Shown here one piece after another: positions 1-64,000 of a DNA stretch of 64,000 bases. The stretch's first letter is position 1; the number at the start of each line of letters is the position of its first letter. The DNA comes from Phycisphaerae bacterium (lineage in GTDB: Bacteria; Planctomycetota; Phycisphaerae; UBA1845; UTPLA1), in assembly GCA_019636475.1 (NCBI GenBank), contig JAHBXN010000004.1, positions 124,001-188,000 on the forward strand. The letters run 5' to 3'. The notes under the pieces are model-generated. The model saw nothing but the letters and a program-made list of their open reading frames with translations. It was not told the DNA's origin and ran no database searches. The translations under genes were made by a program, and so were the position numbers.

Positions 1-2
1 CC

Positions 3-152
3 TTGGAGGGCGTGGGTCTGATCCTCGCGGTCGATCGACCGTTGGACATGCTTCGGACCTCGGTGAATGTCTGGGGTGATATGTCGGCGTGTGCGGTGAT
101 CTCGCGATTCGAAGGTGAAGTGGATGCCGCGCCTACGGCATCAGCGGATTGA
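3..152 (+). CDS. C-terminal end of a DAACS-family dicarboxylate/amino-acid:cation symporter (partial)
   Basis: The first 150 bases read as one open frame of 49 residues ending at a TGA at 150-152; the gene starts outside the window. The segment contains DRPLDMLRTSVNVWGDMSAC, which matches the hallmark C-terminal motif of the DAACS family (GltP, GltT, DctA, SstT): an aspartate-arginine pair, then LDMxRTxxNVxGD. In these inner-membrane trelliswork transporters this stretch lies in transmembrane helix 8 and supplies substrate- and cation-coordinating residues. The tail after the motif is short (about 23 residues), as usual for the family. Substrate (glutamate, aspartate, C4-dicarboxylate or serine) cannot be decided from the fragment. 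The family call is firm because the motif is specific; nothing is known of the operon upstream. Confidence 0.8.
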   Translation: MEGVGLILAVDRPLDMLRTSVNVWGDMSACAVISRFEGEVDAAPTASAD

Positions 153-209
153 GCTGCGCGGCCTTCAGCGCGCTCCGCCGTACCGGCCGTGATTCGTGCA
201 ATTCAGCCG

Positions 210-2099
210 CTACGGCTTCGTATCCGCGGGCCGCTCCTGATCGTCATGGGAGGGGGCTTCCGCCGGGGTTTCATCTTGTCGGTCGAAGAATCGCTTCACA
301 CTTTGTCGGTACACACGTGGAATCCGTTCGCGCTCGACGGCGTCCGAATCCTCAATCTCCTCAGCCGAGTCGGCATCGCTGGCCGCAGCGGTCGACGGAA
401 CAACCGATTGCCTGTCGCGAATCAATCGCTGGCCTGAAATACCACCACCGCGGCTGAAGCGGGTCTTCGCTTTTCGACTGACGGTCTCTGCATCGAGATC
501 GGCCGTGTGGGCCGCGGAGCCGGTTCCGACGCCCGCACGCGATCCGCCGGTCCCCGAAGATCCGCTGCCTTGACTGCACCGGCCTGACCCGTGGCAACTC
601 GGGCAGACGGCTCCGTCCTGCCGAAAGCCGGTGCCTTGGCAGGACTTGCATTCCCCGATCTGGTTCTGCTCGTCTTCCTGCTCATTGCTGATGTCGTTCT
701 CGAGTTGTTCCAGTTCGGCCAACTGGGAATCGAGGTCGTTCAACTGCTGTTCCATCTGTTCGAGTTGACTGAGTTCGTCACCCAGTTCTTCCAGCGACTG
801 ATCCACGCCATCAAGATCCCCGCTTTTCATCTGACTGGCGGCTTTCGACATTTTGTCGCCTAGCTTGTCGCATTGGCCCTTGGACTGTTCGCATGTCTGC
901 ATCTGCTTCCGGAGCGCCTCGAGCTTCTTTTTCATCTGCTCCTCTGTGACGCCTTCTTTCTTCAAACGTTCGGCGAGTTCCCTGGCCAGTTTTTTTAGTT
1001 GCTCCGGGTCTTTTTTGGAGAGTTCATCGAGAACGCGCTGGGCTTCGTCGCGGGTCATGCCGGCGTTCTGTAGATCGCGGATCCGCTGTTCGGCCTGTTT
1101 TGGGGCCGCCTTTTCCCCGGACTGCTGGAGTTCCCTGGCCAAGTCGCCGAGCCGCTTCTCCATATCCCGGATTTCCTCAGGCTTTGCGCCGGCGTCGGAC
1201 TTCATCTTCGCCAGTTTCTCCCGCACCTGCTTCAGAGCTTTGCGGGACTCATCGAATCGACTTTCGGCCATGGAGGAAATCAGTTCGCTCAATTCATTGA
1301 CATCCTCGGACTTTTGCTGGAGTTGACGCAAACGCTTTTTAGTCTCCTTCAGCGCGTCAAATTTCTCGTCACCCATCTTGTCCTTGATGGCCGACTGCAT
1401 CCGGTCGAGCTTTTTGAGCGCATCACGCCGGCGAAACTCCGGATCGGCCCGCAATGGCATTTTCACGCTGCCCCGCGGCTGATTCTGAACGGCATCGAAT
1501 TCAAGATGGTTCTTCTCCGCGATCCGGTTCATCGTCGAGTCCGCACGCGCCAGCACCGCCTGCGTTCGGCTGTTCACTTCCGCTTGTGCCTGACGCTGAT
1601 CGGCGGCGGACTTGCGATTCAGCAGATCAAACTCCGGTAGCAGCAATGACAATGCCGCGACGACGAGGATCAGGCTCCCCAGCGAGAGTGATCCCGGCCA
1701 GCGAATCGGAAGGAATGCCCGCGGTGACAGCGCCGCGACGTGCTGCTCCGCGTCCCGTACAACGGCTGCTTCGAAGGGATCGAGTGAATCGTGCTTGATT
1801 GTGAGGCTTGTCGATAGACGCTCTCGAAGGCCGGCTGCTTCGTCAAGCGCTCCGGCCGCCACAAGCCTTGGATCGCGCGTCGTACACAGCCAGATGACTG
1901 AGGCGGCCACGCCCGCGCCGGCTGCTCCGAGCAGTGTCCAAAGCGGCGGAAAGGGAAAAGCGATGAACAGGCGATTCAGGATCCAACCCATGAGCCAGAT
2001 CGTACATGCGCCGGCCAGTGACCAGCCAAAGGCCCGAAGCCATCGATTGAGCCAAAGTCGTCGCTGAGCCAGGCGAACTCTTTCCTCAATGATGGACAT
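210..2099 (-). CDS. Membrane-anchored coiled-coil protein with a DnaJ-like CXXCXGXG pair
   Basis: A 629-residue protein of unknown function. An upstream in-frame ATG exists at 2126, but ATG 2099 is preferred because GGAGGCAGGAG lies immediately before it. Three hydrophobic segments occur near residues 22-42, 52-72 and 139-157, so the N-terminus should sit in the membrane. Residues about 190-480 are rich in Lys, Glu and Gln with heptad-like spacing and are expected to form long coiled coils. At about 480-510 there are two CXXCXGXG units (CKSCQGTG and CPSCHGSG), the zinc-binding unit of DnaJ; DnaJ has four, so this could bind one zinc. A low-complexity Gly/Ser stretch and a charged tail follow. 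Similar membrane/coiled-coil proteins occur in planctomycetes, often near MoxR/VWA gene sets (general knowledge; not seen here). Divergent from the DUF502 gene. Confidence 0.7.
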   Translation of the reverse strand: MSIIEERVRLAQRRLWLNRWLRAFGWSLAGACTIWLMGWILNRLFIAFPFPPLWTLLGAAGAGVAASVIWLCTTRDPRLVAAGALDEAAGLRERLSTSLTIKHDSLDPFEAAVVRDAEQHVAALSPRAFLPIRWPGSLSLGSLILVVAALSLLLPEFDLLNRKSAADQRQAQAEVNSRTQAVLARADSTMNRIAEKNHLEFDAVQNQPRGSVKMPLRADPEFRRRDALKKLDRMQSAIKDKMGDEKFDALKETKKRLRQLQQKSEDVNELSELISSMAESRFDESRKALKQVREKLAKMKSDAGAKPEEIRDMEKRLGDLARELQQSGEKAAPKQAEQRIRDLQNAGMTRDEAQRVLDELSKKDPEQLKKLARELAERLKKEGVTEEQMKKKLEALRKQMQTCEQSKGQCDKLGDKMSKAASQMKSGDLDGVDQSLEELGDELSQLEQMEQQLNDLDSQLAELEQLENDISNEQEDEQNQIGECKSCQGTGFRQDGAVCPSCHGSGRCSQGSGSSGTGGSRAGVGTGSAAHTADLDAETVSRKAKTRFSRGGGISGQRLIRDRQSVVPSTAAASDADSAEEIEDSDAVERERIPRVYRQSVKRFFDRQDETPAEAPSHDDQERPADTKP

Positions 2100-2404
2100 C
2101 TCCTGCCTCCAGCGATGGGCGCGCATGAACGATCAGCCCGGCGATTCGGCCCCGTGTGTGGTGCGCCGGCCCGGCAATTTCGGTCCGGCACGACTCGAAA
2201 AACGCCGCCATCATTCTAGTTTTGCTCGCTGTCCCATTCAATCAGATCCTGCTTAGATAGCGATTCGGTGCAGCCGTGGGCGAGCGATGCCGATATACTC
2301 TGTCGCACTCGCCGGATCGGGTCGGGCGGAATTCGCCCGGAGTTCGGGTGTTTGCCGGATTGTTTTGTCCCGGCGTGTTGCAGGCGGGATCATTTGAAAT
2401 ATCG
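2100..2404. other. Divergent intergenic region
   Basis: About 300 bases separate the divergently transcribed coiled-coil protein and DUF502 genes and should hold both promoters. I see no clear sigma-70 box pair, RNA gene or repeat. The open frame running into the DUF502 gene from 2276 lacks family similarity before residue 44 and is treated as non-coding. Confidence 0.35.
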
Positions 2405-3202
2405 ATGAAGCCGACCGTCGCTGAAAAACGAGCCAAGGACTCCTCAAGACCCAAGGCATCTGTCGGTCCGCGCTCGTTTAGGGGCCGAATTGCGACAGGC
2501 GTCGTGCTGATCATTCCCCTCGCGGTCACGGCGATCCTGCTTCGTTACGTCTATCAACTGGCCCTGTCTTTCGGTGCGACCATGCTCAATTGGATCGCAC
2601 AGCTCACGGCTTGGGTCAGCGGTGTTGAGTCGAAGGAATCCGCGAAGATCAATCTCGAAGACCCGACTTTTCCGCAAACGGCAGTCGCGGTCAGCCTAAC
2701 GATCCTGCTGCTTTATGTGCTCGGCTGGCTCGGCTCGAACGTTGTCGGCCGCCGGATTATTGAGGCCTTTGAGAGCCTGCTCGTCCGGATTCCGCTCGTG
2801 GACACGATCTACGGTTCGATGAAGCGAATGGTGCAGGCGCTTTCCGGTGTCGGCAAGGAGGAAAAGCAAAAACGGGTTGTGCTCGTCAATTTTCCGCATG
2901 AGAACATGAAGACCATCGCATTCATGACCAATACGCTCACCGACACTGAAACGGGCCGCCGCTACGCCACCGTCTATGTGCCGACGACGCCGAATCCGAC
3001 CGGAGGATACATGGAGATCGTGCCAATCGATCAGATCACCCAGACGGACTGGTCGATGGAGGAGGCCCTTTCAATCGTCTTGTCGGGAGGAGCGACGGTG
3101 CCGTCGACCGTCCGCATGCAGCCGGGGCCTGGATTGCTCAATTCCGCTCAGAAAGGCACATCTCTGAAAGGTGAAGTGTCGCCGGTGCCGCCCGAATCCT
3201 GA
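2405..3202 (+). CDS. DUF502 family integral membrane protein
   Basis: A 265-residue protein starting at ATG 2405 (MKPTVAEKR); an in-frame extension to 2276 is open but has no family character. The sequence carries the DUF502 pattern: a first transmembrane helix beginning GRIATGVVLIIPLAVTAILL, a second helix near residues 95-120 (TILLLYVLGWLGSNVVGRRI), then the conserved IPLVDTIYGSMKRMVQAL and a soluble domain with TVYVPTTPNPTGGYMEIVP. DUF502 proteins are inner-membrane proteins of unknown role found in many Gram-negative bacteria and plants. Length is somewhat above the usual 200-220 because of a charged N-terminal and a Pro-rich C-terminal extension. No strong ribosome-binding site is visible, so the start is the least certain part. 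Confidence 0.85.
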   Translation: MKPTVAEKRAKDSSRPKASVGPRSFRGRIATGVVLIIPLAVTAILLRYVYQLALSFGATMLNWIAQLTAWVSGVESKESAKINLEDPTFPQTAVAVSLTILLLYVLGWLGSNVVGRRIIEAFESLLVRIPLVDTIYGSMKRMVQALSGVGKEEKQKRVVLVNFPHENMKTIAFMTNTLTDTETGRRYATVYVPTTPNPTGGYMEIVPIDQITQTDWSMEEALSIVLSGGATVPSTVRMQPGPGLLNSAQKGTSLKGEVSPVPPES

Positions 3203-3677
3203 ATTATTCGTAGCGAACTGCGGACTCCGTGAGCAAATTCTGTTATTCCCGTTAGTCTTGCGGTGGATGATTTCGCGGAACGGATCCGAGAAATTCTCTT
3301 TTCCAGAGGAATGTTCGGACGATCGTCGCGTGGCGCGTCCGCGCGCCTGGCGAATTCGCTTGGCGTAAGGCGTAGGGATTGCCATTTCCGGTGGCTGCAA
3401 TGCATGTCGTGGCGATGGAGTCCGGGATCGCCTTGGCGCTTGACGCTGCGTTGGCGCGGGCCGATCATGCATGGTTTCGAAGTCGCTCGGGACGGTGCAT
3501 CGTTTGGCGAGCTTCAGATACGCCCTTACTGGCCGGCTTGCACCGGCGCGGGGGCGCTGGGTAGCGGGTCGATTGGTCTAATAATCTCAGAGAAAATAGT
3601 TGTCCGGCTCCGGCGGTCTCACTGAAGGGGCCCGGCAGGATGACGCAGGCGAAAGAAATCACAGAGGAGTGAGCCAC
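3203..3677. other. 475-base intergenic region
   Basis: No gene can be supported here. Open frames of up to 120 codons exist on the plus strand (3263-3625), but the translation is Arg/Trp/Gly-rich, has no plausible ribosome-binding site and resembles no family. It probably holds the promoter and leader of the exported protein that starts at 3678; no clear promoter boxes were found. Confidence 0.4.
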
Positions 3678-5540
3678 ATGTTGATGCGTAGTCGTTCATT
3701 GCGATGGATATTGACCCTGACAGTCGGAGTCTGCGGACTGGCTGCGGCCCCGGTCCGCGCCGCCGATACGAAGGATGTTCTGAAGCTCGTCCCTGAAGAC
3801 GCGTGGGGTTACATCACCCTCCGCTCGATCGGAACGATCGATGAGCGTGCCGGATACCTTCAGCAGCTGCTGAACCTTCCGATTCCGCCCCAAGTAACGC
3901 CGATGGCCATGATGATGCTCAACATCATGCCGGGTGAAGCAAGTCCGATTGATATGAAGAGCCCGCTCTGCATCGTCATCATGGACGTGCAGAAGTTTGG
4001 CGCCACGGAAGGCATGCCCTTCCCTGATCCCGGAAACGCCGCGGTCGTGCTCGCTCCGGTTTCTGATGCCGACGGCCTCATGACGAAACTCAATGCCGAG
4101 GAGGCCAAGGAAGGCATCTCGAAGTGCATGGTTGCGGGCAATGCCGTCTTTGCGGCGAAGAAGGACAGTTATGTCATCCTCGGCAAAAACAAGGATTGCG
4201 TCACGCGCGTTTTGAAATCAACGAAGGGCGTCGGCGACGGCGTTGCGCCGGCCCGCATGGCTGTCATGTCTGACAGTGACGTCTACGTCAGTTTTGCCGC
4301 GGGCGCAGTCATGACCGCGTATCGCGACGTGATCACGGGATTTCTCCAGGGCATGGCGCCGGCCATGGGTCCCTCGGCCGAGGACGTAAAGAACCTGCAC
4401 AAAATGCTGGAGCAGGTGAAGCTCATCGATCTCGCTGCCAACCTGAACAAGGACGGCTTCGCACTGCGCTATCTGATCGAGGCGAAAAAGGACACCGATC
4501 TCGAAAAGCTGCTCAACGACACAAAAGTCTCGGCGGATTCACTGCTGACCCGTCTGCCGAAGGAAAAGTACCTGATCGCCGTCGGTTCATCCACCGGCTA
4601 CAGCGAGCACGCGGAGAAGTTCGGCAATCCGAACATGTTTGCCAGCATGCTCGCGAGCGCCCATGCCGAAGGCGTCGATGAGAAGGCGGTCAAGACGATT
4701 GATACCGAGGTTCAGAAGATGTTGAAGAACCTCGGAGCAATGGCTTTGGCGGTCAGTGCTCTTCCCGATGGCGGCTCCCAGGGCATGTTCGGCCTCTCAG
4801 TCGTGATTGAAACGAAGGACGCCCCGGGATTCATCGGCAGCATCCGGACAATCTGGGACAATGCCTGGCGGATCTCGACGGATGAGGAACTTCTGGAGGC
4901 AAAGGAATTCTTCGTTCACAAGGCGGATGCCGAGACCATCGGGGATGCCAAAGTGGACACACTCTCACTCGATATCAAGAAGATGGCTGACAAGAGTGAG
5001 ATGGACGAAGACGAAATGAAGACCTTTGAATCCATTCTGGGCAAGGAAGTTGTTCTTCGATTTGGTGCCATGGATTCAAAGTATGTCGTCATGACCTTTG
5101 GCGGCGGCAAGGCTCGACACGACTCGGTGTGCAAGGCCGTCAAGGCCGGCAAGGCCGGTTCGCTTTGCGAGGACAAGGGAATCATGGCGGTCTCGCCGTT
5201 CCTGCCAACTCCGAGAAGTGCCGAGGTCTATATTGCGGTCGATAACATTCTGCAAGTCGTCAAATCGATCTCGAAAGTAATGGGCGAGGAGGATCAGATC
5301 CCGTTCGACGCCCCGACGCTCGATGCACCGCTGGCGTTCAGCCAGACGCAGGACAAGGGCATCCAGCGGGGTGACATGTTCCTCCCGACGAAGCTGATCG
5401 TCGCGGTCAAGAAAATGATCGACGACTCCATGAAGGCGGCCGCCATGGTCGAATTCGACGAGGACGACGAGGAGTCGGACAGCGACTCGGATTCCGACCA
5501 TGATGACGATTCAGGTGACGATTCAGACGACGATGAGTAA
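3678..5540 (+). CDS. Exported protein of unknown function with acidic Asp/Ser tail
   Basis: A 620-residue protein. ATG 3678 is chosen over the upstream open frame because GAGGAG precedes it and because it begins a clear signal peptide: MLMRSRSLRWILTLTVGVCG followed by LAAAPVRA with an AxA cleavage site near residue 29. The mature protein is alpha/beta with repeated AVDNILQ- and VYVSFAAGA-like segments, Lys/Asp rich, with no motif I can tie to an enzyme. The last 30 residues are almost entirely Asp, Glu and Ser. Exported proteins of this general shape are common in planctomycete genomes and mostly unnamed. It stands alone: a strong terminator follows at 5623. The acidic tail could bind calcium or act as an entropic spacer; this is speculation. 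Confidence 0.75.
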   Translation: MLMRSRSLRWILTLTVGVCGLAAAPVRAADTKDVLKLVPEDAWGYITLRSIGTIDERAGYLQQLLNLPIPPQVTPMAMMMLNIMPGEASPIDMKSPLCIVIMDVQKFGATEGMPFPDPGNAAVVLAPVSDADGLMTKLNAEEAKEGISKCMVAGNAVFAAKKDSYVILGKNKDCVTRVLKSTKGVGDGVAPARMAVMSDSDVYVSFAAGAVMTAYRDVITGFLQGMAPAMGPSAEDVKNLHKMLEQVKLIDLAANLNKDGFALRYLIEAKKDTDLEKLLNDTKVSADSLLTRLPKEKYLIAVGSSTGYSEHAEKFGNPNMFASMLASAHAEGVDEKAVKTIDTEVQKMLKNLGAMALAVSALPDGGSQGMFGLSVVIETKDAPGFIGSIRTIWDNAWRISTDEELLEAKEFFVHKADAETIGDAKVDTLSLDIKKMADKSEMDEDEMKTFESILGKEVVLRFGAMDSKYVVMTFGGGKARHDSVCKAVKAGKAGSLCEDKGIMAVSPFLPTPRSAEVYIAVDNILQVVKSISKVMGEEDQIPFDAPTLDAPLAFSQTQDKGIQRGDMFLPTKLIVAVKKMIDDSMKAAAMVEFDEDDEESDSDSDSDHDDDSGDDSDDDE

Positions 5541-5622
5541 TGCACGGGTCATGGGGCTTGCGATGCCGGAATACTGGCGTCGGAAATAGCCCTGAGAATC
5601 CGAGCGATGATGGTTTAATATA

Positions 5623-5658
5623 GGGGCCGTTGCTTCCGTGGGGAGCGCGGCCCCTTTT
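5623..5658 (+). terminator. Intrinsic terminator after the acidic-tail protein gene
   Basis: GGGGCCG at 5623-5629 pairs with CGGCCCC at 5648-5654. The inner arms GCTTCC and GGGAGC extend the stem, leaving a very short loop. TTTTCTTT follows. It lies 82 bases after the upstream stop codon and only about 20 bases before the adenosyltransferase start, so it could also reduce read-through into that gene. Confidence 0.75.
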
Positions 5659-5675
5659 CTTTGGGATGTATTGTG

Positions 5676-6266
5676 ATGAAGTTGTACACCAAGGTCGGCG
5701 ATGATGGCGGCACGGTACTTTTCGATGGCACGCGCGTCTGGAAATGTGACGCGCGGGTGGCCGCCTATGGCGAGGTCGATGAACTCAATGCAGTGATCGG
5801 GGTCGCTGTTTCCGGCATGCGCGATCGCACGAGCGCTGCTCAGACGCCGGACGGCTTGCGGCATACATTGACCACATTGATCGATCGGATGACGTTGATC
5901 CAGCATGCGCTTTTTGACATCGGAGCCGAACTGGCGACACCCTCGAACGCGCCGCAGAATGACCGGATCAAGAAAATGGGAGAATCCGGGTCCAAGCTGC
6001 TCGAAGGCTGGATCGACGAAGCCTGCGCGCCGGTCCCGGAATTGCGGACATTCATCCTGCCGGGCGGAGACAGCCTCGCCGCGAATCTGCACGTATGCCG
6101 TACGGTCTGTCGCAGGTCCGAGCGAGCGATCGTATCACTGGCTCGGGTGGACGCCGTCAATCCGGGCATTCTGATTTATCTGAATCGGCTGAGCGACTTG
6201 TTCTTCGCATGGTCGCGGCTCGCGAACCACGCCGCAGGCGTACCCGATGTCGAATGGCATCCCTAG
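5676..6266 (+). CDS. PduO-type ATP:cob(I)alamin adenosyltransferase
   Basis: This 196-residue cytoplasmic enzyme would transfer the 5'-deoxyadenosyl group of ATP to cob(I)alamin to make coenzyme B12. Family marks are: the N-terminal ATP-binding segment MKLYTKVGDDGGT; the RVAAYGEVDELNAVIG motif; the central LPGGDSLAANLHVCRTVCRRSER block with the catalytic arginines; and YLNRLSDLFFAWSR near the C-terminus. Length is normal for the trimeric PduO class. ATG 5676 is chosen because the conserved N-terminus begins there; GTG 5673 is directly adjacent and TTG 5661 is upstream. No cobalamin biosynthesis genes are next to it, so it probably serves a corrinoid salvage or late step for B12-dependent enzymes elsewhere. 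Confidence 0.93.
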   Translation: MKLYTKVGDDGGTVLFDGTRVWKCDARVAAYGEVDELNAVIGVAVSGMRDRTSAAQTPDGLRHTLTTLIDRMTLIQHALFDIGAELATPSNAPQNDRIKKMGESGSKLLEGWIDEACAPVPELRTFILPGGDSLAANLHVCRTVCRRSERAIVSLARVDAVNPGILIYLNRLSDLFFAWSRLANHAAGVPDVEWHP

Positions 6267-6395
6267 TTCGCACTGACTGCAAACGCCCGAGCGCCACCGC
6301 TGGTCACCCGAGCACGATCGTGAAACCGCGGACAGACACGGTCGATCGGACCGGTGGATCCGCCGGAACGGCGGTTGGGTGTTCCGGCCTTGCCG

Positions 6396-7412
6396 TCACA
6401 GCTTCACTTTGATGCCGTCCCGATTGAAGATCTCGATCGCCGCCCGCATTTCCTCCAGCACCGCGCTCATTCGACGCGTCGTCAGGATCAGTTCCTCGTA
6501 GAGGCGATTGTCGTTAAGCATCAGGCCGACGCTTCCTTTTGTGTCATTCATGGCTGCGGCGGTCTTGTTGAGTTCCGTCAGAACGGATGACAGGGTATCG
6601 ACACTTCCACGAAGATCACGAATCAGTCCGGTCGCGTCGCCCGTCACCGCGATGCCCGCCTCGCCCAGGCGATCCAGCTTCTCCATCATCTGGATACCCC
6701 GCTCCGACATGACGCGGGCATTGGCGAGCGTGGCGCTCAGGTTCTCAGCGTTCTTCGGCTCGCCAACGATGCCGTTCAGGTTTTTCAACACGCGGTCGAA
6801 ACGCTGCACGAGCGTGGAGATGTTGGCGATGGCCTGCTCGGCGTCCACGGATTGAATGTCTCGCTGTTGGAGCATCGCATCAAGGCTCGACGCAACCGGC
6901 TTCAGCGAGTCTGCCAACGACTTGATCCCGGCAAACGATCCGACCAGGGTCTCCTGCATGTCGGGCGGCAGAACCTGATCCACCAGCTTGACCATCGCGC
7001 CGTGAATCACCGCCGAACCGTCGCGCGGCAGAGGTCTGGCCTCGCTCAAGCCGGCTACATTGATCATGATGGCAGGCTTGCCGAATCCCATGATGCTCGA
7101 CGCGACACTCACCGTCGCGCCTTCCGGAATGTCGAATCCCGAATCGACGCCGATGATCACGCGGACTCCCGATTCAACGTGGCCGGCATCCCAGAATTCG
7201 ACCTTCCTGGTCTGCCCCACGCGAACGCCGTTGACCGTCACGCTCTGGCCGGCCTGCACGCCGGTGATTCCGCCGGCGAAGAGCACGTTGAGGTTATACG
7301 TCGTAGAGAATAGCGACTGATCTCCGCCGAACAGCAGCAGGAGGATGCCGAGCACCACGATGCTCGCGAGCCCGAACAGCCCGACCAAGGTCTTGTAATG
7401 AGACTCTTTCAT
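6396..7412 (-). CDS. mlaD: MlaD/MCE-family periplasmic substrate-binding protein
   Basis: A 338-residue protein with one N-terminal transmembrane helix (residues about 9-29) and an MCE domain at about 38-115, including YNLNVLFAGGITGVQAGQSV and the V-NGVRVGQ turn. The rest is mostly helical, with repeated hydrophobic heptads. MCE proteins form hexameric rings bound to the MlaE permease and pass phospholipid between the two membranes. It is the last gene of a three-gene minus-strand operon: it starts 10 bases after mlaF ends. The long helical C-terminus fits the YebT/PqiB/Mce1-like tendency to build a periplasmic needle, but a single MCE domain makes MlaD the closest label. Confidence 0.9.
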   Translation of the reverse strand: MKESHYKTLVGLFGLASIVVLGILLLLFGGDQSLFSTTYNLNVLFAGGITGVQAGQSVTVNGVRVGQTRKVEFWDAGHVESGVRVIIGVDSGFDIPEGATVSVASSIMGFGKPAIMINVAGLSEARPLPRDGSAVIHGAMVKLVDQVLPPDMQETLVGSFAGIKSLADSLKPVASSLDAMLQQRDIQSVDAEQAIANISTLVQRFDRVLKNLNGIVGEPKNAENLSATLANARVMSERGIQMMEKLDRLGEAGIAVTGDATGLIRDLRGSVDTLSSVLTELNKTAAAMNDTKGSVGLMLNDNRLYEELILTTRRMSAVLEEMRAAIEIFNRDGIKVKL

Positions 7413-7422
7413 GTCGATTCCT

Positions 7423-8217
7423 CTACGCGTTGTTCGTGATATCGTCCAGTGCCTTCAGGTCCGCCGCTGAGGCGTGCCCATCGACGAATCGCCGCACCAT
7501 CGGATCTTTGCTGGTTCGGAAGAAGTCGGGCGGTCCGTCGGCAATGATCTTCCCCTGCTGAAGCATGACGATGCGGTGGCCGACTTTGTAAGCGCTCGCC
7601 ATGTCGTGCGTGACGACAATTCCCGTCGCGCCCAATTCGCTGTTCATCTTGATGATTAGTTCGTTGATCACATCGGCTCGAACAGGATCCAGCCCGGTCG
7701 TCGGCTCGTCGTAAAGCACGACCTCCGGATCGAGAGCGATCGCTCGGGCCAGTGCGACGCGCTTTTTCTGTCCGCCGGACACGTCTGCGGGGTACCGCTC
7801 CTGCAAACCATCGAGTCCGACCATTCGCAGCTTCTCTTTGACGATTTCGACGATCTGCGCCCTGGTTTTGTTCTGGTGTTCGGAAATCGGAAAAGCGACG
7901 TTTTCGGCAACCGTCATGGAATCGAAAAGCGCGCCGAGTTGGAACAGAAAACCCATTCGCTTTCGGATCGGGACAAGCTGCTCCTCGTCCAAGTGGTTGA
8001 TTTGTTCGCCGCGGAATCGGACCTCACCGGAATCAGGCTTGAGGATGCCGACGATGTGCTTAAGAAGCACGCTCTTGCCCGTGCCGGATTCGCCAATGAC
8101 CACGGTCGTCTTGCCGGACTCGAAAGTCAGGTCCAGACTGTCAAGCACCACCAGCGAGCCAAATCGCTTCGACACACCGCGAAATTCAATAATGGGAGTC
8201 GCGTCAGAGTCGCTCAC
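7423..8217 (-). CDS. mlaF: MlaF-type ABC transporter ATP-binding protein
   Basis: A 264-residue ATPase starting at GTG 8217. It carries Walker A GESGTGKS, a Q-loop in FLFQLGALFDSMTV, the signature VSGGQKKRVALARAIA, Walker B VVLYDEPTTGLDPV and the H-loop VVTHD. The FQLGALFDSMTVAENVAFP segment is characteristic of the MlaF/Ttg2A group. It lies between the permease gene (39-base gap upstream) and mlaD (10-base gap downstream), so the three are almost certainly one transcript. It would energise phospholipid or related lipid transport across the cell envelope. No MlaB or MlaC gene is present here, as is frequent in non-proteobacterial Mla loci. Confidence 0.95.
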   Translation of the reverse strand: MSDSDATPIIEFRGVSKRFGSLVVLDSLDLTFESGKTTVVIGESGTGKSVLLKHIVGILKPDSGEVRFRGEQINHLDEEQLVPIRKRMGFLFQLGALFDSMTVAENVAFPISEHQNKTRAQIVEIVKEKLRMVGLDGLQERYPADVSGGQKKRVALARAIALDPEVVLYDEPTTGLDPVRADVINELIIKMNSELGATGIVVTHDMASAYKVGHRIVMLQQGKIIADGPPDFFRTSKDPMVRRFVDGHASAADLKALDDITNNA

Positions 8218-8256
8218 GTCGGTCCGCCTCTCCGGTCGATGATTCGGGAGCCCGCG

Positions 8257-9084
8257 CTACAGCAGGGAACGAAATCCCCAGATGTAGATACTGATCGATT
8301 GCATGATGACGGCAAGAATATAGTCCAGAACGAGGATGCTGATGAAGGAGGACACGAAAGCCGAAGTGCAGGCGCGGCCGACACCTTCCGCGCCCGGTAG
8401 GCAGTTAAATCCCTTGAAACAGCTGATGGCGCCAAGCGCGCCTCCGAAGAAAACGCTCTTCAGGATGCCAATGAAAAGGTCGAAGGTGTCGACGGCATCG
8501 CGCGTGTAATCAAAGTAGGGGCCGGGGTCGATGCCTCCTTGCACGACGCATACGAAGAACCCGCCGACCGCACCCATGAAATCCGCATAAATTGTCAATA
8601 AGGGAGTCAGAAGCAGGCACGCAAAGACACGGGGAGCCACCAGATGGCGGATCGGATCAACGCCCATCGCTCGAAGCGCGTCGATCTGCTCCGTGACTTT
8701 CATCGTCCCCAGCTCCGCCGTCAGCGCTCCGCCGATGCGCCCCGCCAGCATCATCCCGGCAAGGACCGGCCCCAATTCGCGCACGACGGAGAGATTCACG
8801 ATCGAGCCAAGCCGATCCTCAAGCCCCACCGCCCGGAACTGCTCGAGCGACTGCACGGCGATAACCATGCCCACGAAGGCGCCGGTGATGAGGATCACGG
8901 GAAGTGAGCGGAATCCGACTTCGTAAAGCTCCGGCAACAAAAGTCGCCAGAATTTCCGGCGAAACAGATCGCGGGCGCTCCAGCCCAGGGCCCGGCCCGT
9001 GAAAATCCAGAAATCGCCGAACGAATCGACGATGCTTCGGATTCCCTCTTTGAATCGGAACAGTTGTCCGATCGTGACGGCCAC
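8257..9084 (-). CDS. mlaE: MlaE-family ABC lipid transporter permease
   Basis: A 275-residue inner-membrane protein, GTG start at 9084 with GGAGA eight bases upstream. The MlaE core is clear: VILITGAFVGMVIAVQSLEQ, the coupling segment RELGPVLAGMMLAGRIGGAL followed by TAELGTMKVTEQIDALRAMG, and four further hydrophobic helices to the C-terminus. It heads the mlaE-mlaF-mlaD operon. In the known complex two MlaE subunits sit with two MlaF ATPases beneath the MlaD ring. The presence of this system together with LpxD and a secretin in the window supports a diderm cell plan. Direction of lipid transport cannot be inferred from sequence. Confidence 0.95.
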   Translation of the reverse strand: MAVTIGQLFRFKEGIRSIVDSFGDFWIFTGRALGWSARDLFRRKFWRLLLPELYEVGFRSLPVILITGAFVGMVIAVQSLEQFRAVGLEDRLGSIVNLSVVRELGPVLAGMMLAGRIGGALTAELGTMKVTEQIDALRAMGVDPIRHLVAPRVFACLLLTPLLTIYADFMGAVGGFFVCVVQGGIDPGPYFDYTRDAVDTFDLFIGILKSVFFGGALGAISCFKGFNCLPGAEGVGRACTSAFVSSFISILVLDYILAVIMQSISIYIWGFRSLL

Positions 9085-9188
9085 TTTCAGTTCTCCGGAG
9101 TGACAATCTTCGCGCGCAGGCTGTTTCTAACAACGGCCTCTTACGCTGTCAATTCACGCGGATTAGCAGAAGTGAATGAGCGAGCGGA

Positions 9189-10568
9189 CTATCCAGGCAC
9201 GGGCTCGGTCTTCGGCGCGACCGGCGACTGCGACAGCGGCTTCGACTCGTAAATCAGCGGATCGATGGCGCCCTTGAACCGCTCTCGGAATTCTTCTTCG
9301 TTCAATTTCGTCGTGCTGGCCAGTCTCGCGAGGGTCACCGGGTTGTCGAAGTCCGATTTCTCCAGGCAGATCATATACCGTCGGGCGACGCGATAGATGT
9401 CCGATGACACATCGACCACGCGAATGCGCGTTCGGTTGGTCTTTTCGTCGATCATCTCACTGAATGCCATCGGTCGAATGTTACTGCCCTGAAGCGTCAC
9501 CATGACGCCGCCACGCAGGTCCAGCGTCTCGTCGAGCAGCAGCCGAACGGCGCCGTTGCCCAGGTCGCGGCAATACTCCATGTCCAGCGGGACCGGCGGG
9601 GCGCACCGCAGCACATAGCCGAGAGTCTGCGGAATGATGGTGACACTATCATTGCGCTCGCTGAATCGCCTCGTGATCTCATCCGTGACCATGCGGGCGA
9701 GCGGTACCTCCGCCAGGCGAAGGTGCCCGGCCGCATCCAGCGGCACTTTGCGACCAAGCAGGCGCTCAAGCTCGTCTCGATTTCCGAGCCGGTAGGCGAG
9801 ACCCTCCGCGAGGATGACCACGCCGTAAGGCCTGTTCATCGACCGGCGCTTGATAATGGAGCCTTCGACCACATCCGCCAGGTGCTGAAAGCTGATCGTT
9901 TCGGGAAAGGCTTCGGGAATCAGGGTGAGCGTCGCGCCGGTTGCCTTGCCGATGCCCAGAGCAAGAAACCCCGCGTGACGACCCATGACGACGACGGCAT
10001 ACCACCGGCCGGTCGTCCGGGCGTCTTCCATGAGGTTGGCAACCAGTTGCGATCCGAGATCGCGCGCGGTGTTGAAGCCGAAAGTCGGCATGTCACCCGG
10101 GAGCGGCAGATCGTTATCAATGGTTTTGGGGACATGAACAACGCGGATGCGGCCGTTGGTCTTCTCCGCCACGAATCGGGCCGAAAGCGCCGTATCGTCT
10201 CCGCCGATGGTCATCAGGTGTGTCACGCCCATCTCAGCGAAGTTCTTCAGAACGAGTGCGACCTTCTCCGAGTTCGAAGTGACAACGGTCGATTTCTGAA
10301 GACGCGATTCATCCAGAAGCGTCTCCCGAGCCGTGCGAAGGAGGGATCCGCCGCTGAAGTGAATGCGGCCGACATCCTTGATTTCGAGGGGGATCGAATG
10401 CCGCTCCTGCACAAACTTTTCGCTGGCGATCCACTTGAAGCCGTCGTAGATGCCGACGACCGACATGCCCTGATTGATCGCTTCGATGGTGGCCGCGCCG
10501 ATCACGGCGTTGATTCCGGGTGCAGGTCCACCCCCGACGATGATCGCGAGCTTTCGACGAATGTTCAT
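9189..10568 (-). CDS. pfp: 6-phosphofructokinase, probably pyrophosphate-dependent
   Basis: A 459-residue cytoplasmic enzyme that phosphorylates fructose 6-phosphate. Motifs in order: GGGPAPGINAVIGAAT (residues 12-27), GGDDT (122-126), PKTIDNDLP (147-155) and MGRHAGFLAL (195-204). In ATP-dependent enzymes residue 125 of the second motif is normally Gly (GGDGS); Asp at this place (GGDDT) is the classical indicator of use of pyrophosphate, which makes the reaction reversible. Length also fits the longer PPi-type subunits rather than the roughly 320-residue bacterial ATP enzyme. It lies on the same strand as, and downstream of, the GH57 and GT4 genes, suggesting a link between polysaccharide turnover and glycolysis. 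The donor assignment rests on motif logic only. Confidence 0.88.
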   Translation of the reverse strand: MNIRRKLAIIVGGGPAPGINAVIGAATIEAINQGMSVVGIYDGFKWIASEKFVQERHSIPLEIKDVGRIHFSGGSLLRTARETLLDESRLQKSTVVTSNSEKVALVLKNFAEMGVTHLMTIGGDDTALSARFVAEKTNGRIRVVHVPKTIDNDLPLPGDMPTFGFNTARDLGSQLVANLMEDARTTGRWYAVVVMGRHAGFLALGIGKATGATLTLIPEAFPETISFQHLADVVEGSIIKRRSMNRPYGVVILAEGLAYRLGNRDELERLLGRKVPLDAAGHLRLAEVPLARMVTDEITRRFSERNDSVTIIPQTLGYVLRCAPPVPLDMEYCRDLGNGAVRLLLDETLDLRGGVMVTLQGSNIRPMAFSEMIDEKTNRTRIRVVDVSSDIYRVARRYMICLEKSDFDNPVTLARLASTTKLNEEEFRERFKGAIDPLIYESKPLSQSPVAPKTEPVPG

Positions 10569-10776
10569 GGTGTGGAGGTTCTCGATGACACAGGTAAAAC
10601 GCTTTACTCTGGCTGTATTCTATTTCGGGCGTTCGCCCCTGCAAAGCCCCTCGGGCGTCGCACGAAGAAAGCCGCCGCCCCAGATTCGGACGTTGCTGGT
10701 ATCGGCTGGATGTATAACTAACTAGATATTCCACCGAACGCGGATATCCGATGTCCTTGTTCAGGTTCCATGTGAT

Positions 10777-12024
10777 CTACCCGGTCACCTGCGGTCGGGC
10801 GGGCTTGGCAGCTGGCGCTGCCCGGGCTGTTGAGATCGGCTGGGCGGCAGAATTTGCCTTGACTCGCGCCGAGAGGTTATCCAGGACGTTCATAAAGTTG
10901 ATGTAGCTGTCGTAAGGCGATTCGTACGGATTGAAGTACTTGTGAACGTCGCCATCCGCGAAGTACTTGGTGCACATGTAATAAAAGTGATCCGACGTGA
11001 GCAGTCGGCGCCAATCCGAGATCAATTGCGGATCACCGGTTTCCTTGACCCTTTTCTCGAAGGCATAGACCTCCTGAAGGGCGTTGGATTGCATCGCGTT
11101 TCCGAGCCACGCGGACAAGTCGCGCTCGGTGTCGGCCCAACTGATGAGGTGGTGCGCGTCATATTCGCCGACAGGCGCAAACGCCGCCGCCACCTCGCAT
11201 GGGGTCTTGAAGTCGTTATCCGGGTGGCTCAGGATCGCGCGGGGCAAATGATATAGAAAATCAAAAATCCCCGTGTCCGCCCATTGGTGCTCACCAAAGG
11301 TCTCGTAGTCCATGAAAAGGTTCACGGTGTAGCCATTGCCGTTCACCTGATGTACCCAGCCGGCAAATTTTTCCGCCGACAACGGCCATTCCGCCCAGCC
11401 GCGGTTGCCGAAACGAAAGGCGATATCGTCGGACAGCCGGAAGTTCTTCAAAAGCACGTGAATGGGGCAATTGGGCGGGCGATAGACGAAATTCGGCGAG
11501 CGGTAGCCGAGGATGTGATCGGCGCCTTCGGCGATAATCGCCTTGAATCCCATTTCGTGTGCGGCCTTCGCCACCTCATTGTTGTAAATGAGTTCCGTAT
11601 TGCGGAATGTGGTGCTTTCATAGCCAAAAAAGTCGCGAACCTTGGCCCGCTGCATGTTGACCTGCTCGACGAATTCCTGCCGCGAATAGAGGAAAGCGAG
11701 GCTGTGATAATAGGTTTCGGCGATGAATTCGACGCATCCCGTGCCGGCAAGCCGTTTGAAGCTCTCCAGCACATCAGGGCAATATAATTCAAATTGATCA
11801 AGCACCACGCCGGAAAGCGAGTAGGACACTTTGAACCGGCCTTCGTGCAGTTTGATCAAGTCGTAGATGCATTGGTTGGTCGGAAGGTAGCATTTGTTCG
11901 CAACCTTTCGGCAGATGTCGGCGTTTTTCTGCTCATCAAAGTAATTTCGCGTGGTATCAAACACCGAATACCGGCGAAGGCGGAAAGGCTGGTGAACCTG
12001 AAAGTAAAAGCAGACGGAAGCCAT
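10777..12024 (-). CDS. Glycoside hydrolase family 57 (alpha-amylase type)
   Basis: A 415-residue cytoplasmic enzyme with no signal peptide. The GH57 start VCFYFQVHQPFRLR is at residues 4-17; the nucleophile Glu is E144 within FRNTELIYN and the acid/base Asp is D239 within DYETFGEHQ, both intact. The set fits the MJ1611-like alpha-amylase subgroup rather than branching enzyme, which is longer and carries extra C-terminal domains. A Pro/Ala-rich tail of about 25 residues follows the catalytic domain. The GT4 gene lies just upstream on the same strand (149-base gap); GH57/GT4 pairs are recurrent in glycogen or maltodextrin metabolism, so this is probably an intracellular alpha-glucan-active enzyme. 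Exact specificity is open. Confidence 0.92.
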   Translation of the reverse strand: MASVCFYFQVHQPFRLRRYSVFDTTRNYFDEQKNADICRKVANKCYLPTNQCIYDLIKLHEGRFKVSYSLSGVVLDQFELYCPDVLESFKRLAGTGCVEFIAETYYHSLAFLYSRQEFVEQVNMQRAKVRDFFGYESTTFRNTELIYNNEVAKAAHEMGFKAIIAEGADHILGYRSPNFVYRPPNCPIHVLLKNFRLSDDIAFRFGNRGWAEWPLSAEKFAGWVHQVNGNGYTVNLFMDYETFGEHQWADTGIFDFLYHLPRAILSHPDNDFKTPCEVAAAFAPVGEYDAHHLISWADTERDLSAWLGNAMQSNALQEVYAFEKRVKETGDPQLISDWRRLLTSDHFYYMCTKYFADGDVHKYFNPYESPYDSYINFMNVLDNLSARVKANSAAQPISTARAAPAAKPARPQVTG

Positions 12025-12173
12025 GATGTTCGTGTTCCCGAAAGGTGTACCCCATTGTACGACAATTCGTCGAATTCACAACCGAAATCGGTTGAAAACG
12101 CGTCGGTGTGGGTGAAAACCCTGACCCCGAAGAAAGGCAGGGCGCGCGTGAAACGAGGGAATCGCTGAAGCGC

Positions 12174-13568
12174 TTACCGCGAGCCGTTTATGGCCCGATG
12201 ATAGCAATCGACGCAACCCTGGGCAGATTCCCGCCAGGTGAGCTGGCGCACCTCGAAGTTCCCGTGCTCGCGCAGCGTGGCCTGTAGCGGCGGATGTCGC
12301 AGGACCGCAATGATCTTGTTCGCCATTTCGTCGATGTCCCAGAAATCGACCTTGAGCGCGTGTGTGAGTATTTCCGACACGCCGGATTGCTTGGAGATCA
12401 AGACGGGTGTGTCGTTGGCCAGCGCTTCGAGTGGAGCTATTCCGAAGGGTTCGCTGACGCTGGGCATGACATAGAGGTGCGCCATTCTGAAGACGCGGGA
12501 CACATCATCTCCCCGCAGGAAGCCTGTGAAGAGCACCTTGTGTCCAATGCCCAATGCAGCCGCCATTTCGATCGATTTGCGAATGAGGTCGCCGCTTCCC
12601 GCCATGATAAAGCGGGTATTGGGCTCGTACTCGAGTACCTTCTTCGCGGCGGCAAGGAAGTACTCCGGGCCTTTTTGCATCGTGATCCGGCCCAGAAAAA
12701 GGACGATTTTCTCGTCTCGGCCGACCGGCGTGAGCTGCGGAGTGGCGTCCTCGCTAAAGTCGATCGCGTTGTAAACGACCTCCAGCTTATCAGCGGATAT
12801 TCCGTAATGTCGGATCACCAGGTTGCGAGTGAGGTAGCTCACAGGGATGATTCGCGTCGCGCCGTGCATTCCCTGTCGTTCTATTTCATAAATTCGCTGA
12901 TTGACGTGTTCGCCGCTGCGGTCGAATTCCGTCGAGTGAACATGCACAACGAGCGGCTTGCCACTGATGGCTGCGACGGCCAGTCCGGCGGGGTAAGTCA
13001 TCCAGTCGTGAGCGTGAATGACATCGAATCGCTCGTTCATGGCCATCTGCATGGCGATTCGAGCGTAGCGGTGGACCTCGCTGAACATGTCGCCGCCGTA
13101 ATGATTTACCATCGCTGGTCCGCCGGGCGGCGGGCTTGATAACACCGTGGTCGGTGTATCGGCCGCGCTGACCGTCCCTTCGTTCCGCGTCTCAACGATT
13201 TGGCCGGTTACAACGTTGACGAGTTGACGAGTGCCGTCGGCGTTGGTGACCTGTCGAAAATCCTCCGGACGGCCGTACGGCATCAGGGCTGACTGAACGG
13301 CGCGCAATTCGACGTGGTCAAATTCAGTGGACAGGTACGATTGGTAGCCGAGCTGCTCGGTGGTGGCTCGGGCGGCGGAGGAAATCTGCGCAGCCGAAGG
13401 CGTCTTGAGTTGGACATGCGTGGCCTGCGATTGGTCTACAACCTGCGGCAGCACGAAGATCACTTCGTGTCCGAGTTGATCGAGCGCCTTCGTCAGGCCG
13501 TAGCAGGCGGTGCCAAGTCCGCCAGAAATGAAGGGCGGAAATTCCCACCCGAGCATGAAGATTCTCAT
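12174..13568 (-). CDS. GT4-family glycosyltransferase (glycogen-synthase-like)
   Basis: A 464-residue protein. ATG 13568 begins MRIFMLGWEFPPFISGGLGT, the normal start of this family; an ATG ten codons upstream (13598) is possible, and neither has a good ribosome-binding site. The N-terminal half has the sugar-acceptor domain with HAHDWMTYPAG and VVHVHSTEFDRSG. The C-terminal half has VLFLGRITMQKGPEYFLAAA, the nucleotide-sugar binding EPFGIAPLEAL with the E-x7-E motif, and a helical tail. GGLG and HAHDW resemble ADP-glucose synthases, and neighbours GH57 amylase and PPi-PFK support alpha-glucan synthesis, but GT4 enzymes are diverse and a different acceptor is possible. A consensus-like promoter is seen at 13774-13801. 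Confidence 0.88.
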   Translation of the reverse strand: MRIFMLGWEFPPFISGGLGTACYGLTKALDQLGHEVIFVLPQVVDQSQATHVQLKTPSAAQISSAARATTEQLGYQSYLSTEFDHVELRAVQSALMPYGRPEDFRQVTNADGTRQLVNVVTGQIVETRNEGTVSAADTPTTVLSSPPPGGPAMVNHYGGDMFSEVHRYARIAMQMAMNERFDVIHAHDWMTYPAGLAVAAISGKPLVVHVHSTEFDRSGEHVNQRIYEIERQGMHGATRIIPVSYLTRNLVIRHYGISADKLEVVYNAIDFSEDATPQLTPVGRDEKIVLFLGRITMQKGPEYFLAAAKKVLEYEPNTRFIMAGSGDLIRKSIEMAAALGIGHKVLFTGFLRGDDVSRVFRMAHLYVMPSVSEPFGIAPLEALANDTPVLISKQSGVSEILTHALKVDFWDIDEMANKIIAVLRHPPLQATLREHGNFEVRQLTWRESAQGCVDCYHRAINGSR

Positions 13569-13876
13569 CGTGTCGATGCTCTGTCTGCCGCGCCGCATAT
13601 CCCTCGACGCGACCGTTTTTTCTGAACGGGCCGCAGTTCAGGACGGCAAAGTAAAATAATCACCGCCCACTCCGTCTGGAAAGACGACTTCCTCGTCACC
13701 TTCCGGAGCTGGTCCATGGTATTGAGTTGCCCTTTGGTGATCAGAACGGCGAAGTCTGGTCGCCAGCCGTGTAATTCTAGGTTGCGACGCCGCGATGTCA
13801 ACGAATGGAATAATCAGCAGAAAGTGCCGTTCACGCTTCTTGAAGATTTAACAAAAATGCAGCGCCACGTCGCGGA
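13569..13876. other. Intergenic region holding the GT4 promoter
   Basis: About 308 bases between two minus-strand genes. It holds the minus-strand promoter described at 13774-13801, giving the GT4 gene a leader of about 200 bases. No gene, repeat or terminator with a T-run is visible. Confidence 0.45.
13774..13801 (-). promoter_or_regulatory. Sigma-70-like promoter for the GT4/GH57 genes
   Basis: On the minus strand TTGACA (13796-13801) is followed after 16 bases by TAGAAT (13774-13779). The -35 box is a perfect consensus match and the -10 box matches five of six. It points at the GT4 gene starting at 13568. This is the best promoter-like pair I found in the window. Confidence 0.6.
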
Positions 13877-15583
13877 CTACCGCCCGTCCCCGGCGGCCTT
13901 GTTCTCTCCGGAATCATGGAGTCCGCCTAGTATCGCATCGAGTTTGGCGGACACCGTTTCTTCCAGATTTGACTTGTTGCCCGAGACGACATGGTCAACT
14001 TTCCCGTCCGGTCGAATCACGAAGAGCGAGGGGAAACCCGACACCTTGTAGGCGCGGCCGTATCGATTTCCGGAGTCCATCGCCAGTTCGAGATTGGATC
14101 CGACCTCTGCCATGACTTGTGCAACCTGGTCCGGTGTGAAAGGTTGCCGCATTGTTTCGCAAATATTCACGAATCGAACGCCGAGCGGCTCATAGCGGGC
14201 ACGAAGCATTTCGACCTTGGGAATCTGCTTCTTCGAGAAGCCGCAGTTCGGCGCGAAGAAATTAAGAACAGTCGCCGGGTGGAACTCATATTCAACGTTG
14301 CTAACCGGCGCGCCGTCGAGAGTGACCAATGACAATTGTGGCGCCGGTTTGCCAATCAATTCGAGTATGGGTGACGGCTTCGATGCCGTTTGATTCGCGG
14401 GCGCGGGCGGCTGCGGCTTCGTGGCCGTTGACGGGGCCTGCGGCGACGGGTGTGGTGGCTGCGGATTCACACGATTGGCTGTCGGACTCGACCCGATCGG
14501 GATGTCCAGCGTGGGCACTTCGGGGTTGTCCGTAGCGAGAGTGACATAGGCCCCGCTCTGAGCGGGACGGTACCGCGGTGGAAGCGAAACGGCGATTCGG
14601 TATCGCTTGCCCGGATTGACTTCGAATACGTCACTAAGCACCGCCGGGTCATTCGATGTCGCGCCGGTGACTCGTATGGGTTGCTCGCCAAAGTTGTTGA
14701 ATTGAAGCACATGCACCGTGGATCTCGACGTGGATTCGGGATGAGCCGAGATTGGTACGATCGGAATGAACGCCGGGACCACCTCGTACATGGCCGGAAC
14801 AATCGCATAGGCGTTGATGTGGATCTCCGATTGCGATGGAACGCTCGTTCGGAGCACGGCTTCGCTTCGAAGGCTGCCGGTGGAGTACGGCGGGCGGGTG
14901 TTGACGTAGAGCTTGTACTCAAAACCCGCGACGGTCTCCACGAGCTGAAAGACGAACGGGGAATCGGCCGAGGGGGGCTCCAGCACGACGGAGATCGGCT
15001 CGACATCGTTGTTCGTCAAGGTCAGGATGCGTTCACGCATGTCGGTCGGCGCAATCTTGCCGAAACCGGCAGCGGCCGGCGTGACGTCGATGGCGCGTCG
15101 CATCTCGCCGCGCAGCGTCAGGAAGATCGTCGCATGTTCAATGTCACTGGTTCGCAGCACGACCTGTTTTTCGAAGTGCCCTTGCAGTGTCTGGGCATCC
15201 ACCTTCACCCGGAGGGGCTGGGTCTCGCCGGTCTGGATGATCTTTGGCGGCGTGCCGACCAGCGAGCATCCGTAGGTCGGTTCGATCTTGAGTATTTCGA
15301 GTTCGAAAGTCCCGATGTTGGAAATAGGGAATTCCGCCAGCAATTCCGCTCCCGGTCGAACCACCCCGAAATCGTGCAGCGTGGTGCTGACGCGAGCGAA
15401 AGGCGACGCCGGTTTCGATGGCTTATGCTCCTCTTCATGATCGGCGTCGTGCGCGGTTGGCGGATGCGCCGCAACCGCAGTTACCGTCGACCAGGGAATG
15501 GAACTGATCGCCGCGGAAAAAATCATGAAGCCGCACACCGCGCGGCGATGGAGGTTCAATCGAACTCGTCGCATGTCCATCAC
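13877..15583 (-). CDS. Exported DUF1573 protein with a C-terminal thioredoxin-fold domain (CGFS)
   Basis: A 568-residue protein with an N-terminal signal region (residues about 10-40, ending VTAVAAHPP). Residues about 60-170 hold a DUF1573 Ig-like domain (TTLHDFGVVRPGAELLAEFP, then FEILKIEPTYGCS-like). A second all-beta region occupies about 175-370, followed by a Pro/Ala/Thr linker at about 375-410. The last 150 residues are a TlpA/redoxin-like fold: IGKPAPQLSLVTLDG, then VLNFFAPNCGFSKKQIPKVE, VRFVNI and FPSLFVIRPDGKVDHVVSG. The redox motif is CGFS rather than CxxC, so it has only the first cysteine; dithiol exchange in the usual way is not expected. It is probably periplasmic. DUF1573-thioredoxin fusions are common in planctomycetes; role unknown. 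Confidence 0.82.
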   Translation of the reverse strand: MMDMRRVRLNLHRRAVCGFMIFSAAISSIPWSTVTAVAAHPPTAHDADHEEEHKPSKPASPFARVSTTLHDFGVVRPGAELLAEFPISNIGTFELEILKIEPTYGCSLVGTPPKIIQTGETQPLRVKVDAQTLQGHFEKQVVLRTSDIEHATIFLTLRGEMRRAIDVTPAAAGFGKIAPTDMRERILTLTNNDVEPISVVLEPPSADSPFVFQLVETVAGFEYKLYVNTRPPYSTGSLRSEAVLRTSVPSQSEIHINAYAIVPAMYEVVPAFIPIVPISAHPESTSRSTVHVLQFNNFGEQPIRVTGATSNDPAVLSDVFEVNPGKRYRIAVSLPPRYRPAQSGAYVTLATDNPEVPTLDIPIGSSPTANRVNPQPPHPSPQAPSTATKPQPPAPANQTASKPSPILELIGKPAPQLSLVTLDGAPVSNVEYEFHPATVLNFFAPNCGFSKKQIPKVEMLRARYEPLGVRFVNICETMRQPFTPDQVAQVMAEVGSNLELAMDSGNRYGRAYKVSGFPSLFVIRPDGKVDHVVSGNKSNLEETVSAKLDAILGGLHDSGENKAAGDGR

Positions 15584-15730
15584 TCCGAAAAATCATTTGT
15601 GCCGTGTCATTTTATCTTACCCCCAACTGACTTCAGGCGTCATCGGCGTCGAATGCACCAGGCGACCGGAAGTTCGGCCGCTGCATTCTGTTGCTTGACG
15701 CGGGGACGAGGCCGCTAAAAGCTTCCAATT

Positions 15731-17050
15731 GTGACACCTTCTTGCGACATCGCCATCGTCGGAGGCGGGGCGGCCGGTCTCATGGCCGCGATCTGGGCTG
15801 GTCGAACCGCCCAGAAAGTTGCGCGACCGTTACGAATTCGGGTGCTCGACGGCGCCGTGAAACTGGGTGCGAAGATCCTTGTATCCGGTGGCGGACGATG
15901 CAATGTCACTCACGAGCGGGTTAGCGAAACCGCGTACAGTGGTTCGACGCCGCCGGCGATTCGAAACGTGCTACGCCGATTCGACGTGCCGCAAACGATT
16001 GAGTTCTTCGAAGAAATGGGCGTCCGGCTGAAGCGCGAGGAAACGGGAAAACTCTTTCCCGTTTCGGATCGTGCCCGCACGGTGCTTGACGCGCTGCTTC
16101 AGGCGGCGCGCGAGGCTGGCGTGGTGCTTCAGCATCCCGCGCGGGTTGAACATGTTCAACGAATGGAATCGCTGGAGCATCAGCCTCATCCGGCGTATCT
16201 GCTCTCCGGCACGTTCGGAACCGTTTCGGCGCGCCGCGTCATACTCGCGACCGGCGGCAGGAGTCTGCCCAAGACCGGGTCGGACGGCGCAGGCTATGCG
16301 ATTACCCGATCGCTGGGCCATTCGACGACATCGCACATCTTTCCGGCACTCGTGCCGCTGGTGCTTGATTCGTCGTGTTTTATTCGCGAGCTCAGCGGAT
16401 TGACGATTCCCGCGACGCTGGAACTGCGATTGGCATCCGGCAAGCGGCTCATCGCATTCACCGATTCGACGCTCTGCACTCACTTCGGGCTTTCCGGTCC
16501 CGGCGTACTCGACATCAGCCGACATTATCTCTCCGCTCGGCTACGTGCCGATGATGTGGCACTCTTCATAAACTGGCTGCCCGGCGAATCGCCACAGTCG
16601 CTTGATCAGGCGCTTATCGAGTTTGCACGACGACAGGGTTCGGCCGGCGTCGTGCGGTTCTTCGCTGATCGGCTGCCGCAGCGTCTCGCGAAAGCGCTTT
16701 GCAAGGCGGCTGGCGTCGATCCCTCGCTCGCCGCCCATAGCGTCTCTCGCGAGCAACGCCGATCTCTCGTCACGGCGGCCACAAATTTGAAGCTGCCGGT
16801 GACAGGCGACCGAGGTTTTGCCGTTGCCGAAGTCACTGCGGGCGGCATTCCGCTGAAACAGGTCCGACTCGAAACGATGGAGTCTCGCATGTCGTCGGGC
16901 CTTCACCTGTGCGGTGAGATCTGCGACGTCGACGGCCGCATCGGCGGTTACAACTTTCAGTGGGCGTGGAGCAGCGGATTCGTCGCGGGGACGTCCGCGG
17001 CGATGGCGATATTGGGCGATGTCGCGGGCCGGGAAGTTGACGGCAATTAA
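15731..17050 (+). CDS. HI0933-family NAD(P)/FAD-dependent oxidoreductase
   Basis: A 439-residue flavoprotein, GTG start at 15731. The FAD-binding Rossmann motif IAIVGGGAAGLMAA is at residues 8-21, followed by the family mark GAKILVSGGGRCNVTHE. Further marks are VILATGGRSLPKTGSDGAGY, THFGLSGPGVLDIS and a C-terminal GGYNFQWAWSSGFVAGTSAA that closes the FAD site. Length and motif order match the HI0933/YhiN family (also called BaiN or RdsA-like), enzymes with uncertain natural substrates. It is monocistronic as far as can be seen: divergent from the DUF1573 gene and 136 bases ahead of the giant lipoprotein. No signal peptide, so cytoplasmic. Confidence 0.92.
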   Translation: MTPSCDIAIVGGGAAGLMAAIWAGRTAQKVARPLRIRVLDGAVKLGAKILVSGGGRCNVTHERVSETAYSGSTPPAIRNVLRRFDVPQTIEFFEEMGVRLKREETGKLFPVSDRARTVLDALLQAAREAGVVLQHPARVEHVQRMESLEHQPHPAYLLSGTFGTVSARRVILATGGRSLPKTGSDGAGYAITRSLGHSTTSHIFPALVPLVLDSSCFIRELSGLTIPATLELRLASGKRLIAFTDSTLCTHFGLSGPGVLDISRHYLSARLRADDVALFINWLPGESPQSLDQALIEFARRQGSAGVVRFFADRLPQRLAKALCKAAGVDPSLAAHSVSREQRRSLVTAATNLKLPVTGDRGFAVAEVTAGGIPLKQVRLETMESRMSSGLHLCGEICDVDGRIGGYNFQWAWSSGFVAGTSAAMAILGDVAGREVDGN

Positions 17051-17186
17051 GGGATTTGCGGCAATCCTATACGTTCTCGGACGAACCGGTCTGGCGTACT
17101 CCAATGATTAGTTTGATGTAATCGCGCGAGGTATAATCGTCAACTCCTTGTGATTCGTTTTCGCGGCGTCATCCGGGGGAATGTTG

Positions 17187-20100
17187 ATGACACCTATGCG
17201 CCATGGCAGGTCGAGACGTTGGGCGGTCGCGTTCCTGCTCAGTGTCGGTGGCGCGGCAGTTGCGTCGTGTGGGACGGAATTGCTTCCGGACCCGGACCTC
17301 GACCCGTCGAATCCGCCGGCCGGTCAGACTCCCACAAGCCAGCCCGTGTCCAACACGGACGGTGACGAAGCGATTCCCGGGTTGCCTAAGCCGCTTGCCT
17401 ACTATCTCTCCATTAATCCGGTTCACCATCGCATCAATTGCGGCGGACCGGACTATACCGACCCCGACGGCAATCTCTGGGTCAGCGACGCGGGCTTTTA
17501 TAACACGGGGAAAGTGTATTCCGTCAGTCAGTCGATCGTCGGAACCAGCGCGGATCCGCTCTATCAGACCGAGCGCTTTGACAAGCCCGCGGCGCCGGAG
17601 ATGCGATACTCGATCCCCGTGCCGACGGGTGAGTATCGGGTCCGATTGCATTTCTCCGAAAATTATTCACCTCTCCTGGGCGTCGGCAGACGAGTGTTCG
17701 ACGTGCTGCTTGAAGGAGCGATGATACTCGACGATTACGACATCTTCGCCCGAGCCGGCGCGAGGACAGCCGTGGTGGAGTCGTTCGACGTGCTCGTCAA
17801 TGACGGCGCGGTGACACTCGATTTCGTTCACGTTCTGGAGAATCCGAAAATAGCCGCGATCGAAGTGATCACGCTTGATGCCCATGCGCCGCCGCAGATA
17901 GAACAGGGAGCGTCTGCCTTCATTTCCGCCGAGTTGAATAGTCTGTGCCCCGGAATACTCAATCAACTGACACTCTCCGCCAGCGATCCCGACACGGCCG
18001 CGGCACTGCTGACATGGACTGTTGCACAGCCGTCAGCGCATGGCGTCGCGACGATCCTCGGCGCGTCCGTCGGCGGGTCCGTCACCGTCTGCTATCAACC
18101 CGATTCATGGCAGACATCGGCCGATGCCTTCACCGTTCGCGTCGAGGATGACAACGGCGGCAGCGATTCGATCTTGATTACCGTAAATATTACCGGGTCA
18201 CTTCCGTCGGCAAGGATTCATCAGCCCGCTGAGGGCGCGGTCGTTGTCGGCGATTCCGTCACTGTCGCATGGACAACAGATGGGAGCACGGCGAGCGTCG
18301 CTCGAGTTCGAATCCGACTGGATTCGCAGACACCGGTTGAGTCGGCGCTGTTGAACGGTCAGCACACTTTCACCGGGGTCGCGCCGGGTCAGCATAACAC
18401 GACGGTCGAACTGCTCGACACTGGCGGCGCGGTCGTTCTTCCGGCATCTGCATCGGCTCATGTGGGATTCACCTCGCAGTCGGCGCCGCCTTCGGTGCCG
18501 GCCATCATGCTACTCGCCCCGCAAACCGGCGCATCGATCGTGGGCAACGACGTGTTTGTACAGTGGGCGGCATCCGGCGAAACGTCGGCCGTCGATCATG
18601 TTCACATCCGGTTGGACGATGGTCCATCGATTTCGTCGGCACGGCTTGTCGGCACTCATACCTTCATGGGAGTGCCGCCGGGAAGTCATCGAGTAACCGC
18701 GAGTCTGGCGGCGGCCGATCATTCCTCGTTCCAGAATCCTGAGGCGACTGCTTTCGTTGAATTTACCATCCAGTCGCAGCACCCGGTTCTGGCCGCGTCG
18801 CCGGGGAGCATTCAATTCGGCCTCGTGTCAGTCGGCGCGGTCTCACCTTCGCAGTCGGTCACGTTGCGAAACGAGGGCTCGGTCGGTCTGGTGATCGAAT
18901 CGTTGGAGCTTCTCGGCATGGACTCAGCGGTGTTCTCCCTGGTGTCGCCTCCCATGCCGTTTGTTATTGAACAGGGGGCGACTGTTGAAACTCAAATCGC
19001 GTTCACGCCGTCCGCTGCGGGGGTCAGGACGGCGACACTCCGGATTAGCCCGGCCCCGCCCGCGCAGCCGATCGGGATTGCCGTCGTTGGCGAGGGCTTT
19101 GTACCGTCGGTCGGTGGTTCGGCTCTGTACCGGCTGAATTGCGGCGGTACGTCGTACACGGATCCACAAGGCAATATCTGGTCGCCGGATACCGGGTTTT
19201 TTAATGTCGGCAAAGTCTATTCAACCAGCAATGCAATCGCGGGCACCGATCTCGCCCCTCTGTATCGCGTCGAACGTTACGACACACCGTCGGCCCCGGA
19301 AATGGTGTATTCCTTCCCGGTGGCGAACGGCGCGTACCGGGTTCGGCTCCATTTCGCGGAAATCTATCCGCCGCTTTTTGCTGTGGGGCGTCGAGTTTTC
19401 GATGTTCGCGCCGAGGGTGTCACGGTTCTGGACGACATGGACGTCTATGCCCGAGTCGGTGGAAACACCGCGCTCGTCGAGACTTTTGACGTCAGCGTGA
19501 CAGACAACCAACTCGACATCGAGTTCATTCACAATATTGAAAATCCCAAGGTCAGCGCGATAGAAATCTTGGAACTCTCCGGTTCCTCGGGTCTACTGGT
19601 CTCGCCGAACGTAGTTGAATGGGGCCACGTGGCAATTGGTCAGAGTGGCGGCGTGCGAAATGTTCAGTTGGTGAACTCCGGCAGTCAGACTCTTGTTATC
19701 AACGCGGTCAGCTTGCGCATCAATTCCGGCGCGGGGCATGAATTTCGTGCGACCATCGGCGGGACCGAATACGTTGGCGATCATCACGACGTGATTTTTC
19801 CGCTCAGCGTGGCAATTGGTGCGGGTCAATCGTTGGTCGTGCCGGTCGATTTTGTCCCCTCCGAGAACGGACAACACGACGTGAATCTCGATTTCGTCGG
19901 CAATTTCCCCACGCGAACCGTTCGCCTCCTGGGCATCGGCGGCGCAAATCCGGGTCACCCGTTTCTGCATGTGGTCATCGATGTGCCACCCGTGACGGTG
20001 GACTACGATCAGGACGGCACGGAACTCGTGCAACTGACCGGCGCGGACTCGCACACGCATGAATTGGGGCGCGTGCTGTCCGCATTCGAGTGGCGCGAGG

Positions 20101-23100
20101 CAGGACAACTGCGATCCACCGCGATAAATCCGCTGCTTCCATTTTCGGTCGGCGAGCACACCGTCAGCCTGACCATTCGGGACGACAATTTGCCGCCACA
20201 GTCCCTGACGGATTCGGCGACGTTCAGAGTGGTGGGGCCGAATCAGGTGCCGGGCGTTCTTGCACTCTACTATCCGGCTGCGAGCGGTGCGGCGGATTCA
20301 CTGCTTGATGCTCTTCCTGCAAACCCTTCCTACGCTGAAGCGATCCCGGGCCTCAGAGTGCTAAATGGCGACTCCGGCGTGGGCGGATCCTCCTGCTCGC
20401 CGCCCGTAATGGTCCGGTTGATCGCCCAGGTCGATGTACTGGTCACCGATACATACATTTTCAATAGCTCCGGGGGCGGTTCGAGGCGGCTTTTCATCGA
20501 TGGTGCGCCGGTGGCGGGGCCGATTTCGCTGACGGCGGGTCGGCACCAGATTGAAGCGCGCTTTGCAGTCGAATCGGCGTCGCAACTGCCGGCGGCGGTT
20601 ACGTATGCCCGCAGCGGCGCTGCCCAGGGCGACGTACCTTCCGGCCTGCTGACTCACGATCTGGCGGCTGTCGATCCCGTTATCAACTTCATGCCGATCA
20701 GTGGAAATACGACTGGCGGGGAGTCGATTGAAATCACGGGTCTGGGCTTCTTTCCCTCACAACAGGTCATGGTCAAGTGGGGAGCACAAACGATCTCCGG
20801 CAGTGCGCTGCAGGTCACGCCGACGACGATCCGATTGACCGCACCGCCCGGAACCGGTGCGGTAAGCGTTCGCGTCATCACACCCGTTGGGCAAAGCAAT
20901 AGTCGGTCGTACAGCTATGTCGCCACGGGACCGGCGCCCGTGGTATTCACCCTGTCCAGTCTGGCGACAGGCATCGCAGGTCCGACCACGGCGGAGTGGG
21001 GGCCTGACGGCCGATTGTATGTCGGGACGATCAACGGACTGATCCGAGCCTACTCATTCGATGACAACTACAACGTCACCGGCACGCAGGACATCACGGC
21101 CATCGCGGGTTTGACCAACAAGAACATTCTCGGCATTGCTTTTAATCCAATGCAACCGGGCGGGGCCGTGGCGCTCTATGTTTCGCACAGTTTGATTTAC
21201 GCGAACGGCGGCGCGTGCTTCTCCGGGACATCGCCGTACTCCGGTCAGGTATCCGTGTTGACCGGACCGGGCTTCGCGACCGTACAGCCGTTGATCACCG
21301 GTCTGCCGGTATCGAATCACGATCACGCGATCAACGGGATGGTGTTCGACAACCACGGCGATTTGTATATATGCAGCGGCGGTAACACCAACGCCGGCGT
21401 GGAACATTGCAACCTGGGCGCGCTACCGGAGTCGCCCCTGACCGCGGCTGTTCTCAAGGCCGCGATCAGCAAGCCGAATTTCAACGGTCAGGTGGCCTAC
21501 GCTCTGAGCGCGACCGGGCAACTCAGCTCCGACCAGGTTGCAGGCGGCGTAGTCGATGTCGTCGCGGGGGTCGATGTGTCCGTCTTTGCCTCCGGACTCC
21601 GAAATGCCTACGACCTCGTCTTTACCACTTCCGGCATGTTGTACGCCACGGACAACGGCCCCAATGGGGGGTTTGGCGCGGCCAGTACCTCAGCGAATAC
21701 CCAATCGAATGATCCCACGGCTGGTGACGAGTTGATTCTGCTTGAAAATGCGCACTACCTCGGTCATCCCAACCGCAATCGAGGTCGCTACGACGAGCGA
21801 CAGAATGTATACCGTGGTGCAGCGGCCGCTACGATCCCGGGCGTGTTCAACCAGATGCTGACCAACTTTGCCGCGTCAACCAATGGCATCGTTGAATACC
21901 GCGCCAATACCTTCAACGGCGCGCTGCGCGGCGAACTGCTTGCCCAGAAATGGAATGGTCAGACCTATCGACTGAAGCTCATTCCGGACGGTCGCGGCGT
22001 CGTGACCAAGCAGAACCTTCCAGTCAGTCTGAACAGTCTCGACCTTACCACGGCCCCGGGCGGTGTAGTGATCGGCGCGGACTACACCGGAAATCAGCTT
22101 GTCATCGCCCGGCCCGCAGAAACCGCCGGGATCGCGGTGTATGACATCTTCCCTTGGCGGGCGCTTCAGACCGGCGGGCAGAATTTCGTCATCAGCGGCA
22201 ACGGATTCGGCACGATCAGCGACACGAGTGTGACAGTCGGCGGCGTGCCGGCCCAGATCACCAGTGTCACGTCCACTCGAATCCGCGGCGTGATTCCCTC
22301 CGTTTCCGGACCGCCGGCCACGCTGCTCGATGTCGCCGTGCAGTCGGGTGGCCAGGCTGCCGTGCTGCAGAAGGCGTTCAAATATCTGATGAGGGAGACC
22401 GGCGCCGCGCCAGGTGCGTCTGTGCATGTGGTCGTCGATTCCGGCGGCAACATCAGCAATAGCAGCACCTATAATGCCGGCGCGTTCGAAATCCACAACA
22501 ACTCGACCGGTGAACTCCGCATCACCCAGGTGAGGCTCGACCTGACGACCGCCGTGTTGAGAGACATGGTTTTTGACCCGAACGGAACGGCCGGCGACAC
22601 GGCGTCCAAGCCCCTTTCCGTAAATCAGCAGGGCGGCACGGGTCCGGTTCATCATTCATACGGTGAGCCACGCGATAATGGCTATGACGAACTGCTGATT
22701 TATTTCGATCAGTTTAATCCGGGTGAGACTTTCACATTCTCAATTGATGTGGATCCGACCAGCATACAGGGTGCTCCTCCGGGAGGTTCGGTTGATGTCG
22801 GAGCGGTATCGGGCCTGGAATTGGCGGGCGCGCGGATCTGGGTCACCTTCAGCGACGGTTCCGTGCGAAGTGGCGAATTGTCCCAGATTCCCGGCAGCCG
22901 GACCGGCGCTGAAGTGCGAATTGGAGCTTCGACTGTCCCGGCTCCGGCAATTCAGATTCGTGCCGCGTGTGTGACACCTGCAACCGTTTCCGGAGCGAGT
23001 CAGACGGTTCGTGTCACCGGAGTCGCCGGCTCAAGCGTTCGGCTGACCGTCGCGGAGGGCGGATTGTATCTCACGGATGTGCCGAACGGCGGATTCGATC

Positions 23101-23303
23101 TTGATCCGTATGAGGCCAATCGCCTCGTCGATGTTCGCGAATATTCCGCGACGATCGGCGTTGGCGGGTTTGTGGACGTGCCGGTGACACTCACTCGCGA
23201 CAGCGAGTTGGCCGGCTTGAATCACATCTCCGCCGTGACGGTCGATTCATCCGGCCGAACGAGTCGTCTGTCAAATGTCGCGATTCTTCGATACTCACCG
23301 TGA
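17187..23303 (+). CDS. Giant multidomain lipoprotein: malectin x2, choice-of-anchor, PA14-like, IPT/TIG, beta-propeller
   Basis: A 2038-residue exported protein. ATG 17187 is preferred over ATG 17181 because GGGGG ends seven bases before it. The signal ends in a lipobox, VASC at residues 25-28, so the protein should be lipid-anchored. Domains in order (approximate residues): malectin-like 75-228; bacterial Ig/VCBS-like 230-335; two Ig-like repeats 340-525; choice-of-anchor D 530-630; second malectin-like 640-795; second choice-of-anchor 800-920; PKD-like 925-1010; PA14-like 1015-1150; IPT/TIG 1155-1245; glucose/sorbosone dehydrogenase-like propeller 1250-1640; second IPT 1650-1740; beta-rich C-terminus. 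The malectin copies share RLNCGG/RINCGG starts and LHF-E-Y cores. Likely a carbohydrate-binding surface protein. A TATAAT at 17132-17137 may be its -10 box. The gene ends 13 bases before convergent comM. Confidence 0.85.
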   Translation: MTPMRHGRSRRWAVAFLLSVGGAAVASCGTELLPDPDLDPSNPPAGQTPTSQPVSNTDGDEAIPGLPKPLAYYLSINPVHHRINCGGPDYTDPDGNLWVSDAGFYNTGKVYSVSQSIVGTSADPLYQTERFDKPAAPEMRYSIPVPTGEYRVRLHFSENYSPLLGVGRRVFDVLLEGAMILDDYDIFARAGARTAVVESFDVLVNDGAVTLDFVHVLENPKIAAIEVITLDAHAPPQIEQGASAFISAELNSLCPGILNQLTLSASDPDTAAALLTWTVAQPSAHGVATILGASVGGSVTVCYQPDSWQTSADAFTVRVEDDNGGSDSILITVNITGSLPSARIHQPAEGAVVVGDSVTVAWTTDGSTASVARVRIRLDSQTPVESALLNGQHTFTGVAPGQHNTTVELLDTGGAVVLPASASAHVGFTSQSAPPSVPAIMLLAPQTGASIVGNDVFVQWAASGETSAVDHVHIRLDDGPSISSARLVGTHTFMGVPPGSHRVTASLAAADHSSFQNPEATAFVEFTIQSQHPVLAASPGSIQFGLVSVGAVSPSQSVTLRNEGSVGLVIESLELLGMDSAVFSLVSPPMPFVIEQGATVETQIAFTPSAAGVRTATLRISPAPPAQPIGIAVVGEGFVPSVGGSALYRLNCGGTSYTDPQGNIWSPDTGFFNVGKVYSTSNAIAGTDLAPLYRVERYDTPSAPEMVYSFPVANGAYRVRLHFAEIYPPLFAVGRRVFDVRAEGVTVLDDMDVYARVGGNTALVETFDVSVTDNQLDIEFIHNIENPKVSAIEILELSGSSGLLVSPNVVEWGHVAIGQSGGVRNVQLVNSGSQTLVINAVSLRINSGAGHEFRATIGGTEYVGDHHDVIFPLSVAIGAGQSLVVPVDFVPSENGQHDVNLDFVGNFPTRTVRLLGIGGANPGHPFLHVVIDVPPVTVDYDQDGTELVQLTGADSHTHELGRVLSAFEWREAGQLRSTAINPLLPFSVGEHTVSLTIRDDNLPPQSLTDSATFRVVGPNQVPGVLALYYPAASGAADSLLDALPANPSYAEAIPGLRVLNGDSGVGGSSCSPPVMVRLIAQVDVLVTDTYIFNSSGGGSRRLFIDGAPVAGPISLTAGRHQIEARFAVESASQLPAAVTYARSGAAQGDVPSGLLTHDLAAVDPVINFMPISGNTTGGESIEITGLGFFPSQQVMVKWGAQTISGSALQVTPTTIRLTAPPGTGAVSVRVITPVGQSNSRSYSYVATGPAPVVFTLSSLATGIAGPTTAEWGPDGRLYVGTINGLIRAYSFDDNYNVTGTQDITAIAGLTNKNILGIAFNPMQPGGAVALYVSHSLIYANGGACFSGTSPYSGQVSVLTGPGFATVQPLITGLPVSNHDHAINGMVFDNHGDLYICSGGNTNAGVEHCNLGALPESPLTAAVLKAAISKPNFNGQVAYALSATGQLSSDQVAGGVVDVVAGVDVSVFASGLRNAYDLVFTTSGMLYATDNGPNGGFGAASTSANTQSNDPTAGDELILLENAHYLGHPNRNRGRYDERQNVYRGAAAATIPGVFNQMLTNFAASTNGIVEYRANTFNGALRGELLAQKWNGQTYRLKLIPDGRGVVTKQNLPVSLNSLDLTTAPGGVVIGADYTGNQLVIARPAETAGIAVYDIFPWRALQTGGQNFVISGNGFGTISDTSVTVGGVPAQITSVTSTRIRGVIPSVSGPPATLLDVAVQSGGQAAVLQKAFKYLMRETGAAPGASVHVVVDSGGNISNSSTYNAGAFEIHNNSTGELRITQVRLDLTTAVLRDMVFDPNGTAGDTASKPLSVNQQGGTGPVHHSYGEPRDNGYDELLIYFDQFNPGETFTFSIDVDPTSIQGAPPGGSVDVGAVSGLELAGARIWVTFSDGSVRSGELSQIPGSRTGAEVRIGASTVPAPAIQIRAACVTPATVSGASQTVRVTGVAGSSVRLTVAEGGLYLTDVPNGGFDLDPYEANRLVDVREYSATIGVGGFVDVPVTLTRDSELAGLNHISAVTVDSSGRTSRLSNVAILRYSP

Positions 23304-23316
23304 AACCGCGCGGCGC

Positions 23317-24873
23317 TCACATCTGACGATCCAGTTGCCTGTAGTTTACCGCTTCGTTCAGGTGAGGCGCTCTGATTTGCTCGGACCCATCGAGATCCGC
23401 AATGGTCCGGGCGACGCGCAGCACCTTGTCGTGGGCTCGGGCTGAAAGTCCCAGTTCCGTCATCGCCGCCTTGAGAATGTGCTCGCAGTCGTCGGTGAGA
23501 GGGCAGTGCTCCCGCACAAGCTTCGGACTCATTCGGCTGTTCATGATGTTGTTATCGCGTCCGAAGCGCCTGCGCTGGATTTCGCGAGTGGCCACCACAC
23601 GCTCGCGAATCTCTGCCGATGTCGTCCCGGGTCTGGCCGCGATCGCGCCGCCATCCGGCTTCCTGTCGCGAAGCGACTCATACGATACGGCTCGGACCTT
23701 GAAGTGGATGTCGATGCGGTCGAGCAATGGACCGCTGACTCGAGACCGATACTTGTCGATTTGCGGCAGCGTACACTTGCAAGGCCGCTTCGGGTCATCG
23801 TGGTATCCGCACGGACACGGATTCATCGCCGCGACAAGCATGAACTGGGCCGGAAACCGAACCGCGCTGTGCGACCGCGCGATCGTCACGCAGCCGTCCT
23901 CCATCGGCTGTCGGAGCGTCTCCAGAATGCCCCGCTGAAACTCAGGGAACTCGTCCAGGAAAAGCACCCCATGATGAGCCAGGGATACCTCGCCTGCCTG
24001 GGGAACTGAGCCGCCTCCGACGAGCGCCGCCGCGCTGGCCGAGTGATGCGGCGAGCGAATCGGACGTGTACCGATCAACGGTGATCCGGGCGGCAACTTT
24101 CCCGCCGCCGACCAGATTCGAGTCGTTTCGAGTGATTCATTCATGGACAGTGCGGGGAGAATCGTCGGAAGGCATTTGACCATGAGCGTCTTGCCGACAC
24201 CCGGCGGACCGATGAGCAGCAGGTTGTGGTGACCGGCCGCGGCGATCGTGACCGCACGTTTCGCGAACTCCTGCCCGCGCACGTCTCCGAAATCCACGTC
24301 GTATTTCGATTGCTCGGCAAACACCGAACTCAGATCGAGCGAAGCCGGCTCAATCTCCAACTGTTCGGTCAGGTAGCCAACTGCTTCGGTCATGTTGGAG
24401 ACGGGAATCACCTCGATCTCTCTAACCACTGCCGCTTCGGCCGCGTTGTCTCGAGGAACGATCACACCGCGCAAACCCCGTTCGCGCGCGAGCATCGCCA
24501 TCGACAGCGCGCCTTTGATCGGGCGTGTCCGGCCGTCGAGGGCAAGTTCTCCCGCGACCATGAACGCGCTGAGCAATTCCGGTGCGATACCGTCGGCCGC
24601 GAAGCACATCCCGAGGGCGATCGGCAGATCGAGGGACGGCCCCTCCTTTCGCACGTCCGCCGGCGCGAGGTTTATGACGGTGCGGTGTTCGGGCGGGGCA
24701 TAGCCCGCATTAGACATGGCGGTACGTATGCGTTCGAGGCTTTCTTTGACGGCGGCATCAGGCATCCCGACGATGATCGCGGTGGCGAATCCGTGCGATG
24801 AGGTATTCACCTCAACTTCGCATGGCACGGCCTCAATTCCGAATAGCGTCTGACTTTGGACCCGAACGAGCAT
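23317..24873 (-). CDS. comM: ComM/YifB-family Mg-chelatase-like AAA+ ATPase
   Basis: A 518-residue protein with the full family layout. The N-terminal Lon-protease-like fold starts MLVRVQSQTLFGIEAVPCEV and includes IIVGMPDAAVKESLERIR. The AAA+ core has Walker A LLLIGPPGVGKT, Walker B GVLFLDEFPEF, and the HHSASAAALVGGGS and MNPCPCGY segments. The C-terminal region ends RAPHLNEAVNYRQLDR, the usual ending. In known cases ComM is a hexameric helicase that promotes branch migration during natural transformation, although YifB-type proteins occur in many bacteria not known to be competent. No competence genes adjoin. Convergent with the giant lipoprotein gene; no terminator with a T-run was found in the 13-base gap. 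Confidence 0.95.
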   Translation of the reverse strand: MLVRVQSQTLFGIEAVPCEVEVNTSSHGFATAIIVGMPDAAVKESLERIRTAMSNAGYAPPEHRTVINLAPADVRKEGPSLDLPIALGMCFAADGIAPELLSAFMVAGELALDGRTRPIKGALSMAMLARERGLRGVIVPRDNAAEAAVVREIEVIPVSNMTEAVGYLTEQLEIEPASLDLSSVFAEQSKYDVDFGDVRGQEFAKRAVTIAAAGHHNLLLIGPPGVGKTLMVKCLPTILPALSMNESLETTRIWSAAGKLPPGSPLIGTRPIRSPHHSASAAALVGGGSVPQAGEVSLAHHGVLFLDEFPEFQRGILETLRQPMEDGCVTIARSHSAVRFPAQFMLVAAMNPCPCGYHDDPKRPCKCTLPQIDKYRSRVSGPLLDRIDIHFKVRAVSYESLRDRKPDGGAIAARPGTTSAEIRERVVATREIQRRRFGRDNNIMNSRMSPKLVREHCPLTDDCEHILKAAMTELGLSARAHDKVLRVARTIADLDGSEQIRAPHLNEAVNYRQLDRQM

Positions 24874-25177
24874 GGTAGGGAAGAGTAAGGGTTCGGAAAA
24901 CGTCCGACAAGCGCATCATCGCGGCCTGTTGTATCATCAGTCGAGGTTCGCGCGGCCGGCGCGTGGCATCATCCATTTCGGTAGTGATTCCCTGCTTTGC
25001 TTCGCGTGTCAAAGGTCCGACAACGCGAATGGTTTCGGACGCAAGGATGCTCGTAGCCTCTTATGGGACCGAAGGTTAATAGACTCGATGTTGCCGCAGA
25101 AGTATAATCGGCACTGTTAAATTCCCGTCGTCTTGCGGGGGCATCTTGGCTGATCGTGCGCTTTAGGAGGCGGAACG
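24874..25177. other. Divergent intergenic region between comM and the repeat-rich protein
   Basis: 304 bases that should hold promoters for both flanking genes. A plus-strand promoter candidate lies at 25080-25108 and AGGAGG precedes the downstream start by seven bases. No gene or other structure was found. Confidence 0.4.
25080..25108 (+). promoter_or_regulatory. Candidate sigma-70 promoter of the repeat-rich exported protein
   Basis: TATAAT (25103-25108) is a perfect -10 box; TAGACT (25080-25085), 17 bases upstream, matches four of six positions of the -35 consensus. It would give a leader of about 65 bases before the start at 25178. Confidence 0.5.
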
Positions 25178-28100
25178 ATGTCATCTACGTGCGGAAAGTG
25201 TCTCATCGCTCTGGCGTTATTGTGTTGCCTTGCACCGAATGTCCAGGCCCAGGAAACAATCACATTTGAATCCCTGCAGACGGGTTCCATCGTGTCGCAG
25301 GTCTTCAGTCAGGGTGGTGTCGGTCCTGTGGCAGTCAGTGGGTCGGTGAACCAGATCAACGGCAATGCGGCGGTGATCTTCGATTCGTCCAATCCATCCG
25401 CACTGGATCTCGATCTGGGTTCGCCCAACGGCCAATGCAATCCGGCCGGACCAGGAATCGGGCAGGGGGGAATTCCCGCGTCGATGTATGCCAACTGCAC
25501 GGCACTCGGAAAAATACTGATTGTTGCGGAAAACCTCACTGACGCAAATCCCGCGGACGGACTTGTTGACGTTCCGAACGACTCAGCCGGCGGAAACCCG
25601 ATGCTGCACTTCAATTTCAGCGCCATCGGCCCCGTCACACTTCAGAGCATCACCATTCTCGACATCGACCAGAATCCGAACGCCAAGGTTTATCTCTATT
25701 CGCCAAGTAATGCGCTGCTGAATCAGATCTCCATCCCCAATACGGGTGACAATGGAAAAGTCGTCCTCTCGCTCGGACCCACCGCCAACGTGGGCCGAAT
25801 GGTTGTGGCCCTCAAGGGCTCCGGTGCCGTGGACGACATCGTCTTCCTGACCGCTCCCACCACCCAGCCGGTTCGGGGTGCGTGCTGCCTTCCCAATGGC
25901 ACATGCATCGACAACGAGACTCCTTCGGACTGCTCCAACAAGCTTGGAACGTTCAAGGGTGCGGACTCGCTCTGCTCGCAGGTGAGCTGCCCTCAGCCCA
26001 CCGGCGCCTGCTGCCTGCCGAACGGAACCTGCACTGCCGATCAGACGGCGGCGCAGTGCACCGGCGCGAATGGCACCTTCCAGGGCGCTGGAACAACCTG
26101 CAACGGCGTCAGTTGCCCTCAGCCCACCGGCGCCTGCTGCCTGCCGAACGGAACCTGCTCGGCGAATCAGACGGCGGCACAGTGCTCCGGCGCGAATGGC
26201 ACCTTCCAGGGCGCGGGAACAACCTGCAACGGCGTGAGTTGCTCTCAGCCCACCGGCGCCTGCTGCCTGCCGAACGGAACCTGCTCGGCGAATCAGACGG
26301 CGGCACAGTGCTCCGGCGCGAATGGCACCTTCCAGGGCGCGGGAACAACCTGCAACGGCGTGAGTTGCCCGCCCCCGACGGGTGCTTGCTGCTTCTCCGA
26401 GATCGTTCAGGGTGTAACAGATCCCAACACCTGTTGCGCCGAACTGCTGGAGTCGGACTGCATATCCGACGGTGGCGTTTATCAGGGTAACTTCACGACC
26501 TGTGCGAACACCTTCTGCGACCTCGACCTCGACACCGTCCTGGACTGTACCGAATGTGAAAACTGTCTCAACGGTCCGATCAACATTACTGTCGATTCCC
26601 TGAATCACACCGTCGATCTCAACGGTTGCGAAGTGATTAATACCGGCTTCTCTGTGCCGCCAGCCGTTGGATGCACGCCGTTTGACACCCAGGTCTCAAC
26701 GACTTTCATCGCCGAGGCCTTGACGCGCACCTACCGGACATGCACCGGCTGCATCAATGTAATTCGCGAATGGGAAGCGGTTCAGATTCTGCCCGGCAAT
26801 GTGCAGGTCAGTCCCGCGCCAGGCGTGTGCTTCAGCTTTCAGCCGATTCCTGTTCAGGGGGACCCGAACGCCGAGCCGCGCGAGGTGCAAGTCACGATCA
26901 CATTCCGCTTTGCTAACGAAGACCCCAATTGTCCGGGACTCGCGGTATGCCCGGGCAACTATCTGCTCCGCCTCACTGAGCGGATCATTGAAGAACAGCC
27001 TTGCGAAGACACCTTCGCAAGGTCTGCAATCGGCGGCGACTGCGTCGCAAACGGCTGTTCGGATCCGAACGAGGTCTGCAACCCGAACACGGGTCGCTGC
27101 GAGATCGTCATCATCACGGAACAGCCGATCCCGCTGACCGATGAAGGCGCTTGCTGTCTTTGCGACGGCACCTGCCAGGACAATCTTACGCTGGGTGAAT
27201 GCGCAGCGGTAAATGGCATTTTCCGCGGCGAAGCGACAACCTGCGCGACGCTCCTGCTCGCGTGCGTGCCCCAGCCGCCGCTGCCCGACTGCAATAGCAA
27301 CGGGATTCCGGATGCCTGCGAATTGATCGGCAACGACTGCAACGGAAACGGAATCCCTGACGACTGCGAGCCGGATTGCAATAACAACGGCATTCCGGAT
27401 GATTGCGATATCGATCCGACCGATCCGGACGGCAACGGGCAGGTCAGCAAGGATTGCAACGGCAATCAGACACCCGACGAGTGCGATATCGATCCGACCG
27501 ATCCGGACGGCAACGGGCAGGTCAGCAAGGATTGCAACGGCAATCAGACACCCGACGAGTGCGATATCGATCCGACCGACCCGGACGGCAACGGACAGGT
27601 CAGCAAGGATTGCAACGGCAATCAGACACCCGACGAGTGCGATATCGATCCGACCGACCCGGACGGCAACGGGCAGGTCAGCAAGGATTGCAACACCGAC
27701 GGAATCCCCGATGAATGTCAGGTTCCGCCTGACTGCAACGGAAACGGCATCCCCGATGCCTGCGAGCCGGATTGCAATAACAACGGCATTCCGGACGATT
27801 GCGACATCGACCCGACCGATCCCGATGGAAACGGAAAGGTCAGCAAGGATTGCAACAAGGATGGAATTCCGGACGAGTGTCAACTCGTCAACAATGACTG
27901 CAACGGCAATGGAATTCCTGATGACTGTGAAGCCGATTGCAATAACAACGGCATTCCGGACGATTGCGACATCGACCCGACCGATCCGGACGGCAACGGC
28001 AAGGTCAGTGGCGACTGCAACAAGAACGGAATTCCCGACGAGTGCGATGTGGACCCGTCTGATCCGGATGGTAACGGCCAGGTCAGCAAGGACTGCAATG

Positions 28101-28471
28101 GCAACAAGATTCCCGACGAGTGCGATGTCAGCACAGCCGACCCGGACGGCAATAATGCCGTGAGTCCCGACTGCGACGGAAATGGCGTGCCGGACGAGTG
28201 CCAGACCGACACCGACGGCGACGGCATCATCGACGCGTGCGACAACTGTCCCGAAGTGCCAAATGCCGATCAGGCGGATGCGGACGGCGACGGCATCGGC
28301 GATGCCTGCGACGAACCCGGTCCGCAGCCTTGTCCCAATGGGGAGGGTGGCCTGAACATCCTGTTCAGCCTCCTCTTCCACTCCCCGGTTTGCGGCGGCG
28401 GCTGTCCGCTGATGATTGCCGGCACGATTTGCGGCCTCATGGCGTTCCGCTCGAGACGCCGTCGACGCTGA
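25178..28471 (+). CDS. Exported Cys-rich and thrombospondin-3-like repeat protein with C-terminal anchor
   Basis: A 1097-residue protein, AGGAGG seven bases ahead of ATG. Signal peptide: residues 1-24, ending VQAQ. Residues about 25-228 form a beta-rich domain beginning [20 protein letters not shown]. Residues about 229-410 carry repeats of the [10 protein letters not shown] type with a 42-residue period; a further [10 protein letters not shown] copy lies near 655. A middle domain follows. Residues 703-1047 are thrombospondin-3-like calcium-binding repeats ([28 protein letters not shown]). The last 30 residues are CGGGCP, a hydrophobic helix, then five to six arginines, which is the layout of a C-terminal sorting signal. 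Expected location is the cell surface or outer membrane. This repeat style is typical of Phycisphaerae; no enzymatic motif is present. A terminator follows at 28513. Confidence 0.85.
25991..26368 (+). repeat. 126-bp tandem repeats encoding the [10 protein letters not shown] module
   Basis: Three near-identical 126-base units start at 25991, 26117 and 26243; a degenerate unit precedes (about 25865) and another follows (26369). Units 2 and 3 differ by only a few bases. The period is exactly 42 codons, so the reading frame is kept and copy-number change would be tolerated. Confidence 0.9.
27404..27715 (+). repeat. 78-bp tandem repeats encoding thrombospondin-3-like calcium loops
   Basis: Four 78-base units start at 27404, 27482, 27560 and 27638 with almost no differences apart from the end of the fourth. 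Each encodes 26 residues containing [11 protein letters not shown] and [11 protein letters not shown]. Degenerate copies continue on both sides (about 27290-28300). Identity of the core units points to recent expansion. Confidence 0.92.
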
Positions 28472-28512
28472 TCGACGGCTGCGTCGGCGGCATTGATGAT
28501 GAGTGACCTTCT

Positions 28513-28547
28513 GCGGCGCCGGCTCTGAATGGGTCGGCGCCGCTTTT
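28513..28547 (+). terminator. Intrinsic terminator and group IIC intron insertion target
   Basis: GCGGCGCCG (28513-28521) pairs perfectly with CGGCGCCGC (28535-28543), loop of 13 bases, then TTTT (28544-28547). It ends the repeat-rich protein gene 42 bases after its stop. The intron begins at the next base. Confidence 0.85.
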
Positions 28548-29032
28548 GTTTGCCAGGCATGTGATGCGTGTTGGAGGTGTAAGTCCTCTGCGGGCCGTGA
28601 TGACCGGAACCGGCAGGGCAGGCCAGGGTGTCCATCGTGAGGTGGAATCTGAAGGGAGCTGTCGCCCAAGACTCGGACTCGACGAACAGGAACCGGATAC
28701 AAGGCCGTCCGCGATGGGTAACCCGGCAATGGACGGGGAGGCCCGATGGTCATTCGGAATCGCGGTCCGGTAGATCCGGCGAGGCCCGAGAGAAGGACGC
28801 ATCATTTAACCTGGGAGGCCTCTCCGCGTGTCCGCCTCGGCGGACTACCGAAGTGGCAACACACCGGGAAGCGCGGCGAGGAGTCAGCAGAGGCCATAGT
28901 AGATGGGTGCAGTCGGATCACTCGATTGAGGCACTCGCCCGAAAGGGGAGAAACCGTGGGACTCGCCGATCCGGGAACGATTCATTGAAGGGCCGAATTC
29001 TTTGATGCAAGGAGCCAGTCGGGAACGACTTG

Positions 29033-30103
29033 ATGGGTGTGAAGCGACAGCAAGGCGAGGGCGACCGGCAGTTGTCATTGTTCGATGACGACAGGGCGGC
29101 ACTTTCGCGCCACGGCGCAAGCAGCGAAGGCGGAACCGGACCTGCTGCGTGCGAGGAGCCGCAAACTCCCACGGCGTTGGACCCAGCACGAGCCTTGACC
29201 GAGCACCTGATGGAGGAGGTCTGCCAACGTGACAACCTGAACCAGGCGTATCGACGCGTCAAGACCAACAAAGGCGCTGCGGGCGTGGACGGGATGACCG
29301 TCCATGAACTGAGGGCGTGGTTGAAAGAGCACAAGGAGAATCTAATCGCTTCGCTGCTGGACGGTTCCTATCAACCGCGGCCGGTGCGCGGGGTTGAAAT
29401 CCGCAAGCCGGGCGGCGGGGTGCGACAATTGGGCATCCCGACGGTCGTGGACCGGCTGGTTCAGCAGGCGATCCTTCAAGTGCTCGAACCTCTGTTGGCC
29501 CCGACCTTTTCGGCATCGAGCTACGGATTTCGCCCGAAGCGCAGCGCGCACAATGCGCTGTCGGCGGCGCGGAAGTACGTGGCCGACGGACGCGCCATCG
29601 TCGTGGACCTCGACCTGGAGAAGAGCGCGGTGGCCCATGTATCGGAACGGAAGTTCCTGGGTCATCGCCTACTCGCGGGCGGCAGGTTGGGCATTGCTCC
29701 GGTGAGTCTTCAACGGGCGAAAGAGCGCATCCGGCAGATCACCCGGAGAAACCAGGGCGTAAGCCTCGAACGGATGATCTCGGAACTCAACTCGTTCCTG
29801 ACGGGATGGGTGACCTACTTCCGCCACGCCGCCTGTCGGGGTCATTTGCAGGACCTCGACCAGTGGATCAGGCGGAAGCTGAGATGCGTGCGGCTCAAGC
29901 AGCGGAAACGTGCGAAGTCAATCGCGGAATTCCTGCACAGTCTGGGCGTCCCGAAGAATCGTTCGTGGACGACGGCCGCGTGCGGGAAAGGCTGGTGGCG
30001 GACGACCGCCAGCCCGGCGGCGCACGAGGCCATGCCGCCTGCGTGGTTCAAGAAACTGGGTCTGGTCTGCCTCGCCGACAGGCATGCGGCGTTACCACAT
30101 TGA
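29033..30103 (+). pseudogene. ltrA: Group II intron reverse transcriptase/maturase, catalytic core deleted in frame
   Basis: A 356-residue frame. Residues about 55-197 match RT domains 0-2a: VKTNKGAAGVDGMTVHELRA, VEIRKPGGGVRQLGIPTVVD, SSYGFRPKRSAHNAL and VVDLDLEK. At 29617-29622 (GAGAAG) the sequence jumps straight to SAVAHVSERKFLGHRLL, which in intact enzymes lies after the YADD active site. About 115-120 residues are therefore gone, including the FFDRVNHD aspartates, TPQGGPLSP and YADD. Both flanks normally end or begin with Glu-Lys, so GAGAAG could be a deletion microhomology. The maturase domain (GVSLERMISELNSFLTGWVT, YFRHA) and C-terminus are intact and in frame. Reverse transcription is impossible; splicing help may remain. 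ATG 29033 is preferred to TTG 29030. Confidence 0.9.
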
Positions 30104-30108
30104 AGGAA

Positions 30109-30178
30109 ACCGCCGGATACGGTGAGTACGTCCGGTGGTGTGGGACGACGGGCGCCGCGAGGCGCCCTCCTACCCGAT
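30109..30178 (+). ncRNA. Group II intron RNA domains V and VI
   Basis: ACCGCCGGA (30109-30117) pairs with TCCGGTGGT (30131-30139); TAC/GTA forms a short upper stem around GGTGA, with a CG bulge, which is the domain V layout. Domain VI follows, with GGGCGCC/GGCGCCC forming its stem and an unpaired A in CTACCCGAT near the 3' end as the expected branch point. The upper stem is one pair shorter than in the O. iheyensis intron as I recall it. Confidence 0.75.
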
Positions 30179-30207
30179 TTGTTGGGTCGATGCGCGACGA
30201 GTCGGTT

Positions 30208-30235
30208 TGCTCCGTGGGGCCGGTTGTATATACTC
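30208..30235 (+). promoter_or_regulatory. Candidate sigma-70 promoter of the YhaM-like gene
   Basis: TTGCTC (30208-30213), 16-base spacer, TATACT (30230-30235). It begins 30 bases after the intron's 3' end and lies 78 bases before the start codon, so the intron insertion did not separate this gene from its promoter. Confidence 0.4.
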
Positions 30236-30312
30236 GGCGACGGCCGTCACGCGAGATGTATCGACGTGGCAGGTCTGGATGCCGTTGCTCCGCGGGCACT
30301 CAAGGGGATTGC

Positions 30313-31341
30313 ATGTCATCGTCACCAGGCGCCGTCGACACTGCATACCGTTCGATTGAAGACCTGCAACCCGGCGACACAATCACCGACCAGGTTTTTC
30401 TCGTGTCCCAGCGCGACCTGCGCACGCAGAAAAACGGCGGGCTTTATATTCATTTCGTCTTCTCCGACCGCACCGGGCAGGTGCTTGCCCGAATGTGGCA
30501 GGCCACCCAGGAGCAGTTCGACCTCGTGCCGGATGGCGGATTCATTCGCATTCGCGGCCGCGTCGAAAGCTACCAGGGCAACAAGCAGATCATCGTGGAT
30601 GGATTGCGCCCGGCGTCGGCGGATCAGGTCGACGTGGCACACTTCATGCCGCACACGCCCTGTCCGATTGATGACTTGTGGGAACGTTGCCTGAAAGTCC
30701 TTCGGAGCATCAAGCACAAGCAGTTGCTCGCGCTCATCAAGGAGTTCATCACCGACGAGGAGTTGATCTCCCGTTTCAAGAAGGCGCCGGCTGCGGTCCA
30801 GAACCACCATGCGTATGTCGGAGGTCTGCTTGAACACACATGCAGCCTGCTTGAGCTGGCGGTGCGGATTCTCGGCTCGGGCGATACGTCGAGCAGCCAT
30901 TATCCGCGGGTCAATCGCGATCTTGTTCTGGCCGGACTTTTCTTTCACGACATCGGCAAAATTCACGAACTGACATACGACACCAATTTCGTCTATTCCA
31001 CTGAAGGCCAGTTAATCGGCCATATCACGCAGGCGGCGATTCTGATCGATCGGAAAATCGTGGAATGGCAGCGGCGGTCCGGAGAGGTTTTCGACGAGCA
31101 GATCCGCAATGTGCTACTGCACATCGTGCTGTCGCATCACGGGTCGTACGAGTTTGGCAGCCCGCGATTGCCGGCGTGCCCCGAGGCGATCCTCGTGCAT
31201 TACATCGACAACATCGATGCAAAGCTGTTCATGGCGTTCTCGGCGATTGACGAGGCACGCAAGGCCGACAGCGACTGGACCGAGTGGAGCAAAACGCTCT
31301 CCACGCGAATCTATAAAAAGGGGACTCCCCCGGCTCCGTGA
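30313..31341 (+). CDS. YhaM-like 3'-5' exoribonuclease (OB fold plus HD domain)
   Basis: A 342-residue cytoplasmic protein, ATG 30313 with AGGGG upstream. The frame stays open back into the intron, but that part is not homologous. Residues about 15-105 form an OB-fold (DTITDQVFLVSQRDLRTQKN, then IRIRGRVESYQGNKQIIV). Residues about 155-320 are an HD-type metal site: NHHAYVGGLLEHTCSLLELA, FFHDIGKIHEL, HIVLSHHGSYEFGSPRLPAC and HYIDNIDAKL. This order and the SHHG-EFGSP motif are those of YhaM/CBF1, which degrade RNA and single-stranded DNA from the 3' end. YhaM is best known from Firmicutes, but homologues occur in planctomycetes. Convergent with lpxD (12-base gap). Confidence 0.9.
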   Translation: MSSSPGAVDTAYRSIEDLQPGDTITDQVFLVSQRDLRTQKNGGLYIHFVFSDRTGQVLARMWQATQEQFDLVPDGGFIRIRGRVESYQGNKQIIVDGLRPASADQVDVAHFMPHTPCPIDDLWERCLKVLRSIKHKQLLALIKEFITDEELISRFKKAPAAVQNHHAYVGGLLEHTCSLLELAVRILGSGDTSSSHYPRVNRDLVLAGLFFHDIGKIHELTYDTNFVYSTEGQLIGHITQAAILIDRKIVEWQRRSGEVFDEQIRNVLLHIVLSHHGSYEFGSPRLPACPEAILVHYIDNIDAKLFMAFSAIDEARKADSDWTEWSKTLSTRIYKKGTPPAP

Positions 31342-31353
31342 AACCGCGCGGTC

Positions 31354-32412
31354 CTACGGCCGACCGTCGAGTTGCTTCTGAAGCTGTTCGACGCGCTCCT
31401 GCAATTGCTGAAGCTGCTTGTACAATTGGGGCAGCCGTTCAAGCATGGAGGCCGATCGCATGAAGTCCTTGATCGGCATCGCGGGCGCGCCGCCGACGCG
31501 CGTGTTTGCAGGCACATCCCGCATGACGCCCGCCATCGCTGCAATCTCCGCGTTATCGCCGATCGAAAGGTGTCCTGCCACGCCGGCCTTGCCCGCGATC
31601 TTCACGCGGCGACCCACTGTGACCGAACCGGCGATACCGACCTGCGCCACAAACATGCAGTCCTGGCCGATTCGCGCGCCGTGACCGATTGCGACAAGAT
31701 TGCTGAATTTGGTTCCCGCGCCGATGACGGTTTTGCCAAGCGTCGCGCGATCCACGGCGCAATTCGCGCCGAGTTCAACATCGTCCTCGACTTCGGCGAT
31801 CCCGATCTGCGGTATCTTGTACCATTTGTCGCCGACCGGCGCATACCCCAGGCCGTCCTCGCCGATCACCGTGCCCGCGTGAAGAGTCACGCGATTGCCG
31901 ACGATACAATCGTCATAAACCACGACGTTCGGATACAGAATGCAGTCATCGCCGATTCGACAGTTTCGAGCAAGGTACACGCCCGGATACAGCACGGCGT
32001 TGCGCCCGATCGTCACGCCTTCATCGATTGTCACTCCATGATGTATCGTTGCGTTCTCGCCGATTTTCGCGCTCGGATCGATAACGGCCGCGCTGCTGAT
32101 GCCAATTGGCTTGTGTTTCCGGTACCCATGCACCCGCACCATGATCGCCATGATTGCGGCGTAGGAATCCTTGGTGCGAATCACCGTCATGCCGTCGGGA
32201 ACCGACTGCTCGTTCGCCACGACGACGCAGTCGGCCTTGGTCGTGGCCAGCATGGCTTCGTACTTCGGGTTTGAAAGGAAGCTGATCTGGCCGGGCCCGG
32301 CATCTTCGAGCGTTGCGACGCCGACGATCTCGCGAGTGTCGTCGCCGACGACGGTCGAACTCATCCCGACGCCGCAGAGGTATGAGCAGATTTCTTTGAG
32401 CGTGTTTCCCAT
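31354..32412 (-). CDS. lpxD: UDP-3-O-acylglucosamine N-acyltransferase LpxD
   Basis: A 352-residue enzyme of lipid A synthesis, adding the N-linked acyl chain to UDP-3-O-acyl-glucosamine. ATG 32412 (MGNTLKEICSYL) fits the family N-terminus; the frame is open upstream to 32508. N-terminal uridine-binding domain: about residues 1-100 (GPGQISFLSNPKYEAML). Then a left-handed beta-helix of hexapeptide repeats: IGENATIHHGV, IGRNAVLYPGVYLARN, IGDDCILYPN. The catalytic His is in IGHGARIGQDCMFVAQVGIA. A C-terminal coiled coil (LERLPQLYKQLQQLQERVEQ) is longer than in E. coli. No other lpx gene is adjacent. Its presence supports a lipid-A-type outer membrane. Confidence 0.95.
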   Translation of the reverse strand: MGNTLKEICSYLCGVGMSSTVVGDDTREIVGVATLEDAGPGQISFLSNPKYEAMLATTKADCVVVANEQSVPDGMTVIRTKDSYAAIMAIMVRVHGYRKHKPIGISSAAVIDPSAKIGENATIHHGVTIDEGVTIGRNAVLYPGVYLARNCRIGDDCILYPNVVVYDDCIVGNRVTLHAGTVIGEDGLGYAPVGDKWYKIPQIGIAEVEDDVELGANCAVDRATLGKTVIGAGTKFSNLVAIGHGARIGQDCMFVAQVGIAGSVTVGRRVKIAGKAGVAGHLSIGDNAEIAAMAGVMRDVPANTRVGGAPAMPIKDFMRSASMLERLPQLYKQLQQLQERVEQLQKQLDGRP

Positions 32413-32646
32413 TCGCTTCTGTAACAGTGCGGACTTCCACCCTGTCGGCGGAAGTGGGGCGGCCTGATTCTGTTTGGGCCGCAACCGCCAGGCCGAACCC
32501 CGCATCATCCGGGCGGGATCGAAATGTTATGCAATTCTCGGGCGGGATGTCAAACCCGGCGTTCAAGCGGCCCGGAATGGACCGTAAATCCCCCTTGACG
32601 ATTGTCGTGCGGGTCCATCTCGAAATCGGATCACGTTACGCTGCGA

Positions 32647-34395
32647 TCAGTACTCGCTTTCATCTCGCTCATTGGATTCCGATGCATCCTTTGATTCAAG
32701 ACCTTCGAGCACGAATTCGGCCGCGAGGCTCTTCATCTCACAGAAATTCGACAGCACATCCAGCATTTCCGAGTAGCTGATGCCGAAGCCGCGAATACTG
32801 CCATCGTCCTGTCGCCGAGGGACATCACAGAGATACTCAACCAGTTCGCCGATGTTGAACGGCGCCTGAAGCGCGGGGGAAATGCGCTTGGTTTCGCGAT
32901 TCCGATAGATGTAAGTCATCGTCTTGTCGCCCGGTTCCGCTGATAACTGCACCGTCAGGACGCGGCCGTCGTTGCGTTCGCCCGGGAAAATAAGCGGCGG
33001 CGTCACGGCCATCGATCGCCCGAACACGGTGATGCGCTGCTGGTTCGATCGCCGCGCATAGATCATGAAGGGGCCTTCCGTCTCGACGATGTCCAGAATC
33101 ACCCGATCCAGCCCGAGCACTTTTGATTCGATCGCCGGATGCGGTCGTTTAAGAAGCGCCTGATAGGCTCGAATGCGAATCTCCTTGTCCGGGTCATTGA
33201 GCAGCTTCACCAGATCCTCGCCCGCCGTGTAGAAGCCGCGTGCCCAGCCCAGTTCGGCGATCGCTTGATCCCTAAACGTACTGTTGCGATCGTGCGCATG
33301 CCGGGAAATCACGTCCAGACCCTTGCGATCACCCAGCCGAAGCGCTGTGCGCGCGGAATAAAAGCTGATCGAAGGAGATTCGCTGCCGTACAATCGCTCC
33401 AACTGAGGGAGCACGTCCTTGCCGATCGCCTCCAGGGCGACCGAGATACCCTCATAGTCGGGGTCGGCGGATTCATAGGCCTGAATCAGGTCTTTGATAC
33501 GCTTCAGAATGAATGTCTCATTCGAGATCAGCGGCGTATGAAGCACCCGATTTAGAAAGTGCCACTTGCGATCAAGAAAATCACGCGGAATTTCGAGTGC
33601 CACATGGCTGGCTCGTTCGCCTTTCGCCACCTTTTGCAGTCCGCCGAATCGGCTGTTCAGTTCGCGCTCGATGCGCTTGGCCATGCTCGGGCTGGGATCA
33701 TTCAGCACCAGCCGGATCTTGCGATCCTCCTTGACCACGCCGCCGCCCAGCACAAGGCCGGACGTCAGTTCGACTCGGTCGGACGGCTTGCCATCGCGTT
33801 TGAAAGGACTGACAAACACCGGGCCGGACGCCGTTGCAAGCGTCATCCCGGAGAGCACGCCGCTGGGCGTTTCGGCCCAGACTTTCAACTCGCCCAAATA
33901 CAGGCGACCACTGACCAGCGAGGTCGCTTCGCTGCCCAACGCTCGCACCGCCACGTCAAATCGATCGCCGCGTTGAGCGCCGGCGGGAATGAAGCCGGTG
34001 ATTTCCACCATGCACGCATCCCGGCCGCTCAAAAACTGGCTCGGCATCGGACCCGGGCGACTCGGATCCTGCTGCCGCTGAATTTCTTTGAAAAGGTAAT
34101 CCTTCACCACTTCCGGGCCGTCGCTGCCTCCGGTGTCCACGAGACCGACCACGAGTCCGAATCCGCGAACCTGGTTCAGACGCATGCCTTCAATCGTGAC
34201 CAATGGAGCGATCGTGTCCCGAATCGACGGGTCTTCGGAAACCGGACGGGCCGCGGCTGTCGGCTGGCTGCCCTTGTCCTGATTGACTTTGAAGAATTCG
34301 TCCCATTCCTGCTTCGTCGTGCAGCCGACGATCAGCAGTCCGCCGAACAAAGCGGCCTTGCATGCGAAATTGTGTGTCTTTGATCGCGACATCAT
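32647..34395 (-). CDS. FlgI-like P-ring domain lipoprotein
   Basis: A 582-residue protein. ATG 34395 is chosen because GGAGG lies seven bases upstream and because it starts a lipoprotein signal: ALFGGLLIVGC, lipobox IVGC near residue 24. Residues about 50-310 resemble flagellar P-ring protein FlgI: IEGMRLNQVRGFGLVVGLVD, ITGFIPAGAQRGDRFDVAVR, ALGSEATSLVSGRLYLGELK and LVLNDPSPSMAKRI. Residues about 320-440 are helical, HEAT-like. The C-terminal part has FMIYARRSNQQRITVFGRSM and is unassigned. FlgI is about 365 residues with a Sec signal, so this is longer and lipidated. No flagellar gene is near. It may form an envelope ring not linked to a flagellum, or a divergent P-ring. Confidence 0.75.
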   Translation of the reverse strand: MMSRSKTHNFACKAALFGGLLIVGCTTKQEWDEFFKVNQDKGSQPTAAARPVSEDPSIRDTIAPLVTIEGMRLNQVRGFGLVVGLVDTGGSDGPEVVKDYLFKEIQRQQDPSRPGPMPSQFLSGRDACMVEITGFIPAGAQRGDRFDVAVRALGSEATSLVSGRLYLGELKVWAETPSGVLSGMTLATASGPVFVSPFKRDGKPSDRVELTSGLVLGGGVVKEDRKIRLVLNDPSPSMAKRIERELNSRFGGLQKVAKGERASHVALEIPRDFLDRKWHFLNRVLHTPLISNETFILKRIKDLIQAYESADPDYEGISVALEAIGKDVLPQLERLYGSESPSISFYSARTALRLGDRKGLDVISRHAHDRNSTFRDQAIAELGWARGFYTAGEDLVKLLNDPDKEIRIRAYQALLKRPHPAIESKVLGLDRVILDIVETEGPFMIYARRSNQQRITVFGRSMAVTPPLIFPGERNDGRVLTVQLSAEPGDKTMTYIYRNRETKRISPALQAPFNIGELVEYLCDVPRRQDDGSIRGFGISYSEMLDVLSNFCEMKSLAAEFVLEGLESKDASESNERDESEY

Positions 34396-34448
34396 GCTCG
34401 TTCCTCCGTGCTTCGGAACGTCCCGGGAAATCCGGCCGTGGAACACAT

Positions 34449-35423
34449 CTAAATGCTGAAATCGTTCGTCGGGCTGCTCGTTTGTTTCGGCGGCCGGACC
34501 TTGAGCTCGGGTGGCGTGCAGGTCACCGTGCTGCCGGGCGGCACGCTGGTTGTCAGGAAAGTTGAACCGCCCACGGTGCTTCCTTCGCCGAGCACCGTGT
34601 CGCCGCCGAGAATCGTGGCGTTCGCATATACGGTTACGCGGTCCTTGACGGTCGGATGTCGCTTGTAACCGCGAACCATTCGTCCTCGCTCATCCTTGAG
34701 GAACGACAGCGCGCCGAGCGTCACGCTTTGATAGACCTTCACATTTTCGCCGATGTCCGTCGTCTCGCCGATGACGACGCCCGTGCCGTGATCGATGAAG
34801 AATCGTCGACCGATACGCGCGCCGGGGTGGATATCGATGCCGGTTCGCATGTGTGCCCATTCCGCCATCGCCCGTGGGATCAGCGGAACCTCCATTTGAT
34901 ACAGCAGATGGGCGTACCGGTGCACGGTGATCGCGATCAAACCCGGGTAAGTGAAGATCACTTCGTCGGTGTTCACCGAGGCCGGATCGCCGTCATAGGC
35001 GGCTAGCACGTCCATCGCCAAAGTCTTCCGCATTTCAGGAATCTGCTCAAGAAACGCGTGCGTGATTTCGCGCGCCCTTGCATCGAATGGTTCGGCCTGG
35101 GTTGAAGGGCCGTTCGGATCGTAGTTGCCGGCGACCTCATTGAGATGGCACAGCGCGAGAAAAACCTGCATGTACACCGACTGGCCAATGCGCGGCAGCA
35201 ATTCCCCCACGTGGTACTTTACGTTCTTGAACGAAAGATTCTGCCTCTCGAAATACCCCGGAAACGAGATTTCGAAGAGCATCTCGATGATCTTCTCTAT
35301 CTCGACCCGGCTCGGAAGATAGCCACGGCTGATGTGACGCGTGGCGGGTTCGGCCACATAACTGTCCACGATGCGATCGACCAGACCCTGGATCCGGTCA
35401 TCCATGTCGAATTCGCCGATCAT
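34449..35423 (-). CDS. cysE: Serine O-acetyltransferase
   Basis: A 324-residue enzyme of cysteine synthesis, making O-acetylserine from serine and acetyl-CoA. ATG 35423 (MIGEFDMDDRIQGL) is chosen; AGGAG lies 11 bases upstream, and ATG 35405 is an alternative. The first 170 residues are helical, as in plant- and EpsC/SAT-type enzymes. The catalytic beta-helix contains HMRTGIDIHPGARIGRRFFI, then DHGTGVVIGETTDIGENVKV and YQSVTLGALSF, with the Asp-His catalytic pair intact. The C-terminal tail lacks the simple Ile-ending sulfhydrylase-binding tail of E. coli but does end in Ile (NDFSI), compatible with binding to CysK. It runs on the same strand as the FlgI-like gene (53-base gap). Confidence 0.94.
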   Translation of the reverse strand: MIGEFDMDDRIQGLVDRIVDSYVAEPATRHISRGYLPSRVEIEKIIEMLFEISFPGYFERQNLSFKNVKYHVGELLPRIGQSVYMQVFLALCHLNEVAGNYDPNGPSTQAEPFDARAREITHAFLEQIPEMRKTLAMDVLAAYDGDPASVNTDEVIFTYPGLIAITVHRYAHLLYQMEVPLIPRAMAEWAHMRTGIDIHPGARIGRRFFIDHGTGVVIGETTDIGENVKVYQSVTLGALSFLKDERGRMVRGYKRHPTVKDRVTVYANATILGGDTVLGEGSTVGGSTFLTTSVPPGSTVTCTPPELKVRPPKQTSSPTNDFSI

Positions 35424-35827
35424 GCGAAATTCATCTCCTTGGCAACGCTGCCGCGGCCGAATCGGCACGGGCACTTTGATTAAACAATCGGGCGATCGTG
35501 CCCGTCATTCAGACTGACTTTGCTTCGTTGATTCGTATTCCCTTGTTGGCATGCAGTCGCTCCAAATCGGACCTGAGGGAGGGTTGCTGCATTCCGTTAC
35601 GCGGCTAAGCACTTGATAGTCCATCGGTCGTTTGCGGACGCGGGGCCGCATTTCAGGCGGGACAGTCGGGCGGTGATTATATGCCCCGCCCGTTCCGGAC
35701 GTCGATCCAACTTTCGGCGGCTTTCCACGACTGCGAATCAGCGTTATAAGAGCCAATTGAGTTCAACGAAAGCCCGCGGTCCCGACGGTAAGACGGGCGG
35801 TCGACCGCGTTCAACGCGACGCCAGCC
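35424..35827. other. Divergent intergenic region cysE/purA with a GC hairpin
   Basis: About 400 bases between divergent genes. GGGCGG (35668-35673) and CCGCCC (35686-35691) form a perfect 6-bp hairpin around an AT-rich loop (TGATTATATGCC), 137 bases ahead of purA; there is no T-run on the plus strand. Promoters must lie here but no convincing box pair was found, and no open frame has family character. Confidence 0.4.
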
Positions 35828-37150
35828 ATGGACTTCCAACAGCTCGGAAACACGAGCGTCATCGGCCTGCAATGGGGTGACGAAGGCAAGGGAAAGATCG
35901 TCGATCTCCTCACCGAGCATTTCGACCTGGTCGTCCGATATGCCGGCGGGGCCAACGCCGGTCATACCGTGCGAATCGGGGCCGAGAAATTTGCACTTCA
36001 CCTGATCCCCAGCGGCATCCTTCGCCCCGGGGTCCTGAATATCATCGCTCCCGGCGTCGCGCTCGATCTTGAAATTGTCATCGGTGAGATCGAAGGACTC
36101 CGCGCTCGCGGAATCGCAGTCGATCACCAGAATCTCCGAATCGCCGGGCGCGCGCATCTCGTCATGCCTTACCACAAGAAGCAGGATCGTCTGGCGGAGG
36201 CGCGGTTGGGAAAGGATCGGCGGATCGGCACGACGGCAAAAGGCATCGGACCCTGCTACGCCGACAAGATGCTCCGAAGCTCCGCGTTCCGGCTCGCGGA
36301 TCTTTTTCGACCGGACGAATTCCGGCGGCGCTTGACGGAAATTGTTGCCGATCGAAACAAGTTTTTTTCCGCGGTCTATGGCGATGCCGAGCCGCTCGAT
36401 GCGAACCGTATCGCCGAAGACTACCTTAATTGGGCGGATCAGATCAAACCGCATGTCGCCGACACGACTGTAATCATTCGTGACGCACTCGCCGCCAACC
36501 AGCGCGCCTTGTTCGAAGGGGCGCAGGGCAGCTTGCTCGATCTGAATCATGGCACCTTCCCGTATGTGACCAGCAGCACATGCACATCCGCCGGTGTCGC
36601 GGCAGGCGCGGGAGTCAGCCCGAGCTGCATTCGCAGCTACATTGGCGTCATCAAGGCCTACTCGACACGTGTCGGGAGCGGACCTTTTCCGACAGAATTG
36701 ACCGACCCGATCGGCGACAGGATCCGCGAGCGCGGACACGAATATGGCACGACCACGGGCCGCCCTCGCCGTTGCGGTTGGTTTGATGCTTTTGCCGTTC
36801 GATATGCCGTTGAGTTGTCCGGCATCACTCAAATCGCCGTCATGCATCTGGACACGCTTGGTTCCTTCGATGAAGTGAAAATCTGCACTGGCTACCGTCA
36901 TCGTGGCGCGCCGCTGACAAATTTCACGCCGGAACTGGACGTCATTCAACATTGCGAACCGATCTATGAAACGTTGCCTGGATGGATCGGCGATCTGTCA
37001 GGTGTCGCGACCTTCGACCAGTTGCCGGCAGCCGCCCAGGGCTATATCAAACGTCTGGAAGTATTGCTCGGCGCTCCGGTCACGCTGGTGAGCATCGGCG
37101 CGGATAGAATGGCCACAGTCAATGTGCCTCACACGGCCTCGAATCAGTAA
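35828..37150 (+). CDS. purA: Adenylosuccinate synthetase
   Basis: A 440-residue enzyme that joins IMP and aspartate using GTP, the first committed step to AMP. The start MDFQQLGNTSVIGLQWGDEG matches the family N-terminus. Catalytic residues are present: Asp in GDEGKGKIVD and His in GGANAGHTV. Other marks are GTTAKGIGPCYADK, FEGAQGSLLDLNHGTFPYVT, the arginine-rich Asp-binding loop TTTGRPRRCGWFDAFAVRYA and the purine pocket SIGADRMATV. Length is normal. It is followed after 60 bases by uppS and then by a hydrolase and tyrS, all on the same strand, possibly one transcript. Confidence 0.97.
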   Translation: MDFQQLGNTSVIGLQWGDEGKGKIVDLLTEHFDLVVRYAGGANAGHTVRIGAEKFALHLIPSGILRPGVLNIIAPGVALDLEIVIGEIEGLRARGIAVDHQNLRIAGRAHLVMPYHKKQDRLAEARLGKDRRIGTTAKGIGPCYADKMLRSSAFRLADLFRPDEFRRRLTEIVADRNKFFSAVYGDAEPLDANRIAEDYLNWADQIKPHVADTTVIIRDALAANQRALFEGAQGSLLDLNHGTFPYVTSSTCTSAGVAAGAGVSPSCIRSYIGVIKAYSTRVGSGPFPTELTDPIGDRIRERGHEYGTTTGRPRRCGWFDAFAVRYAVELSGITQIAVMHLDTLGSFDEVKICTGYRHRGAPLTNFTPELDVIQHCEPIYETLPGWIGDLSGVATFDQLPAAAQGYIKRLEVLLGAPVTLVSIGADRMATVNVPHTASNQ

Positions 37151-37210
37151 AAAGGCGGGTTGATAGGAACGCCATGCTCGTTTTCGCTGGCGTCTGGAAA
37201 AGGAATCCCA

Positions 37211-37987
37211 ATGGCGGCCGCTGCCATGCCGACGATGCAGAAACTCGATTCGCTGGCCGCTCTCGGCATTCCGCGCGAACGAATGCCACGCCATGTTGCC
37301 ATCATCATGGACGGCAACGGGCGGTGGGCTCAGCGTCGCGGACTTGAGCGGGTGAAGGGCCATGAGGCCGGCGCGGAGAATGTGCGGGAGATCGTCACGC
37401 GCTGCGCCCGTCTTGGGATCGAAGCCCTCACGCTCTACAGCTTCAGCACGGAAAACTGGAATCGCCCGATCGCGGAGATTGAACATCTCATGCGGCTGTA
37501 TGTTCATTATCTCATCAAGGAACGCGGCGAGATCATGGATAACAATGTCCGGCTGGTTCAAGTCGGACGCCGCGACGGACTGCCGCCGGAAGTGCTCCGG
37601 GAGTTGGACGAGACGGCGGAGCTGTCGAAAGACAATCGCGGCATGGCGCTGTGCCTTGCGCTGAATTACAGCAGCCGCGTTGAGATCGTGGACGCGATTC
37701 GCAGGATCGCCGATCGCGTTGCCACCGGCGCGATCTCGCCCGACCAGATCGACGAGCAGCTTGTCAGCAATTCGCTATATACCGCAGGCGTGCCCGACCC
37801 GGACCTTCTGATCCGCACGGCCGGCGAAATGCGCATCAGTAATTTCCTGCTCTGGCAGATCAGCTACGCCGAACTTTACGTGACCGATACGCTCTGGCCC
37901 GATTTCCATGCCGCCGATCTGGACGGCGCATTGAAGTCGTTCGCTGGCCGCGAGCGACGCTTCGGCCGCGTTCTGCCGCCATCGTGA
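37211..37987 (+). CDS. uppS: Undecaprenyl diphosphate synthase
   Basis: A 258-residue cis-prenyltransferase that makes the C55 lipid carrier for peptidoglycan and O-antigen precursors. ATG 37211 is chosen: AAGGA lies seven bases upstream and the open frame before it lacks family character. Catalytic block: HVAIIMDGNGRWAQRRGLER with the essential Asp in MDGNG; then SFSTENWNRP, and the C-terminal RTAGEMRISNFLLWQISYAE with LYVTDTLWPDF, a near-perfect family signature. Relative to most members there is an N-terminal extension of about 30 residues. Its occurrence fits the presence of peptidoglycan, now accepted for planctomycetes. Confidence 0.97.
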   Translation: MAAAAMPTMQKLDSLAALGIPRERMPRHVAIIMDGNGRWAQRRGLERVKGHEAGAENVREIVTRCARLGIEALTLYSFSTENWNRPIAEIEHLMRLYVHYLIKERGEIMDNNVRLVQVGRRDGLPPEVLRELDETAELSKDNRGMALCLALNYSSRVEIVDAIRRIADRVATGAISPDQIDEQLVSNSLYTAGVPDPDLLIRTAGEMRISNFLLWQISYAELYVTDTLWPDFHAADLDGALKSFAGRERRFGRVLPPS

Positions 37988-38053
37988 ATCCTCACGCCTG
38001 CTTGCTGTTTGACATGGTGGGGTATTAACCTAACCATCATGCGAGGGGCTTTT

Positions 38054-39496
38054 ATGCCACGAATCACGCGCAAGCCGATGTGCCTTACAGTTTTCGTTCT
38101 GGCGTTGGCAACGGCCGATCGGACTGCCTCGGCCGAAGATTCGCTGCCGGCGCTTCTCCGCGAATTTTTTACAGCCCCGACAATTGAAGAACGAACATCC
38201 ATCGAGAAGCGGATTCTCGCCGAGAAATCCCTGAATCATAAGAAACTCGCCAAGGCGATTCGTGCGCTCCAACTCTGGGAGCCTCAGAAATCAGGCGAGT
38301 TTGAACTCACCGTGCGGCTTCGGAAGGGCAAATCATCCGAAAAGCGACTGATTGTCCGAATCCCCGACGGTTACGATCCCGGAAAGAAATGGCCTCTCAT
38401 TATTGCACTTCACGGCCGCGGTGCGAAACCCGAATCGATGCTTCGCGGAACAGTCCTGACACTGGGCGACCATCGCGATGAGTACATCGTCGTCGCGCCG
38501 GACCGGCTTGGCGCGATGATTTCCGACTCCGGCGACGAGCGAACCTACAACGGCGCGATTTCCTTTACATTCCCATATGGAGTCGTCGCGCAGCCGCGTC
38601 TGCTGCTCGAAGCGCTTCGGCGCAAATACCACATTGACAGCGACCGGGTCTATCTCATGGGGTTCTCCCTCGGCGGTCACAATACATGGATGGCGGGCGT
38701 CATGCACAGTGATTGCTTCGCCGGAATCATGCCGCTCGCCACGCCGATGCAGGTCGTCGGTGGGGACGCGCTCTACGAAGAACTCCTCGCCAATCTCCGA
38801 AATCTGCCGATCGTCTTTTCATGGGGAGAGAAGGACACCCTCGATGCCAAGGGGAATCCCGATCCCAGTGGCGGCAACGCCGGAATTTCGAGAATGATGG
38901 CCGCCGTGATGCAGGCGCTCGGCCTGGATGACTTTCGTGGCGTCGAAATGGCCGGCGCGGGGCATCAGGACGTAGTTCCACCGCCAGCCGAGTTTGACTG
39001 GCTTCTCAACCGGGCACGCAGGCACTATCCGAAGACGATTCATCAGGCATTTCGACTGCCGCAGCAAAGCGATGCCTATTGGGTCTCGGCCGATGCCCTG
39101 CAATGTGAGCCGTTGTCCGGCGAGACAATCAACGTGCAATTCAAGCCCGGCGAGGATCCGAAGCTCGCAACACGCCGTTTCCTCGTCTCCAGGCTCGGCC
39201 TGATCGAAGCGACCTGCAAAGCGCAGTCGATCGACCTGCGCACGCGGAACGTCGGTCATGTAAACCTGCTGTTGAGCGACGAACTGCTCGACCTCGATAA
39301 GCCGATCCGCATCAATCGCGGCAAGAAGGAGCTGTTCTCCGGGAAGGTTGAGCGGGACTTGCGCGTGATGTTGCGAGAGGCCGCCCGTGGCTGGGACTTC
39401 GATCGCCTGCCTTCCGTCCGCGTCGTCGTCCCTGTCGCAGGCAAAGTGAAATTCGGATATGAAGAAGGCAGGTCGAAATCGTCGAAATCGAAATGA
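38054..39496 (+). CDS. Exported alpha/beta-hydrolase (esterase/PHB-depolymerase-like)
   Basis: A 480-residue protein. ATG 38054 is chosen because GAGGGG lies six bases upstream and because it starts a signal peptide (MCLTVFVLALATADRTASAE, cut near ASA-E). Two other ATGs (38009, 38039) are in frame. The hydrolase core is residues about 90-345: KWPLIIALHGRGAK with the oxyanion region, nucleophile elbow GFSLGGH, Asp in WGEKDTLDAKGN, and His in AGAGHQDVVPP, forming a complete Ser-Asp-His triad. The following 130 residues are a beta-rich region with VQFKPGED and INRGKKELFSGK, as in planctomycete 'alpha/beta hydrolase' proteins with a C-terminal sensor-like domain. Substrate unknown; periplasmic esterase or peptidase activity is possible. 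Confidence 0.82.
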   Translation: MPRITRKPMCLTVFVLALATADRTASAEDSLPALLREFFTAPTIEERTSIEKRILAEKSLNHKKLAKAIRALQLWEPQKSGEFELTVRLRKGKSSEKRLIVRIPDGYDPGKKWPLIIALHGRGAKPESMLRGTVLTLGDHRDEYIVVAPDRLGAMISDSGDERTYNGAISFTFPYGVVAQPRLLLEALRRKYHIDSDRVYLMGFSLGGHNTWMAGVMHSDCFAGIMPLATPMQVVGGDALYEELLANLRNLPIVFSWGEKDTLDAKGNPDPSGGNAGISRMMAAVMQALGLDDFRGVEMAGAGHQDVVPPPAEFDWLLNRARRHYPKTIHQAFRLPQQSDAYWVSADALQCEPLSGETINVQFKPGEDPKLATRRFLVSRLGLIEATCKAQSIDLRTRNVGHVNLLLSDELLDLDKPIRINRGKKELFSGKVERDLRVMLREAARGWDFDRLPSVRVVVPVAGKVKFGYEEGRSKSSKSK

Positions 39497-39576
39497 CGAC
39501 TCGATGCAGCGCTCAATCGCGCGTCCGCGTCGTGTTTCGCGACGTGAACTGAATCGGACCTGCACACGGAGCACGC

Positions 39577-40818
<1,242 letters not shown>

Positions 40819-40888
40819 TCATGGCGCCCCGTTGCGTCCCGCCCCGGGAATCTCAAGATTGAATCAGGAATCCAAACATTCCGGCTCG

Positions 40889-41401
40889 ATGCCTCAGCCC
40901 GGTCGATTCGTGGTCCGGTTTCGCGGCGCGACGCAGCAGTATCTCGCGGCCCACGAGGTTCTCGAACTGCTCGATCAGGATGCTCAGGCCGTTCAGGAGA
41001 TATTCCGCGTGCATCGTGCCTATCCGGATGGCAGGCTCGATCTGGTCGGCGTGGCCCCCGTGACATTTAGCGATGTCGATGGCATCCTGCTGCTGTGCGA
41101 AACCACCCTCCAGGCCCGAGCCGACTACGATGCGCTGATCGCCGCCGCGGGACGATCGCCGCCGCCATGTCGCGTCGAGGTGCGATTTGCCCACACTCCT
41201 CATTTTGATGCGCCCCATGTGGTGGCGCTTGCCTTCTCCGCGGCTTGCGGGGAAGGCGTAGCCCAGTGGCTTGCGGCCGTCGACTTTGATTCACGCTCGC
41301 GGGTTGAAGCGTCGCCGTCGCATCGCCGCCGGTTTGAATCAGCGGTGTCGCAGGTGATACTCTCAACGACGCTGGAGCCTTCCGGCGTCGGCGGGGCGTA
41401 G
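40889..41401 (+). CDS. Small hypothetical protein
   Basis: A 170-residue protein if ATG 40889 (MPQPGRFVVRF) is used; TTG 40832 would add 19 residues. No ribosome-binding site is obvious before either, and no family is recognised. The translation has a normal amino-acid mix, with a plausible alpha/beta pattern (FVVRFRGATQQYLAAHEVLE, then VEVRFAHTP), and an alternation of hydrophobic and charged residues typical of a real protein. It lies 70 bases after tyrS on the same strand, and its 3' end overlaps the convergent YdjY lipoprotein gene by 39 bases. Real gene is likely but not sure. Confidence 0.5.
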   Translation: MPQPGRFVVRFRGATQQYLAAHEVLELLDQDAQAVQEIFRVHRAYPDGRLDLVGVAPVTFSDVDGILLLCETTLQARADYDALIAAAGRSPPPCRVEVRFAHTPHFDAPHVVALAFSAACGEGVAQWLAAVDFDSRSRVEASPSHRRRFESAVSQVILSTTLEPSGVGGA

Positions 41402-42181
41402 AATGAGTGTCACGCTCGTGCCCACCGGCGGAATCGCTTCGGTCCTCGCCGCCAGCCACAGTGAATCGTCCGAATCGCTGTGGGATTCCGGCAGCGACAG
41501 CAATGCCGTATCAAAGTTCACTACCGTCACCACCGTGCCTTCAACGTTGGCCGCGAACCGGCCGCGCTCGTCTTTTCGCGATCCGGTGAATATCCAGTGC
41601 GTCGGCCGCATGGTCGCCTGTCTTGCGAGGTCGAGCATCCATTGCGTCGCCGGTTCCTCCACCGAGGCGCCGTCCCGTTCGTAGCGCACGAGCACGTCGA
41701 CGGGGTCGCCCGATGCCTCGGTGATTTTTTCCGTCTCCCAGTCGTACATGATCGGATTTCCCGGCGTCAGTCCGATCAAGCCGAGTGCATGGTACACATG
41801 CTCCGGCAGAATGTGCATGAGCAGTATGGTCTCATGCTCCTTCGGTGTCGGGGATTTGGCATACGCAAACAGCTCGAGCTCGCCGGTACGCAAGATCACC
41901 TCGCATGACAGCTCCACCTGCGGTACGCGGTAGTCAATGCGAATCCCCGGTCGAAACTCAACAACGTTTGCGTCGGCGTCTGAAGTCGTCCGGTGCGTCT
42001 CTGACGAGGCCTCGGCGGGCTGGGTCTGTGGATTCGTCGAGACCGTCGCGTCGGACGGGGCGGACGCGGGCCGATGGTCGTCGCGGACAGGTGTCTCTCG
42101 CCGCGGAGAACATGCCGCTGCTATTCCCGTGAGAACAGACAGTCCGATCACCAGCAACTGTCGTGCAGGTCGCAGGGACAT
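41363..42181 (-). CDS. YdjY-domain lipoprotein
   Basis: A 272-residue protein. ATG 42181 is chosen: GGAGAAG lies just upstream, the start overlaps the preceding gene's stop codon by one base (TGATG), and it begins a lipoprotein signal (LLVIGLSVLTGIAAAC). The frame is open further upstream but only as a shadow of the preceding gene. After a Pro/Ser/Thr-rich spacer, residues about 75-165 match the YdjY domain: VELSCEVILRTGELELFAYA, KEHETILLMHILPEHVYHAL and GLIGLTPGNPIMYD. YdjY proteins occur near ferredoxin-like oxidoreductases in proteobacteria and widely in planctomycetes; function unknown. It is translationally coupled to the membrane TPR protein. Confidence 0.82.
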   Translation of the reverse strand: MSLRPARQLLVIGLSVLTGIAAACSPRRETPVRDDHRPASAPSDATVSTNPQTQPAEASSETHRTTSDADANVVEFRPGIRIDYRVPQVELSCEVILRTGELELFAYAKSPTPKEHETILLMHILPEHVYHALGLIGLTPGNPIMYDWETEKITEASGDPVDVLVRYERDGASVEEPATQWMLDLARQATMRPTHWIFTGSRKDERGRFAANVEGTVVTVVNFDTALLSLPESHSDSDDSLWLAARTEAIPPVGTSVTLILRPADAGRLQRR

Positions 42182-44211
42182 CACTCTTCTCCAATGCTCG
42201 CTCGCGCGCGTCGCAGGTTCTCTTTCGCCAGGGCGTTGTCCGGCTCGATAGCCGTCGCCCGCTCGAAGTTGCGAATCGCCTCGCGCGCCAGCCGCAGGGT
42301 TTCGTCGCCACGGCCAGCTCGGGCTGCGGCGTTTGCCAGATTTCCGTGGCAGATGCCCAGATTGATCCATGCTTCGACATAGTCTGAACGCAGTCTGACC
42401 GCTTCGTCGCAGAGCACCGCGGCGCTCTGCCACCAACCCAGCGAGATCGGAATGCTGGCGGCCGATCCGATCGCCATGGCCCGGGCCGCCGAAGGTCCGG
42501 AACGCGCCGCGATCCACGCACGCATGTCCGCATCGCGCTCCTGCACGGCGTGCTTCACGATCACCGGCACATGCTCCGGAATGCGCCGCACGAAAATGAC
42601 CGCCGTTGAATCAACATGGACGAGCGCCCACTCACCGGAATCGCGGGTCATCGCCCCGATGAGCGTTTGCGTGTCCGGACCACCGTGCAGAAGCACGACG
42701 TTGATGCCGTACCGATCAAAAAATGGTCCATGCGGAACTTTGCCAAGGCCTACATCGTATGCCAATCGAAGCGTCTCCTCGCGATAGGCAAACGTGTTGG
42801 TATCGACGAACAGCTTGAATCGCTTGTCCAGCCACGGGAGCGTATTGCTCGATGCGAAGTAGTCCACGAACAGATTCGGCTTCAACTCCGGCTGCTCGGT
42901 CAGCCACGCTGCCGCCTGCCGGGCAAATGCCGACGTACTGTACCCGAAGCCGAACTCCCGGCTGATTCGGCGTTCACTGAAGTACCAGTCGCCCGATGCG
43001 ACAGCCGTCGCGCCCGCCAGGCTGGCCAGGCACAGTCCGCCGATCATTACCCTGCGAACCATCTTCAGTCGCCGGCCTGTCGATACGGCGTTCAGGGCCG
43101 CAAGCGAGAGTGGAGCGGCCGCGAGCGAGAATTGTGCGATATTGCGCCGCATTTGCGTTGACATGATGAACAGCATCAACACGACCAACGCCGGCCCGAT
43201 CTCGCCGCGCCGGGCGAGCAGCACCACGCCCGCCGCCGAAAGTGCCATGACTACGGCATACGCGCGAATGGTCCAGCGGTTGATCGGCAGGCTCCGGAAT
43301 TCGAACGGCGACTGAAACTCCGAAATCTCCGCCCAGGCGCTTTTTTCGGCCTCGCCCGGCACGCCCCCCATGACCTCATGGCTTTGCAGGTACGCGAGCG
43401 TTCGCAGCGGAAATACGGCTGCCCGATAGCCCCACGGATGAACGAAGCACGCAACGACGGTTAACGCCGTCAGAAGGCACATGCGTCTGAATCGCTCGAT
43501 GGCGAAAATGCGTTCGGCGGGGACTCGTCGCGACCGAAACGCCTGCCACGCGGCATCGCTCCAGAATGCACAGGCCGTCAAGACTCCGACCAGAAAGTAG
43601 CTGTGCAGGTTGACCCATGCGATTTGCAGAATCACCATCGCGGTCAACACGCGGAACGAAAGGCGCGTGCCGCACACGCGGCGCGTTTGCACCATGATTG
43701 CCAGTTGAATCAGCATGATGACGTAGCTGAATAATTCCGGTCGCATGCTGAATCGTTCGTACGCGCCGACCGCGGCGATCACCCACGCAAATGCCACCGC
43801 GGTCAGGCTCGCCGTGTAGGCGCGAACCGTCACGGCAATCGCCGTCATCATTACGACGATCAAACCGATCCGCAGGGCGGTCAGGCCGGTTGTGCCTGCG
43901 ACACGATCCGCGAGCGCCATCACGACCTGGCTTCCCCAGTTCGCATTGACGAACGGAACCGCGGTCTCGGGCAGCAGGAATGGATCGGGTCGAAAGCCGA
44001 CGATCTCGCCTTGATCGAGGAAATGTCGGCCGTAAGCAAGGTGATAACCGATGTCGAGGCTGCTCAGCTTGAACCAGCCGAGCGCCAGCACGAGCAAGCC
44101 TCCGCAGATGCAGGCCGCGAGTCCGCCCCAATCGACCTGCCGCGAGTCCGCAGACGGTCCGGGTTGCGCCGTCTCAGATTGACGATGCAGAGCTCTGGCT
44201 TGAATACCCAT
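42181..44211 (-). CDS. Polytopic membrane protein with C-terminal TPR segment
   Basis: A 676-residue protein with an N-terminal cytoplasmic stretch of 30 residues and about 9-10 predicted transmembrane helices between residues 32 and 420. The first periplasmic loop carries SSLDIGYHLAYGRHFLDQGE, recalling the acidic first-loop of GT-C/PMT-type glycosyltransferases (an acidic residue after the first helix). The C-terminal 260 residues are soluble, with a TPR unit near the end (WINLGICHGNLANAAARAGR, then NFERATAIEPDNALAKENLR). No enzyme motif is certain; a glycan- or lipid-modifying role is a guess from topology. Its stop overlaps the YdjY start, so the two are one operon. No strong ribosome-binding site. 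Confidence 0.72.
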   Translation of the reverse strand: MGIQARALHRQSETAQPGPSADSRQVDWGGLAACICGGLLVLALGWFKLSSLDIGYHLAYGRHFLDQGEIVGFRPDPFLLPETAVPFVNANWGSQVVMALADRVAGTTGLTALRIGLIVVMMTAIAVTVRAYTASLTAVAFAWVIAAVGAYERFSMRPELFSYVIMLIQLAIMVQTRRVCGTRLSFRVLTAMVILQIAWVNLHSYFLVGVLTACAFWSDAAWQAFRSRRVPAERIFAIERFRRMCLLTALTVVACFVHPWGYRAAVFPLRTLAYLQSHEVMGGVPGEAEKSAWAEISEFQSPFEFRSLPINRWTIRAYAVVMALSAAGVVLLARRGEIGPALVVLMLFIMSTQMRRNIAQFSLAAAPLSLAALNAVSTGRRLKMVRRVMIGGLCLASLAGATAVASGDWYFSERRISREFGFGYSTSAFARQAAAWLTEQPELKPNLFVDYFASSNTLPWLDKRFKLFVDTNTFAYREETLRLAYDVGLGKVPHGPFFDRYGINVVLLHGGPDTQTLIGAMTRDSGEWALVHVDSTAVIFVRRIPEHVPVIVKHAVQERDADMRAWIAARSGPSAARAMAIGSAASIPISLGWWQSAAVLCDEAVRLRSDYVEAWINLGICHGNLANAAARAGRGDETLRLAREAIRNFERATAIEPDNALAKENLRRARASIGEE

Positions 44212-44301
44212 TGCAGTCGCGGAGTGTAATCGCCTCGTCTCCCCGGTTCACCCACCGAAGTGGAGAAAAAGTGCGATCGAATTCGAAATTGGGCTGTTCG
44301 C

Positions 44302-44338
44302 AAAAAAAGAGGCCGGCTCTCAAGAGAGAACCGGCCTC
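44302..44338 (-). terminator. Intrinsic terminator of the secretin gene
   Basis: Read on the minus strand, GAGGCCGG (from 44338) pairs with CCGGCCTC (to 44309); the inner arms TTCTC and GAGAG-like bases lengthen the stem to about 12 pairs, and a run of seven T follows (44308-44302). It lies about 55 bases after the secretin stop codon. Confidence 0.88.
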
Positions 44339-44391
44339 CGCGTGGTGTATCAGTTGTTTGGATGCTTAACGAAGCGTCGGGTCGCCCGGCA

Positions 44392-46953
44392 TCACTCGCC
44401 GGTGAACGATGACAACGACGGGAATGCATCCGCCTCGGTTTCCTTTTGGATGATGATCGTCGGTTTGATAAGGATCAGGAGCACCTGATCGTCCTTTACG
44501 TTTGACGTATTTGAGAATGCCCGCTTCAGAATCGGAATTCGGGAAAGGATTGGGACGCCGGCGTCCACATCTCGCTCGCCGGAGAGCTTCAGACCGCCGA
44601 TGAGCAGGGTACCGCCGTCCGGAACCGAAACGGTCGTCCGGATCTGCTGGGTCGTCTGCGTGGCAAGCTCGATGAATCCCGAACCCACCGTTTGCGAACC
44701 ACCGAAGAACACCGTGCGGAAGTCGCCCGTCACGCGGGTGAACGTTCGCACGGTCATCGTCACATAGCGCCGGTCCGCCGAGACGGTGGCTTGCACGTCA
44801 AGGGATCGACCGGTCAAAGCCGTGTCGACCTGCGGCAGGAAGGCGCCGGCGTTGTCGCCGATGACCGGTGTCAATGCCGCGATATAGTCCTGCTCGATGA
44901 ATGCCTCGAATGTTGCACGCTGGCCGTTGAAAAGAACGAGTCGCGGGGCATCGAGGTCGCTCGCGCGGCGATCGATCTGCGTCGCTCGTAGCAGGAAGTC
45001 GACCTGGATGTTGTCCAGGAAGCTTCCGAAGATCTGGAACGCCGGCGTCGTATTGGCGATGCTGCCGAGTGATCCGTTGATGTTGGTATTGGCCGGTCCC
45101 GCCAGGTCGAGCGTATTGTTCGCGATCGGAATCGGCGTGAATCGGCTGCTGTGTGGGCCGATGTCCCCGGCTGCCGGAACAAGGCCCGGCTGGCCGTAGG
45201 GCTGCCCGAATGGCTGGGTCGGCAGGTTAATTCCGACGCCGCCCGGCGCGCCCGGGGTGAAGCCGTTTCGGACGAATTGTCGGGGAACCAGCACGGGGTT
45301 GTTCGTCGCCGGGTCGAGGATCGTCGTGCGATCGAAACCCGCGTTTCCGTTATTGAGAATCACGTCGAGGTCGACGCCGATCTGCTCAAGCCAGTTTCTT
45401 GTCACCGTGATATAGCGCGCTTCAACGGCAATCTGAAGCGCCCGCGCCTTGCGCAGGTCCTTCAGGAGGTCACGAAGCTGGGCATGAGCGGTCGAAGTTT
45501 GAGTGACGATCAACTGCTGCTGCAACGACGAGATTGAGCCGACGTTTCCGCCCGCCTCGCGCCAGCTCTCGGGATCGATCGTCTCCTGGATGAGCCGGAT
45601 GATCGGCTGCATCGGATCTTCGCCCGTGTCGGGTTCTTCCTCGTTGCCTTCATTACCGCCGAACAGACCACCCTGGTTTCCGCCGCCCTGGCCACCGCCG
45701 CCCAGACCCTGAAGGAATCGACCGCCGCCCAAGCCGCCTTGCTGCTGGTTCTGACCGATCTGGGAAAGGTTGATCTGCCGGCCGCGGAAAGTCGGGACCG
45801 TGATCAGCAGGTCCTGAATGTTGTAGACTTTAGTGAGGCGCCGGCGACTCAGGTCGTCCTTCGTGGAAATCCGGACGATGCCCTCATCGATCTCGTAGGC
45901 CAGTTCAACGTCGCCGCCGCCGACTTCGTTGAGAATCAGCTCGAGCGCCTGCTCGAAGCGAACGTTGTTCAGTTTGATATTGACTTCGTGTTCCTTTTCG
46001 ATGGCCTGGGCTTCGAGCGCCGTCCAGTTGGGGACGATGTTCAGACCCGTCAGGGCCCGCAGCTCTTCAATGACCTGCTCGAAGGTCTTCCCGTCGAACT
46101 TCAATTCCGGAGCGATCTTGCGCAGGCGCTCGCGCGTCTGAATCGTGGCTTCCGATTCGCCTTCCGCTTCGGTGTCGCGTCGGCGAGCAGACTTCTCGAG
46201 CCAGTCGCCCGGATAGGTCACGAGATCATTGATGGGGATGCCGGCTTCATCAGTTTCGATGAACACGTCCTGCGACTCCGACCATCGATCAAGGACGGCC
46301 TTCCGGTCGCGGCGATTCTGAATGATGTCGCCGATCACTTCCTTCATCCAGAGTGCCTGGCCGTTTGAAGGATCGATCGCGAGTAGTTGATCAAGGGTTT
46401 GAATCGATTCAGCCAGGCGGCGCTCTTTGTTCAGCTCCGTCGCGCGATTCATTAACTGCTCGATCTGGCGAGCCTTGGTTTCCGATACGAGCTTCGCGGT
46501 TTCAGCTTCGCGGGCCTGAATCTCGCGGTATTGCCGCTCGATCATCTGTTCCTGATACTGTCGTTCAGCATCCTGAATGTAGCCTTCAAGGTCTCGGCCC
46601 TGCTGGCGATACAACTCGTAATCAGAGGCAGGGGTGGCGTATCGGCGATTCGTCTCAATCGTGGACTTCGCGTAGGCAAGGAGTCGATTGGCCTCTGCGA
46701 AGTTCTCGTTGATGACAGCCGTGCGTATCTCGCGCTCGGTTGCTCGGAAAGTTGCCACGGCCTTCTGCCAGAGCAATTCATGCTCGGCGGCCAGTTGATC
46801 GACCAATTTCGACTGTTCGATCGCCCTTTGGTTCTCCTCGGGCTGTGCCGCGGGCGGTGCCGAATCTGTCGGTTCATCGTCCGCTCGAACAAAGCCGCCG
46901 CAGAGCAGTAGCGCGAGCGCCGCCGCGGCGAGAAGATGTCGATCACGAATCAT
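44392..46953 (-). CDS. Type II/III secretion system secretin (GspD/PilQ-like)
   Basis: An 853-residue outer-membrane protein with AAGGAG ahead of ATG 46953. Signal peptide: residues 1-24 (ALALLLCGGFVRA). Residues about 45-185 are a Glu/Arg/Gln-rich coiled coil; 175-225 a TPR-like segment (ESIQTLDQLLAIDPSNGQAL). Around 290-385 is an N-domain of the secretin/TonB short type (LKFDGKTFEQVIEELRALTG, then NNVRFEQALELILNEVGGGD). A Gly/Gln-rich loop follows (about 405-435). The C-terminal secretin domain has VRVPDGGT-type signature TVSVPDGGTLLIGGLKLSGE, and VPILSRIPILKRAF. Secretins form the gated pore of type II, IV-pilus and competence systems; no partner genes adjoin, so the system cannot be named. 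The long N-terminal coiled coil is typical for planctomycete versions. Confidence 0.9.
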   Translation of the reverse strand: MIRDRHLLAAAALALLLCGGFVRADDEPTDSAPPAAQPEENQRAIEQSKLVDQLAAEHELLWQKAVATFRATEREIRTAVINENFAEANRLLAYAKSTIETNRRYATPASDYELYRQQGRDLEGYIQDAERQYQEQMIERQYREIQAREAETAKLVSETKARQIEQLMNRATELNKERRLAESIQTLDQLLAIDPSNGQALWMKEVIGDIIQNRRDRKAVLDRWSESQDVFIETDEAGIPINDLVTYPGDWLEKSARRRDTEAEGESEATIQTRERLRKIAPELKFDGKTFEQVIEELRALTGLNIVPNWTALEAQAIEKEHEVNIKLNNVRFEQALELILNEVGGGDVELAYEIDEGIVRISTKDDLSRRRLTKVYNIQDLLITVPTFRGRQINLSQIGQNQQQGGLGGGRFLQGLGGGGQGGGNQGGLFGGNEGNEEEPDTGEDPMQPIIRLIQETIDPESWREAGGNVGSISSLQQQLIVTQTSTAHAQLRDLLKDLRKARALQIAVEARYITVTRNWLEQIGVDLDVILNNGNAGFDRTTILDPATNNPVLVPRQFVRNGFTPGAPGGVGINLPTQPFGQPYGQPGLVPAAGDIGPHSSRFTPIPIANNTLDLAGPANTNINGSLGSIANTTPAFQIFGSFLDNIQVDFLLRATQIDRRASDLDAPRLVLFNGQRATFEAFIEQDYIAALTPVIGDNAGAFLPQVDTALTGRSLDVQATVSADRRYVTMTVRTFTRVTGDFRTVFFGGSQTVGSGFIELATQTTQQIRTTVSVPDGGTLLIGGLKLSGERDVDAGVPILSRIPILKRAFSNTSNVKDDQVLLILIKPTIIIQKETEADAFPSLSSFTGE

Positions 46954-47274
46954 GGATGTCTCCTTATGACTTGCTGCGTTCCACGCAGCGGAAACAAAGG
47001 GGGCACGAACAGGAGTTTATTGTCTGAATACCTCAATACAGCAGAGGCTCGGCAGGGTTACTTCGGCAATCTAACCGATCCCAATCGGGTTGTGGTAGTT
47101 CTTCGGTGGGAACGCAGGCGTGCGGCTCAGGTCAACCCAGCTGGTTCGGTCCGTTCAACCCCCCGTGTTCACTAGACTTTACGCCGGTTCGAGGCTCAAT
47201 GCAAGCATTTTCCGGGCGCATCGAACGCCCGTTTACGCGGACTTTGCCGATCGATCCCGGCGGAAGGTTCAGGT
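46954..47274. other. 321-base intergenic region upstream of the secretin
   Basis: Lies between two minus-strand genes and should hold the secretin promoter. I see no clear box pair, no terminator with T-run for the rhodanese gene, and no supported gene; open frames here have no family character. Confidence 0.35.
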
Positions 47275-47889
47275 CTATTGCCCGATATCGGCCTGTATCG
47301 CCGTGTACTTCTTTGGCAGCAGCCACGGATGGTCGGAAGCCCGCAGGCTCACCCTCCAGGTCTGGCCGTGATCGCCCACCAACTGCTCATCATGAATCGC
47401 CAATGCGAGGATCCCGCCGGTCAAACTGCTTGCCGCGATTCCGCGCTCGCGCAGAAATGCTGTGGCGGGAGCGCTTCGGTCGCTCCGGGTGCAATAAACC
47501 ACGACCGGCCGCGTGACCGGCCAGTTGGGGGGCCATCCCCGCTGTCGCAGTTCGTCCCAATCCAAAGACAGCGCTCCAGGAAGGTGACTGACAGCGAACT
47601 CGTTCGCGGAGCGCACATCCACGATAACGGCGTTTTCATCGTAGATAAGTCCGAGTGCGCCGGATACGCCCATCGCCGGGGCACCGGCTTTGATTTCGTA
47701 CCATCTGCCAATCACCGCGATGGCCATTTCCCGGCGCCACTCGATGGCTGCCGCCACCGCCAATGCCAGTCCGACAATCAGCAACCGGCGTAAAAAGGCG
47801 GTCCGATTTTTCCTGCGAAGCCTGCCCAACTCGTCCGGAGGGGAAGGTTCGGCGTCGCTCTGCTCATGATCGGACATGTTTTGTACCAT
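47275..47889 (-). CDS. Membrane-anchored rhodanese-domain protein
   Basis: A 204-residue protein. ATG 47889 has AAGGA five bases upstream; ATG 47877 is an alternative and TTG 47892 less likely. One transmembrane helix spans residues about 34-52 (LRRLLIVGLALAVAAAIEWR), so the rhodanese domain is probably periplasmic. That domain (about 80-165) contains AVIVDVRSANEFAVSHLPGA and the active-site loop VVVYCTRSDRSA with the catalytic Cys, followed by a Gly/Leu turn (SLTGGILAL). Rhodaneses carry persulfide sulfur; single-domain membrane versions may serve sulfur transfer or redox signalling. The loop CTRSDRS is one residue off the usual CxxGxRS pattern, so activity is not assured. Confidence 0.85.
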   Translation of the reverse strand: MVQNMSDHEQSDAEPSPPDELGRLRRKNRTAFLRRLLIVGLALAVAAAIEWRREMAIAVIGRWYEIKAGAPAMGVSGALGLIYDENAVIVDVRSANEFAVSHLPGALSLDWDELRQRGWPPNWPVTRPVVVYCTRSDRSAPATAFLRERGIAASSLTGGILALAIHDEQLVGDHGQTWRVSLRASDHPWLLPKKYTAIQADIGQ

Positions 47890-48191
47890 CAAATTCCTTG
47901 ATTTGTGGATGTCGGCAGACGTGGCCGGCCGACCGGCAATCTCGAGAGTGAAACACCGTTATCAGACTGTGCCAAGTATTGTACGGGATTGTACTTAGGG
48001 TTTTGTCCGATACACAAAAAATCGCCGATAATTTGCCCATTCCCAATGTTGGTGTTATATTTGTGTGTCTCTACATACCCCATTCGGGGGGTGACAAGCG
48101 GCGCATGACGCGCAATACCTTGCGAGACAGGATGTTATGCAGCTAATCGGCGTCGGGCCTCTGAGAGCTCGTCACGATGGGGACCCTTTGA
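47890..48191. other. Divergent intergenic region, AT-richer than its surroundings
   Basis: About 300 bases between the divergent rhodanese and dnaG genes. The middle (47950-48080) is clearly more AT-rich than the rest of the window and holds a plus-strand promoter candidate (48033-48061), plus a second possible pair TTGTCC-18-GATAAT at 48003-48032. No gene is supported. Confidence 0.4.
48033..48061 (+). promoter_or_regulatory. Candidate sigma-70 promoter of dnaG
   Basis: TTGCCC (48033-48038) matches four of six -35 positions; TATATT (48056-48061), 17 bases downstream, matches five of six -10 positions. It points at dnaG (start 48192). A second, weaker pair lies 30 bases upstream. Confidence 0.45.
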
Positions 48192-50087
48192 GTGGCCAGT
48201 CAGAAATTTTCTGATCTGACAGAGCGAATTCGTCAGGCGAGCGACATTGTCGACGTCATTTCCTCCTTTGTATCGTTGAAGCGATCCGGTAGTAATTTTA
48301 AGGGCCTCTGTCCATTTCACAATGAGAAGACGCCGTCTTTCAGCGTGCAGCCGGAAAAGCAGATTTTCCACTGTTTCGGATGCGGGCAGGGGGGCGATGT
48401 TTTCAAGTTCATCCAGGCCAAGGAAGGCATCAGTTTCTCGGAGTCCATAGAGTATCTTGCTCAGCGCGCCGGCATCGAGATTGAGAGGCCCAAGCCGCGA
48501 GACGACTCGCGTCGTTCGGATGAGCCGGGTAAATCGGATCTGGAGCGGGTCAATCGATGGGCCTTGCGCTGGTTCCAGAAGCAGTTGTGGGAATCGACGG
48601 CCGGGCAGGGCGCGAGGCACTACGTCGAAACACGCGGAATCAACACGGAGTTTGCCCGGTCCTTCGCCATCGGCTTCGCGCCGGAAAGCTGGGACGCGCT
48701 TCGCAATTCAGCGGCGGCCGCGGAGATTCCGACGGAGTGGCTCGCCGTCGCGGGCCTGCTGCGTCGACGCGAAGATGGGACGACCTACGATGCGTTCCGC
48801 AATCGGCTCATTTTTCCAATCTTCGATTCAATGAATCGGGTCGTCGGCTTTGGCGGCCGGGCGCTGGGGGATGATCCGGCGAAGTATGTGAATTCGCCGC
48901 AGAATCTATTGTTCGACAAGAGTCGCTGTCTCTTCGGAATTCAAAACGCGAAGGACCCATTCGCGCGGACGCGCGTGGCCGTCGTGGTTGAGGGCTACAT
49001 TGACTGTCTGCTGGCGCAGCAGCACGGCTTCGGACACACGGTCGCGACCCTGGGCACTGCGTTGACAGCGGAGCACGCCCGTTTGCTTCGGCGGTATGTC
49101 GATCGGGTCACTCTCGTTTTCGATTCAGACGATGCGGGGCGGAAGGCGGCGGATCGATCACTGGGCGTTTTCATCAGTGAGCGGCTGGATGTCCGGCTTT
49201 CGCACGTCCCAAAAGGGAAAGACCCGGCTGATTTGCTCGTTTCAGAGGGGGCGAAGTCCTTCGAGGCTGTTTTGACCTCAGCGGTTGACGCGCTAGAATT
49301 CAAATGGAATCAGGTCAGACATCGCTACCGCGGTGCTGAGTCTGGTGTGGACCGAATGCAGGCGATGGAAGAGTACCTGTCTCTGGTCGCCAGTTCGGCT
49401 GATTTTGGCGCCATCGTGCCGATTCAACGGGGGTTAATTCTCAATCAGGTGGGGAAACTGCTGGGCCTGTCGATCGATGAAGTTAATCGACAGATGCGTA
49501 TCGTTTCTCGCCGGAACGCGCCCGTCGCGGGCCCGGCGGCGATGCCTTCGCGGACCGTCCGGACACGCGGGGAGCGGACGACGGTAGTTCGTGAGATTGT
49601 TTCGGTGCTGCTGAACGCCCCGGAACTTCATGAATCGATCGCGGCGGATTTCGACGCGGCGGACGTTGACGATCCCGTGTTAAGGGACATCATCGTGGCA
49701 CTAAAAGAGATGCTTGCCGACGAGGCTCATGCGTTCGATGTCTCTCGGCTGATCGGCCGATTTGAATCGACTGAAGCCGCGCGGTTAATCGCCCGGATGT
49801 ACGCCGAAGGCGATCGCTGCGGCAACCACGAGGCGTCGCTGGCTCATTGCATGGAACGTCTGGCCGAGATTCGCGACGCGGAGTATCGCGAGCGTCTGCT
49901 GGCCGAGTTGAAATCCAAGGAAAGTTCGAAAGCCCTCATGGAGGAGGCTAGCTTGAACGGGTGCAGTTCGGCGACGCAGGACGCACAACGTGCGATGGCC
50001 GTCGCGATAACGGATGTATCCCGCCGAGTGAGTCATTTTGCACCGCGGAAGTATCTGGCCGGCCCGCCGATCAAGGGCGCCGACTGA
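48192..50087 (+). CDS. dnaG: DNA primase
   Basis: A 631-residue enzyme that makes RNA primers at the replication fork. GTG 48192 fits the family N-terminus (FSDLTERIRQASDIVDVISS). The CHC2 zinc finger is CPFHNEKTPSFS followed by FHCFGCGQGGDV (ligands Cys-His-Cys-Cys). The RNA polymerase domain includes IGFAPESWDAL and FGGRALGDDPAKYVNSPQ. The Toprim core has VVVEGYIDCLLAQQHGF with the catalytic Glu, then ATLGTALTAEHARLL and TLVFDSDDAGRKAADRS with the metal-binding DxD. The C-terminal 180 residues should bind the DnaB helicase. It is followed by rpoD, the classical macromolecular-synthesis arrangement without rpsU. Confidence 0.97.
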   Translation: MASQKFSDLTERIRQASDIVDVISSFVSLKRSGSNFKGLCPFHNEKTPSFSVQPEKQIFHCFGCGQGGDVFKFIQAKEGISFSESIEYLAQRAGIEIERPKPRDDSRRSDEPGKSDLERVNRWALRWFQKQLWESTAGQGARHYVETRGINTEFARSFAIGFAPESWDALRNSAAAAEIPTEWLAVAGLLRRREDGTTYDAFRNRLIFPIFDSMNRVVGFGGRALGDDPAKYVNSPQNLLFDKSRCLFGIQNAKDPFARTRVAVVVEGYIDCLLAQQHGFGHTVATLGTALTAEHARLLRRYVDRVTLVFDSDDAGRKAADRSLGVFISERLDVRLSHVPKGKDPADLLVSEGAKSFEAVLTSAVDALEFKWNQVRHRYRGAESGVDRMQAMEEYLSLVASSADFGAIVPIQRGLILNQVGKLLGLSIDEVNRQMRIVSRRNAPVAGPAAMPSRTVRTRGERTTVVREIVSVLLNAPELHESIAADFDAADVDDPVLRDIIVALKEMLADEAHAFDVSRLIGRFESTEAARLIARMYAEGDRCGNHEASLAHCMERLAEIRDAEYRERLLAELKSKESSKALMEEASLNGCSSATQDAQRAMAVAITDVSRRVSHFAPRKYLAGPPIKGAD

Positions 50088-50167
50088 AGCGGATCGCAAG
50101 ACGCCGGGAGTCGGCGCAGTAAGGGACTGAAACGAGAGTAAAGGAGACAGGACACCGTTTTCGATTT

Positions 50168-50195
50168 TTCGTGAATTGCGTATGAACTTCACGAA
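50168..50195. repeat. Perfect 8-bp inverted repeat in the rpoD upstream region
   Basis: TTCGTGAA (50168-50175) and TTCACGAA (50188-50195) are exact reverse complements around a 12-base spacer. It lies 80 bases after dnaG and 154 bases before rpoD, within the 261-base gap. It could be an operator or an RNA hairpin; no T-run follows. Confidence 0.55.
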
Positions 50196-50348
50196 CGATC
50201 GCCAGACAAACGAACGACGCGCAGTTTGACCTGGTCCTGCGTGTCGGAGCACCATGCGGTGACTGCTGTAGGAGGCAGGCCCGGATGCGGCTCCATTCGG
50301 TTGTTTGGTTCGGGTCCGCATTTGGAGCTGCACGGAGTGTCTCGATTA

Positions 50349-52082
<1,734 letters not shown>

Positions 52083-52153
52083 GTCCGGCCGCCTTGATTC
52101 GGCGGATTGAATTGCCGCCGGAGCGGCGCTGAACTGCACAAATCGGATGCATC

Positions 52154-52190
52154 AAAGGCCTCGGTGTGCGTGGACACGCCGGGGCCTTTT
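52154..52190 (+). terminator. Intrinsic terminator of rpoD
   Basis: AAAGGCC (52154-52160) pairs with GGCCTTTT (52183-52190) and the inner arms CGGTGTG and GACACGCCG continue the stem to about 14 pairs with one mismatch; the T-run overlaps the end of the stem. It lies 72 bases after the rpoD stop. Confidence 0.8.
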
Positions 52191-52530
52191 CCATTGAAGG
52201 CCCGCATTTGTTGCAGTTTTTTCAGGATCTGATGAACCTGGTGCAATGGACTCGACTTGGCACTGGGATTCGGGTATCTTCTAGGGTCTCAGAATTGGAG
52301 AATGGTTCGGACACAGTCTGGCGCAATCAGATACACCGAAAGAATGAAGACTTCAGCCGATCTCGGAGGCAGGACCGAGCCGCTCGCTTTGCGTCGGCTT
52401 TTTGATGCCGTCTGTGCCCGGTCGGCTTGCCCCCGTTAGTTGCCGCCGAGCGACAGGAGTCGCAAACGCGGCATCGCCTGCGCGGCAGTTTGTTCCGTCG
52501 CGCGTCAGTGACTCAGGAAAGTCTTTGGTC
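52191..52530. other. Leader region of the S1 gene with a possible attenuator
   Basis: The 340 bases from the rpoD terminator to the S1 start hold two hairpins that share bases: CTCGG/CCGAG (52362-52379) and AGCCG/CGGCT (52378-52399), the second followed by TTTTT (52399-52403). Because the two stems overlap by AG at 52378-52379 they may compete, as in attenuators. Stems are only 5 bp, so this is tentative. No gene is supported. Confidence 0.35.
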
Positions 52531-54231
52531 ATGGATCCCACGTCAAACCCATCCGCGTTTAGTTCTGACAAGCCTGATCTCTCCACCGAAGCGCGCCCGC
52601 CGGAATCGCCACATGATGAACTGGCTTCCGCGTCGGGCTCGGCACAACGGCAAGGTTCCGCGCGACTGGTGGAAGGCGCGCCTCGCACTGCGGCAGGGAC
52701 GCCAGACAAGTTTTCGGCGGCTGATCTCGCGGCCTCCATTGCCAGCGATCAGGACGAATCGATCGATCGCGAGCTGGAAGCCGCCATGGCTGAACTGAAG
52801 TCGTCCGGCGCGGCGGAGACCGCTCCGTCCATGCCATCGGCCGGTGAACCGAAGGCGGGAGACCTTCTGCGTGGACGCGTGGCGAACATCGGATCTGAAG
52901 ATGTGCTGATCGACTTCGGCACCAAGATGCTTGGTGTGGTTCCGAAAATGGAAATCGACAAGCACGAGTCCTACGCGGTCGGTGATGCGATCGAGGTGCT
53001 GGTCCTAGGCACTGATGATGTCGGCGGCCTGTTGAAGGTTTCGCGAAAGCAGGCCAAGCAGGCTTCTATCATGAAGAACATGCACGTCGGCCTGGTTGTT
53101 GAAGGCAAGGTCACGGGCATGAACAAGGGCGGCCTGGAGGTGGATATCGAGGGCATTCGCGGGTTCATTCCCGCGAGCCAGGTTGACGTACACTTCGTGA
53201 AGGATATATCCGATCTGATCGGCCAGGCGGTTCACGTCGAAGTGACCAAGTTCGACCTTGAGGAGAAGAGCGTCGTTCTGTCGCGCCGCAAAGTTCTGCA
53301 GCGTGAATCGGAGGCGAATCGCGAGAAACAGTTTGACCTGCTGAAAGTGGGAGAGACCAGACGCGGCAAGGTCAAGAATCTCGCCGAGTATGGCGCGTTC
53401 GTTGATCTGGGCGGCGTGGACGGACTGCTGCACATCAGCGACATGAGCTGGGGCCGCGTCAATAAGCCTGAAGACGTCGTCAAGGTCGGCGACGAGATTG
53501 AAGTCAAGATCACCAAGATCAACAAAGAGAAGAAGAAAATCTCGCTGAGCCTGAAGCAGGTCACGCCCAATCCCTGGACGTCGGCGGCCGAGAAATACTC
53601 CGCCGGGTCGAAGGTAAGCGGGCGCGTTGTGCGCCTGCAGAGCTTCGGCGCATTTGTGGAACTGGAGCCGGGGCTGGATGCGCTGTTGCCGGTGAGTGAA
53701 ATGAGCTGGACTCAGCGCGTTCGTCAGGCATCGGATGTTGTGAAGGAAGGCGACGTGATTGAGGCCGTGGTGCTGAGCTGCGAGCCTGAGAAGGAACGCG
53801 TGTCGTTGAGCCTCAAGGCACTGAAGGGCGATCCGTGGGAGGCTGTCGCGGAACGGTATCCGGCCGGTTCGAAAGTCACCGGCAAAGTTGTCCGCACGAC
53901 CGATTTCGGCGCGTTCGTCAACCTGGAAGAGGGTGTGGACGCGTTGATTCACATCTCCGAGCTGTCGGATCGCCATGTGAAGGCAGTGACTGATGTGGTC
54001 AAGGTTGGGCAGGAAATCGAAGCGCGCGTGCTCAAGCTTGACCGCGAAGCGAAGAAGATCGGCCTTTCTTTGAAGGAGCCGCCGCCAGAGCCGTCGCCGG
54101 AAGAGATTGCCCGCGAGAAGGCGGAGCAGGCGGCAGCGGAGAAGCGCCGCAACAAGCCTCGTCGCGGCGGACTGACCATCGATTGGGGCCAGGGTCTGGG
54201 CTCGCTCGATCCGTCGAAATTCGCCCGTTGA
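52531..54231 (+). CDS. rpsA: S1 RNA-binding domain protein (30S ribosomal protein S1 type)
   Basis: A 566-residue protein starting at ATG 52531 (MDPTSNPSAF). The first about 110 residues are low in complexity and rich in Ser, Ala, Pro and Glu. Five S1 domains follow (approximate residues 112-180, 195-270, 280-355, 365-440, 452-525): each has the G-x-V-x-G-x-V core, and the later ones show YGAFVDLGGVDGLLHISDMS, FGAFVELEPGLDALLPVSEM and FGAFVNLEEGVDALIHISEL. S1 unfolds and docks mRNA on the 30S subunit. E. coli S1 has six domains; five with a disordered N-terminus is a lineage variant. The C-terminus is basic with RRNKPRRGG. Located after rpoD, as part of the expression machinery group. Confidence 0.9.
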   Translation: MDPTSNPSAFSSDKPDLSTEARPPESPHDELASASGSAQRQGSARLVEGAPRTAAGTPDKFSAADLAASIASDQDESIDRELEAAMAELKSSGAAETAPSMPSAGEPKAGDLLRGRVANIGSEDVLIDFGTKMLGVVPKMEIDKHESYAVGDAIEVLVLGTDDVGGLLKVSRKQAKQASIMKNMHVGLVVEGKVTGMNKGGLEVDIEGIRGFIPASQVDVHFVKDISDLIGQAVHVEVTKFDLEEKSVVLSRRKVLQRESEANREKQFDLLKVGETRRGKVKNLAEYGAFVDLGGVDGLLHISDMSWGRVNKPEDVVKVGDEIEVKITKINKEKKKISLSLKQVTPNPWTSAAEKYSAGSKVSGRVVRLQSFGAFVELEPGLDALLPVSEMSWTQRVRQASDVVKEGDVIEAVVLSCEPEKERVSLSLKALKGDPWEAVAERYPAGSKVTGKVVRTTDFGAFVNLEEGVDALIHISELSDRHVKAVTDVVKVGQEIEARVLKLDREAKKIGLSLKEPPPEPSPEEIAREKAEQAAAEKRRNKPRRGGLTIDWGQGLGSLDPSKFAR

Positions 54232-54671
54232 ACCCTTCGCCGTTTCCGAATAATCAACACGCCGGGCACTGATGAGGGTGCGATGCTACCTTTCTGCGCC
54301 GACTCATCCAATTCCGCGCTTCGGTCGATTGCAGGGTCAAAAAGTGCGTCAGGATGTTGAATCGACACTGTCGGCGGGTGTTTTGCGTTGATCGGCTCGA
54401 TTTCGCCATCTGGGGCTTCTGCTCTGATCGCTTCGCATTGCCCCGATCGGAACCGGTCGGCGTGTTCGGCCGGTGATGAAGCGTGAGTGTCAGTCTCCGT
54501 CATCGTTTCTGAGCATGAAAGCTCGCATTCATTTCGACGGTCCGGGCTTGTGTCGCGGAATTCGGATATCGCGAGTATGTTGTTGCCCATCGACCGGTGC
54601 GGCGCCGGTCCCGTCTTAGACAGCCATTTTTCAAAACGGCCCGATTTTCGCGGTTCGTTCGGGGAGAGTCG
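54232..54671. other. 440-base intergenic region ahead of the tricorn-like gene
   Basis: Nothing could be supported in this stretch. Minus-strand open frames (for example 53949-54590) run antisense into the S1 gene and are composition artefacts. The region should hold the promoter of the downstream gene, whose GGGGAG ribosome-binding site is at 54661-54666. Confidence 0.35.
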
Positions 54672-57600
54672 ATGAACGTGGTTCGATCTGCATTTTCGGT
54701 GTCATCTTCGTTGCAGTGGCGCGGACTGCTTATTGCGGTGATTTCGGGAATCGTACCGGCGACCGGCATTGCCTCGGACGGACATCAGCCACACGGTGGG
54801 ATGCTCCGATTTCCGGATGTGAGCGCGACGAAGATTGTATTCGTATATGCCAATGATCTTTGGCTGGTGCCGCGGACGGGGGGCGTTGCCACTCCTCTGG
54901 CATCTCCGCCCGGCGCGGAACTGCTGCCGAAGTTCAGCCCGGACGGTTCGCAGATCGCATTTGTCGGCAACTACGAGGGCAATCGCGATCTGTACGTCAT
55001 TCCGACCGAGGGCGGCATTTCTCGTCGCGTGACCTATCATCCGGCCGCGGAGCAACTCTGCGATTGGACGCCGGACGGGCAATTGCTCTACATGACCAAC
55101 GGTTTCGCGGGACTCGCTCGTCAGCAGCAGCTTTACATGGTCCCGACGAGCGGCGTGATGCCGTCGGCGCTGCCAGTGCCGTATGGTGCGAACGGCGCGG
55201 TGAGCGCGGATGGAGAATGGCTTGCGTATACGCCGCACGCGATCGATTTTCGTACGTGGAAGCGCTATCGCGGCGGCATGCAGACGGATATCTGGCTGCT
55301 GAATCTGAAGTCGAAGCAGTCCCGGCAGATTACGGATTGGGAGGGAATGGACACGCTCCCGATGTGGCATGGCAAGACCGTGTACTACCTATGCGACACG
55401 GGCAAGAACCATCGACTCAATATCTGGGCGTATGACACAGCCTCGGCACAGCGCCGGCAGATCACGGACTTCGCCGAGTATGATGTGAAATGGCCTTCAA
55501 TCGGGCCGGGTGCCGATGGTGGAGGTGAGATCGTATTCCAGTATGGGCCGAAGCTGTATCTGCTGGATCTGAAGACCGAACAGTCCACGCCGGTTGAGGT
55601 TGAGATTCCGGGGGATCGGCCGAAGTTGCGGCGTCGTCAGATCGATGCGGATGAGTGGATTTCCTCGTGGGACATTTCGCCGACGGGGGCGCGCGCGGTG
55701 TTCAGCGCTCGCGGCGACATCTGGACCGTGCCGTCAAGAAAGGGGGCGCCGCGCCGGCTCACGCGAAGCGACGGGGCATTTGACCGCGACGGGACATGGA
55801 GCCCCGACGGCCAGTGGATTGCTTACCTGTCAGACGATTCCGGCGAGTACGAGCTTTACGTTGTTCAGTCGGACGGGAAGTCGGCTGCCCGCCGCGTCAC
55901 GAAGGACGGCGCGTGCTTTCGTTTCATGGCTTCGTGGTCTCCGAATTCAAAGCAACTGCTGTTCACGGACAAAACCGGAGCGATCTATATTTGCACGCTG
56001 GAGACCGGCGAGGTGAAGCAGATCGAGAAGGATCCGTGGAGCGATCAGGTGCGGCCGAACTGGTCGCGCGATTCGCGTTGGCTGGTGTATTCGATGAATG
56101 GCGAGAATCGCAATGCCGCGATCTGGCTTTACGATGTGGCGAAGGGCGAGCGCCATCAGGTGACGAGCGGCATGTTCGACGATGTGTCGCCCTGTTTCGA
56201 CCGTGACGGCGACTTTATTTATTTCGCCAGTCATCGCGATTTCTCGTCGCCGGTGTATGAAGATCTTGGCACGACCTGGGTCTATTCGAATACGTCAAAA
56301 CTGGTCGCTGTTCCGCTGCGGCGCGACGTCAAATCGCCGCTTGCTCCGCAGAATGATGAAGAGAAGCCGAGTGGCGATGCGGACAAGAAGGATGGTGACA
56401 AGAAGGAATCCAAAGAGGGTGACAAGGCCGGCGCCGAAAAAGGCGACGGCGACAAGCCGGAGTCGGGCGAGTCAAAAGACAAGGACGAGAAGAAGAAGGA
56501 AGTGAAGCCGGTCGAGATCGACCTTGAGGGTTTTGAGGCGCGGGCGCTTGAACTGCCGGTTGATCGAGGGCAGTTCTACGGGCTTTGCGTGAACGACAAG
56601 GGGCAGTTGATTTACACCCGCGCCGCCCGGGGTTCCGGCGACAAGCCGTCGATCAGGCTGCTCGATTTGAAGGATGAGAAGGCGGACAAGAAAGAGGAAA
56701 AGACCGTTGCGGCCGACGTGGCCGAGTTCGTGATGAGCGATGATGGCAAGAAACTGCTCATTCGCAAGGACGCCAAGTCCTACTTTGTGGTGGATGCGGC
56801 GGTCGATCAGAAGCTGGAGAAGTCGGTTCCGTTGTCCGGGATGCGAATTGACGTGGACCCGCGTGCAGAATGGTGCCAGATTTTCATGGAAGCCTGGCGA
56901 CTGCACCGAGATTACTTCTACGTTTCAAACATGCATGGGATGGACTGGCAGGCCGTTCGCAGGCAGTATGAGCCGATGCTGGCGGATTGCACGTCGCGTG
57001 AGGACGTGACTTATGTGATCGGCGAGATGATCTCTGAATTGAACGTGGGGCATGCGTACGTGAGGGGGCTTGGTGATACCGACAAGGAGCCGAGTGTGGC
57101 GGTCGGGATGCTCTCGTGTGATTTCTCGCTGGAGAACGGAGCCTATCGCATCGGGAAGATCCACGAAGGCGGACCCTGGGACACGGACGCGCGCAGTCCG
57201 CTTCGTGCGCCCGGGAACCTGGTCAACGAGGGGGAGTATCTGCTGGCGGTCAACGGCGTGCCGGTGGATGTGACGCGTGATCCTTGGGCGGCATTTCAGG
57301 GACTGGCGGGCGCAACGGTGACGCTGACGGTGAGCGAGAAGCCGGCGATGGACGACAAGGCGCGCGAGGTCCTGGTCACGACACTTCCCGGAGAGGGTTC
57401 ACAGCGATATCGCGCGTGGATCGAGCGTAATCGAAAATACGTCGCGGACCGTTCGGACGGCCGCGTGGGCTACATTTACGTTCCCAATACCGGCGTTGAT
57501 GGCCAGAACGATCTCGTGCGGCAGTTCCACGGACAAAAGGACAAGGCTGCGCTTATTATCGACGAACGCTGGAATGGCGGGGGGCAAATTCCGACGCGGT

Positions 57601-58088
57601 TCATCGAGCTGCTCAATCGTCCGGTGACGAATTACTGGGCGCGGCGCGACGGTCGCGACTGGATGTGGCCGCCGGATTCGCAGCAGGGGCCGAAGTGCAT
57701 GCTGATCAACGGCCTCGCAGGCAGCGGCGGCGACATGTTCCCGTGGTTGTTCCGGCACAACAAACTGGGCCAGTTGATCGGCACGCGAACCTGGGGTGGC
57801 CTGGTCGGCATCAGCGGCAATCCATCTTTCATAGATGGTGGAAACACCAATGTTCCGACGTTCGGGTTTTACGAGACGGATGGGACCTGGGGTGTCGAGG
57901 GCCACGGCGTTGATCCTGACATTCTGGTCGTGGATGATCCCGCTCAAATGCAGGACGGCGCCGATCCGCAGCTTGATCGTGCGATCAGTCTGATGCTCGA
58001 AGAAATCAAGCGTCATCCTTACGCCCCGCCGAAGCGCCCGGATTCACCGGATCGCCGGGGCATGGGGCTTCCCGAGACGGATCGTTAG
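54672..58088 (+). CDS. Tricorn-like protease (TolB-type propellers, PDZ, S41 peptidase)
   Basis: A 1138-residue protein. ATG 54672 has GGGGAG six bases upstream and starts a signal peptide (residues about 1-37, ending ATGIAS). N-terminal beta-propellers made of TolB/PD40 repeats: FSPDGSQIAFVGNYEGNRDL, WSPDGQWIAYLSDDSGEYEL. A Lys/Glu/Asp-rich low-complexity insertion lies at about 560-625. Then the tricorn core, PDZ (NEGEYLLAVNGVPVDVTRDP) and the S41 peptidase: VGYIYVPNTGVDGQNDL, ERWNGGGQIPTRF, and catalytic Ser1018 in NGLAGSGGDMFPW; the expected His is H794 in LNVGHAYV. Tricorn degrades peptides; the signal peptide places this one in the periplasm or outside, unlike archaeal tricorn. Catalytic residues appear intact. 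Confidence 0.93.
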   Translation: MNVVRSAFSVSSSLQWRGLLIAVISGIVPATGIASDGHQPHGGMLRFPDVSATKIVFVYANDLWLVPRTGGVATPLASPPGAELLPKFSPDGSQIAFVGNYEGNRDLYVIPTEGGISRRVTYHPAAEQLCDWTPDGQLLYMTNGFAGLARQQQLYMVPTSGVMPSALPVPYGANGAVSADGEWLAYTPHAIDFRTWKRYRGGMQTDIWLLNLKSKQSRQITDWEGMDTLPMWHGKTVYYLCDTGKNHRLNIWAYDTASAQRRQITDFAEYDVKWPSIGPGADGGGEIVFQYGPKLYLLDLKTEQSTPVEVEIPGDRPKLRRRQIDADEWISSWDISPTGARAVFSARGDIWTVPSRKGAPRRLTRSDGAFDRDGTWSPDGQWIAYLSDDSGEYELYVVQSDGKSAARRVTKDGACFRFMASWSPNSKQLLFTDKTGAIYICTLETGEVKQIEKDPWSDQVRPNWSRDSRWLVYSMNGENRNAAIWLYDVAKGERHQVTSGMFDDVSPCFDRDGDFIYFASHRDFSSPVYEDLGTTWVYSNTSKLVAVPLRRDVKSPLAPQNDEEKPSGDADKKDGDKKESKEGDKAGAEKGDGDKPESGESKDKDEKKKEVKPVEIDLEGFEARALELPVDRGQFYGLCVNDKGQLIYTRAARGSGDKPSIRLLDLKDEKADKKEEKTVAADVAEFVMSDDGKKLLIRKDAKSYFVVDAAVDQKLEKSVPLSGMRIDVDPRAEWCQIFMEAWRLHRDYFYVSNMHGMDWQAVRRQYEPMLADCTSREDVTYVIGEMISELNVGHAYVRGLGDTDKEPSVAVGMLSCDFSLENGAYRIGKIHEGGPWDTDARSPLRAPGNLVNEGEYLLAVNGVPVDVTRDPWAAFQGLAGATVTLTVSEKPAMDDKAREVLVTTLPGEGSQRYRAWIERNRKYVADRSDGRVGYIYVPNTGVDGQNDLVRQFHGQKDKAALIIDERWNGGGQIPTRFIELLNRPVTNYWARRDGRDWMWPPDSQQGPKCMLINGLAGSGGDMFPWLFRHNKLGQLIGTRTWGGLVGISGNPSFIDGGNTNVPTFGFYETDGTWGVEGHGVDPDILVVDDPAQMQDGADPQLDRAISLMLEEIKRHPYAPPKRPDSPDRRGMGLPETDR

Positions 58089-58342
58089 GAATGCCGCGAG
58101 GCGCCATGGAACCGAAATGAGGGGAGAATGACGCCGCGCACCTTCACGGCGGTGAAGGCCGCTTCCCGTATTCGCCGGGCGCTGGTAGTCTGATACCGTT
58201 CGGACACGCCGGTTTACGGAATTAAGACGGTTTGAATGAAGCGTAGTTGGTGAACGGCGCGAGGATTGTGCCGTCAGCGACAGCCGTAGGAAAAGGCCGC
58301 ACCTATTTGCGAAAGTGGGTTTTCCAATTGAGGAGCATGATG

Positions 58343-60667
58343 ATGCACCGCATTCGTAACGAGCTTGGGGGTCGGATCTCAATCCATGCATTCGCAGGGA
58401 TATTGGCTTGTGCCTATTTCGGAATTGCGGGTTTGCCGACGTTGGCTGCCGATTCGATTCCGCTCAAGCCGAAGTACGCCGGGCCCACCACGGTCTATGC
58501 CTCGTTCGACACCGAATCGGTTCAGAAGACGACCGGTCCGGACGGTAAGCCGATGGACATCAAGACTCGATCCTTCTACGGACTGATCGAGGACGTGGCC
58601 TCGAAGGGTGATGCGATTGAAATCAGGGCCACGCTCGATCGGTTGACCGGCTACATGTCGTTCAGTCCTGCGATTGCCTCGGTCTATGACACTGACGCGC
58701 CGGATTCCGAGGATGCTTCTCCGGATTACAAGGCCGCCTTCACCCCCATCCTGGACAAGCCCATGAAGATCGTTATCGGCGCGGATGGACTTGCTCGGTC
58801 AATCGAGGGTGGAGAGGCGATTCGCAAGGAACTCACGGACCTCGGTCCGCAGAATTTCGTGGCGAAAAGCCTGTCGGACGAGGATATGTCGGACGCGCAG
58901 CTCAAGGCGATTTTCGGTGAACTCCCATTCGCGTTGTTTGCGAATCGCGATGTAAAGCCGGGGGACACGTGGAAGCAGACGCGGCACGAGGCATTTGGTC
59001 AGGCCGGCCGCGCGATTCTCACTTACGAATGCAAACTGGATCGCATCGAAAAGTCTGACAACGGTGAGATCGCTATCGTCACTTTCTCCGGAACTGTCGC
59101 AAAGGACCCCGATGAGAAGCCGGCGGAAAATAAGCGTCCCAGCAAGATCGACGGATCCATCACCGGCATCGGCCGGTTCGATGTGCAGCGCGGCGCGTTC
59201 GTCGAGGTTCGACGCGAGATCAATTCGAAGATCGAGGTGCCGCCGTGGTGGAGCCAGGATCCGGACGCCCCCATGATGAAGCTTGAGATTGAGACGAAGC
59301 AGGTCTATTCCATCGCGCCGGTCGGGGATCGCATCAAAGCCAAGAGCGAAAACCGACAGCGCATCGCGGCGGCCGAAGCCGCGCGAGAGGCGGAGGAAGC
59401 GGCTGCGCTGGCGGAGCCGGCTGACCCGGTAACCGCGGCCAATGCCCCGACACCCTGGTTGCAGTGGGGCGGTCCGGATCGCAATTTCTGCAGCAGTGCC
59501 ACGGGCCTGGCCAATCGGTGGCCCAAAGACGGTCCGCCGAAGCTGTGGGAGCGCCCGCTGGGCGACGGATTTTCAGCGATCGTGAGCGACATCGATACGC
59601 TGTACACGCAGTATTCGATCCGGGACAAAGATGACGCATTCAAAGGTGATGAAGTCGTTGTCGCGCTCGATGCAAAGACCGGGGAAACCCGATGGGAGCA
59701 TCGATATGCCGCGCCCTGGCCAAAGGACTTGCAGATGGAGTTCGGTCCCGGGCCTCACAGCACGCCGCTCCTGGTGGGCGATCGGCTGTTCGCAATCGGA
59801 TCGACGGCGAAGCTGCACTGCCTCGACAAGAAGACCGGCAAGGTGATCTGGTCGCATGACCTCCATGAGAAGTACAAGGCGTCGCTGCAAATGCGCGGTT
59901 ATGGCTCGAGCCCGCTTGCCTTTGAAGACAAGATCATCCTTCCGGTCAGCAAGGAAGGCGACAACGCGCTGATGGCATTCAATCAGTCGGACGGATCCGT
60001 GGCATGGCATGGAGGCGACTTCAGTCCGGGGTATGCATCGCTGCTGGCCATCACGTCGCATGGCGTCAAACAACTGATCGCATTCAGCGGCAGCGCCGTC
60101 ATGGGACTTGACCCGAAGGACGGCAGGAAGTTGTGGTCCGTGGATCATCCCACTCAGTGGGGCGCGAACATATCGACGCCGGTCTGGTGCGGGGCGGACA
60201 ATTTGCTTTTCGTCTCGTCGGCTTACGGAATGGGCAGCCGCGGCATTGAACTTGAGATGGCCGGCAGTCAGCCGGCCGCCAAGGAAATCTGGTTCAATCC
60301 AAAGCTCAAGATTCAGCACGGTGACGCGGTTCGAGTCGGAGACTGGGTTTATGGCAGCAGCGGCGATTTCGGGCCGGCGTTCTTCGCGTGCGTAAATGCC
60401 AGGAACGGAAAGATGGGCTGGCGGCAGCGCGGCATCTCCAAGGCAAACGTGCTTTCGGCCGACGGCAAACTGATCGTCTTCGATGAGGACGGTCAACTTG
60501 TGCTGATCAAGGCAGATCCGGAAAAGTATCGCCTTCTGGCTAAAACCAAGGGCCTATGCAAGAAAACAGCATGGACGGTTCCAACGCTTGTCGGTCGCAC
60601 GCTGTATCTGCGCGATCGGGAGAAGATCCTGGCTCTTGATCTGGGGGTGGGCAAGGACGCGGGGTAA
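58343..60667 (+). CDS. Exported DUF6263-like plus PQQ-type beta-propeller protein
   Basis: A 774-residue protein. Three consecutive ATGs (58337, 58340, 58343) follow AGGAG; spacing is best (seven bases) for 58343. Signal peptide: residues about 10-36 (AGILACAYFGIAGLPTLAA). Residues about 40-340 match planctomycete DUF6263-type domains (beta strands with IRATLDRLTGYMSFSPAIAS, FANRDVKPGDTWKQTRHEA, FVEVRREINSKIEVPPWW). A helical Glu/Ala linker (RIAAAEAAREAEEAAALAEP) leads to a PQQ-like propeller (about 375-770): WLQWGGPDRNFCS, VVALDAKTGETRWEHRY, LHCLDKKTGKVIWSHDL, ALDLGVGK. No quinoprotein active-site Asp/Glu pair or disulfide is evident, so it is more likely a binding scaffold than a PQQ enzyme. 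Convergent with the cytochrome gene. Confidence 0.8.
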   Translation: MHRIRNELGGRISIHAFAGILACAYFGIAGLPTLAADSIPLKPKYAGPTTVYASFDTESVQKTTGPDGKPMDIKTRSFYGLIEDVASKGDAIEIRATLDRLTGYMSFSPAIASVYDTDAPDSEDASPDYKAAFTPILDKPMKIVIGADGLARSIEGGEAIRKELTDLGPQNFVAKSLSDEDMSDAQLKAIFGELPFALFANRDVKPGDTWKQTRHEAFGQAGRAILTYECKLDRIEKSDNGEIAIVTFSGTVAKDPDEKPAENKRPSKIDGSITGIGRFDVQRGAFVEVRREINSKIEVPPWWSQDPDAPMMKLEIETKQVYSIAPVGDRIKAKSENRQRIAAAEAAREAEEAAALAEPADPVTAANAPTPWLQWGGPDRNFCSSATGLANRWPKDGPPKLWERPLGDGFSAIVSDIDTLYTQYSIRDKDDAFKGDEVVVALDAKTGETRWEHRYAAPWPKDLQMEFGPGPHSTPLLVGDRLFAIGSTAKLHCLDKKTGKVIWSHDLHEKYKASLQMRGYGSSPLAFEDKIILPVSKEGDNALMAFNQSDGSVAWHGGDFSPGYASLLAITSHGVKQLIAFSGSAVMGLDPKDGRKLWSVDHPTQWGANISTPVWCGADNLLFVSSAYGMGSRGIELEMAGSQPAAKEIWFNPKLKIQHGDAVRVGDWVYGSSGDFGPAFFACVNARNGKMGWRQRGISKANVLSADGKLIVFDEDGQLVLIKADPEKYRLLAKTKGLCKKTAWTVPTLVGRTLYLRDREKILALDLGVGKDAG

Positions 60668-60708
60668 TCCTGCCGCCGTCGCTGTAACATCCAAAGGCGA
60701 CCTGATTC

Positions 60709-63249
60709 TTATCCTCCGAGATAAGCCGCGATGAACTCGTCGATGTCCCGGCCATCGGCGAGGTTGTTCTGATCCAAGTCCGATCGCTCCACAAAAATCG
60801 GCGTTGTCTCCTGTCCGACCAGGACCCCGGTGAACAGGACCACATCTTCGGCGTCTACATCGCCGTCGCCGTCTATGTCGCCCGGCCGAATGACGGGAGC
60901 GATAACCAGCGAGTCCAACACCATCAACTCAGGTGGACACCGGCCGTTTCCAGCCCAGAGTTCATATAGTTCCTGTCCCTTGCTGTTAGTGGTGTTTTCG
61001 TCCCGCAGGAACTCGACATACTCCCTGCTCGTGCTCTGATAGTACAGTCGAACCTCCACGCGCGCAGTCTGATCGGGAATTATGTAGATTGTGTCGTCCC
61101 AATGCTGGCCATCGACGTAGGCCGCCCCGACCGGCGCGCCCCCGAAATTCGCGAATTCGCCATTGGTGAAGCCTCGCGGCGGGATGCGATTGTCCTTGAA
61201 GATCCGGTTATTCAGGACGAAGTGAAATGATGGACCGGGTTCGACACCGACGATTCCAGCGGTTAGTTCGTCCAGTCCCGGCTTGGCTTCGTAGATTTTT
61301 GCCTCCTCGTCATGATAGAGAATTCCGGTGGCCGGATCGTACGCCGCTGATTCCTTCATCAGCACTTCGTCCGCATCGAAGAAGCGGACATTTATCCAGA
61401 TTCGGCGGCCCTCGGGGTAGCCGGTGGGCAGTTTGTGCCCGGACTCGTTGGTGACTCTGACCGAGAGCGTGCTTCCGTCCTGAGCGAGTGTCAGCGTTGC
61501 GGCATTTTGCAGCATGTATCGACCGCGCGTGACGCCGGCCGCCACGGCCGCCGGGTTGACATCCTGGAATAGCGTCGGCATCAGGCTCAGCAGCCAGGTG
61601 CTGCCGCCGGTCATATCATGCAGGGGCAGGTCGTTGCGTATCGGCGCGGTGGGGTCGTTGCAGCCCTTGCCTGTGACGTCGCGCATGTGGCAGTCCTGAC
61701 AGGTAGCGACGAACTCGCGGTTGCCGCCGAATTGTGGCGCGTATACGCCCGTTGGTGAGTTAAAGGCACTATGAAGCCATTCGCTGTATGTTCGCTCAAT
61801 CGGCATGAGCCGATTGGACGCCGTACTTGTCGGTGGTGTATCAAATGCGTTCGGGACGTAGTTGCCGTTTGCGTCCTTTTCGAATGCCGGATTGCTGACA
61901 TCGTGACAAGAGCCGCACAAGGCAGCCTCTCGGTGGAACGGCGAAACAACCACCTCATGAGGGCTAACGGCGTCGATAACCGGCCCGCGCCGGCGGCTTT
62001 CTTGCGGGTCGACCACAACCATGCCGTTTGCGAACTCCAGTGGTATATCCCGCAACGCCGCCAGTATGGCCGTGTCTTCCGGCGGGTTGGATGGATCGGC
62101 GACGGGATCCACCATGCGGTGGCATAAGTCGCAGGAGACGCCGAACTTGTCTGTCGGCAACACGGCCGAGCCGTTTGTCGGCACGGATCGTCCGTCGAGC
62201 CAGGCGCTCGACGTGTGGCAGCGCACGCACAAATCACCGCTATCCGGCGCATCCTGGTTTGCAATGGTCATGCACGCTTCGAAGAGTAGATCGCGCGATG
62301 CGTGCGCCATCATGCTGCCTTGCCAGTTGAAGAGCGGTTCAACGGCCGCATCATAGCCGCCGTGGCAAGCGGAGCAGTTCTCGGGATTATTGAGCGGCGC
62401 TGCATTGAATGGCTGAGTTCCCGGCAGATCAAAGTCGCGAAGTGTGGTCGGCACGATGCCACCGGGTGGAGACTGAATGACGAATGCCGAGTCGCTTTGA
62501 TCCTCGCCGAGATTACTTGCATTGTCGGTTGCCTCGATTCGGATCCGACCGAGCGGCGTCGGGCGGTTTGGAATGAAGACTGTGGCCTGGCCTGCCGTCC
62601 CTGTTTGCGTCAGCTTCTGGGCAAGGATTCTGAATTTTCCGCCATCGTCCTCGGAAATCAGGATGTCGATACGGGCGATGCCGCTTGCGTCAACGGCTGT
62701 CCATTGCACATTGATTGCACTATTCGCCATGAGTGTTTCGCCACCATTCGGATAGAGAACGGTGACAGCCGGCGGAGTGGTGTCGGCGGCGGTGGCCGGG
62801 ACGAGGTGATTCTGAATATCCGAAAGTGCCACATTGGAGACACTTCCGACATTGGCGGGAGTTAATCCGGCGAAGGTCGGCGTGTTTCCGTAGGCGACGG
62901 AGTCGGTGATCTCCGTCAGATTTGAGTAGCCGTCACCGTCGTTGTCCTCGTTCTGAATGAAGACCATCGCGCTGCGGCGACCGGCATCGGTGTTTGGATA
63001 GCTTCCAAGCACCTGGGCAAGGCGGTCGCCATATCCATTTCGTGTGCCTGCGCCGAGAAAGTTCAAGTGGCATTGTCCGCAGTGGGCCGGGCGACTCGGC
63101 ACCGAGTCCAGTACCGTATTCACGGCATTCGGATACTGGGCGAAGAAAGATTGTCGGATGTTTGGTCGGGCATCGGCCGTTGATACCAGGGTGACGGTAG
63201 TGGAGAAGGCAACGAAGACGGCATGCACGGAGCGGCGAGTCATACACAT
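60709..63249 (-). CDS. Exported six-haem cytochrome c with C-terminal dockerin-like module
   Basis: An 846-residue protein; GGAGG lies eight bases ahead of ATG 63249. Signal peptide: residues about 1-27 (ending STADA). Six CXXCH sites: 57-61, 292-296, 341-345, 373-377, 445-449 and 517-521. An EF-hand-like DNDGDGYSN is at 102-110 and an Ig-like insertion at about 160-260 (VTVLYPNGGETLMANSAINV). Distal methionines/histidines are plentiful (H-E-V, HREA, HDMTGG). The region 560-780 resembles the C-terminal beta domain of planctomycete decahaem-like cytochromes (VTNESGHKLPTGYPEGRRIW). The last 58 residues, IDGDGDVDAEDVVLFTG and SDLDQNNLADGRDIDEFIAA, form two Ca-loop dockerin-type repeats. It probably acts in the periplasm or at the surface in electron transfer, tethered to a cohesin-like partner. 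Confidence 0.88.
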   Translation of the reverse strand: MCMTRRSVHAVFVAFSTTVTLVSTADARPNIRQSFFAQYPNAVNTVLDSVPSRPAHCGQCHLNFLGAGTRNGYGDRLAQVLGSYPNTDAGRRSAMVFIQNEDNDGDGYSNLTEITDSVAYGNTPTFAGLTPANVGSVSNVALSDIQNHLVPATAADTTPPAVTVLYPNGGETLMANSAINVQWTAVDASGIARIDILISEDDGGKFRILAQKLTQTGTAGQATVFIPNRPTPLGRIRIEATDNASNLGEDQSDSAFVIQSPPGGIVPTTLRDFDLPGTQPFNAAPLNNPENCSACHGGYDAAVEPLFNWQGSMMAHASRDLLFEACMTIANQDAPDSGDLCVRCHTSSAWLDGRSVPTNGSAVLPTDKFGVSCDLCHRMVDPVADPSNPPEDTAILAALRDIPLEFANGMVVVDPQESRRRGPVIDAVSPHEVVVSPFHREAALCGSCHDVSNPAFEKDANGNYVPNAFDTPPTSTASNRLMPIERTYSEWLHSAFNSPTGVYAPQFGGNREFVATCQDCHMRDVTGKGCNDPTAPIRNDLPLHDMTGGSTWLLSLMPTLFQDVNPAAVAAGVTRGRYMLQNAATLTLAQDGSTLSVRVTNESGHKLPTGYPEGRRIWINVRFFDADEVLMKESAAYDPATGILYHDEEAKIYEAKPGLDELTAGIVGVEPGPSFHFVLNNRIFKDNRIPPRGFTNGEFANFGGAPVGAAYVDGQHWDDTIYIIPDQTARVEVRLYYQSTSREYVEFLRDENTTNSKGQELYELWAGNGRCPPELMVLDSLVIAPVIRPGDIDGDGDVDAEDVVLFTGVLVGQETTPIFVERSDLDQNNLADGRDIDEFIAAYLGG

Positions 63250-63556
63250 GACGAAAACCTCCGCTCGGCATCAAGATTCGTGATTGGCGAAAATTCCGAA
63301 CGGCTACAGCAAAGCCGAGCATCAATAATTGAAATTTCCAAGCACGTTGTCCGGGTGCCCCGGAAGAACTAAGCAACTTCGATGCCGGACTGTGGAGGCG
63401 GCGCATTTGGTGATTCGAAAACAGCCGATGATGCGGGTCGCGTCACGACTTGAGGCGGGAGATGCGGTCAAGAATTCGGGAGGGCGGTCTCATTTCCCCA
63501 ACTGAAGTGGGAAATGCCGCAAGCCTGCGGAAAAAAGACGTGCGAGGTCAGGTCGA
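63250..63556. other. 307-base intergenic region between nuoD and the cytochrome gene
   Basis: Both flanking genes are on the minus strand. The stretch should hold the cytochrome promoter; no convincing -35/-10 pair, terminator with T-run or gene was found. Confidence 0.35.
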
Positions 63557-64000
63557 TTAACGATCGACCTCACCCATTACGACATCGATGCTGCCGATGA
63601 TGGCAGCCATGTCGCCGAGCAGGACGTTTCTTCCGACTTTTTCCGTGATGCAGAGATTGCAGAAGCTGGGGCCGCGGGCCTTTACGCGAGCGGGAATCGC
63701 GCCGCCGTCGCCTTTAACAAAAAAACCAAGCTGTCCGCGAGGATTCTCGATTTCGAAGTACACTTCATCATCGGGCAGTTTCAGAGTTTTGCCCTTCTTG
63801 TGGAGCGTTTCCTGGCCTTCGGTGCCGCGAAGCTTTTCGAGGGCCTGGCGGATGATCTTCACGGATTGCTCCATCTCGCACATGCGTACGAAGTAGCGGT
63901 CCCAGCAGTCGCCGACGGTGCCTTTGCGTCCATCGCCGACGGGAATATCAAAATCGAATTCTTCGTAGCCGGAATAGGGCTTGGCCTTGCGAAGGTCGAA
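63557..64000 (-). CDS. nuoD: NADH-quinone oxidoreductase subunit D, C-terminal part
   Basis: The C-terminal 147 residues of NuoD (about 410 in full); the gene runs off the right edge. In frame: FDLRKAKPYSGYEEFDFDIP, then GTVGDCWDRYFVRMCEMEQS, VYFEIENPRGQLGFFVKGDG and the ending IGSIDVVMGEVDR, which is the standard NuoD C-terminus (SIDIVLGEVDR). NuoD is the 49-kDa-type subunit of complex I and helps form the quinone site; the PRGQLGF- and GPSFCNL- type segments are conserved. The rest of the nuo operon should continue to the right, on the minus strand upstream of this fragment. Confidence 0.96.
   Translation of the reverse strand, partial: FDLRKAKPYSGYEEFDFDIPVGDGRKGTVGDCWDRYFVRMCEMEQSVKIIRQALEKLRGTEGQETLHKKGKTLKLPDDEVYFEIENPRGQLGFFVKGDGGAIPARVKARGPSFCNLCITEKVGRNVLLGDMAAIIGSIDVVMGEVDR

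Follow-up and report, generated by a model that had tools for sequence, protein, structure and literature searches.

A group IIC intron in the window (the whole 64,000-nt stretch of DNA analysed) encodes a protein that has lost 117 internal codons of its reverse transcriptase (RT) core in frame. The deletion, an otherwise intact ORF and ribozyme, a terminator target and the ends of a further copy were all seen directly. Most probably one recent deletion has left this copy of a mobile class C intron RT-dead and non-autonomous.

Intron limits and insertion site

The following features were assigned to the intron RNA and its target.

28513..28547, + strand: intrinsic-terminator hairpin and T run, forming the 5' exon and insertion target (RNA fold)
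28548..30178, + strand: group IIC intron, 1631 nt, 5' GTTTG to CTACCCGAT 3' (conservation limits; matching copy ends)
28631..28803, + strand: ribozyme 5' region, domain I side (Rfam RF02001 group-II-D1D4-3, 126 bits, complete model 1-170)
28845..28932, + strand: ribozyme 5' region, downstream part (Rfam RF01998 group-II-D1D4-1, 44.2 bits, complete model 1-84)
30109..30178, + strand: domains V and VI, intact (alignment with relatives; RNA fold)

Limits were set by comparison with six full-length relatives, the conserved stretch running from GTTTG at 28548 to CTACCCGAT at about 30178; these positions correct the intron limits of the initial annotation. The 485-nt 5' ribozyme part was 70% identical to that of the relative L032, with 5 gaps and 2 inserted nt. 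Domains V and VI were 92-96% identical to those of L032, L027 and L030 (96% with L032) with zero indels, and 30109-30178 folded into two strong hairpins (-41.3 kcal/mol, z -3.86). A IIC-type ribozyme, domains V and VI and a 3' AY (the intron ends ...CCCGAT) are thus all present, and 28548-30178 is a complete-looking group IIC intron. Its 5' end differs from GUGYG, reading GTTTG where the relatives have GTGCG or GTGTG. Decay of the 5' splice site was ruled out as the cause, because GTTTG is also found in a second copy in the genome (at the start of contig C1) and at L039:2025, from a planctomycete. GTTTG is a rare natural variant in an otherwise typical member, GUGYG being a consensus and not a strict criterion.

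A terminator hairpin followed by a T run is the standard class C target (PMC4424553). At the window site, 28500-28562 folded into a strong GC hairpin (-31.1 kcal/mol, z -3.25), and in the 5' exon of the C1 copy the same TTTTGTTTG comes after an unrelated terminator hairpin, so that both sites lie behind a terminator hairpin as in group IIC. The preceding ORF (25178-28471) stops 77 nt before 28548, with its terminator between them, and the next gene-like reading frame downstream of the intron starts with ATG at 30314; no gene is therefore interrupted. The product of 25178-28471 is a secreted-looking protein of 1097 aa with ACCLPNGTC and DCNGNGIPD-type repeats, and a similar repeat stretch was seen near the end of contig C10.

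The intron-encoded protein

29033..30103, + strand: class C intron-encoded protein (IEP), 356 aa, without 117 internal codons (ORF, Pfam, 6ar1, relatives)
29033..29622, + strand: retained RT N-terminal half (fingers) up to motif A, VVDLDLEK (RVT_1 positions 1-77; GsI-IIC 3-142)
29623..30103, + strand: retained RT7, thumb-domain X (maturase) and C-terminal part (GIIM PF08388, E 9.8e-20; GsI-IIC to 416)

The IEP starts at ATG 29033, conserved in relatives together with M-G-V-K-R-Q-Q-G, and stops at 30103 with zero stops and zero frameshifts between. By sequence it is nearest to class C RTs and GsI-IIC. Pfam gave RVT_1 (profile positions 1-77 of 205) and GIIM (1-71 of 80) only, which is the class C arrangement of RT and domain X with no endonuclease domain. 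The NCBIfam model group_II_RT_mat scored 224.5, under its cut-off of 300, and was split over two stretches. Alignment to the GsI-IIC RT (6ar1) likewise fell into two blocks (query 59-198 to 3-142; query 189-353 to 250-416), and the GsI-IIC segment from past residue 142 to about 255 is absent.

L032 is the closest full-length relative (73% protein identity; 69-73% for the nearest three, L032, L030 and L027). With tblastn against it, exactly 351 nt (117 codons) were absent in frame 0, the gap running from just past motif A (VVDLDLEK) to KSAVAH..FLG and taking motif B and YADD. The Pfam, 6ar1 and L032 comparisons therefore bear out the in-frame loss of the RT core in a group IIC IEP proposed from the sequence, alignment with full-length class C RTs places it after motif A, and the earlier figure of about 115-120 absent residues becomes 117. 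Outside the gap, one of the 52 positions that are invariant in 24 relatives was altered (P to R in EIPKPG); by the same score, full-length members mostly had 0-2 changes of 87-89 positions.

An autonomous mobile intron has complete motifs A, B, YADD and D; here 117 residues that include motif B and YADD are gone, and this intron is probably not mobile by itself. To judge from the RT family, a protein that has lost motif B and YADD would be unable to reverse transcribe; with no polymerisation, the copy could not retro-mobilise on its own.

The deletion junction

29617..29622, + strand: deletion junction GAGAAG (Glu-Lys), 351 nt absent relative to full-length relatives (alignment of relatives)

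The junction, known from one assembled contig, reads GACCTGGAGAAG joined to AGCGCGGTG, with AAG at 29620-29622 as the last shared codon; the sequence crossing it is GACCTGGAGAAGAGCGCGGTG. It had been suggested that both flanks show Glu-Lys in complete enzymes and that GAGAAG microhomology mediated the deletion. The first statement is true of some members; in others the right-hand Glu is often another residue, and GAGAAG stands at both places in two of 62 full-length relatives (L166, L046). The left and right flanks share at least their last 3 nt in 43 of the 62 and 5-7 nt in 10. In L166 both sides read GGAGAAG, and no 351-nt deletion scored in that locus has more homology than these 7 nt. Microhomology (AAG at least, with GAGAAG plausible) is thus a plausible fit to the deletion and agrees with the flanks shared in relatives, which alone do not fix it as the mechanism.

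The frame was kept, as had been remarked (frame 0 against L032), but this carries no information. In 61 of the 62 full-length relatives a spacing of 117 codons separates the two Lys codons (118 in the remaining one), and a homologous EK-EK join removes that number, so that the frame is kept automatically. Frame retention is therefore not evidence of selection. Selection on the open frame was accordingly set aside as uninformative, the EK-EK join being in frame in all scored relatives and the copy matching its sister ends.

An assembly or sequencing artefact would be conceivable in a draft genome whose contigs break at repeats, the window intron among them. The homology of 6-7 nt is, however, far below any assembly k-mer, and neither the frame nor any of the flanking sequence shows a fault, which makes an artefact highly improbable. 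Contig-end overlaps were also considered as a clue to the k-mer size of the assembler and dropped; their lengths were variable and gave no single k.

Distribution of the deletion

The junction was searched for in the best 80 loci, 60 relatives, 397 genomes of the class and 392 of the phylum (about 890 genomes). No intact continuous match across it was found among those loci and genomes. The sole long continuous match, among the 397 genomes of the class, was a pseudogene in G259 with nine stops, and the junction pattern had no match in the other related loci examined or in IMG/VR viral contigs. The clean deletion form was seen once, in searches of a genome sample and the best loci, and this count is for that reason not an estimate of rarity.

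That the segment is naturally missing from some class C lineage could be supposed from the internal deletions in the class C proteins of L026, L053 and L054 and in the G259 pseudogene. The frames of L026, L053 and L054 are open with in-frame internal gaps, but their breakpoints, like that of G259, are other ones and further damage lies nearby; in L050 and L104 the internal gaps are out of frame. A shared deleted lineage was rejected on these grounds. A lineage of this kind, named at the outset as the finding that would overturn the reading, was looked for in the best 80 loci and about 890 genomes and not found, and is now exceedingly improbable. A further class C protein, L152, has an internal loss in or near the RT core, with another breakpoint and further damage.

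Further copies in the genome

The assembly consists of 18 contigs (4.41 Mb, 95% complete). Contig C1 starts, in reverse, with window positions 28544-28660 (117/117 nt) behind a different terminator, and contig C15 starts with 30146-30179 (34/34 nt), followed by a different 3' exon; in total 151/151 nt are identical between the window intron and the other copy ends. Because C1 and C15 end inside intron-identical sequence, the genome holds at least one further copy, known from its ends only. The genes flanking the C1 and C15 ends lie at different places in family members (synteny comparison in relatives), so that the two ends may border one copy or two.

No second RVT_1, GIIM or IEP match and no full-length RT was found in the 18 contigs. 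The genome search for a full-length homologue thus returned identical intron ends and no full-length RT, and the proposed dependence on another copy is consistent with the further copy at C1/C15, of which the ends are assembled. The deleted form may itself have been mobilised in trans and have spread, the copy at C1 and C15 having the same deletion. This is favoured by the intron ends at the edges of two other contigs, which match the window intron exactly, and by Thermosynechococcus, in which splicing and mobilisation of RT-less introns in trans are established (PMC2882425). The assembly, however, has no full-length driver and the C1/C15 copy is known from its ends only, and spread of the deleted form is unlikely.

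Elsewhere in the same genome, a weak RF02001 match (32.5 bits, cut-off 32) was seen at G000:C3:149994-150140 (L223:1501-1647), with no other intron part found; it may be what is left of an old intron. In another genome from this phylum, represented by one contig (G677:C1), the closest intron family occurs in at least five places, as full-length and nearly identical copies.

Predicted fold and proposed maturase function

An AlphaFold2 model (19 sequences; pTM 0.46) was confident for the fingers, about 60-155, and from 211 on, with low pLDDT over most of 157-202. Its best PDB matches were GsI-IIC RT structures, with a whole-chain superposition rmsd of about 17 Å. In the model the fingers and C-terminal parts appear not to be held together, the palm being absent. 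The evidence from the model is weak, predictions of this type being poor at registering deletions; it is consistent with a lost palm.

It was considered whether the short protein is a maintained maturase whose fingers and thumb-domain X bind the intron and aid splicing, as in RT-less organellar maturases. Its ORF is open and clean, domain X is well conserved and YADD is absent, as expected of an RT-less maturase. Class C ribozymes without protein splice hydrolytically at high Mg, and branching needs protein (PMC7161350). For another IIC intron, an RT-dead YAAA mutant protein still supports lariat splicing (PMC7161350), so that loss of RT alone leaves maturase function possible. YAAA is, however, a point mutation, whereas the 356-aa protein has lost its entire palm and is modelled with no ordered link. 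An intron kept for splicing would also be expected in a gene that needs it; this one is intergenic behind a terminator, and its splicing therefore serves no host gene. The open frame says little, because the copy, 151/151 identical to the other intron ends, is too young for its frame to signal selection, and the deletion was found in no relative. On this evidence a maintained maturase is quite unlikely, and for the splicing-only remnant suggested in the initial annotation there is no positive evidence, given the intergenic site, the identity to the other ends and the palm-less fold. A combined reading, in which a class C protein cut in one step to fingers and thumb-domain X still acts as a splicing factor and the short intron spreads in trans on a full-length sibling, is very unlikely.

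Comparison with known systems

Full-length class C introns (L032, L030, L027; GsI-IIC RT, PDB 6ar1) share with the window intron the ribozyme, terminator site, IEP N-terminus and domain X, and differ in having the 117-residue palm segment with TPQGGPLSP and YADD. O.i.I2 of Oceanobacillus iheyensis, compared by its description, is a bacterial precedent for an ORF without YADD and other RT motifs (PMC4424553), and was the only bacterial intron named in a 2015 review with a degenerate but open RT frame (PMC4424553). It belongs to the ML class and lies in radC, which is a reason to keep splicing, whereas the window intron is class C and intergenic. MatK-type organellar maturases have likewise lost RT function and kept domain X; MatK aligns with RT motifs 5-7 and not 0-4 (PMC4424553), whereas the 356-aa protein keeps every motif as far as A intact and has had its middle removed in one event. 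The trans-mobilised introns of Thermosynechococcus elongatus also combine an intact ribozyme, no working RT of their own and related genomic copies (PMC2882425). They are mobilised in trans, whereas for the window intron the assembly holds no driver RT and mobility is putative.

Serine-recombinase elements in motif A

In three other class C RT genes an element of about 2.5-2.75 kb was seen at the same place, interrupting the motif A codons GAGAAGTTCTT. It encodes a large serine recombinase (Resolvase, Recombinase and zinc ribbon; 686-742 aa) on the strand opposite to the RT.

L028:3505-5988: serine-recombinase element, Singulisphaera acidiphila
L060:3478-6214: serine-recombinase element, Cupriavidus necator plasmid
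L085:3406-6173: serine-recombinase element, Bradyrhizobium centrolobii

The contig of L039 ends just past a similar motif A junction. These sequences suggest that site-specific elements may use the conserved RT motif A as an attachment site in several bacterial groups; no description of such elements in RT motif A was found in a limited literature search. A tie between the deletion and an insertion of this kind was rejected: the site is a few nt from the left breakpoint, and the window intron has no trace of an element.

Origin and significance

We infer the loss of activity, the deletion mechanism, its recency and the dependence in trans from the observations above. A group IIC intron would first have inserted downstream of the terminator, as class C introns usually do. 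It would then have undergone a clean loss of 351 nt, for which slippage or template switching from the Glu-Lys codons of motif A to those of RT6, which are in phase with them, is the simplest mechanism; the remainder of motif A, together with motifs B and D and YADD, would have gone with it. What resulted would be a recently derived, non-autonomous form of a mobile intron that occurs at least once more in the genome; at most, the RNA of this deleted copy may still splice by hydrolysis, or with an intact protein in trans.

Most bacterial copies are described as truncated or inactivated (PMC4424553; PMC4496777). The window intron exemplifies this familiar type of decay neatly and shows nothing that points to a new function. 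Seen from the biology of its host, it marks an ordinary stage of mobile-intron decay; for the family it is a clean class C case, a natural deletion construct for testing the need for the palm in class C maturase function.
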